Part shown: positions 1 to 40,714 of the stretch, in pieces | How the letters are laid out: each line of letters opens with the position of its first letter | How positions within the stretch are numbered: position 1 is the stretch's first letter | Assembly (NCBI GenBank): GCA_016840315.1 | Contig: JAEOSO010000002.1 | Coordinates: 1-40,714 of the forward strand | From: Candidatus Borrarchaeota archaeon | GTDB taxonomy: Archaea; Asgardarchaeota; Sifarchaeia; Borrarchaeales; Borrarchaeaceae | Direction of reading: 5' to 3' | DNA: 40,714 nucleotides | Made by a program: the position numbers and the translations under genes | Notes under the pieces: model-generated | Database searches by the model: none | What the model saw: the letters and a program-made list of their open reading frames with translations, nothing else | Told to the model about the DNA's origin: nothing

Positions 1-32
1 ATTAATCTTTTAAGCAAGTTATTGATAAGAAA

Positions 33-527
33 ATGAGCGCAGGTGAATCGAATTTTATTATTCTAATATCATCACCTGGTGGATCTGTTTATCATGGACT
101 AAGTACCTACAATTATCTGAAAGGAATACCTGCTACAATAACTACTCATAACTTTGGTAGTGTAGATTCTATTGGTGTTGTACTATATTGTGGTGGTTCA
201 AGAAGGTTATCTGTTCCTCAAGCGAGGTTCTTACTTCATGGTGTAAGTTGGAAATTTGGTAAAGCTGAAAGAAGTCTAGAAGAACCACAATTGGAAGAGA
301 AATTAAAAAAATTAAGAATCGATATTCAGAACATAGCCAAAGTAGTTGCAGAAAATACTGGTAAAAGCGTAGAACAGGTTACACAGGCAATGTTGGATAG
401 GTCTACATTAAATCCTGAGGAGGCAAAGGAATGGGGTCTTGTGCATGAGATCAAGTCGGAGTTATTTGAGGAAGGCAGTGAGGTATTCAATATTCTTGCT
501 GCAAAACCACCAAAGCCACAACCATAA
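33..527 (+). CDS. ClpP/crotonase-fold serine protease-like protein (N-terminus missing or disrupted at window edge)
   Basis: ClpP-like motifs: ISSPGGSVYHGLSTYNYL, HNFGSVDSIGVVLYCGG, ARFLLHGVS, E..AKEWGLVHEI. Reading frame continues upstream of the ATG as SFKQVIDKK to a TAA at 3-5. Confidence 0.75.
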   Translation: MSAGESNFIILISSPGGSVYHGLSTYNYLKGIPATITTHNFGSVDSIGVVLYCGGSRRLSVPQARFLLHGVSWKFGKAERSLEEPQLEEKLKKLRIDIQNIAKVVAENTGKSVEQVTQAMLDRSTLNPEEAKEWGLVHEIKSELFEEGSEVFNILAAKPPKPQP

Positions 528-585
528 GAACTCATTCGATCAAAGTGTTTAGTAAATACGTCGATATTCTATAAAAAAGTTGTTC

Positions 586-915
586 TTACCTTTTTAGGAT
601 GTCTTCTTTTACATCGTGACGGTAGAGTGTTTTTTGATAGATGAAGGCTAATACTCCCTTTTCATTTCCAATTTCGTAATACCAAACGGGTACTTTCCAC
701 TTAGTCGCTAATCTTCCTAATTTATACGCGTTTGCTATCGGAGCCTCGGCTATTATCTCCAAGTCTGGTTTCAACGATTCAACATTGAGCAACTCAACAT
801 CAATATCCTTATGCTCTTCAAAAGCCCTCTTCCATTTCTGATAACGATGCCTTTTTCTAAATTGAGGAGTTCCTTTAGACAACAATACCACCATATGTTT
901 AGATTTGTACAACAT
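586..915 (-). CDS. hypothetical protein (about 109 aa)
   Basis: Open reading frame with coherent composition; no recognised family. Confidence 0.5.
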   Translation of the reverse strand: MLYKSKHMVVLLSKGTPQFRKRHRYQKWKRAFEEHKDIDVELLNVESLKPDLEIIAEAPIANAYKLGRLATKWKVPVWYYEIGNEKGVLAFIYQKTLYRHDVKEDILKR

Positions 916-1211
916 TTAGATTTGTAGCCTTAAATTCTTAACTAAATTCTATAAGAATGAGTTTTTCAGTATGTATTCCGATAAATTCTGACCTTTTTAC
1001 AAGAACGAAAAGCAGAACCACAAAGAAACTTTTTTGATGTGTGATTCCAAAACCATTAAATAGTCACAAATGCACATTTGCTTTAGGATAGCATCAGCGG
1101 AAAAACGAGATACCGACAATTTGTAATGAAAAATGAATGATATTTTGAAAATTATTCTTAAGACAGATAATTTTCGAAAAAAAGCTTTCCTAAGATACGG
1201 GAGGCGCTTTC

Positions 1212-1592
1212 GTGTTTAAACTTAGTCCTAAAAAACAACGTGATTTGACTGAGATATTAAGAGAAGTTATAAATTATGCTGAACTTGAAGCTATTGCTGT
1301 AATCACAAAAGAGGGGTTACACCTCGCATTTTTTGCTGCAGGAAAGGTTGACTCTGATCTTTTATCTGCGATTTCTGCAGCCATTTTAAGCACTGGAGAA
1401 ATGGCTGTAGATAAAATGGGTTTTGAAGACCTGTCTGAAGTTATTGTGCGTGGGAAAACAGGCTATATAATTTTAACACATGCAGGAAAGTTCGTACTTA
1501 TTGGCGCAGGGAGAGATGCTACAAGTCTTGGACTCTCTGTAAGAGTATTGAGGGCCTATGCAAAACGCGTAACTGCTTTACTCTCTAAGTAG
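1212..1592 (+). CDS. Roadblock/LC7 domain protein
   Basis: GTG start; about 126 aa with Roadblock pattern (ELEAIAVITKEGLHLAFFA...GEMAVDKMGFEDLSEVIVRGKTGYIILTHAGKFVLIGAGRDATSLGLSVRVLRAYAKRV). Confidence 0.75.
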   Translation: MFKLSPKKQRDLTEILREVINYAELEAIAVITKEGLHLAFFAAGKVDSDLLSAISAAILSTGEMAVDKMGFEDLSEVIVRGKTGYIILTHAGKFVLIGAGRDATSLGLSVRVLRAYAKRVTALLSK

Positions 1593-1841
1593 AATAATAG
1601 CGACAAAAGGAAGGTTTATGTACATTAGTTTTTACGGGAAAACCTGACCTTTTAAAGGTATCATCGGCTAAACATTAGCCAAATGTAATTAGTGTTGTTG
1701 AAATCGATTTTCTTCAGCAAGTCTTGAATATTAGGAGTGAATTGCAAATCCATAAGTACTATATTTGTCACATCCACAAGCCATAAGGTAATCCGAAAAA
1801 GAATATAATATTTGAAGATTTTCTTAAAAATGTGATTTAGA

Positions 1842-4031
1842 ATGCATAACAATGAAGCCATATCACGGATATCCTTAGATGATATCCCAAAAATAGGTCC
1901 AAAACTAAAACAGAAACTTCTTAAGCATTTTGGATCAGAAGAAGCCGCACTTCATGCAATTATTAATGCAGATATTGCTCGCCTAACTTCAATTCCTCTA
2001 CTTGGTTCCAAATTAGCGATGTCCATTGTTATGTCAACCTATGCCTTACTTGAAGGCATCAGGCTTGAAACGGTATTGGTCACGGAAGATATAAGAAAAA
2101 TCTATACACAAATATTAGATCTCATTCGTCCGTACGCTAACACATCCTTTACAAGACATAAAATGGCGCTTCTATTTCCATTACCACCGTCTCATATCGA
2201 TAAAATACTAGAACGCCAAAAAACCTTTCTTAGCGCCAAAGAATTAACAAATGAACTTGAAGAACATGAAATAAGTCATATCTGTTCCTTCCTCTCAAAA
2301 TTAAAGCCAATTGAAATGCAGGAGTATAAAACTCGAATTACAGATCGTATCCTCTTAACTGACGATAAAGCAACCTTTGAGCGGTTACTGGAGCACGAAA
2401 TAAACAAGTTTTATAATATTAGTTTTGTGGAAACGCCTCAAGAATACTTAGATTATGTTCAAACTTATGATTTTATCATTTTAATAGCCCATAAGCATGA
2501 TTATGACTTTCTTGATAAAAATTCTAACGTAGAGATAGTTTCTAAAAATATTTCTGAAGATGAATTGCTTCCAGAAAAAATACTCTTCTTTTATGCTTCC
2601 AATTATGATGTTATTCTGTCTGCTTGTGATTTAATTAAACTATTTTCGAGTATATCCAATGACAAGTTACTTAGTATCGTGAATCAATTTGATCTTCAAC
2701 AAACAAGCACTATCAAGGCTCTAATGAAGAATATCAAACCCAGTGGTGATATAGCAGAAGAATATGATCCAGAACTTGATAGATTAAGATATATATTGCA
2801 TGAATTCGATGGATTTGTTTCTGATATTGAACTATGGATTAATAATGAAATTGTAAATAAACTCTCAAAAAGTTCTTTGACAATTGAAGGTGATGAGATT
2901 CTCAATTTAATTAAGGCATTCGGTTCAGAAACAGGAGCACCTCAGCAATTTCAACATTATTTGAAAGATAATATCAGTGACTTAATGACCGATATCATCC
3001 AAGAGGCCGAAGATAAACTTTGCGATCAACTGCAGTTTAAAGATGAAGAAGTTGAGTGGCTCGATAATCTCTTTCCACGAGAACTGATGTATCCCATCGA
3101 AATCAATCAAAAAAAGAGAAGACAAGTTATTGATAATATGCGAAAGAAATTTGCTGCACGTAAGTTTCAACTTTTGAAAAGATTAGCAGAAGATTGTAAA
3201 ACGCATATCTCTTTTATTCATAAAATGATAGAGGCCCTCCTTGACTTTGATTTGTTCTTTGCAATAGGACGATTTGCGAAAGCATATCAGTTGATATCTC
3301 CTCGTATTGATGCAACGTACACTGGTGTTAGCTTCCAAAAAGGTACAAATTTATTCCTAAAAAAAGAAGAACTTGAAGGTAAAGGGAAAGTAATACCTAT
3401 CAATTATGTTATTGGAGATGTGCCCTTTGCTCTAGAAGGGACAAATCAACAGCGAATTGCCATTTTAAGTGGTGCTAACTCTGGTGGAAAATCGTGTACA
3501 CTTCAGTTAATTTGTCAAATCGTAATTTTAGCGCAAATGGGATTACCGGTCCCTTCTGAAAATGCTTTCTCATCCATTTTTGAAGAAATTTATTATTTTT
3601 CGAAATCTATCGGTATACTCAGTGCAGGGGCTTTTGAAACAACTCTAAAAAGATTTGCAGAGGTTATCCTTAGCCCCAAAATCAAACTTATTCTAGTTGA
3701 TGAACTTGAATCAATAACGGAGCCGGGTGCTGGTGCTAAGGTTATTGGTGGTATTTTGGAAATGCTTAATAATAATGAAAGGTGTTGTGCCGTCTTTATA
3801 AGTCATCTAGCTGATGAAATATCTAAAATTGTCAAAGATCTTGTTAGAATTGACGGAATTGAAGCCAGTGGATTAGATGACAATCTTGAACTCATTGTTG
3901 ATCGAACGCCAAAATTCAATCATTTAGCCAAGAGCACACCCGAATTAATTGTTGAAAAACTATTTCGATCGACAGATCTTGAAAATGAAAAAGACATTTA
4001 TGAGGAATTGCTAAAAATAATTAAAAAGTAG
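1842..4031 (+). CDS. MutS-related ATPase with N-terminal helix-hairpin-helix region
   Basis: HhH-like DDIPKIGPKLKQKLLKHFGS and LTSIPLLGSKLAMSIV; Walker A SGANSGGKS; Walker B LILVDELESITEPGAG; VFISHLADEI. Confidence 0.8.
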   Translation: MHNNEAISRISLDDIPKIGPKLKQKLLKHFGSEEAALHAIINADIARLTSIPLLGSKLAMSIVMSTYALLEGIRLETVLVTEDIRKIYTQILDLIRPYANTSFTRHKMALLFPLPPSHIDKILERQKTFLSAKELTNELEEHEISHICSFLSKLKPIEMQEYKTRITDRILLTDDKATFERLLEHEINKFYNISFVETPQEYLDYVQTYDFIILIAHKHDYDFLDKNSNVEIVSKNISEDELLPEKILFFYASNYDVILSACDLIKLFSSISNDKLLSIVNQFDLQQTSTIKALMKNIKPSGDIAEEYDPELDRLRYILHEFDGFVSDIELWINNEIVNKLSKSSLTIEGDEILNLIKAFGSETGAPQQFQHYLKDNISDLMTDIIQEAEDKLCDQLQFKDEEVEWLDNLFPRELMYPIEINQKKRRQVIDNMRKKFAARKFQLLKRLAEDCKTHISFIHKMIEALLDFDLFFAIGRFAKAYQLISPRIDATYTGVSFQKGTNLFLKKEELEGKGKVIPINYVIGDVPFALEGTNQQRIAILSGANSGGKSCTLQLICQIVILAQMGLPVPSENAFSSIFEEIYYFSKSIGILSAGAFETTLKRFAEVILSPKIKLILVDELESITEPGAGAKVIGGILEMLNNNERCCAVFISHLADEISKIVKDLVRIDGIEASGLDDNLELIVDRTPKFNHLAKSTPELIVEKLFRSTDLENEKDIYEELLKIIKK

Positions 4032-4134
4032 TTAGTTATGCCTGAGGCTGCCTTGTGAGTGTTATAAAAGAAAGAGGCTACTCTCGTTATTGAGAGGGGG
4101 AAACTTGCCTTAAAAGCATGCTACATTGAGGATT

Positions 4135-4398
4135 TCATCCGAAGAGGGAGATCCAAATCCCGGTATCCAGATAGAGAAACAGCATGAACAACAAAAAGCC
4201 CCCGAAGATCATTTTCTTGCCGTTACGCTCGTCAATCCCAGACATGTAAATAATTAATCCGATAGCAAATACAAAGCCGCCTACCATCCAACCCAATCTG
4301 AAGATAAAAATCATTGTGTCCGTTAATGTGTCCGTTAACAATGCTGGAAGACTTTGAAGACGGTCTAACTTCGCCCAAGGATCACTCTCGCTTTGCAT
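4135..4398 (-). CDS. small membrane protein, hypothetical
   Basis: 87 aa with two hydrophobic segments; TDTLTDT is encoded by a tandem 12-nt repeat. Confidence 0.5.
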   Translation of the reverse strand: MQSESDPWAKLDRLQSLPALLTDTLTDTMIFIFRLGWMVGGFVFAIGLIIYMSGIDERNGKKMIFGGFLLFMLFLYLDTGIWISLFG

Positions 4399-4420
4399 AC
4401 TGTATCAACTCACACTCTAT

Positions 4421-4812
4421 GTGAACTACTCCACCCTTAAAGATGGAGTTTCCTGCGAGTCCTCCCAACCCATGCGGGAAACTCTCGTTTTACGTTCGGC
4501 TGTGTGTCGCAGTTCATCCCCTTTTGAGGATGGCCCGTCCACTTGGCATTCTGTGATAGGAAACTTCAGTTCCAACATCACACCATACGGATTCATCAAA
4601 TGCTATTGTACTGTTACCTTCGCGGTTATCCGCGCTGGTTAGCAACTGTACGAATCCTAGCTCACAGGGGCGCCTCTTCTGTCATCCTACCGGGAGTCTT
4701 GTATCCCTGCCTTCCTCCCGATATTCATCGTAACTCTTCGATGCAAAAAACTATATAAAGCTAGCGGCTTTCATCCCCTGCCTGTCGGAAGGGGACTTCC
4801 CGCCGATTCAGT
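4421..4812 (-). mobile_element. tnpB-less IS200/IS605-like remnant / solo omegaRNA-like element
   Basis: Minus strand ends in a hairpin followed by TAGTTCAC (ACTCCA/TGGAGT, 4428-4433/4444-4449). A similar hairpin lies at the other boundary (TCCCCT/AGGGGA, 4774-4779/4790-4795) and an internal CATCC/GGATG hairpin at 4513-4530. A minus frame reads ...RMGWEDSQETPSLRVE*, resembling a TnpB C-terminus. Less AT-rich than its flanks. Confidence 0.5.
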
Positions 4813-5002
4813 TAAAAGTGTATATAAAAAACCAGCGTTTTCATTTTCGATATCTATTTTAACTCAAAATTCGAGAGTTATCTTAAAGATAAACTATTTA
4901 GAGATTATGAGTAATTCGTGAAAGATAGGCTTGCCTTTCCAGATAAAAGAATTACAAGTAATCCGACCACAAACGCTTTTTAGTTCATTCGAATAGAGTA
5001 CA

Positions 5003-5701
5003 ATGCAGGGACAATATATGAAATACGCGAAGAAAATAAAGATATCGGAATTTTTCATGCTTTTAGAGATTGCAAAGTTAGGTGCACTTGAAAAAACAAT
5101 CAAATTGACATCTGTCAGAATAAGTGAGATTCTTAGGGTTAGCCAACAAACTTGTGCACGAAAACTTAGAAATATGGAATTATTTGGTTGGATATCGAGA
5201 GAAATCGTTCCAAAAGGGCAATTAATACGAATTACGAAGGAAGGACGTGAGATCTTACAAAAGGTATATTCAAATCTCAGTATTTTATTCGTTAATCGAT
5301 TTCCTCCTATAGTACTTGAAGGAGAGGTTTTTACAGGACTAGGCGAAGGTTCATATTATATACAACAGGAAGGGTACTTAAAGCAATTTAAGGAAAAACT
5401 TGGCTTTACCCCGTATCCTGGAACATTAAATCTACGACTAAGATCCAAAGCAGATATGAATGCTAGAAAGGACCTTTTAACAGTGCCATATGTTCCGATT
5501 GAAGGATGGACAAATGGTCAAAGAACCTATGGATCAGTTAGATTATATCGTACAATGATCAATAACAAAGTTAGAGGGGCATTATTAGACGCAGAACGAA
5601 GTCATTATGGTGAAGATGTTGTTGAAATTATAGCCCCTGAGTTTTTGCGAAAAGCATTAAGATTGAAAGAAGGAGATGTTGTGCAATTGTTATTTATATA
5701 A
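5003..5701 (+). CDS. ribK: winged-helix domain + archaeal CTP-dependent riboflavin kinase
   Basis: N-terminal HTH, then LEGEVFTGLGEGSYYIQQEGY...LGFTPYPGTLNLRL...YGSVRLYR, C-terminal LRKALRLKEGDVVQL. Confidence 0.85.
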   Translation: MQGQYMKYAKKIKISEFFMLLEIAKLGALEKTIKLTSVRISEILRVSQQTCARKLRNMELFGWISREIVPKGQLIRITKEGREILQKVYSNLSILFVNRFPPIVLEGEVFTGLGEGSYYIQQEGYLKQFKEKLGFTPYPGTLNLRLRSKADMNARKDLLTVPYVPIEGWTNGQRTYGSVRLYRTMINNKVRGALLDAERSHYGEDVVEIIAPEFLRKALRLKEGDVVQLLFI

Positions 5702-5752
5702 ATTTTGAGCAACATAATTCCTTATTTGAGACACTAGTTAACGTACTTGAGA

Positions 5753-7744
5753 TTATTGGCTTTGATTCAAAATGATGTTTAAAGATGCTTTTGCGTTATC
5801 TAGTTCCTCTGAGAACGAATGATGTGGCAACTGAGTTGAAATATAGCCATATCGTTGAACATATTTGAATAAAACTGCAATTAGGGGTATGTTTATTGCC
5901 TCAGCTAGTTTATGTGAGGCTAAAATACACAATTTCCTTCGGGCGCGTGTGATGGCCACATTAATTCTGCGGCTATCTTGTAGTACTTTTGCAGCTTTAG
6001 AATTTATGCCATCATCTACCAAAGAAAGAATGACAATATTATTTTCGCGACCTTGATAAGAGTCTATGGTACTTGATTTACTAACTGACCAAAGATTGTA
6101 GACATTATTTATCTTTTTAGAAAACACTTGTTTGATTAATCGACCAATAAGTGCGGATTGGAGACGAAAAGGTGTCACTACTGCAATATCTTTTTCAGGA
6201 GAGTAGCCTGCCTGGTGATATTCTTTCATTATTCTGATCGCCAGCGCGGCCTCGAATAAATTACAGGCGGAATATCGTCCACCAAACATTCTCCATTCGA
6301 TACCTGGTACATTAAAATTAAAAGTATCGATCCATATGAGGGGATACCGTCCAGATAAACTCTGACTTAAACTATCTCCTTTGGTAGGATGATAATCGAT
6401 GTGGATGTTTTCAACGCCGTAAGCCGTTTTTAACCGATCATTATAGATAAAATGGCTGGGAAACATGGCGATGTATTTATTTGACCGGTACTGGGTGTCC
6501 AGAAATACACTTTGATCGGGATATTTGGTAATTAACGCCTCAAAAAGTGATTTTGTTAGCCGTTGTTTTATAGGGACATTAAAAATCGGAGGTAGTTGAA
6601 GGTGGTCGCCTACCAGAATTATTTTCTTACCAAACACCATACCTATAAGCGTTAGCGGGATGCTAGCCATACTAGCCTCGTCTATAATGACATAATCAAA
6701 GGGTGGATGGTTCCAGTCAAAATTGCGGTGAAGGGTGTACAATCCGGCTTTCGTTAACGTCGCCCCGACGATTTTCCATTGTTTGAAATCTTTGGCAGTT
6801 CGAATATTCCCTAAAAGTGGTCTAATTGTTGGTAACAGTTTGGCGTTCATGCCTAATCGAAGAACATAATGACTCGGATCCTTATTTTTCGTTCCCTTAA
6901 GAACCTCTATGATTTTTTCCAGCGCATTATCTACAGCAACGTTGGTATGAGAGGTTATAAGAACATTTTGTTTTCTGTAAAGCAATTGCATAACCAGTTC
7001 TGCAATGGTAGTGGTTTTACCAGTGCCAGGAGGTCCATGAATCAAAAAAAAGTAATTATCATCCGTTAGATTGAGGCAATTAGCGACTGCATCTTGTTGC
7101 GACTCGTTAAGCAGTTCGGTGGAATGTTTTAGAGGTGCAGGGAAAATAGGGTTAAACAATGTTTGTCCTTCAAGGAGTGTTCTAAGTTTTCTTAAGTGCG
7201 TGTTTTTTCCCTGTTGGATTCTTTCCAAAATGTTTTCCTGAATTCTCAACAGTATTTGGTCATCAGCCTTTCGTAAACTAATTATGTCACAACAAAGCAG
7301 TTCTTCTGGCGAAAAATTCCCTGAAAAAGAAACATAGTAATTCTTGGCATCGTGATCAATAACGACACCATATAAGTCTCTCCTGGGATAGGAAAGAGGG
7401 CCTCCTTTGTTGTTGACTGAAGACAGGTCGTTTTTCCCATTACCCCAAGAGGCTATTATGGCATCTCCTGGTTTAACTCTAAAATCGCCTGTGGTATGTA
7501 GTTTTTCGACTCTTACATCTGCTAAAAAACGATAACTTTTCGATATGTTAAAATTAGGTCTCCCAATAAGTCTAGGCGTAGTTCTTATTTGGGTGCGTCC
7601 TTTTTTCTTTGCCCTCGTTAAATAATCCCATAAGTGCTCATATGTAGAATCTTTGATATCTATTTCTTCAAGATTCATTTGATAATCGCCCTTTGAAACC
7701 CTTGTAGATGAGCCTAAAATTCTCTTTCCTACAAAGAAATTCAC
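5753..7744 (-). CDS. superfamily 1 helicase (UPF1/IGHMBP2-like)
   Basis: GPPGTGKTTTIAELV, TSHTNVAVDNALE, DYVIIDEASMASIPLTLIG, LVGDHLQLPP, TIDSYQGRENNIVILSLV, NVAITRARRKL. Confidence 0.85.
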   Translation of the reverse strand: MNFFVGKRILGSSTRVSKGDYQMNLEEIDIKDSTYEHLWDYLTRAKKKGRTQIRTTPRLIGRPNFNISKSYRFLADVRVEKLHTTGDFRVKPGDAIIASWGNGKNDLSSVNNKGGPLSYPRRDLYGVVIDHDAKNYYVSFSGNFSPEELLCCDIISLRKADDQILLRIQENILERIQQGKNTHLRKLRTLLEGQTLFNPIFPAPLKHSTELLNESQQDAVANCLNLTDDNYFFLIHGPPGTGKTTTIAELVMQLLYRKQNVLITSHTNVAVDNALEKIIEVLKGTKNKDPSHYVLRLGMNAKLLPTIRPLLGNIRTAKDFKQWKIVGATLTKAGLYTLHRNFDWNHPPFDYVIIDEASMASIPLTLIGMVFGKKIILVGDHLQLPPIFNVPIKQRLTKSLFEALITKYPDQSVFLDTQYRSNKYIAMFPSHFIYNDRLKTAYGVENIHIDYHPTKGDSLSQSLSGRYPLIWIDTFNFNVPGIEWRMFGGRYSACNLFEAALAIRIMKEYHQAGYSPEKDIAVVTPFRLQSALIGRLIKQVFSKKINNVYNLWSVSKSSTIDSYQGRENNIVILSLVDDGINSKAAKVLQDSRRINVAITRARRKLCILASHKLAEAINIPLIAVLFKYVQRYGYISTQLPHHSFSEELDNAKASLNIILNQSQ

Positions 7745-7800
7745 TTTTATTCGCTATTTTTCCGATTCCTACAGTTATTTCACTTTGCAGATATAAAGAA

Positions 7801-7810
7801 GATATATAAA
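7801..7810 (-). promoter_or_regulatory. candidate TATA box for the minus-strand helicase gene
   Basis: TTTATATATC on the minus strand, about 55 nt upstream of the annotated start. Confidence 0.3.
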
Positions 7811-8109
7811 CTCCACTTATCATTCTAGACGTTTATCACAAAGAAAACAGCCTTTGTGTCTATATTATCAAATATTAGGCTGTAAGGTGTACCAATTAAA
7901 TAAATCGATGTGAAAAGGAATGGCTCAAGAGTTTTTAGAAGTTCGTACCCAAATGTGTTATATTTGAAATAAAAAAGGCAGGAATTAGGAACAATTTTAG
8001 TTAACTTATTAAAACTTCGTTACTGTCATTGTTTTAAAGATTCTATGCAATGTGCACGTATTATTGGACATACTGCTGGTATTCCGTTATAATAGAAAAG
8101 GACAAGGTA

Positions 8110-9687
8110 ATGGGACTCACAATGGGAAAGTTCGATCTACGAAAATTAAAAGCAGAGATTGAAAGGGATTATGAAAAGGCGTGGCTCATGTCTAAAAGCC
8201 TTTTGAAAGAAAATGGACGGCTTTTACATTTAAAACCACAGGGAAAACCTCATCCAATTTTTGTATTTATTGAAAGAGCGCGGCTTGCATTATTGAGACT
8301 AGGCTTTGAAGAAACTGTTTTACCTATGATTGTTGATGAAGGAACCATATTTCGAGAATATGGGCCTGAGGCAAGCCTGATTCTTGACCGTGTATTCTAT
8401 TTAGCAGGATTACCACGCCCAGATATAGGAATTTCCAAAGAAAAAATTCAAAGAATTCAGGAAATTATCCCAGGATTTGATAAGGTCTCTGGATTAAAAA
8501 AAATCTTTAGAGACTATAAGTCTAGTAATATTGAAGCTGACAATATGCTTGAAGTTATTGTCTCTAAACTAGGAGTGAAAGAAGCAGATGCTAGTAAGAT
8601 TATTGATTCTGTTTTCCCAGAATTGAAAAAACTTGAACCAATCCCTACAAAATTAACATTAAGAAGTCATACGACTGCGTTATGGTTTCCTGCGCTAGCT
8701 AAAATTCAATATCTACAATCTCTCCCAATTCAACTTTTTAGTATTGGTCCGAAGTTCCGAAGAGAACAGAAATTGGATAGAACTCATCTTTACTCAAGTT
8801 ATACAATCTCTTTTGTAATCATGGCTGAAATGACATTAGAAGATGGTAAGATTGTTGTTGAGGATTTTTTAAGAGAGCTTGGATATGAGACGGCGATTTT
8901 TACACGAAAACGAGTTACCTCAAAATATTACGCACCTCAAACAGAATCAGAAATATTTATTGAACACTCAAAGACAGGGGAACTCATTGAAATCGGGGAT
9001 CTGGGCTTTTATTCCCCGATAGCCCTTGCTAACTTCGGAATCGAATACCCGGTGTTTAATGCGGGCTTTGGAGTGGAACGATTTGTTATGATCGAAACTG
9101 GCGAAACTGACATCAGACGCCTTGTATATCCCTATTTCTACACTACTGACGATTTAAAAGATGAAGAAACCTTAAAGGGGATCAGATTAACTGAAACTCC
9201 AGAAACAGATCTTGGAAAAGAAATAATGGCTGCAATCATAACTACTGCCGAAGAACATAAAGATGATAGTTCTCCATCAAAGATATTAGCATGGGAAAAG
9301 CAACAAGGTTCTAAGCTTATACAAATCTATGTTTGGGAGCCTGATCCCGGTGTCAAACTATTGGGTCCTGCAGCTTTAAATGAGGTTTGGGTATCTGAAG
9401 GGAATATAATCGGTGTTATTCCTACCGAAAGGTTAAGGAAGGATGGTCTTCCAACAGGTATTCGATATTTGGACGCTGTAGCCGCAAAAACTGCTAAAGA
9501 AATAGAAGAACTGTTACAAAGGGGCAAGAGCGAGTATATTTTGCGAGTAAAAATGGTAAAAAATGCATCAGATATTAATCTAACAATAGAAGAACCAACA
9601 AGGAGAGCCATCTCATCAAAAGGGAAAAAAATTGATATTAGAGGTCCTACCTTTATCGGAATTCTTATGGAAGGGCATCAACCCTAA
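8110..9687 (+). CDS. sepS: O-phosphoseryl-tRNA(Cys) synthetase (SepRS)
   Basis: Class II aaRS with SepRS-type sequence FEETVLPMIVDEGTIFREYGPEASLILDRVFYLAGLPRPDIGIS, LTLRSHTTALWFPAL, GPKFRREQ, FNAGFGVERFVMI. Start may be 8050, 8110 or 8122. Confidence 0.85.
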   Translation: MGLTMGKFDLRKLKAEIERDYEKAWLMSKSLLKENGRLLHLKPQGKPHPIFVFIERARLALLRLGFEETVLPMIVDEGTIFREYGPEASLILDRVFYLAGLPRPDIGISKEKIQRIQEIIPGFDKVSGLKKIFRDYKSSNIEADNMLEVIVSKLGVKEADASKIIDSVFPELKKLEPIPTKLTLRSHTTALWFPALAKIQYLQSLPIQLFSIGPKFRREQKLDRTHLYSSYTISFVIMAEMTLEDGKIVVEDFLRELGYETAIFTRKRVTSKYYAPQTESEIFIEHSKTGELIEIGDLGFYSPIALANFGIEYPVFNAGFGVERFVMIETGETDIRRLVYPYFYTTDDLKDEETLKGIRLTETPETDLGKEIMAAIITTAEEHKDDSSPSKILAWEKQQGSKLIQIYVWEPDPGVKLLGPAALNEVWVSEGNIIGVIPTERLRKDGLPTGIRYLDAVAAKTAKEIEELLQRGKSEYILRVKMVKNASDINLTIEEPTRRAISSKGKKIDIRGPTFIGILMEGHQP

Positions 9688-9712
9688 GAGATCAACTTAC
9701 AGAAAAGGAGTG

Positions 9713-10555
9713 ATGGCACTTTGGGAACTCCTAGTTAGAAGATCCCTATTTGTGTTAATGATCTTACTGAATTGGTGCTTAATTTTGACTGATAGAAACC
9801 TACGAACTTTTTCTCAAAATCTTTCAAATAGATTCCCAGCTAAAGTGGATATTTGTTCAATCGATCTCAATTCGCTTAGAAAAGAACAAAGTCTTCTTGC
9901 AAAAATGATTATTCTCGAAGACAAATTTGACGCCCCCGAAATTCTAGCAGGAGTAGATCTTTCATATAAAGAATCTAACTGTATTGTTGCTTACGTCGCG
10001 CTTAATTTTAAAACATTAGAAGTTTTAGAGTGCAGCGCTATAAAACACAAAGTTGTTTTTCCGTACATCCCTACTTTTCTTGCATATAGAGAAGGACCTC
10101 CCATCTTGGCGCTTCTGGAAAATCTGGAAAAAATAGATGCATTTCCCGATATTCTAATGATAAATGGTCATGGGATTGCTCATCCGCGCTTTTGTGGATG
10201 TGCATCTCATATAGGTATTCTTGCAAATATACCGACTATTGGTATTGCGAGTAAATTTTTGTATGGGATGTCTTCCGAAATACCCCTTAATGAGGGGTCA
10301 TATTGTCATGTAAACTATAGAGGTCAACGGGTGGGGGTGACTTTTCTTTCAAAAAAGGGCTGCAAGCCTATAATTATTTCACCAGGACATTTAATAACGC
10401 TTGAGAGTTGTCTAAAAATAGCACAGCAGTCATTAGGGGGTTATAAATTCCCAGAACCAATTAGGTTAGCTCATAAGTTTGCACAAGAAGGAAAAAAAAG
10501 CGTATGTAATATTACTGGTTCTTTCAACGCTCATAACGGTGGGTTTTCTCGCTGA
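9713..10555 (+). CDS. nfi: endonuclease V
   Basis: AGVDLSYKE, VFPYIPTFLAYREGPPILALLE, PDILMINGHGIAHPRFCGCASHIGI, PTIGIASKFLYG. Start uncertain. Confidence 0.85.
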   Translation: MALWELLVRRSLFVLMILLNWCLILTDRNLRTFSQNLSNRFPAKVDICSIDLNSLRKEQSLLAKMIILEDKFDAPEILAGVDLSYKESNCIVAYVALNFKTLEVLECSAIKHKVVFPYIPTFLAYREGPPILALLENLEKIDAFPDILMINGHGIAHPRFCGCASHIGILANIPTIGIASKFLYGMSSEIPLNEGSYCHVNYRGQRVGVTFLSKKGCKPIIISPGHLITLESCLKIAQQSLGGYKFPEPIRLAHKFAQEGKKSVCNITGSFNAHNGGFSR

Positions 10556-10635
10556 TTTCGTAGGAACGAAAAGATTAAAAAAGAATGTCATTATTCCCCA
10601 GATAGAATGCGTCCAGTACATTATGGTGTTATAAG

Positions 10636-10830
10636 ATGATCATACCCGTTCGTTGTTTCACTTGTGGAAAAGTAATTGGAGATAAGTGGCTATTCTTCTC
10701 TCAGAAAATAAAACAAGGTGATTCTCCAAAAGACGTATTAGATGAATTAGGCGTAACGAGATATTGCTGTCGAAGAATACTTTTAAGTCACGTTGACCTA
10801 ATAGATGACATCCTACAACTAATGCGATAA
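10636..10830 (+). CDS. rpoN: RNA polymerase subunit N (Rpb10 homologue)
   Basis: 64 aa: [18 protein letters not shown]...[26 protein letters not shown]. Confidence 0.9.
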
Positions 10831-11028
10831 ATTCTGAATGATGTAAGTAGGCAATATAATAGGAAAAAGTGCACTGTAAAAATAATGCAGATTTATATGG
10901 AGCCCTAGTGGCACTAATTCTGAGCAGAATACCCTCTCTCTATTCTAGATAAATGTTCAGTTCTTAAGTGTTGGAATGTATTTGAACGTAAATATGAAAT
11001 CATAGGATAGTAAAAAGGAGGAGAAGAA

Positions 11029-11838
11029 ATGGTAGATAAAAATCAGGTACCACCCGTTAAACTTATGTCTGATAAAGGTACCCGAATTGACGGTCGTAAA
11101 TTTAATGAATTAAGACCAATTCATATGGAGATTGGGGTGCTTAAAACGGCTGATGGATCAGCCTATGTAGAGCAAGGAAGAAATAAAATCTATGCGGCAG
11201 TATATGGCCCAAGAGAGTTACATCCGCGTCATTTAGCACTTCCCGATAAGGCTCGTGTAAGATGCATCTATCGAATGGCAACTTTCTCAGTAGAAGGCAT
11301 CCAATTTCTTGAAATTGCCTGCTGAAATGAAAGAAAAAGCCCTGCTCCAAGTAGAAGGGAACATGAATTATCAATGGTCATTCGAGAATCATTAGAGCCT
11401 GCCATTTTTTCCATCATGTTTCCTCGAACCGCTATTGATATTTATATCGAAATTGTGCAGGCGGATGGTGGAACTCGATGTGTTGGCATCATTGCTGCAT
11501 CTTTAGCTCTTGCAGATGCAGGAGTACCATTAAAAGATTTAGTAGCAGGATGTGCGGCTGGAAAAATTGACGGTACGCTTGTTTTAGATCTCAATGACAC
11601 TGAAGATAAATGTGGTGAGGCGGATCTTCCTCTTGCATTTATGCCTCGAACAAAAGAAATTACGTTGCTTCAAATGGATGGCTCACTTTCGCCAGAAGAA
11701 TTCAAAGATGCCACAAATTTGGCTATAACTGGCTGTGAAGAAATTTACGAAATGCAAAGAGAGACATTGAAGAAAAAATACGCAGAAAATCGTGATGAGA
11801 TAAATTCTGAAAAAACTACAACCAAAGAAGGTGACTGA
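11029..11838 (+). CDS. rrp41: exosome complex exonuclease Rrp41, interrupted by an in-frame TGA at 11323-11325 inside a candidate BHB intron
   Basis: Exon 1 [24 protein letters not shown]...[29 protein letters not shown]; exon 2 [65 protein letters not shown]. Same frame, separated by about 33 extra nt containing TGA. Confidence 0.85.
11282..11333 (+). other. bulge-helix-bulge-like RNA fold at the candidate rrp41 intron
   Basis: CTTTC-TCAGT-[AGA]-AGGCA-[TCCA]-ATTT-cttg-AAAT-TGCCT-GCTGA-[AAT]-GAAAG. All helices complementary with one U.G wobble; 3-nt bulges on opposite strands. Confidence 0.7.
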
Positions 11839-11839
11839 A

Positions 11840-12643
11840 ATGGTTAAATCTGCGAAAATACTTTCTGAAATAGAACAAAACTACATTGAAAAACTAGTAA
11901 ATAAAGGTACGCGTATTGACGAGCGTTCGCTAGACAGTTATAGGGATATTACAATAAAGACAAATGTTATTGAAAAAGCGAATGGTTCAGCCGATTGTAC
12001 TTTAGGTAATACCAGAGTGGTTGTAGGAGTTAAACTTGAATTGGGCACACCCTTTCCTGATATGCCCGATGAGGGCGTAGTTACCGTAAATGCTGAACTT
12101 GCACCAATTGCTTCACCTTTCTTTGAAAGTGGACCTCCCACAGAAGTAGGCATTGAATTAGCGCGAGTCGTCGACCGAGGTGTGAGACAATCAAAAGCTG
12201 TTGATACAAAAAAACTATGTATTCTCAAAGGCGAGAAAGTATGGATTGCTTTTGTCGATATTTATGCTTTAGATCATGATGGAAATCTTATTGATGCATC
12301 TGCTTTGGCTGCTATAGCGGCTCTTTTAACAGCAAAAATGCCGAAGGTAGAGATCACAAAGGATAAAGAAATTCGTCTTCTTGAAGAAACAACGCCTCTT
12401 CCCGTAGTTGATCGTCCTATCGCAGTCACCCTAGCAAAATTAAATGGCGCTATTATAGTAGATCCTTGTCTTAAAGAAGAATTTGCAATGAGAGGGCGAA
12501 TAACATTCACATTCACTGAAGAAGGAAATCTTTGTGCTTTACAAAAAGGAGGAAATGGAACCTTCTTGCAATCTGAAATATCAGATGCCTTTGATAAAGC
12601 TAGAAATATTGCATCTCAGTTACGACAATTTTTACCCAAATAA
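11840..12643 (+). CDS. rrp42: exosome complex protein Rrp42
   Basis: NKGTRIDERSLDSYRDITIKTNVIEKANGSADCTLGNTRVVVGVKLELGTPFPDMPDEGVVTVNAELAPIASPFFESGPP; starts just after rrp41. Confidence 0.9.
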   Translation: MVKSAKILSEIEQNYIEKLVNKGTRIDERSLDSYRDITIKTNVIEKANGSADCTLGNTRVVVGVKLELGTPFPDMPDEGVVTVNAELAPIASPFFESGPPTEVGIELARVVDRGVRQSKAVDTKKLCILKGEKVWIAFVDIYALDHDGNLIDASALAAIAALLTAKMPKVEITKDKEIRLLEETTPLPVVDRPIAVTLAKLNGAIIVDPCLKEEFAMRGRITFTFTEEGNLCALQKGGNGTFLQSEISDAFDKARNIASQLRQFLPK

Positions 12644-12705
12644 CTTCGTTTATACAATCATTTTCGCCCTTTTTGGGGCCTCTTTAGCGCATCGTATATC
12701 TGATA

Positions 12706-13110
12706 TTACCGATAGGATTTCTGGAATCGCCGTCTAGCACCCCTTCCACCAAATTTTTTAGGTTCTTTTCTGCGAGCATCTGATACAAGAAGTGTTCGAT
12801 CGTACTCTAGGAACTTTCGTTTTATTTCAGATTTATCGGTCCACTCTAATATGGCTTTTGCTAAGGCAGTTCTAACGGCTTCCGTCTGTCCCATAATCCC
12901 TCCTCCTCTAACATCTACGTTTATATCTATTTTATTGATAATTTCTGGTCCAACAAGAAGTACAGGTTCCATGACTTTCCATCTACATAACTCTGGTTCG
13001 AATATTTCTAAAGGAATCTTATTTATTCGTATTTTACCGTTACCTGGTCTGATTATAGCCCGTGCAATCGCAGTTTTCTTTTTTCCTGTTGTCAATATCA
13101 CTTTGGTCAT
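12706..13110 (-). CDS. rps9: 30S ribosomal protein S9
   Basis: TTGKKKTAIARAIIRPGNGKIRINKIPLE...VRGGGIMGQTEAVRTALAKAIL...C-terminal KKFGGRGARRRFQKSYR. Confidence 0.93.
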   Translation of the reverse strand: MTKVILTTGKKKTAIARAIIRPGNGKIRINKIPLEIFEPELCRWKVMEPVLLVGPEIINKIDINVDVRGGGIMGQTEAVRTALAKAILEWTDKSEIKRKFLEYDRTLLVSDARRKEPKKFGGRGARRRFQKSYR

Positions 13111-13111
13111 G

Positions 13112-13552
13112 TTAATCCCTCTTTAAAGGCGACCATCCAATCTCTTTACATATTTCGGAGAGATAGACTTTTTTTCGCGTTGTCTTACATTCAATCTTAG
13201 GGAAAGGTTCTTGTTGGGCCTCTTTAAGGTGGTTTGGTGTGCCTATATATACTTTTAATCGTTTATATGCAGTTCTTCCACGAGGTGTATCCCAAGGTAT
13301 CATTCCACGTATTATACGACGAAGTAATCTATCCGGCATACGTGGATGAAATGGTCCTTTCCACGGAGCTGTTGCAGTCCTTATTTGTAACCTTCTTTTA
13401 AATTTATTTAGTATACTCTTCCGATCACCAGTGATGATACTTTTTTCTGCATTAATAATGCTAATATTGTCACCAAGGAGTAGTCTTTTCGCTACTAAAC
13501 TTGATAAACGCCCCAGTATTTTATTTTCCGCGTTTATGACCAATTCATTCAT
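13112..13552 (-). CDS. rpl13: 50S ribosomal protein L13
   Basis: MNELVINAENKILGRLSSLVAKRLLLGDNISIINAEKSIITG...PFHPRMPDRLLRRIIRGMIPWDTPRGR; start trimmed from the ORF track to the conserved N-terminus. Confidence 0.92.
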   Translation of the reverse strand: MNELVINAENKILGRLSSLVAKRLLLGDNISIINAEKSIITGDRKSILNKFKRRLQIRTATAPWKGPFHPRMPDRLLRRIIRGMIPWDTPRGRTAYKRLKVYIGTPNHLKEAQQEPFPKIECKTTRKKVYLSEICKEIGWSPLKRD

Positions 13553-13611
13553 TTTAAACCACCGAAAGGAGATTCCGCACATTATGAGGTAGTTAACTAT
13601 ATTCGTCTTGA

Positions 13612-13983
13612 TTATGTTATAACCTTTAAATCCGATCCTTTTGGATTTTGTTTTATCAATTCTTTCAGAGTAAGACATTTACCACCAATAGAGAGTATTT
13701 TTTCTCTTGCATGCCGAGAAAAATTTAAAGCAGCAATAGTAACATGATGTAAGAGTTTACCAGTGGATAATACTTTTCCTGGAACGATTATTACATCGTC
13801 CTTTTTCGTAAGTCGACTAATTTTACTAAGATTGACCTGAACGCTCCTTCTTCGAGATCTTTGTAAATGATTGTCGATATCCTTCCATATTTTTGCATGC
13901 CATTTATGTGCACTTCTACGAAGGTATCTTCTAATAGATTGTACATTAGGATTAGTTGGACCTGTAGATTTCACCTTTTTCAC
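13612..13983 (-). CDS. rpl18e: 50S ribosomal protein L18e
   Basis: TGPTNPNVQSIRRYLRRSAHK...VNLSKISRLTKKDDVIIVPGKVLSTGKLLHHVTIAALNFSRHAREKI. Confidence 0.92.
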   Translation of the reverse strand: MKKVKSTGPTNPNVQSIRRYLRRSAHKWHAKIWKDIDNHLQRSRRRSVQVNLSKISRLTKKDDVIIVPGKVLSTGKLLHHVTIAALNFSRHAREKILSIGGKCLTLKELIKQNPKGSDLKVIT

Positions 13984-14803
13984 CTTCTTGAATTAATTTT
14001 ATTTCTTCTTTGAATGTTTCTGCTTTTTCTTGGAGTATTTCCACTGCCTTCTTAACAATTTTTTCGGGAGGTAACGCTCCAGTTGATTCTAAAGCAAATG
14101 CAAAAATTCTGTTGTCCCATCGTACTTCTATTGCATTAAAATCACATGTATCCTCGCATAGTTTGCATAAAATACAATCTAGCATGTTTTGAATTAACAG
14201 TCTGTTATCTTCAATTTTAAGTATGTTTTTTGGACAACTTTCTACGCAATCACCACATACCGTACATTCCTGTGTGTTCAGATCGATAATTGGGATGTAT
14301 TTATAGGAGCAAGTCGAAACGGGTTGCCATTTTGCATGTGTTTTTCCCTTTCCTAATTGAGCAATTGCTTCTAATTCTATGCGTTGACTTTTTGCAAGTT
14401 TAACAAGAGGTATTAAATCATTTACTGGGATAACTTCAGGATCTTGTGAAACTAGATCCCCTGAATAAATGATTACAGTATCATCTTGCGTATCTATTTC
14501 TTTAGCCTCTTTAACTAAAGTCAGGGTTACAGAGCACCTAGGACAATTAGTTCCTCCGCATCCGCAATCCTGTGGTAATACAAAGGATTCGAGATCAGTT
14601 TTAAGCGGTATTAATCCAAGTCTATGAGAAAGTATTTCGTCATATAACGCGGAGGTGTTTTCTATAATGATAACATCTTCTATAGCGAGAGTTGGAACCT
14701 CCGCTATTATAATCCTTCTGAGAGCATTTGCAAAAGAGGCATCCACATCTTCCAGTATAAATCGTAATATATCTGGTGTCTGTTCAAGTATTTGGACATT
14801 CAT
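13952..14803 (-). CDS. rpoD: RNA polymerase subunit D with two [4Fe-4S]-type ferredoxin motifs
   Basis: ILEDVDASFANALRRIIIAEVPTLAIEDVIIIENTSALYDEILSHRLGLIPL; CTVCGDCVESCP and CILCKLCEDTC. Confidence 0.93.
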   Translation of the reverse strand: MNVQILEQTPDILRFILEDVDASFANALRRIIIAEVPTLAIEDVIIIENTSALYDEILSHRLGLIPLKTDLESFVLPQDCGCGGTNCPRCSVTLTLVKEAKEIDTQDDTVIIYSGDLVSQDPEVIPVNDLIPLVKLAKSQRIELEAIAQLGKGKTHAKWQPVSTCSYKYIPIIDLNTQECTVCGDCVESCPKNILKIEDNRLLIQNMLDCILCKLCEDTCDFNAIEVRWDNRIFAFALESTGALPPEKIVKKAVEILQEKAETFKEEIKLIQEGEKGEIYRSN

Positions 14804-15249
14804 AACAATATCTCACCGAAGTAAACCCTTGAAGGAAGGGTTGCTAATAAATGTATGCGCCTTTTATTGGCTTATTAATGTTGAGATATACAGCTTTTGA
14901 ATTCTTTTTCTTTAAGAAAGGAGATTTTTTGATTCGCCTATTCGCATCTTGGTAGCAAGCAAAAAAGATTTATAACTTTTTCTTTTCTGACTAAGCCTGC
15001 AATATAGGTAATAGGCACTTACTTAAACGAAAGTTCTCTAAGGTTTTTTCCTTTCATTTCGTTCTTAATTGGCATAGTGTCTTCTTAAAACTTTAACCGA
15101 GTGATTTGTTTTTTAATTTCGTTTTCGTTAGAGCAGAAGTTGTGAATGTAGATCTCGACATATTTGTAGTCCAGGAAAGATGTGAAAGCTGGCACACAAA
15201 AACGCGGACTTTAAATAAACCACTATCAAAAGTCAGTGGTGAACAGGTA

Positions 15250-15807
15250 ATGGGAGTTACACAGCTATCTACTACCAAGGTTACTAGTGTACAAGAAAAA
15301 GTGAAGAAATTTTTATTAATGGGTCCCGCAGGGGCTGGAAAAAGTACTTTCGGGGTCTGTCTTGAATGTAAAGTTGAAGAGATTGCAATTAATTCTACTG
15401 GCATGTATATTCCTACTCCAGGAGTTGCTTTTTACAAAGTACCGTTGAAAAATGGCAAATGTTATGTTAACTGGGAATTGGGAGGACAACAGCGGTATCA
15501 GCCGCTATGGAAACTATGGTGGAAAGGTGCAAGTGGCGCTTTTTTAATCATTGATGCCTCTAATAAGGAAAGTTTATCGGTTGCCAAAAACATACACCAG
15601 TTAATTGTAGTGGAATTACGTTTACCTTATGTGGTGTGTGCCAATAAACAGGATCTTCCCAATTCTTTGTCTCCTGAAGTGATTGCTAATCAGTTAGAAA
15701 TTAACGATCATACATTAATATTTCCTACCTCAGCGTTAGCCGGTGACAATGTAAAAGAAGCTTTTCTGGAGTTAGTTCAAAGAACGGAAAGAGGGTGTGA
15801 GTTGTGA
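15250..15807 (+). CDS. Arf-like small GTPase
   Basis: G1 MGPAGAGKST, G3 WELGGQQRYQPLW, FLIIDASNKESL, G4 NKQDLPN, G5-like TSALAG. A longer ORF begins at 15106. Confidence 0.85.
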   Translation: MGVTQLSTTKVTSVQEKVKKFLLMGPAGAGKSTFGVCLECKVEEIAINSTGMYIPTPGVAFYKVPLKNGKCYVNWELGGQQRYQPLWKLWWKGASGAFLIIDASNKESLSVAKNIHQLIVVELRLPYVVCANKQDLPNSLSPEVIANQLEINDHTLIFPTSALAGDNVKEAFLELVQRTERGCEL

Positions 15808-16565
15808 TCGGTGAAACCCTGTTTTTCAATCCCTATGCTCTTCAGGAGTGCGGCATTAAAGCTATATTGCTCGTTAAGTTCGATGTCATGGTGGGACCTT
15901 ACATTGCCTTTGAGGGCATATGTTCCGAAAGCAAGGTAGTTGAAACCTTGAAAGATCCAATCACCTTGGCACAGTTCCATATGGGGCTGGCAGAGACCGA
16001 CGTCGATGTCATAGAAAAACAGGGTGAACGCATGATGATTGCCCGCCGCAGCCGAATTGTAGAAGGCGTCGATGCCAAAGACATCCTGATCTTAATTATT
16101 GACGAGAACATATCATCAAGCGAAGCCACCAAACTAGCTGACGAACTGTTGGGACGCACTGGTGGCGATCAAAACTATTTACGGAATGAATTGCGCACAT
16201 TATGTGAACAGTCCCAGGAACTTAAGGACCGCTTGCAATTACCGAAGCAACAGCCCCTGTTTGTGAAAAAGTCTGACCTGATGAAGCAGGCGGGTACTAA
16301 AATCCCGATTATGACCCCGGAACACAAAGACAAGGTCTTGAAGGGCGAAATCGCCTCGAAACTGGTGAACGACTATCCGATGGACCTGATAACCAACTTG
16401 GTGCAAGGGGTCAATGGCAAAATCACCATCCTTAGTTTATGGAAATTATACGCCCCCTTCGATATCGATCTATTGGAGGTATACGCGTTTTTTACCACCC
16501 TGAACGAATTGGAGGTTTGTCGATTTGAGGAAGCCTTTACTTTCCACAACCGACGATTACCCTGA
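15804..16565 (+). CDS. longin-like domain protein
   Basis: GTG start overlaps the GTPase stop (GTGA). ECGIKAILLVKFDVMVGPYIAFEG...IEKQGERMMIARRSRI is clearly paralogous to the 33955 CDS. Confidence 0.7.
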   Translation: MIGETLFFNPYALQECGIKAILLVKFDVMVGPYIAFEGICSESKVVETLKDPITLAQFHMGLAETDVDVIEKQGERMMIARRSRIVEGVDAKDILILIIDENISSSEATKLADELLGRTGGDQNYLRNELRTLCEQSQELKDRLQLPKQQPLFVKKSDLMKQAGTKIPIMTPEHKDKVLKGEIASKLVNDYPMDLITNLVQGVNGKITILSLWKLYAPFDIDLLEVYAFFTTLNELEVCRFEEAFTFHNRRLP

Positions 16566-16621
16566 ACGAATTGGAGGTTTGTCGATTTGAGAAAACCCTT
16601 TCTTTCTTCACTCGAAGATTA
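16498..16621 (+). repeat. 62-bp tandem duplication spanning the longin/corrinoid gene junction
   Basis: CCCTGAACGAATTGGAGGTTTGTCGATTTGAG is identical at 16498-16529 and 16560-16591; the rest of each 62-bp unit (to 16559 and 16621) is similar and both end GATTA. Confidence 0.9.
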
Positions 16622-17345
16622 TGAAACCATTAAGCGAACACCCGAGGATACACCCACGAACTATGAAATGAAGTTTTGTGGTGATAGTTTCGAATTAATT
16701 AAATTATATGAGCAGTTAAGAGACACTATTATCAAAGGAGGAGCACACTTAATCCAGGATATCCTGTCTGAGTTGCTAGAAATTAATATCAACCCCTTGA
16801 AAATTATTGATATTGTCACCGATGCCATGAACACCACCGGCCAACTATTTTCCGCACGAGAGATCTTCATCGCCGACGTGTGGTTGGCTGCCCGCTGTGT
16901 GGAAATCATCAAAAAAACCATCGAACCCCTGATAAAATCCCAAGGGCTCGATAAGGACAAGGAGAAAATCATCCTGGGAACGGTGGCTGGCGATGTCCAT
17001 AGTATCGGTCCTAAGATCGTAGAATTGTTTCTGGAAGGCGCCGGCTATGAAGTCATTAACCTGGGTGTCGACGTCTCAACCGAACGCTTTATCGAAGCCG
17101 TTGAACAGTATAAACCCGCCTTTGTGGGACTTAGCGCCTGGCTGGATACCACGGCCAACATCTCCCTAAAGCAGACCATACTAGCGCTCTCCCCGCTGCG
17201 AGATCAATATCAGTTTAAAATCATCGTGGGCGGCCCCTCCGTCACCCGAAAATTCGCCAAAGAAATCGGCGCCGATGGTTACGGCAATAATGCCGAAGAA
17301 GCCGTCCAGACCGTTACTCAACTCAAAGCAGGACGGCATACGTGA
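16587..17345 (+). CDS. B12-binding corrinoid protein (MtbC/MtaC-like)
   Basis: Cap-like helical domain, then TVAGDVHSIGPKIVELFLEGAGYEVINLGVDVS (DxHxxG motif), FVGLSAWLDTT, IIVGGPSVT. Confidence 0.85.
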   Translation: MRKPFLSSLEDYETIKRTPEDTPTNYEMKFCGDSFELIKLYEQLRDTIIKGGAHLIQDILSELLEININPLKIIDIVTDAMNTTGQLFSAREIFIADVWLAARCVEIIKKTIEPLIKSQGLDKDKEKIILGTVAGDVHSIGPKIVELFLEGAGYEVINLGVDVSTERFIEAVEQYKPAFVGLSAWLDTTANISLKQTILALSPLRDQYQFKIIVGGPSVTRKFAKEIGADGYGNNAEEAVQTVTQLKAGRHT

Positions 17346-17382
17346 GAGATGACTGAAGAATAACCAACTTACTAACTACTTA

Positions 17383-18822
17383 ATGAAAGAGGTTAAGGTG
17401 TACATCATGGGTCTTTTAAAACTCTTAAAATTAGTCATTAAAGCATCCGTCAAGAATAAATTACGGGGTTTAGGCGTTACGCTGAGCCCATTGGAACGCA
17501 CCCTGCTGTTTAATTTAAACAAGGTACCGGATCGAGTCGCCACCATTTTGGTGGCCGCCAATACCCATCCTAAGTTTGTGGATCCGTCAGTCAGCTGGAT
17601 CGACTTACTGGATGACGTTGATAAGAACGTGGAACTCACCAGGAAATTGTATGAACGCTTCCCGGTAGACTGTATTACCATGCTCTACTGGGGGGGGCCA
17701 CTACTAAGTTCCGGCCTGCATGAGATGGGAGTACCCTTCCAATTCACGGAATGGAACTATCCCACTAACACCGACAACATCATCAAGGTGGCCGATGACT
17801 TGGATAGCATCCATCCGCCAGAAATCGAAGGCTACTTTGAAACCGCACTCCAAGTGCTCGTCAAAGTCCAAGAAGAACTGCCGGATATCCTGACCGGTCC
17901 ATTCATTAGCTCCACCTTTACGTTGGGCTGCTTCTTGCGATCCACTGAATTGCTACTGGAAGATCTGAGATACTATCAACGATTTATCAACGCCGAAACT
18001 GAAAGCGAACGCCGCAAAATCGAAGACTACTGCCACACGCTGGGCACCTATCCAACGTTTTTCTTAGACGAAATGAAGACCTTCGGCGAACTCGTGCTGA
18101 AGATCGTCCAACGTTATAGAGAATACGGAATTGACCCCACTGGCACCGTTTTCTGGGAACTCTACGCCAGTCCACCCAGCTTGGACGTCGATGAATTCCT
18201 GGAATACGTCTACCCCCACATCTACGACATGTATAAAACCGTGCAGCGCTACCACCCGCTGGGAATCACCTATTACCCTGATACGCTGGAGCGCTGGAAA
18301 CTGCTGTTCGACCACGCCGTCAGCGACAAACAGTACCTGCCCACCATTTCGCTGCCCGCCGCGGTGACTTTCCCCATCGATGAACAAGGCGATCTAGACT
18401 GCAACCACCATGAAATGATCAGGCTGTGCAAAGAATATAACCGGCCCTACGCCGTCGCCATCCTGCCCTACTTCTTGCGAGACGCCACCAAAGAAGAAAT
18501 CTATCAAAAAATCAAAGAAATCATGGAATTCAGCGTCCAAGCACAACTCCCGGTCATGATCAGCCCGGCTGCCCTCACCAACGACACCGATCCGGAAAAA
18601 GTCGATAGTTTCTTCCAGGCCGTACTCGACCACGGCAACTACAGCCAACAACCCTACCGTAAACTCACCAAACAGCAACTCAAACAGTGCCCCGTCTGCC
18701 ACAAGCCCACCCAGCTGTCCTTCGAGGAACGAAGAGTATTCTGCCCCTCCTGCCACTATTCCGCACAATTCGCCGGCGATGAACACATGGACTACGCCGT
18801 CATCATCAAAGCAAACAGCTAA
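17383..18822 (+). CDS. uroporphyrinogen decarboxylase-superfamily (MtaA/MtbA-like) protein with C-terminal zinc ribbon
   Basis: GPFISSTFTLGCFLRSTELLLEDLRY...YASPPSLDVDEFLEYVYPHIYDMYKTVQRYHP; C-terminal CPVC...CPSC. Start may be 17407. Confidence 0.7.
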   Translation: MKEVKVYIMGLLKLLKLVIKASVKNKLRGLGVTLSPLERTLLFNLNKVPDRVATILVAANTHPKFVDPSVSWIDLLDDVDKNVELTRKLYERFPVDCITMLYWGGPLLSSGLHEMGVPFQFTEWNYPTNTDNIIKVADDLDSIHPPEIEGYFETALQVLVKVQEELPDILTGPFISSTFTLGCFLRSTELLLEDLRYYQRFINAETESERRKIEDYCHTLGTYPTFFLDEMKTFGELVLKIVQRYREYGIDPTGTVFWELYASPPSLDVDEFLEYVYPHIYDMYKTVQRYHPLGITYYPDTLERWKLLFDHAVSDKQYLPTISLPAAVTFPIDEQGDLDCNHHEMIRLCKEYNRPYAVAILPYFLRDATKEEIYQKIKEIMEFSVQAQLPVMISPAALTNDTDPEKVDSFFQAVLDHGNYSQQPYRKLTKQQLKQCPVCHKPTQLSFEERRVFCPSCHYSAQFAGDEHMDYAVIIKANS

Positions 18823-18951
18823 ATTTCAGTATTTCGCAGAGATCATACAAATATCATCTCTTATCAATATATAATGAAATCAGCATAGAATCAACATTCA
18901 TATAAGGAAAAAAATCACTATTGCAACTCTTTTTTAGCCATTTTACAGTTA

Positions 18952-20370
18952 TTGATCAGCACAAGATTTTTCAGTAAAAAAGTTCTTTACAGAGAGTCAT
19001 ATAAAAAGGGAATTCTTACCTTGGTGGTCTCTCTGGAGGCATATTTGAATCTCGCTAGTCATGCATTAGTTGAAATTGAAAAGGGTCTATCGGCAAGATT
19101 ATCCCTTAAAACAATATCATTTCGTCATAATATCGCGGATTGGAAACTACGAAGCAAAGTCCACGCTCTAATCTTAGAGACGGTTCGTCGCCTTAATTAC
19201 ATTGATTGGAGTATAAATATCTCTTTAAAAGGCTCTTCTATTTCTCAACTTCATCCATACATTCGATCCATATTGCGACTAGCCGTATATCATTTAAAGT
19301 TTTTGTACACCCGTTCTTCACATTTGTTTGATGTTTGTGCAGGAATTATCGCTAAAAAATTTGAGAAAAAATATGCCAGTTTCGTGATAGCACTTCTCCG
19401 TGAAGTGGAACGAGAAAACTTAGAAATACACTTCAATCGTTTATCGGAGTTAGAAAAAACTGGGCTTCAATTATTTCATCCAACCTGGTTTGTTAGATAT
19501 CTTTTTCGACATTTAGGGCGCTTTGAAGCAATAAGATTAATGAAAACGAACATCTCACCTCCACCTCAATACATACGTGTAAATACCTTAAAGATCGATC
19601 CAGATACCCTCCAGAGAAGACTGTCAAAAGAAAAAATCATTGCTTATCAAGATCCTGATTTATTCGATGTACTCCAAGTTCAAAAGGCAGCCAAGCCTTT
19701 GATTCACAGTTCTTACTACAAAAAGGGCTACTTTTACATTCAAAATAAAGCTTCTGCACTCGTTACTCATGTCCTCAACCCGCAAGAAGATGATTTCGTT
19801 CTTGATTTATGCGCGGCACCCGGAGGAAAAGCTTCCCATATGGGACAATTTATGAAAAATAGAGGTTCGATCATTGCACTCGATAGTTCTCGCAAACGAA
19901 TGCGTGAACTTATAGAAACATCTCGAAGACAGTCAATCAAGATTATTCAGCCACTGCTTATTGACTCGCGTTCAGTTTCATTCGTACCTAAAAAGCAGTT
20001 TGATAAAGTTTTACTAGATGCACCCTGTAGCAGCACAGGGGCATTTCAGTCACGTCCCAGTAGAAAATGGACCGTTAATAAGCGACTTATTAAATGGCTG
20101 AGTCAAATTCAGTGGATACTGTTAGAACACGCAGCAGGGCAAGTAAGACCTAAGGGAATATTGTTATACGTTACTTGCTCACTTACTGTTGAAGAAAATG
20201 AAATGATAATAGAACGCTTCCTTAAACTGAATCCAGATTTTCGTCTTGCGAGAACAACTCCCTTTATTGGAGTTCATGGATCTAGAGGCTTAAGTCAATG
20301 TCAAAGATTATATCCTCATATTAATGACACAGACGGGTTTTTTATAGCCAAATTGGTTCGGCGTGCTTAG
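18952..20370 (+). CDS. RsmB/NOL1/NOP2/Sun-family RNA m5C methyltransferase with NusB-like N-terminus
   Basis: YIRVNTLKI, GYFYIQNKASALVTHVLNPQEDDFVLDLCAAPGGKASHMGQ, VLLDAPCSSTGAFQSRP, LLYVTCSLTVEENEMIIERFL. Confidence 0.9.
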   Translation: MISTRFFSKKVLYRESYKKGILTLVVSLEAYLNLASHALVEIEKGLSARLSLKTISFRHNIADWKLRSKVHALILETVRRLNYIDWSINISLKGSSISQLHPYIRSILRLAVYHLKFLYTRSSHLFDVCAGIIAKKFEKKYASFVIALLREVERENLEIHFNRLSELEKTGLQLFHPTWFVRYLFRHLGRFEAIRLMKTNISPPPQYIRVNTLKIDPDTLQRRLSKEKIIAYQDPDLFDVLQVQKAAKPLIHSSYYKKGYFYIQNKASALVTHVLNPQEDDFVLDLCAAPGGKASHMGQFMKNRGSIIALDSSRKRMRELIETSRRQSIKIIQPLLIDSRSVSFVPKKQFDKVLLDAPCSSTGAFQSRPSRKWTVNKRLIKWLSQIQWILLEHAAGQVRPKGILLYVTCSLTVEENEMIIERFLKLNPDFRLARTTPFIGVHGSRGLSQCQRLYPHINDTDGFFIAKLVRRA

Positions 20371-20467
20371 TTCGTGTTATTTCGTAAGTTGGCTCATGCT
20401 AGAATGCAAAAGGGGCTATTGTGACCAAAATTGGTATTTTCTAAGTGCTCTATTAGCCTTTTCAGCG

Positions 20468-21889
20468 TCACTTCCAAATTGTGCTAAGAAAGGATTTATA
20501 CCGCCTCGGCAGATCTGGTCTTTGAATTACTAATATAACGCCATTTACGAAACAGCCCAGAAAAATAACGAAAATCAAGGAAACTATGCTCGTAATAAAT
20601 CCTAATTCCTTTAAAAAAATTACGAGAATTATTGAAATGATAGCAGACACAATATATGCACGATAAATGTATATCAACTTGAGTTTTAGGAGATTTTTCA
20701 CGTAATATGAGAGATAAATTGCAGCTATACTCATTGTTATCGTCCATAAGCAACTTAATCCGATTACTCCATAATACTGAATAACTGGTACACCTAGCAA
20801 AATAAGTATTCCAAGTTGAATGATATTTAGCTTTATTAAATGCTCTGGATGGCCCATTGCATGTAACAAATCTCTGCATGAAACGAATATCGCTCGAAAA
20901 AGCCCAAAACACAATAGTATTTGCAAGATTCTAACCATAGGTAGCCACTTTGCCGTATAAAAATAAAGTGTGATTTCCCATGCCAGGACGACACTTATCA
21001 CGACAAAAGGGAGTATAAACATTATAATGAGTTGTAAGAAATTTTCATAAATTCTGCGTAAGTTTTTCTCGTCTTCTTTTGCCTGTGATAATGCAGGTAA
21101 GGATACTTTTCCTATGACTTCTGCTATGCCTTCCACAGGAATACTTGCTATCATAAAAGCAATTGAATAGTATCCTAGGGCTTCTGAGCCAAGAAGCCTT
21201 CCAATAATTCCCTTGTCTACGCTAATCAACAGAAAAATGAGATATCCGACCGAAGCAAACCTAATTCCCTTGTCCATCACCTTTTTAATAATTTGATTCG
21301 AGAACTTTAGTTTGGGTATCCAAGGTGCAAGAATCCATATAGCAATAAGGCTAGAAATATTTGACGCAAGTGTACCATAGACAAGGCTTAGAACGCCATA
21401 TCCTTGTAAAGCTAAAGGAATGGAAACTAATGGAAATATTATCTCACCAACTATTGAGGGAATTATTCGTTTCTCAAAAAGAAGTTCCTTCTCTAACTTT
21501 AGAGAGGGCACTGCTGCAAAAGATGTAATAATTAGTACAAGAGATAACAGGGGTAATACTTCTGCGAGAAGTGCGGAATTAAAGAATGAGCCGATATGTG
21601 GTGCTGTCGAAAATATGGTGGCAATCGATATCGTCGCTAAAAGGGGTTCTAAGATAAATATTACAGTGAATAAGGCAGATTTATCTTCGCTGGATTGAAT
21701 AATGCTGGTTCTAAACCCTTGAAATAGAATGGTGAAAGTGTTTACGAATAGCCATGCAAGTGCCATGACACCGAAGTCGGAGGGAAACAATGTTCTTGCG
21801 AGAAAAATGTAAGATATGAAACCAATGAATCTCGCGATCCCTGAACTAAAGAATATTGCCACTGTACTTCGAACTATACGTTTTTTCAC
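20468..21889 (-). CDS. polysaccharide flippase (Wzx/MATE-like)
   Basis: About 473 aa with many TM segments; VRSTVAIFFSSGIARFIGFISYIFLARTLFPSDFGVMALAWLFVNT. Confidence 0.85.
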   Translation of the reverse strand: MKKRIVRSTVAIFFSSGIARFIGFISYIFLARTLFPSDFGVMALAWLFVNTFTILFQGFRTSIIQSSEDKSALFTVIFILEPLLATISIATIFSTAPHIGSFFNSALLAEVLPLLSLVLIITSFAAVPSLKLEKELLFEKRIIPSIVGEIIFPLVSIPLALQGYGVLSLVYGTLASNISSLIAIWILAPWIPKLKFSNQIIKKVMDKGIRFASVGYLIFLLISVDKGIIGRLLGSEALGYYSIAFMIASIPVEGIAEVIGKVSLPALSQAKEDEKNLRRIYENFLQLIIMFILPFVVISVVLAWEITLYFYTAKWLPMVRILQILLCFGLFRAIFVSCRDLLHAMGHPEHLIKLNIIQLGILILLGVPVIQYYGVIGLSCLWTITMSIAAIYLSYYVKNLLKLKLIYIYRAYIVSAIISIILVIFLKELGFITSIVSLIFVIFLGCFVNGVILVIQRPDLPRRYKSFLSTIWK

Positions 21890-22038
21890 GGATAAGGTCT
21901 CCTATGCTTTTCTCAACCTTAAGATCTTTAAAAAGTTCTGTATCTTTGAGGTATGTATTTTATGTAAGACCCAATGGACAAATGCCATTCATTATGTTTT
22001 TATTTCTTTGCTGAAAATTGTAGGATTAGGTGTAACTG

Positions 22039-23649
22039 ATGTTTGATCTGATTGATCTATTGAAACGAACGAGTTATGAACAATGGCTCTACCTTCTTGT
22101 CGCCGTATCGTTGCTCCTGAGACTTTTATGTTTACATCCCTTTGTTTTTGAAGGACCAAGTTTTTATGATGAAGCTCGTTGGATTCTTGATGCAAAAACA
22201 ATTGCTTTGGGAATGGGGTTTATTGACATAGCAATTCCAGGTAATCCTTCAGAAAGCCTTGTTCAGTATTCACCCGGTTTCCCTATAATCATCGCCCTAC
22301 TCTTTCATATGCTTGGTGCAGAGAACTTACTTCTTATAAAAAGCATCCCAATAATTTCAAGTATAGGTTTGATTATAACTACCTACACTCTTATGCGCAC
22401 TCTTTTCGGGAAACGTATAGGCTTAATAAGCGCTCTATTTGTCTCATTTCAATATCAGTTATTTGTTTTTTCGCATTTGCTTCAACCAGAAATCATTCTA
22501 AGTTTTCTTTTAGTATTACTTGTCTATATTACCTTTTCTTGGGCTGAAACAAAGAAATTTAAATTTCTACTCATTGCTATACCTATTTGCATAACTCTAG
22601 TGGTTGTTAGAGTGGTTGGCTTCATAATAATCCCCTTACTCTTTATATACATCCTTTTAAAGGGTTCAAACTGGAATGAACGAATATTTACTAATGTTTT
22701 CTTATACGTAGGTATTTTATCGTTTCTAGTGATCATAACACGTGAGTACCTTCTCACAGGATCGTTCTTAGGTACCTATGTACGTGAACTGTTTTATTAC
22801 AACCCTCACGATTGGAGAGGAGGTGCAGTTAGTATAACAGACACAGAATTCATCATCGCAAGAACGGTTTCAGGTATTCTCTTCTATTTACTTAGCATTC
22901 CGTCTGTAGTTTTGTTTGAAGTCATCCCACAAATGAGTATAAGGCTACTTTTGGGTTTTTTCATTATAGGGCTCGGCATTATTCTCGGCATAAAAAGAAA
23001 ACGGAATGAAGTAATTTTCCTCTGTCTGTTTATTGCACTCTATATAATTTTCTTCAGTTGGTGGTATTTTAAGCAAATTAGGTATATATTACCCCTTAGT
23101 CCTTTCTTACTTTCATTCTGTGCCATTTCATTTGCTAAAATTGCAGATTGGGTGACTACATCACTTAGAACTAAAAAACCATCTTTTGGTAAGTTTAACA
23201 AAAAGAATATGGCACTTATTATTTCAGCTATTATCTTCTTAGGTTTTATCATGCCAGATGCAGTTCGAGCTGTAATTCACGTGGAAAAAGATAGGACGCA
23301 GCCATTAAGCACAGTTCAAGAGAAAACAATTGAAGCATATCAATGGGTACGCGATAACACGCCATCTGATGCTATTATCACGTCAAGAAATCCTCATAGA
23401 GCATTCTATTTCAGTGAACGAAAAGGTGTGTTTCTACAATTTGCTCTTGAAAAAAAGGATCAAATAGAATTTATGAGAGATTGGGGTGTCTCCTACATCG
23501 TTATAGAAGACACGCCCGAGATAAGACAAGCATACTACTGGTTATTTGATCCTAATAACGTACCTAAAGAATTTAGATTGGTCTACTACGCAGAAGTGCC
23601 ACTTGACAGTCAAAAACCGTTTATTATCGCAGTATATTCATTTAAGTGA
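22039..23649 (+). CDS. GT39-like membrane glycosyltransferase
   Basis: N-terminal FYDEARWILDAKTIALGMGF, multiple TM helices, soluble C-terminal domain. Confidence 0.75.
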   Translation: MFDLIDLLKRTSYEQWLYLLVAVSLLLRLLCLHPFVFEGPSFYDEARWILDAKTIALGMGFIDIAIPGNPSESLVQYSPGFPIIIALLFHMLGAENLLLIKSIPIISSIGLIITTYTLMRTLFGKRIGLISALFVSFQYQLFVFSHLLQPEIILSFLLVLLVYITFSWAETKKFKFLLIAIPICITLVVVRVVGFIIIPLLFIYILLKGSNWNERIFTNVFLYVGILSFLVIITREYLLTGSFLGTYVRELFYYNPHDWRGGAVSITDTEFIIARTVSGILFYLLSIPSVVLFEVIPQMSIRLLLGFFIIGLGIILGIKRKRNEVIFLCLFIALYIIFFSWWYFKQIRYILPLSPFLLSFCAISFAKIADWVTTSLRTKKPSFGKFNKKNMALIISAIIFLGFIMPDAVRAVIHVEKDRTQPLSTVQEKTIEAYQWVRDNTPSDAIITSRNPHRAFYFSERKGVFLQFALEKKDQIEFMRDWGVSYIVIEDTPEIRQAYYWLFDPNNVPKEFRLVYYAEVPLDSQKPFIIAVYSFK

Positions 23650-23693
23650 GTTAAGTCCAAAAAAATAAGCATTTCAGCGCAAGTAAGAAGGGT

Positions 23694-23990
23694 TTATACA
23701 CTCCAATCCTCACTTACATCGAAATTAGTTAGTAAATTGAGGCAAGAATGGTATTTTTTATTTATCGCAGTTACAAGATCAATATTCAGAATATTTGCAA
23801 GTGAAGCAGTCCACGCAAAAATATCTGCTAACTCCTCTTCAAGTTCTTCGTGACTCCCATCTTTAACAATTGCTCTGGCTAACTCACCTATCTCTTCAAT
23901 AAGCCAAAGAGCAGTCTTAAGAACACCACGTTCATAATCATTTTTGAAATACAGCTGCCTCATTAATTTTTGAAATTCATTTATTTCCAA
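23694..23990 (-). CDS. MazG-like nucleotide pyrophosphohydrolase
   Basis: TALWLIEEIGELARAIVKDGSHEELEEELADIFAWTASLANILNIDL (EExxE...ExxD). Confidence 0.85.
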   Translation of the reverse strand: MEINEFQKLMRQLYFKNDYERGVLKTALWLIEEIGELARAIVKDGSHEELEEELADIFAWTASLANILNIDLVTAINKKYHSCLNLLTNFDVSEDWSV

Positions 23991-24327
23991 AAGATCACCT
24001 CTTTTGTTAATGAGAGTAAACCTTACAATTATTCATAAAACTGTGGGATCATTAATAATATTCCACGCTTTAGTGTTATGGTCTTACCCTCAACATTAAG
24101 CACCTTTAATTCTTCAATTGAGAAGGTGGATTTTTGAACCATAACATTTTTGTAAGACCACGTTCTACAACAATTGTGGAGGCGTCCAGAAAGGCGTTTA
24201 AAAAAGGTCCTTGCACGGATACCTCTATTTGAGAACAGAGATAAAAAAAAGAATTTTTTTGTAAAAAAAATCATGATCTAATGTGTTTTGACAGATTAGA
24301 TGAAAATCTCTATAAAAAGAAAAAAGG

Positions 24328-24660
24328 GTGAAGACAATGCGAAAATGCCCTGATTGTGGAAGTCGTAATATTAAAGAAGAAACTGATAGAAGCAAGATTA
24401 TAGGATATTTGCTACATGAACCAATCTACGAGAAAATACTTGTTTGCAAGAACTGTACCAATAGATGGAAACCTGGAGAAGAACCATCTGAGACACCTAA
24501 GCCTGTAACAGTGATGCCTGAGGCGCCACCTGAAGTGCCTGAATCACCACCTGAAGAACCTGAGGCGCCACCTGAAGTGCCTGAATCACCACCTGAAGTG
24601 CCTGAATCACCACCTGAAGAACCTGAATCACCACCTGAAGAGCCACCCACGTCTGATTGA
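24328..24660 (+). CDS. zinc-ribbon protein with Pro/Glu repeat tail
   Basis: CPDCGSRN...CKNCTNRW zinc ribbon, then about six [AS]PPE[VE]PE heptads. Confidence 0.75.
   Translation: MKTMRKCPDCGSRNIKEETDRSKIIGYLLHEPIYEKILVCKNCTNRWKPGEEPSETPKPVTVMPEAPPEVPESPPEEPEAPPEVPESPPEVPESPPEEPESPPEEPPTSD
24519..24650 (+). repeat. coding 21-nt minisatellite (PPE[V/E]PE[S/A])
   Basis: Repeated ccacctgaagtgcctgaatca / ccacctgaagaacctgaggcg units. Confidence 0.85.
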
Positions 24661-24713
24661 AGATACAAAACGAATAGTGAAAAAAAATTGATTATACCGT
24701 AAAAGAGGCTCTA

Positions 24714-24878
24714 TTGCTTTTTCACTATTTTTTGGGAATTTTAAGAGTTAGCAGATTTCCAGACTTAATTAAAAGAACAGCAAATATTGTTGTTAAAGAA
24801 ATAGATAAACGAGGTAAACTTTTTCCATCAACCAAGGCTAATTTTAAGGATTTAATAAGATACAGTGGACTAAAATGA
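24714..24878 (+). CDS. short ORF or remnant, unknown
   Basis: Possible TTG start: ...LFHYFLGILRVSRFPDLIKRTANIVVKEIDKRGKLFPSTKANFKDLIRYSGLK*; protein-like composition, absent from the supplied ORF track. Confidence 0.3.
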   Translation: MLFHYFLGILRVSRFPDLIKRTANIVVKEIDKRGKLFPSTKANFKDLIRYSGLK

Positions 24879-24921
24879 ATTGGCATTTGTATTTACAGTT
24901 CAGTCTTGGAGTTTTTCGAAC

Positions 24922-25128
24922 TTAGCCAAAGCCAAAGGGTATGATGCCTTCTTGCGATAATTGAGCAATGGTTACTGCAATGATAAAGATAATTACTAAG
25001 AGTATTACTGTACCAGGACCAATCTTAATTCCTGGCGCATCATCTTGGTAGAACCTTATCAGTCCTGCACTCGCCGAAGGCATTGGTGCATCTTTTTTAC
25101 TTTTTTGTTTCCGAGTTCTGCGAGACAA
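24922..25128 (-). CDS. preprotein translocase Sec61 beta subunit
   Basis: KKDAPMPSASAGLIRFYQDDAPGIKIGPGTVILLVIIFIIAVTIAQ. Confidence 0.92.
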   Translation of the reverse strand: MSRRTRKQKSKKDAPMPSASAGLIRFYQDDAPGIKIGPGTVILLVIIFIIAVTIAQLSQEGIIPFGFG

Positions 25129-25250
25129 ATCTATTCATCCTTATTTTTGTTGTACTACTCCTTATAATATTTTCCTTGGTGTATGGTTCATTAAAAATAC
25201 AACATTTTTAAAAATTAGTTAACGAATTAAAGAAGCTAGTAAAAAAATGC

Positions 25251-25258
25251 TATATAAG
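25251..25258 (+). promoter_or_regulatory. candidate TATA box upstream of DP2
   Basis: TATATAAG about 200 nt upstream of the DP2 start. Confidence 0.3.
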
Positions 25259-25460
25259 AGGTTCAAAGCGTTTTTTCAAGAAATTTGCTGAATTCTTTTG
25301 AATGAGAGGGATTTACACGACGCTAGGTTTATATTTCTCTCAGGAAATAACATTTCATGGACATATTTTACTTATTTTTATAGTTTAACTCCCTTTGTAA
25401 TGAATTGTTGATTATTTCATATTGAAGGTGCAGTGTGTATAACAGAGGCTGGTAAGATAA

Positions 25461-28400
25461 ATGAGTGATCCACTAAACTTTGACTATTTCAAAGCCATCG
25501 AAGAAACCGTTGAACGTTTATACGAACTTGCAAAGAAAGCGCGAGAGAAAAACTTGGACCCTTCCCCACAACCTGAAATAGCTTTAGCAAATGATCTCGC
25601 AGCACGAGTTGAAGGGATGGTTGGGCCATCAGGCGTTGCAGTGGCTATTCGCCAGCTTCAAGAGAAACTTGAACGAGAAGAAGTTGCGTTTCAAATAGCA
25701 AAAGATATTGTTTATGAAAAATTCGGAAACATGAACGATGAAGAAGCTGCTGAACAGGCTATTCGGACTGCTCTGGCTATCCTTTCTGGAGGAATTACTG
25801 CAGCGCCGCTTGAAGGTATAGCGAAAGTGAAAATTAAAACAGCTGCTGATTCGACACGATACTTAAGCATCTATTTTGCAGGACCTATACGTGCAGCAGG
25901 AGGAACAGAAGCAGGGTTGACTGTACTTGTAGGAGATTTCGTGAGGAGTTTGCTTCATATTGATAAATATAATCCTTCAAGTGACGAAGTTGAGCGATAC
26001 ATAGAGGAAGTTGATCTTTACAAACGCGCAGTACATTTGCAATACCCTTCTTCTGATGAGGAAATTCGAAATGCTGTGCAACATCTTCCAATTGAAGTCA
26101 CCGGTGAGCCAACGGAGAAAGTAGAAGTTTCGGGGTATCGTGATATACCTTCTATTGAGACAAATCGTGTCCGTGGAGGAGCTATGCTGGTGCTGAATGA
26201 TGGATTGCTAGGCAAGGCGCATAAACTTCCAAAAATTGTAAAAAAGATAGGCATCGAAGGCTGGGAGTGGCTCAAAAATGTAAAGGAATTAAAATCCAAG
26301 AGAGAAGCAGATGCCAGTGATTTAAAACGAATGACAAGCGATAAATATCTCGCAAATGTAATTGCGGGGCGTCCTGTATTTGCACATCCATCTCGACCCG
26401 GTGGATTCCGCCCACGATATGGAAGGGCCCGAAATACAGGACTTGCTGCTGTTGGAATACACCCTGCAACAATGGAGATCTTAGATAAATTTCTCGCTAC
26501 AGGAACCCATGTAGTTACTGAAAGACCAGGGAAAGGAGCTATTGTTGTTCCAGTTGATACTATAGAAGGACCAATAATAAAACTCACAAATGGTACCGTT
26601 TGTTTTCTCTCTAATGCTGAAGAGGCACGTTCATACAGAAAGGATACAGAAAAGATCCTCTCTCTTGGTGACATGCTCATCGCCTATGGTGAGTTTTTAG
26701 AAAACAACCATCCCCTCATAAATGCAGGCTATTGTGAAGAGTGGTGGGTTCTAGAATTAAAGGACGCATTAATGAAATCACTCCATAAGAGGGATTATCT
26801 TTGTTCACTTCTTAACATTTCAAATGCCCATCTAAACGAATTTATTCAATGCCCTATCTTTATCTATCCTACTCCTATCGAGGCACTTAGCCTCTCCAAA
26901 CTACTTAATATACCGCTACACCCAAGATACACCTATCTATGGCATGATATACTTCCTGAAGAACTTAACATCCTTTTAGAATGGCTCGTACCAGCAAAGA
27001 TGCAATTCAATGGCGAATTTATAACAGAAATACGTGCATCGAATACAAATCCCAATTCGAAGATTATTTTGGAAAAACTCTGTATACCTCACACTCTAGA
27101 GCAAAATGAGGTAGTAGTTTCTTATCATGCTCCAACACTCGCATATTGCCTTGGCATCCGAAAGGATGTTACTTTAGATCATATCCGTTCCAAGCTTCAG
27201 AATTCCACTACGATTGGTGATTCACTTTCTATAATTAATACACTTTCTGGAATTGAAGTAAGAGCAAAAGCGCCTATATTCATTGGAGGGCGTCTAGGGC
27301 GCCCTGAAAAATCAAAAGCACGTGCTACATCTCCTCCGGTCCACGTGCTTTTTCCAATAGGATTTGACGCAGGTCGTAATAGAAACATCATTGAACTAGC
27401 AAAAAAAGGAGACGTATCAGTTGATATCGTCCGAAAGGAATGCCAATCGTGTCATTATAGTTCATTTATGAACCAATGTCCCCGTTGTGGGCACAAAACT
27501 ACCATTGTTCCAAAATGCCCTAAGTGCCACACAGAGAGCCTAAAAAATATCTGTCCAAGTTGTAAGACACCTATTAGGGCCTATGAAAAACAAGTGGTTT
27601 CCCTTAAACGACTTCTCGATGAAGCATTAAGGAAAACCGGAGTTAAGAACATTGATAAAGTCAAGGGAGTTAAAGGCTTGACAAGCAAACTTAAGCAACC
27701 TGAAATACTCGAAAAGGGAATACTTCGCTCCAAATATGGATTATATGTCTATAAAGATGGGACAACCAGATTTGATGCAACGAATGCTCCCTTAAGCCAT
27801 TTTAAACCAAGAGAAATCAAGACATCTATTGAAACTCTTAAAGAACTTGGATACACTCATGATTATATGGGCAATCCGCTCACTATTGATGATCAAATCC
27901 TTGAGTTAAAAGTACAAGATATTGTCATTCATGATGAATGTGGAGATTATCTTGTCAACGTGGCTAAATTTATCGATGAACTGCTCGTCAAAGTATATGA
28001 ACAACCTCCTTTTTACAATGTTACCAAGAAGGAACAATTAGTTGGTCATCTTGCCATAGGATTAGCACCTCATACATCTGCGGGTGTTGTTGCGCGCATC
28101 ATCGGATTTACTGATGCGTATGTGTGCTACGCGCACCATTATTTTCATGCTGCCAAGAGAAGAAATTGCGATGGAGATGAAGATAGCGTAATTCTCCTTT
28201 TAGATGGTCTTATTAATTTCTCTAAGAAATTACTTCCTGAAAAACGAGGAGGAATGATGGATGCACCTTTAGTTTTGACCATTCTTCTAGACCCTCATGA
28301 AATAGATGATGAATCATATAATGTTGATCAGGTTACTACATACCCCTTAGAATTTTATCATAAGACGCTAGATAGCGTAGATCCAAAAGAAGTAGAAGAT

Positions 28401-28919
28401 ATCCTAGATATTGTCAAACATCGTTTAGATTCTCCTGCACAGTATGCTGGTTTCCGATTTTCACATCCTACATCCTCAATTGCGGCTGGTCCGAGTTGCA
28501 CAGCTTATAAGACACTTGATACTATGGAGAAGAAGGTAATGGCGCAGCTTAACTTAGCCCAGAAAATTCGTGCAGTGAATACTAAAGACGTTGCTGAACG
28601 TGTATTCTCACACCATCTTCTTCGCGATATTATGGGATGTTTAAGAAAATTTGGCATGCAAAAAGTAAGGTGTACTTCTTGTAATAAGAAATATCGACGT
28701 ATCCCACTGTCTGAAAATTGTCCAAATTGTGGAAGAAAACTGATACTAACAGTTTCGGAAGGAACGGTGACAAAATATCTCGACTTAGCTGAAAAGATTG
28801 TAAATGGTCAAGATCTATCTGATTACCACAAACAAAGAATCATCTTACTCAAGAAGGCGATTGAATCATTATTTGAAGACGATACGCCCAAACAAGTAAA
28901 ATTAGGGGAATATCTTTAG
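25461..28919 (+). CDS. polC: DNA polymerase D (PolII) large subunit DP2, intein-free
   Basis: YFAGPIRAAGGTEAGLTVLVGDFVR, RPGGFRPRYGRARNTGLAAVGIHPATM, zinc-finger cysteines, AKRRNCDGDEDSVILLLDGLINFSK. Confidence 0.95.
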   Translation: MSDPLNFDYFKAIEETVERLYELAKKAREKNLDPSPQPEIALANDLAARVEGMVGPSGVAVAIRQLQEKLEREEVAFQIAKDIVYEKFGNMNDEEAAEQAIRTALAILSGGITAAPLEGIAKVKIKTAADSTRYLSIYFAGPIRAAGGTEAGLTVLVGDFVRSLLHIDKYNPSSDEVERYIEEVDLYKRAVHLQYPSSDEEIRNAVQHLPIEVTGEPTEKVEVSGYRDIPSIETNRVRGGAMLVLNDGLLGKAHKLPKIVKKIGIEGWEWLKNVKELKSKREADASDLKRMTSDKYLANVIAGRPVFAHPSRPGGFRPRYGRARNTGLAAVGIHPATMEILDKFLATGTHVVTERPGKGAIVVPVDTIEGPIIKLTNGTVCFLSNAEEARSYRKDTEKILSLGDMLIAYGEFLENNHPLINAGYCEEWWVLELKDALMKSLHKRDYLCSLLNISNAHLNEFIQCPIFIYPTPIEALSLSKLLNIPLHPRYTYLWHDILPEELNILLEWLVPAKMQFNGEFITEIRASNTNPNSKIILEKLCIPHTLEQNEVVVSYHAPTLAYCLGIRKDVTLDHIRSKLQNSTTIGDSLSIINTLSGIEVRAKAPIFIGGRLGRPEKSKARATSPPVHVLFPIGFDAGRNRNIIELAKKGDVSVDIVRKECQSCHYSSFMNQCPRCGHKTTIVPKCPKCHTESLKNICPSCKTPIRAYEKQVVSLKRLLDEALRKTGVKNIDKVKGVKGLTSKLKQPEILEKGILRSKYGLYVYKDGTTRFDATNAPLSHFKPREIKTSIETLKELGYTHDYMGNPLTIDDQILELKVQDIVIHDECGDYLVNVAKFIDELLVKVYEQPPFYNVTKKEQLVGHLAIGLAPHTSAGVVARIIGFTDAYVCYAHHYFHAAKRRNCDGDEDSVILLLDGLINFSKKLLPEKRGGMMDAPLVLTILLDPHEIDDESYNVDQVTTYPLEFYHKTLDSVDPKEVEDILDIVKHRLDSPAQYAGFRFSHPTSSIAAGPSCTAYKTLDTMEKKVMAQLNLAQKIRAVNTKDVAERVFSHHLLRDIMGCLRKFGMQKVRCTSCNKKYRRIPLSENCPNCGRKLILTVSEGTVTKYLDLAEKIVNGQDLSDYHKQRIILLKKAIESLFEDDTPKQVKLGEYL

Positions 28920-29183
28920 GAGATTTATATTAAAAGTCAATCTCATTGTATAAATCCGCCAATCCAACCCAATCCATTTTCTCCTGAAGAAGGGAGCATT
29001 TTCGGAAGAATCATATAAGTATATAAGTTCAGATGTCCCAATAAACTGTGACTATTGCTTGAAATGTTGTATCTATCACCTCATATAATACGCTTTTCCA
29101 CAAAACTGAATTAAGAGTTGAAGAAAGCGTTACTCCAGTGAGGCGTAAGCGCTACAAAAATTAAAACTTTTTGAGGGATTCTT

Positions 29184-30038
29184 TTGAAGAAAGCTAGTGA
29201 CATTATGACTCCAGATGTGGTCTGTGCAAAAGTTCCAGGAGTGCGAGATGAAGTCTTGCAATTAATCCACGAGCACAAACATTTTGGGTTTCCTGTTGTT
29301 AAAAAAGGAGAAAACACCCTTATAGGGATTGTGACCAGGACTGACTTAATGGGAAAGCCAGATGAGAATCAAATTGCTCTTCTTATGACACGTGATGTGA
29401 TTTCTATAAATAAGAATGCTTCTTTGAAAGAGATAGCGTCCGTCCTCTTAAAAAACAAAATTCGCCGTATTCCTGTTGTCGAAGATAATCAAATAATAGG
29501 TATTATTACGACTGCTGATTTCGTACATAAAGCTATTTTAAGAGCAAATATCAATGATCCAATTGAGAAATTTATGAAGCGAGAATTGGTTACTGTTTAC
29601 GAAGGCACACCACTCCCTGTTTCCTTTACAATAATGGAATTGGCAAACGTCGAACTTATGCCAGTTCTTAATGACGCCTCGGAACTTTCTGGAGTAGTAA
29701 GTAAAGCAGACCTCATAGCATCATCTGAAGTCATTTCTGAAAGAAAAATCTCCAGTATGTCTGCGGAAAGTGAAGGCGACTCATGGTCATGGGATGCTAT
29801 CCCTCAATTGGTAGTTACTAAAAAAGAACTCAGACTTCCTTCAAAACCTGTCGCTGAAATTATGATAAAGAACGTTATCTCAACACTTGAGCAAACTCCC
29901 ATCAGCGAATGTGCAAAGTTAATGAGGAAGCATGATGTTGACCAAGTACCTGTTACAACATTGAATGGCGAACTTGCAGGTATAATACGTGATACTGATT
30001 TACTTCAGACATATTTTGATAAACTCTCTGAAAAATAA
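29184..30038 (+). CDS. CBS-domain protein (about four CBS motifs)
   Basis: Repeated IMTPDVV...GIVTRTDLM, LMTRDVISINKNASL...GIITTADFV, VAEIMIKNVISTLEQTPI...GIIRDTDLL. Alternative start codon likely. Confidence 0.85.
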   Translation: MKKASDIMTPDVVCAKVPGVRDEVLQLIHEHKHFGFPVVKKGENTLIGIVTRTDLMGKPDENQIALLMTRDVISINKNASLKEIASVLLKNKIRRIPVVEDNQIIGIITTADFVHKAILRANINDPIEKFMKRELVTVYEGTPLPVSFTIMELANVELMPVLNDASELSGVVSKADLIASSEVISERKISSMSAESEGDSWSWDAIPQLVVTKKELRLPSKPVAEIMIKNVISTLEQTPISECAKLMRKHDVDQVPVTTLNGELAGIIRDTDLLQTYFDKLSEK

Positions 30039-30207
30039 ATACTTAAGCAGATCTCAAATAATTTTGTGATAATAGGTTGAATAATTCAAAGAGACCTTGC
30101 TCGAATCATGACGAGATTGGTAATAGAAAGATTAAAAATAACTAAGACAGGATACCGAATCCATCCCCTCCATGAATAAAGGATGTACTTTCCTTCGGTG
30201 ATTTAAA

Positions 30208-31341
30208 ATGGTTCAAATCGTACGCCGTAGGTCTATAATACTATATATAATGCTCTTCGTTCTACTATCTCAATTAATTGGCGCCTTTATGTCGCAAGAT
30301 ACATACGCTACAGAAAGAAAAGTTATTCTTTTTGATCAAGTTCATTTACAATTTTATACTTCAGAGCGTATGCAATCTGCTATAAATTCACTGAACAAAA
30401 CTGAAGATTATATAGTTTTTACTAACAATCAACGTTTTACCGAGACAACTTTTCTTGGTGTGGATATCCTTGTTATTGGAAATCCAGACCGCTCTTTTAC
30501 ATTACAAGAACGTCTAGCGATCTCGGGATATCTTGAAAATGGAGGAAATCTTTTCTTACTTGGTGATCCTCGTGGAAAAACCTCTAATATGAATGCTATT
30601 ATAGATACTGCTCAGTATACAGATGCACGCTTTTCCCGACATGTTATTTTTGATGAAGAACACAACCTAAATGAGATTTCTACACAAATTAGTGTCTCTC
30701 GCGAGGACTTGCGGGAAAGTAGCCCTATCGCAAACGGCGTCCAGGAAATTGTCACAAATTCTATTTGGGTTGAAGATAATGACCCCACTAAAGTTATTGC
30801 AACAGGAAGTAATTTCTCTCTTGCAGGTCTGGAAGGACGTAGCCAACCCGCTTGGCTAGTTGCATCTATAGTTGGTCGATCTCGCATCGTCCTTTGTGGA
30901 TCAACACGTATGTTTAGTGATGTAAAGCCCGCTAAATCTGAAGTTACGTGGTATCAATCACAAGATAATGCACGTCTATGGCAAAACATCTTTTCATGGC
31001 TCGCCCAACAAGAAACGCCTCCTTCATTTCTTGGCAATACAATTCCACAACCCCTCTCAATAATAGTATCATCCTTCATTATGGGTATAGTATTCATCGG
31101 AGGAGGTCTCGGTATTTATTATCTATTTCAACGAAAAGAATTGAAACCAATTTCTGAAATACTAAAACGTAAGAAAAAAACAGAAGTTCCTGAACCAATC
31201 GCTAAGGAAGAAGCAATTCCAATTCCAGAGGAGGAAGCTATTCTAACCCTTGAAGAGGAAGTACCAACAGAAGAGACACCTCCACCTCGCACGAAGAAGA
31301 AGAAAAAAGGCAAAAAAAGGGAATATAGAGTTCGTCGATAG
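30208..31341 (+). CDS. membrane-anchored GldG/IFT52-like domain protein
   Basis: N-terminal signal/TM; VDILVIGNPDRSFTLQERLAISGYLENGGNLFLLGDPRG; C-terminal TM and charged KKKKKGKKR tail. Confidence 0.6.
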   Translation: MVQIVRRRSIILYIMLFVLLSQLIGAFMSQDTYATERKVILFDQVHLQFYTSERMQSAINSLNKTEDYIVFTNNQRFTETTFLGVDILVIGNPDRSFTLQERLAISGYLENGGNLFLLGDPRGKTSNMNAIIDTAQYTDARFSRHVIFDEEHNLNEISTQISVSREDLRESSPIANGVQEIVTNSIWVEDNDPTKVIATGSNFSLAGLEGRSQPAWLVASIVGRSRIVLCGSTRMFSDVKPAKSEVTWYQSQDNARLWQNIFSWLAQQETPPSFLGNTIPQPLSIIVSSFIMGIVFIGGGLGIYYLFQRKELKPISEILKRKKKTEVPEPIAKEEAIPIPEEEAILTLEEEVPTEETPPPRTKKKKKGKKREYRVRR

Positions 31342-31397
31342 ACCTCTAACCTTAGGCGATCGTCACCAGATCAATTTCACTTAAAAAGGAGAGATTT

Positions 31398-32771
31398 TCA
31401 ATCTAGAATTTTCCACGTATCTTCATATACGCTTTCAACCTCGGATTTCCATACTTCAAATTGTTCGGGAGAAGGATAATTCTGGAAGAGTCCTTTAATT
31501 TCTTGCATTTTTGTTGATATTTTTCTTAAGCGATTAAGAAGTCCTAACTTTCCAATGCCACTAAAAAGACGTTTCACCTTTTCAGTAAGATTCAACACAA
31601 GATCTTCTCCTAAACTTGCATTTAAAATATCTTCTTCTTTTAATAAACGATGTTTCATTCCGTAATTCATTTCAGCATCAGGAGTTAGTTGTAAGAACAG
31701 CCGAAAAATATCTAGTCCTGCTTGTTTCGCGCCATAACCTTTCATGTAGTTGACATTATAATCCCAAAGTCCCCTCTCTGAGAGGTCGCCCTTCTCAAGC
31801 GCTTGATCTACTGTAGTGGCTGCTAAATAGCCACCCATCATTGAAGGGCCAATTCCACCTCCATGAATTGGATTAACCTGGCATGCAGCATCACCAACTA
31901 TTAACAAACCATTTGCAACCTGAGACCAAATTGGTCGCCTTGTTGGAACGATACCACCACCTTTATGCACTACCTTTGATCCTTCGAAAAGGGGATCCGA
32001 TAACACATTTTCATAGAGTTGCTGTCTTGGATGGGGATTGTTAGGAGTATTCTGTACACCTAGTCCTACATTGACCCTTTTTGCACCTTCTGGAAACACC
32101 CACACATACCCACCAGGAGCTATGCTCTGGGTCAAATAAATTTTACAATAATTTAGATCATCTATTTCTTGAGTAAGATCCCTTATTTCTCGAAAACAAA
32201 TAATGACATCTTCATTTTGCACGTTTCTTTCTATGTTACTGTTACGTAGTTTTCTACGAACTACCGCTGTAACTCCACTCGCATCAATCACTACCTGACC
32301 TCGTATCTCTTTTTTTTCTCCACTAACAGAAGAGCGTGTTAAGACACCAGCAACGAAATCACCATCATAAATTGGAGATATAACGGAAGTATTGTCTAAG
32401 AACTCCACTCCTGTATCTATAGTGGCATCCAATAGTCTCTGACCGAATTTAAGGCGATTAATCATGTATCCTTTGACGCCTTCTCCCGTGATTTTTAGTA
32501 TAGTCTCCTTATCAGGAGAGATTACATCGATTCCGTCAATGTTCGCCTCACATTCTTCCTTTGTTGGATAACGCAACCCTATTAGTTTGTTCAATGTATC
32601 AAAATGATGTTTTCCTATAGCATCTCCACAAACTTTATCCCCTACCGCCTCTTTCTTCTTTTTATCAATTAGTAAGACTTTATAATCCTTCATTGCTAGC
32701 GTTCTTGCAGTTGTAGTGCCTCCTGTCCCTGCTCCAACAACAATACAATCATAACCCATATGTTTCACCAA
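31398..32771 (-). CDS. geranylgeranyl reductase-family FAD-dependent oxidoreductase
   Basis: YDCIVVGAGTGGTTTARTLA, VIDASGVTAVVRRKL, GGYVWVFPEGAKRVNVGLGV, LLIVGDAACQVNPIHGGGIGPSMMGG. Confidence 0.9.
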   Translation of the reverse strand: MVKHMGYDCIVVGAGTGGTTTARTLAMKDYKVLLIDKKKKEAVGDKVCGDAIGKHHFDTLNKLIGLRYPTKEECEANIDGIDVISPDKETILKITGEGVKGYMINRLKFGQRLLDATIDTGVEFLDNTSVISPIYDGDFVAGVLTRSSVSGEKKEIRGQVVIDASGVTAVVRRKLRNSNIERNVQNEDVIICFREIRDLTQEIDDLNYCKIYLTQSIAPGGYVWVFPEGAKRVNVGLGVQNTPNNPHPRQQLYENVLSDPLFEGSKVVHKGGGIVPTRRPIWSQVANGLLIVGDAACQVNPIHGGGIGPSMMGGYLAATTVDQALEKGDLSERGLWDYNVNYMKGYGAKQAGLDIFRLFLQLTPDAEMNYGMKHRLLKEEDILNASLGEDLVLNLTEKVKRLFSGIGKLGLLNRLRKISTKMQEIKGLFQNYPSPEQFEVWKSEVESVYEDTWKILD

Positions 32772-33033
32772 AAAAATATCCGTTTTGAAATTTCTGAGAA
32801 GTTACTCAATTTAGGATAAATATCATCAATATTTAGCTTTGAAATAATCTAGCGAAATGAAGTATTGAGTATTTTTTAAGATTTTTCTAACACTTCCGAA
32901 GGTGCAAATTATCTTTGTTTTATGATTATTTTTAAAACTGAGTAGCTTTGCAACCCACAAAATTTTTTTAGATAAAACTAAAAATACCTCATGCACGTAA
33001 ACATTATCAGTGTTTTAAAGGGGTGAAGAGTTT

Positions 33034-33663
33034 TTGAATCTAGAAAAAATAATCGAAAAGATTAGAGCGCGATTAGATGAACTAGACAAATACCGTGAAA
33101 AAGCCATTAAACTCTCAAGAGCAACAATAAGACTATGTGGAGAATCTATTCGGGCGATTCACACACGCAATTACGAAAAAGCCATTGATAAGAATAATTT
33201 TGCAAAGGAAAAATTACAAGAATTAAAAATGTTGGCAACAAATGCACCCGATTTTTTAAATTCATATCTAACTATTCCTTTTCAAGAATATGTTGAGTCG
33301 AATGTATTATTTCGCTTGATCCAAAAAAATGATTTTCCTTCACCAGACGAACTCCATGTACCCTATGTGCCTTATTTACTTGGCTTAGGTGATGTAATCG
33401 GGGAGTTACGAAGATTTGCTTTAGATGCATTACGATTTAATAAAATAGAAGAAATGCAACGCATGCTTTCCTTAATGGAAAAAATATACTCAGAATTAGT
33501 GTTTTTTGACTATCCAAAAGCGATTGTACCCGGTTTACGAAGAAAAACGGATATTGGTAGAAGTCTCGTTGAAAAAACACGAGGTGATGCTGCAACTGCT
33601 GTTCAACAAGAAAAATTGCTCGCAGAATTATTGACGTTTAAAAAAATAAATGAAGAAAAGTAA
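33034..33663 (+). CDS. translin family protein
   Basis: REKAIKLSRATIRLCGESIRAIH...PYLLGLGDVIGELRRFALDALRF...PGLRRKTDIGRSLVEKTRGDAATAVQQEKL. Confidence 0.85.
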   Translation: MNLEKIIEKIRARLDELDKYREKAIKLSRATIRLCGESIRAIHTRNYEKAIDKNNFAKEKLQELKMLATNAPDFLNSYLTIPFQEYVESNVLFRLIQKNDFPSPDELHVPYVPYLLGLGDVIGELRRFALDALRFNKIEEMQRMLSLMEKIYSELVFFDYPKAIVPGLRRKTDIGRSLVEKTRGDAATAVQQEKLLAELLTFKKINEEK

Positions 33664-33954
33664 TTCCCACTTAAATGTACTAATTTCCCCAAGCATTTGA
33701 AAATCAATGAAAAGATGTTTTTTAGAGAAATCCGGGTTTTTAACAAACATTTTCGATACGACATATGCTTTAAATTGTTTTTTCTTCGTGATTGATACCA
33801 ATATGCAAAGAAATCGAATCAGGTTGTAATTTACCCTTTAGGGAAATATGTGGTGTTTAAATAGTTAATATAATTCCTCTTATCGAGGAATAAACCACCA
33901 TTTGACTTTTTAACAAGAATTTAGTAGGCATTTTGGCACAAAGAGGCGACCTGT

Positions 33955-35256
33955 GTGAAGACAATAGAAAAGGTAAGACCTCGCGATTATGAAACATATG
34001 AATTTATAAGAGACTGTGGCATCACCGCCATTGTTTTACTTAAATTTGATCTAACTATGGGACCATATATTGCTTTTAAGGGACTATATGATCACAAAGT
34101 GCCTATTATAGCAGCTTTAGATAATCTAGAATATCTCGCGCAATTTTTTATTGGAATTTCAGGAACAGATATGGATTTCCTTGAAAAAAATGGAGAACGA
34201 ATTATTATAGCACAACAAACACATACAGTAGATGTTACCAATGTTACTGATGCTATACTCATCTGTATCGATCACTGGGTCTCGAAAACCGCTGCCCATA
34301 AATTTGCTACTGAATTATTAAAGAAATCACTTGCTGAACCTCAACTCCTTGAAGAAGAAATCACCCATCTTAAAGAAACTTCACCAAACTTGAAACTTGT
34401 GTTGAAAAATACTCTTAAAAAGGTGACTCTAGAGCGCCCTTTGCTCAAAAAGGCGAAAGAAAAGCAGAAAACAGTTAGCATGCTGCGGTTTAACAAGACA
34501 CCTTTTACCGCCTTTCAACAAAGAGAGATCAACGAGATTGAATTTAAGTTACGTGCTTTGAAAAAATCAATGTTTTTTCTTCAGGTAAACCTAGAAAACC
34601 TTAACATAGCCCATTTCTTCGATGTGTTCATTTCTCATATAGAGTTGAACAAAGATACAATATTTTCCATTAATATAAGCAAAAGGCAATCGAAATATGA
34701 TTTAAGTCTCACATTAGTTTTGCCCCCTAATCAAAGGAATTTCGTGGAACGCTTAGCAGGTGCCCTATCTATGGCAGGAATTTCCGTCTCCATCGTGCGG
34801 GAAACAGCTCTTGAAGATAGTTGGATACTCCCCTTAGGAATTACTCACGGCACCTCACTTAGAATCTCAAGAAAACACAAAGACTACATTCAGGTACTCA
34901 GTTCACCAGAAAACTTCATTTCACTATTTAGAAGTACATTTCTATCATCTCTCACTTTGACTACACTTCTCAACGCTATGGAGACGATGCAAACTACTAT
35001 TATTTGCCAAGGGATTAAAGAAAATAAAGTTGCCGTTGAAATAATATTAGTAAAACTACACCAAGAAAAAACAGAACTTGACAAATTCTGTTTGCCGAAA
35101 GAATTTGCGGAATATTTTACAAAAGTAAGAGGAAGACGTGCTTTGATCAATGTAGTAAAAAACCTATTATTAAGACATTGTACGAAAGGTATTAAAACCT
35201 CTTTACAAGAATTGACGGAATTCTTAGTTGGAGATATAACTGCTGAAAATAGCTGA
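33955..35256 (+). CDS. longin-like domain protein, paralogue of the 15804 CDS
   Basis: DCGITAIVLLKFDLTMGPYIAFKG...LAQFFIGISGTDMDFLEKNGERIIIAQQ aligns with the 15804 N-terminus; long distinct C-terminus. GTG start. Confidence 0.65.
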   Translation: MKTIEKVRPRDYETYEFIRDCGITAIVLLKFDLTMGPYIAFKGLYDHKVPIIAALDNLEYLAQFFIGISGTDMDFLEKNGERIIIAQQTHTVDVTNVTDAILICIDHWVSKTAAHKFATELLKKSLAEPQLLEEEITHLKETSPNLKLVLKNTLKKVTLERPLLKKAKEKQKTVSMLRFNKTPFTAFQQREINEIEFKLRALKKSMFFLQVNLENLNIAHFFDVFISHIELNKDTIFSINISKRQSKYDLSLTLVLPPNQRNFVERLAGALSMAGISVSIVRETALEDSWILPLGITHGTSLRISRKHKDYIQVLSSPENFISLFRSTFLSSLTLTTLLNAMETMQTTIICQGIKENKVAVEIILVKLHQEKTELDKFCLPKEFAEYFTKVRGRRALINVVKNLLLRHCTKGIKTSLQELTEFLVGDITAENS

Positions 35257-35303
35257 AAAAGAATACCTATTTGTAAGTAATAAAGAAGTGCAAAACAAAA
35301 GTT

Positions 35304-35846
35304 TTAGTGATTACGCACATGTTTAAGAATATGTCCTGCTTCAGGAAGTATTAATCTTTCCATGGCTATTTTTACCGCATTTGGAGAACCAGGAAGACAA
35401 AAAATCACTTTATTCATAAATACTCCAGCTAATGCCCGGCTCAATATGGCTGCAGACCCGATCTCATCGAAACTAAGTTTTCGAAATAGTTCACCAAAAC
35501 CAGGCAGCGTTTTTTTTAGAAGAGGAGAAATCGCCTCAATAGTTACATCTCGAGTTGTAAGACCAGTTCCGCCAGTAAAAATCAGCAAATCTACATTATC
35601 TTGATGTCCATACTGCTTTAAGATGTCTTTGATATAATTGATTTCGTCAGGAACATATTCTATATTCACTACAGAATGCCCATATTCCTCTGCTAACGTT
35701 TTTATTAGATTTCCAGAAACATCATCAGTTTCGCCCGATGCTGTAAATTGATTATACCTTGAATCACTTACTATTATTGCACAAATGTTTAATTGTAGCG
35801 GCATATCTTTCCTATGGAGAGATGCCGTTGGTGGTTGTCCAGTCAT
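35304..35846 (-). CDS. moaB: molybdenum cofactor biosynthesis protein MoaB/MogA
   Basis: AIIVSDSRYNQ, DLLIFTGGTGLTTRDVTIEAISPLLKKTLPGFGELFRKLSFDEIGSAAILSRALAG, CLPGSPNAVKIAM. Confidence 0.92.
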   Translation of the reverse strand: MTGQPPTASLHRKDMPLQLNICAIIVSDSRYNQFTASGETDDVSGNLIKTLAEEYGHSVVNIEYVPDEINYIKDILKQYGHQDNVDLLIFTGGTGLTTRDVTIEAISPLLKKTLPGFGELFRKLSFDEIGSAAILSRALAGVFMNKVIFCLPGSPNAVKIAMERLILPEAGHILKHVRNH

Positions 35847-36322
35847 TCAACAACCATCTCCCTCTTTATCTTTCTTACAACACGAATATCTTTCACTCGT
35901 GTAATCGGGTACTGCCCATCATCATCCTTTTCATATTTCTTCACCATGTCCCAAATATTCAATAACGCTGTTGCAGTAGCCATAAGTGCCTCCATCTCAA
36001 CTCCCGTACGTCCTATACTCTTAACGCGTCCTCTCGCTCTTATGCTGTTGGCACTTACTTCATATTCAACCGATACATTTGTTATTGGAATTGGATGACA
36101 AAATGGGATTAGTTCAGGTGTTTTCTTTGCAGATAATATTGCTGCAATCTCAGAAATACTAAATACATCTCCTTTGTCTACTTTTCCATCTTTTATCAAC
36201 TGAATCGTTTCAGGACTTAGAATAAGTTCTCCCTCGGCTAAAGCCTCTCGATAAACTTCCGATTTACTACCAACATCAATCATATGACTGTGAATTAAAA
36301 CCACCTCCAGCATGTCTGACAT
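35843..36322 (-). CDS. moaC: cyclic pyranopterin monophosphate synthase MoaC
   Basis: MIDVGSKSEVYREALAEG, IAAILSAKKTPELIPFCHPIPITNV, GRTGVEMEALMATATALLNIWDMVK; 4-nt overlap with moaB. Confidence 0.93.
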   Translation of the reverse strand: MSDMLEVVLIHSHMIDVGSKSEVYREALAEGELILSPETIQLIKDGKVDKGDVFSISEIAAILSAKKTPELIPFCHPIPITNVSVEYEVSANSIRARGRVKSIGRTGVEMEALMATATALLNIWDMVKKYEKDDDGQYPITRVKDIRVVRKIKREMVVE

Positions 36323-36462
36323 CTAAAGGGCATTATCCTTGTCGCAAAACATTAGATTATTGAATTCTAGTTAAAATTCAGGCCAAATGATATTCATGAA
36401 GTTTGTTTTATTGCTTAATGAATTTGACCTTTGTATTTTTGGAATAAAATTAGTCATCGTCC

Positions 36463-39400
36463 TCATAAGATATTAATTTCATTATCGAAAAAAGAGGGAA
36501 TCGTTTGAACTTCTGATTGAAAGTTGATTAATGACGTATCCTTCTTTAAAATTTCTTTTTTAAGTGTCCATGCTATCATTTGATAAAAATTCTCATTTTG
36601 TTTAAGTTCTGATAATATCTTATAATCACTGAAAATGTATCTAAGAAGACAATATTTGATTCTAGAATGAACATCAAATTCTTTGAACTCATCAAGAAGA
36701 CGTTCTGGGTTAGATTTATTCTTATAATATCTAGAGAGAAACTGATCCGCAGTTGTTTTTGTCTTAATCTCCCAGGCACTGTTTCTAAAATCTTTGCAAT
36801 ACTCAATTGCCCCTTCTAAAGGGCATTTTTCACAAAAAAGTGCTTTTACCGCGTTTGCAAGATCTTTAACATGTTCAATTCTACCAGAGGTTGCTGTATC
36901 AGATGAATTCGAATAATTCAAAGTGTTAGGTGCTCGATTACTGTCCTCAATAACATCGTTCTCCATGAAATTGTTTACACGTACACGTGTAGGATATCTT
37001 AACGTCGGTGAAAAGACTAGGCATTCCTGCCGCCGCATCCTCTTCAGATAATTCACCTGCATCTCGTCTAAATTCATATATTTTTGAATACTTTCAGCAT
37101 CTTTCGTTAACTGAAATGAAATGATGGTATAACTATTTGCTAGACTGTTCTCTGCAAAAATAGGACGTGTTCCTACGAAGACAAATCCTACTCCATATGC
37201 ACGTAGTAAAATACTCAAATCCTCTGTCGGTGTTGCATCAATGCTCGTCTGTTTTTTGTACAGTTCAGGAACAAGAAACTGGCATTCTTCCACAATAATC
37301 AGGTTTCGTAGATTTTGCTGAAGTCCTCGTTTGATAGCATAATCTCCATATAATCGCACCAGAAAATTCATTAGAAACCGGATGTCATCTTTTGGCACGC
37401 GCCTAGATTGCATGTACCCTAGATCCACAATTACTTTCTTTTTGAGAAGATCATCAAGAGAGACATTCGACTTGTCTATTTCAAAAATTTTTTTCAAGGC
37501 TCCTCTCTTGAATTTCTCCAGTCTGTTATATAACGCGGTAACAGTTTTCTCTAGGAATGAGAATTTGTTCTTGTGTACTGTAGCATAGTTATCAAGAGCC
37601 TGTAAAAAGCCTTTAAACCCCTTAGTTCGGGCGGTGGGATCAGCAACATATTCATCCAGAACATCTTTAAGCACACGTTCCATTTGTACCGAAAGATCGA
37701 TATCCTGTTGGAACATTGTTGAATAAACTTCACGTATAAGGGAAAAGACTCTGTCTGCGTGCTCTTCAGGTGAAAAATCACAGGGATCAAAGAGATTTAT
37801 CCTCAATGGAGCGTATTCTGAACCTGGTGCCAACACTAATACATTACTACGTAAATTAGTTGGTAATTTGGATAGTAATTGTGTGTATTCTGATTTGTAA
37901 TCGAACATAATCCAATTAACATGTGGCGCTTTTCGTGATAGTTCCAATACCAAATTCTTTGTAAGACATGTCTTACCACTCCCGATTAGACCAAGGATTG
38001 TCATGCTTCGCCTTAAATCCTCAACTTTAAGTTTTAGAGGTTGCAATTCCTTCGCTCCACGAATCACTCGTCCGATATCAATACCATCTTCTACATCTGT
38101 TGCCTCGAATGGAATCTCAAAATCTGGAATGTATTCACTATCTATTCCCAAAATAGGTTTCTCAGGTAGATGGGTAAATGGCGAAAGTCGAAATATGCTC
38201 ATTTCCATTTCCTTTCCTACAGAAAGCCGTAATCCAGTTCGCTTGTACGCTCTTTTAAGTTTTCTTCCGCTCAGTGCAGATGTCTTTACACAATAGTGAG
38301 TCCCAGAATATATCGTATTTATAGAATTTTCGATATCCAGAGCTGCACGCTTACACACTTCTTCGTCCTTAGCGGATATCAATACGTATGCTGACACTTT
38401 TGTATAACCTGATCGCAGCCCAGCGGCATAATCCGATGCTTCCTGCCGCTTCTGATCGTCAATGAGAACATTTCTAAAACTACGATTACTTAGATATCCA
38501 TTTTCAGCTTCTTTTGCAATTTTCTCCAATTTTCCTTTCTTAATTTTTGCTTCCTTGAAATTCATTACAAAAGTTACCTCTACTTGAAGATTAAGGCAGT
38601 GCCGGATAAATCGGTCGTGTTGTGTCAACTCTCCATAAGCTTTGTGCTCAGGAAGGCCCTCTATGAGAATGATTGACGCATACCTTTGATCGTAAGAAAA
38701 TTCCTCTAAAAAGGTTCGTTTAACTTGAAGCAATGACTTATCACTTTCATGGCCTTTAATTTTTGGCAATAGAGTAATCATTCTTAATTCTCTTTCAGAC
38801 ACAGTTTCGTTATCAATCTCAAAAGAAAGCGATTCAAGTCCTCCTTTCATGCGAACATGAGCAGTTTGAGCAGTCTCTTTAGCTTTTTTCAGTCTTCGAC
38901 TTGTCCCAAAGACGTATCTTCGCACTTTGACGGTTCCATTTTCACCTATAGAAATTTCCTGTGCACCTTGCTGACATTTCTTTAGGTATGCCGCGATATC
39001 TTCATATTCATACTTTCTTATTCCAGTACTTTGAAAATTCTCTTGCAAAATAATTGGGCGTTGCGCACGACGAATGATTTCCCTAGGCAGACGGGTGATT
39101 TCTATTGCTTTAATAACGAGATATTTATCTCCAAGCAGAAGGAACGATAAAATGTCGAAGAACCAAGCAAGTTTTTGCAGAATATAAGGTAACGGAATTC
39201 TACGACGAAAAACAATTGTATCTGAACCGATAGAATGGAATTCGTATTCTGAAAAGATGTTTAAGACAAAAACAGAACAAAGAATGAACAAGGCAAAAGC
39301 AAAAAATAAAGAGTTATTTGCAAAATTTCTGCCCACGTTTAAAGGTGTAGAGGGAGATGTTAAAACTCTTTGGAAAAGGATGTATTTCAGAAAATAAAGT

Positions 39401-39600
39401 ATAAGATTTGAACAAATGGTAAAAATGAGTGTGCATATAATGATGGCCTCAAATTTCTCCTTTAAAGAGCCTTCTGAAAATCGCGAATGTTTTAGCACAA
39501 AATAGATAGAGATTAAGGAACAGAGAATAATTATAGGGAGTAAATATGAAAATCGAATAAACATGGCCCACAACCATTTCTCAAAACTAAACTGACTCAT
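36463..39600 (-). CDS. membrane-anchored VirB4/HerA-FtsK superfamily ATPase
   Basis: N-terminal TM helices; Walker A LGLIGSGKTCLTKN; WIMFDYKSEY; Walker B NLIIVEECQFLVPE; GVGFVFVGTRP; C-terminal CEKCPLEGAIEYC. Confidence 0.75.
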   Translation of the reverse strand: MSQFSFEKWLWAMFIRFSYLLPIIILCSLISIYFVLKHSRFSEGSLKEKFEAIIICTLIFTICSNLILYFLKYILFQRVLTSPSTPLNVGRNFANNSLFFAFALFILCSVFVLNIFSEYEFHSIGSDTIVFRRRIPLPYILQKLAWFFDILSFLLLGDKYLVIKAIEITRLPREIIRRAQRPIILQENFQSTGIRKYEYEDIAAYLKKCQQGAQEISIGENGTVKVRRYVFGTSRRLKKAKETAQTAHVRMKGGLESLSFEIDNETVSERELRMITLLPKIKGHESDKSLLQVKRTFLEEFSYDQRYASIILIEGLPEHKAYGELTQHDRFIRHCLNLQVEVTFVMNFKEAKIKKGKLEKIAKEAENGYLSNRSFRNVLIDDQKRQEASDYAAGLRSGYTKVSAYVLISAKDEEVCKRAALDIENSINTIYSGTHYCVKTSALSGRKLKRAYKRTGLRLSVGKEMEMSIFRLSPFTHLPEKPILGIDSEYIPDFEIPFEATDVEDGIDIGRVIRGAKELQPLKLKVEDLRRSMTILGLIGSGKTCLTKNLVLELSRKAPHVNWIMFDYKSEYTQLLSKLPTNLRSNVLVLAPGSEYAPLRINLFDPCDFSPEEHADRVFSLIREVYSTMFQQDIDLSVQMERVLKDVLDEYVADPTARTKGFKGFLQALDNYATVHKNKFSFLEKTVTALYNRLEKFKRGALKKIFEIDKSNVSLDDLLKKKVIVDLGYMQSRRVPKDDIRFLMNFLVRLYGDYAIKRGLQQNLRNLIIVEECQFLVPELYKKQTSIDATPTEDLSILLRAYGVGFVFVGTRPIFAENSLANSYTIISFQLTKDAESIQKYMNLDEMQVNYLKRMRRQECLVFSPTLRYPTRVRVNNFMENDVIEDSNRAPNTLNYSNSSDTATSGRIEHVKDLANAVKALFCEKCPLEGAIEYCKDFRNSAWEIKTKTTADQFLSRYYKNKSNPERLLDEFKEFDVHSRIKYCLLRYIFSDYKILSELKQNENFYQMIAWTLKKEILKKDTSLINFQSEVQTIPSFFDNEINIL

Positions 39601-39924
39601 TTCTCATCAATATCTTTCCAAGAATTCTCAATAAAACCTCCACGATTTTTAGTTTTAATCAAATAATATATGTATGTTAAAATTATTTAGTCTCTTCCTT
39701 GTTTTCTTTGAATTTAACGAAGAGAGAGATTCATAAACCGATGTAACGCAACCATATTGAAATGCATTCGACAGGAAAGCTTAGGCTTTTAAACCTAAAG
39801 GATCTTAAATAAGCGACATTTGATAGTTTACAAATTTCAAAAATGTAAAAATGTGTGCTAGACATTAGATAACTAAGAGAGATCCTGAGGATAACGCAAT
39901 CATTTGCTGAAAAGGGGTTGAATT

Positions 39925-40467
39925 ATGGAGAGACCAAAGCGCGGCTTGTACATTGGAAGATTTCAACCATTTCATAATGGACATCTTGAGGCTATAAAAT
40001 ATGTCTTAGAGCAGGTGGATGAACTCATCATTGGTATAGGATCAATTCAGGATAGTCACGGAATTAAGAATCCTTTTACAGCAGGTGAACGTCATTATAT
40101 GATACAAAGCGCACTTATTGAAGCAGGAATACCTCATGAAAAATTTTACATAATTTCTATACCTGATATAGATCGAAATGCGGTATGGCTAGCACACGTA
40201 CGTACTTTGTGCCCTCCTTTTGACATAGTATATTCAAATAATCAGTTAGTGGCTCGACTTACAAAAGAGTATGGAGAAACCGCCCAATTGGCAACGATCC
40301 CTTTTTTTAATAGAGTGTCATATTCTGCAACAGTAGTGCGTAGAAGGCTTCTCGAAGGGGAGAAGTGGGAAGATTTAGTTCCTCCTGCAGTTACAAGAAT
40401 TATAAAGGAAATTAACGGATTAAAACGCATACGGGATATTGACGCCAGTGAAGGAGATCTATTCTAG
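39925..40467 (+). CDS. nadM: nicotinamide-nucleotide adenylyltransferase (archaeal)
   Basis: RGLYIGRFQPFHNGHLEAIKYVLE...GIGSIQDSHGIKNPFTAGERHYMI...YSATVVRRRLLEGEKWEDLVPP. Confidence 0.95.
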   Translation: MERPKRGLYIGRFQPFHNGHLEAIKYVLEQVDELIIGIGSIQDSHGIKNPFTAGERHYMIQSALIEAGIPHEKFYIISIPDIDRNAVWLAHVRTLCPPFDIVYSNNQLVARLTKEYGETAQLATIPFFNRVSYSATVVRRRLLEGEKWEDLVPPAVTRIIKEINGLKRIRDIDASEGDLF

Positions 40468-40506
40468 AACAAGTCAATCACCCCCTACCAAGTTAGGGGG
40501 CTTGTT
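40468..40506 (+). terminator. two-tier hairpin directly after nadM (terminator-like or IS-end-like)
   Basis: AACAAG-tcaatca-CCCCCT-accaagtt-AGGGGG-CTTGTT; no long T tract follows. Confidence 0.45.
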
Positions 40507-40564
40507 TCGTGAGGAACAAGAGTAATTGGTTGATTAGCCTAAGAGAGGTCGTGGTGAAAAACAC

Positions 40565-40714
40565 ATGACAGTATCTAAGTTATCAGCAGAGTTAAAGAAC
40601 ACACCAAAGGATGCTTCTCTAGTCCTTTGCTCTGTAAACGGTGGTTTAAACAGAGAGGAAACTCTCAGTGATCATCGTATAGTACTGACTGATAACCTTG
40701 GCGAAGAGAACCTA
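40565..40714 (+). CDS. partial ORF running off the window, unknown
   Basis: ATG then 50 open codons: MTVSKLSAELKNTPKDASLVLCSVNGGLNREETLSDHRIVLTDNLGEENL... Confidence 0.45.
   Translation, partial: MTVSKLSAELKNTPKDASLVLCSVNGGLNREETLSDHRIVLTDNLGEENL

Follow-up and report, generated by a model that had tools for sequence, protein, structure and literature searches.

A predicted bulge-helix-bulge intron in the coding sequence of rrp41 in Candidatus Borrarchaeum, an Asgard archaeon

In Candidatus Borrarchaeum, an Asgard archaeon (PMC9723677), the rrp41 gene, which encodes a core enzyme of RNA degradation, is interrupted by a small insert that is very probably a short bulge-helix-bulge (BHB) intron in the coding part of the mRNA. 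Asgards are among the archaea closely related to eukaryotes. This is the best explanation of its sequence and position. The gene lies in a window of 40,714 nucleotides, the whole stretch of DNA that was analyzed, on a contig (C106) of a 1.70-Mb metagenome-assembled genome (MAG; G000) that is 77% complete. Cleavage, ligation and the exact cut sites are what we infer from these data, together with the subunit make-up of the tRNA-splicing endonuclease (EndA), which is read from its sequences.

The interrupted rrp41 gene and its relatives

The rrp41 open reading frame occupies positions 11029 to 11838 of the window, on the forward strand like all features given here. As the initial annotation had described, it reads as two halves in one frame, with about 33 extra nucleotides that contain a single TGA (11323-11325). 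In a profile search, the halves match positions 2-79 and 96-230 of the NCBIfam model for Rrp41, TIGR02065. They score 109 and 206 bits, both below the equivalog cut-off of 318.7 bits. The joined protein of 258 amino acids scores 361 bits over positions 2-230, which passes that cut-off. Its alignment to Rrp41 from archaeal exosomes of known structure is free of gaps, and one of these proteins reads FSTDERKNPAPSRRE where the halves are joined. Exon 1 (11029-11293) would hold codons 1-88 and the first base of codon 89. The predicted intron, AAGGCATCC...GCCTGCTGAA, would span 33 nucleotides (11294-11326). Exon 2 (11327-11838), which starts with AT|GAAAGAAAAAGC, would supply the remainder of codon 89 through the stop. 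The next gene of the operon, rrp42 (11840-12643), is not interrupted and scores 340 bits with NF003282 (cut-off 280). A short direct repeat, AGTAGAAGG, is present at the 5' splice site (11289-11297) and again in exon 2 (11350-11358), and both copies are invariant in the genus.

Among the relatives compared, the rrp41 genes nearest to that of G000 are in three genomes of the same genus (G001, G002, and G003). G001 matches Ca. Borrarchaeum weybense JAHQJS010000003.1 by sequence. The four are genomes of separate species, and their Rrp41 proteins are about 83-85% identical. In all four, the same codon is interrupted. The insert measures 33 nucleotides in G000, 31 in G001, 33 in G002, and 32 in G003, so that the lengths cover all three frame classes. 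One fixed pair of sites, by which AAGGC...GCTGAA is removed, gives FSVDERKSP in every one of them; the initial annotation had proposed that removal of 33 nucleotides would restore Rrp41, and this sequence is among those it had suggested.

No second, intact rrp41 was found in any of the four genomes, including G001, which is 100% complete in eight contigs. Ratios of dN/dS between members of the genus are about 0.16-0.23 for exon 1 and 0.12-0.19 for exon 2, which shows that both exons are under purifying selection. Within the spliced reading frame, the longest block without any difference among the four genomes covers 47 nucleotides and includes the junction, and the second longest has 20. Together, the shared codon, the varying lengths, the lack of an intact copy in these genomes, and the selection on both exons favor the BHB intron that was first suggested from the window.

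A match to rrp41 at E<=1e-25 was obtained in 213 of the 227 Asgard genomes searched, and no other interruption at the site was seen among the matches listed. In the sole other genome of the class (G004), rrp41 is intact. The affected codon encodes E, Q, S, P, G, or N in intact relatives, so the aspartate that splicing would create there is unremarkable.

Fold, predicted cut sites and splicing enzymes

The minimum free energy (MFE) fold of the rrp41 RNA is a bulge-helix-bulge in all four members of the genus, with the three helices and the opposed 3-nucleotide bulges that the initial annotation had drawn for the window. The 5' strand of the outer helix, CUUUC (11282-11286), pairs with GAAAG (11329-11333). 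In the MFE form the central helix has five base pairs, UCAGU:GCUGA. Its core consists of CAGU (11288-11291) paired with GCUG (11321-11324), and U11287-A11325 is the possible fifth pair. The 5' bulge, AG^A (11292-11294), has its predicted cut at 11293/11294 and is invariant in the four rrp41 inserts as well as in 13 introns of cbf5, discussed below. The inner helix joins AGGCA (11295-11299) to UGCCU (11316-11320), and its last pair is absent in G001 and G003. The 3' bulge, AA^AU (11325-11328), has its predicted cut at 11326/11327; its first residue, A11325, may pair with U11287.

The initial annotation had warned that canonical cuts would remove 34-35 nucleotides and leave the gene out of frame. 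This holds for the register with five base pairs, in which such cuts do miss the frame. The difficulty disappears when the central helix is taken as CAGU:GCUG, the same register rule as in the cbf5 introns. Cuts two nucleotides beyond each strand (AG^A and AA^AU) then remove 33, 31, 33, and 32 nucleotides and keep the frame in all four genomes. Cuts shifted by one nucleotide on both sides (11295-11327) would give an identical mRNA. Compared with the strict motif of a 4-bp central helix and 3-nucleotide bulges, the MFE form has five base pairs and two 3-nucleotide bulges, and when it is read with four base pairs the 3' bulge has four nucleotides. The predicted rrp41 fold is thus a relaxed form of the BHB motif. 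The form with four base pairs is about 2.5 kcal/mol weaker than the MFE form, and for the in-frame register the enzyme would have to ignore or open U11287-A11325.

Folding z-scores for the four members of the genus are -2.2 to -2.7 on a core of 57-59 nucleotides. A longer stretch of 76 nucleotides from the G000 window alone gives only -1.05, so the fold energy by itself is unconvincing. An alternative 7-bp helix, UCAGUAG:CUGCUGA, was considered and rejected, the BHB fold being better by about 2 kcal/mol. In 1.54 Mb of the genus, both strands included, BHB motifs with a central helix of 4 or 5 bp occur about once per 3 kb of strand. From the same scan, the chance of a BHB with the right span at a given place, within 1 nucleotide, is about 5e-5. 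The initial annotation had looked to relatives for either the insert itself or covariation of its fold. The insert is there in four of four, and the helices show no compensatory change: they are almost invariant apart from an extra U-A pair in the outer helix, and covariation therefore cannot be claimed for rrp41.

In the proposed mechanism, the exon strand CAGU (11288-11291) of the pre-mRNA would pair with the intron strand GCUG (11321-11324). EndA, probably as a heteromer, would cut two nucleotides beyond each strand, at AG^A and AA^AU, and free 31-33 nucleotides. Ligation by RtcB would then restore codon 89 (G|AU, Asp) and allow synthesis of full-length Rrp41. The insert shares with EndA substrates the two bulges on opposite strands around a short central helix, with outer and inner helices on either side, and in the CAGU:GCUG register its predicted cuts are in frame. 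The genome also encodes a splicing endonuclease and an RNA ligase.

Each genome of the genus has two paralogs of the EndA family (PF01974). Paralog 1 is of the catalytic type: it most resembles the catalytic subunit of the Aeropyrum pernix (alpha-beta)2 enzyme and keeps the DHS histidine region. Paralog 2 is without that histidine. From these sequences, the EndA of Borrarchaeum is probably heteromeric. In paralog 1 of G000 (EndA alpha, L046), K-P-K aligns with K44-P45-R46 of the CSL of the A. pernix enzyme. A loop that aligns in this way to the 'Crenarchaea-specific loop' occurs in an Asgard EndA. The lysine of the A. pernix loop underlies broad specificity (PMC6379350, PMC12397907). RtcB was found in three of the four genomes, and the fourth genome is 69% complete.

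Most tRNA genes of G000 are oversized (L159, L163, L167, L171, L175, and L179). Seven of the eight matches above the cut-off span 89-113 nucleotides, which is consistent with many introns, and some of these may be tRNAs with long variable arms. Many tRNA introns have been reported in other Asgards (PMC11291895). Several of the G000 genes have inserts in the variable region or the D-loop and not at 37/38. Because many are outside 37/38, exact BHB rules are not derivable from them. ARAGORN found almost no tRNAs, presumably because of the introns.

Introns in cbf5 and searches of the genomes

The gene for the pseudouridine synthase Cbf5, long known as a host of mRNA introns in archaea, is also interrupted in Borrarchaeum (f1; G000, G001, and G003), in Asgard families f6, f7, and f12, and in G051 (f16). 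A full cbf5 was not found in G002, which is 69% complete. Thirteen BHB introns of 17-41 nucleotides were identified at the codon for the catalytic aspartate (L206, L207, L208, L220, and L244-L252). Canonical cuts, AG^A and NN^A, give L-D-P at this aspartate in all 13, and the junction, G|AT or G|AC, is at a site identical to that of the crenarchaeal cbf5 intron. The in-frame canonical junction in every case suggests that such introns are truly excised in these organisms. The cbf5 folds also covary. In a set of 11 distinct sequences, standard pairs make up 95.5% of the pair cells, and six of the 12 pairs have changes on both strands. Covariation scores 0.486 in the real alignment; shuffled alignments give 0.259 (0 of 500 reached the real value), and slid structures give at most 0.182. 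The 5' site of rrp41, CAGUAG^A, is like the CNNUAG^A of cbf5, where the same U.G pair is often found. The cbf5 introns obey the same register rule and, with their covariation and shared UAG^A 5' site, give independent support to the reading of the rrp41 insert as an intron.

Two further observations concern cbf5. G051 has two copies, one uninterrupted (C13, L243) and one with a BHB intron of 17 nucleotides (C131, L252); these could come from two organisms in one MAG. The matches in G020 (C9), G045 (C60), G046 (C30), and G049 (C1) are split at model position 166-174, approximately, by a long open frame of 836-902 amino acids, which suggests that these four genes contain inteins.

When the four genomes of the genus were searched for further copies of the rrp41 intron, the only hit was rrp41 itself. 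A blind scan for a BHB together with a joined reading frame covered 1.19 Mb of G001 and 0.35 Mb of G000, and it recovered rrp41 in both. By eye, the others among the first 30 grouped candidates looked like spurious frames or the usual junctions between genes. Proteins encoded in 0.4 Mb of G007, a distant Asgard genome, were also used as tblastn queries; 126 of them had a strong hit, and no other split genes were revealed in those stretches. Both scans are bounded by strict BHB rules and partial genomes, and cbf5 of G000 and G001 is outside the scanned stretches.

Alternative explanations and known systems

An mRNA that is not spliced could still give a nearly normal protein by programmed translational bypass, with take-off at the GAA after GTA and landing at the GAA before AGA. 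The take-off and landing codons are both GAA, a stop is near, and variation in the length of the insert would be tolerated. The product, FSVERKSP, would however be one residue short: in each of the 15 intact relatives examined, FSV and R are separated by two residues. Splicing gives the full residue count. Bypass also leaves the BHB fold, the UAG^A shared with cbf5, and the invariant exon strands of the helices unexplained. It is disfavored, with a small chance of being correct.

The unspliced sequence is broken, and the second half has an ATG at 11374 with which it could begin, so the gene could be a pseudogene or a split gene whose halves are made separately. The initial annotation had named a decayed gene with an intact rrp41 elsewhere as evidence against the intron, but no intact copy was found in the genomes of the genus, and selection on both exons is purifying. 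The DNA from the insert to the ATG is fully conserved, though a start at 11374 would omit it. This explanation is very unlikely, even less probable than bypass.

Recoding of UGA as selenocysteine or otherwise, with translation of the insert, has a precedent, as both selenocysteine and pyrrolysine recoding have been described in Sifarchaeia, Ca. Borrarchaeum among them (PMC9723677). The inserts of G000 and G002 are each 33 nucleotides with one in-frame TGA. Those of G001 (31) and G003 (32) shift the frame, and recoding therefore cannot explain the insert. Its sequence aligns with nothing in other Rrp41 proteins, and no Rfam match was found in 10700-12800 at E<=5. The chance left to recoding is close to nil. 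An assembly or sequencing artefact is just as improbable: all four genomes are MAGs, but the insert is common to four species at the same codon, with different inner sequences and lengths, and errors would not be expected to produce a BHB fold. A group I or group II intron or an intein was rejected, with an insert of 31-33 nucleotides, no Rfam match in that interval, and an insert frame that is not open in all genomes.

The BHB intron thus remains the preferred reading. In the open-access literature consulted, the only intron experimentally established inside an archaeal open reading frame is that of cbf5 in Crenarchaeota (PMC2738675, PMC7714728). The initial annotation knew of no intron in rrp41, and the open-access literature yielded no earlier report of one, of any Asgard mRNA intron, or of the Asgard cbf5 introns. 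With rrp41 as a second host gene and cbf5 introns across Asgard families, splicing of protein genes by the tRNA enzyme may not be a crenarchaeal oddity, and archaeal mRNA splicing seems to extend beyond the few cases on record. A more far-reaching and rather doubtful possibility is that EndA-dependent introns in protein genes are a spreading class in Asgards. Several families would have such an intron in cbf5, at the site known from Crenarchaeota, and Borrarchaeum would have acquired another in rrp41, where the sequence UAG|AU matches, perhaps through transfer from an existing intron or by reverse splicing. Expression of an RNA-decay enzyme would then depend on the tRNA-splicing machinery. Questions are raised as to how introns of this kind move, how many archaeal genes have been wrongly annotated as broken, and whether common ancestry, transfer, or repeated insertion accounts for the cbf5 site that the lineages share. 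Genes of this type are split or truncated by ordinary gene callers.

The rrp41 insert can be compared with several known systems. The BHB sites in the HVO_1309 mRNA of Haloferax (PMC7714728) also concern an mRNA processed by EndA, but they are in the 5' UTR and not in coding sequence. The tRNA introns of Atabeyarchaeia and Freyarchaeia (PMC11291895) presumably depend on the same enzyme and are at many non-canonical positions, whereas the rrp41 intron would be in an mRNA. The crenarchaeal cbf5 intron (Watanabe 2002; Yoshinari 2006; Yokobori 2009, PMC2738675) is similarly short (16-44 nucleotides), is in a reading frame, and has a BHB-like fold. It is cut between the second and third bulge residues, is linked to a hetero-oligomeric EndA, and falls between the first and second bases of an aspartate codon, as is predicted for rrp41. 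The rrp41 insert differs from it in the host gene, in an aspartate that is not catalytic, in a central helix that can be 5 bp, and in its Asgard host. The cbf5 introns of Asgards are present in its genus (f1) too and share with it the UAG^A 5' site, a U.G or U-A pair by the 5' bulge, and a G|AU or G|AC junction. Their motif is strictly 4 bp with 3-nucleotide bulges, whereas in rrp41 the 5' strand contains an additional U.
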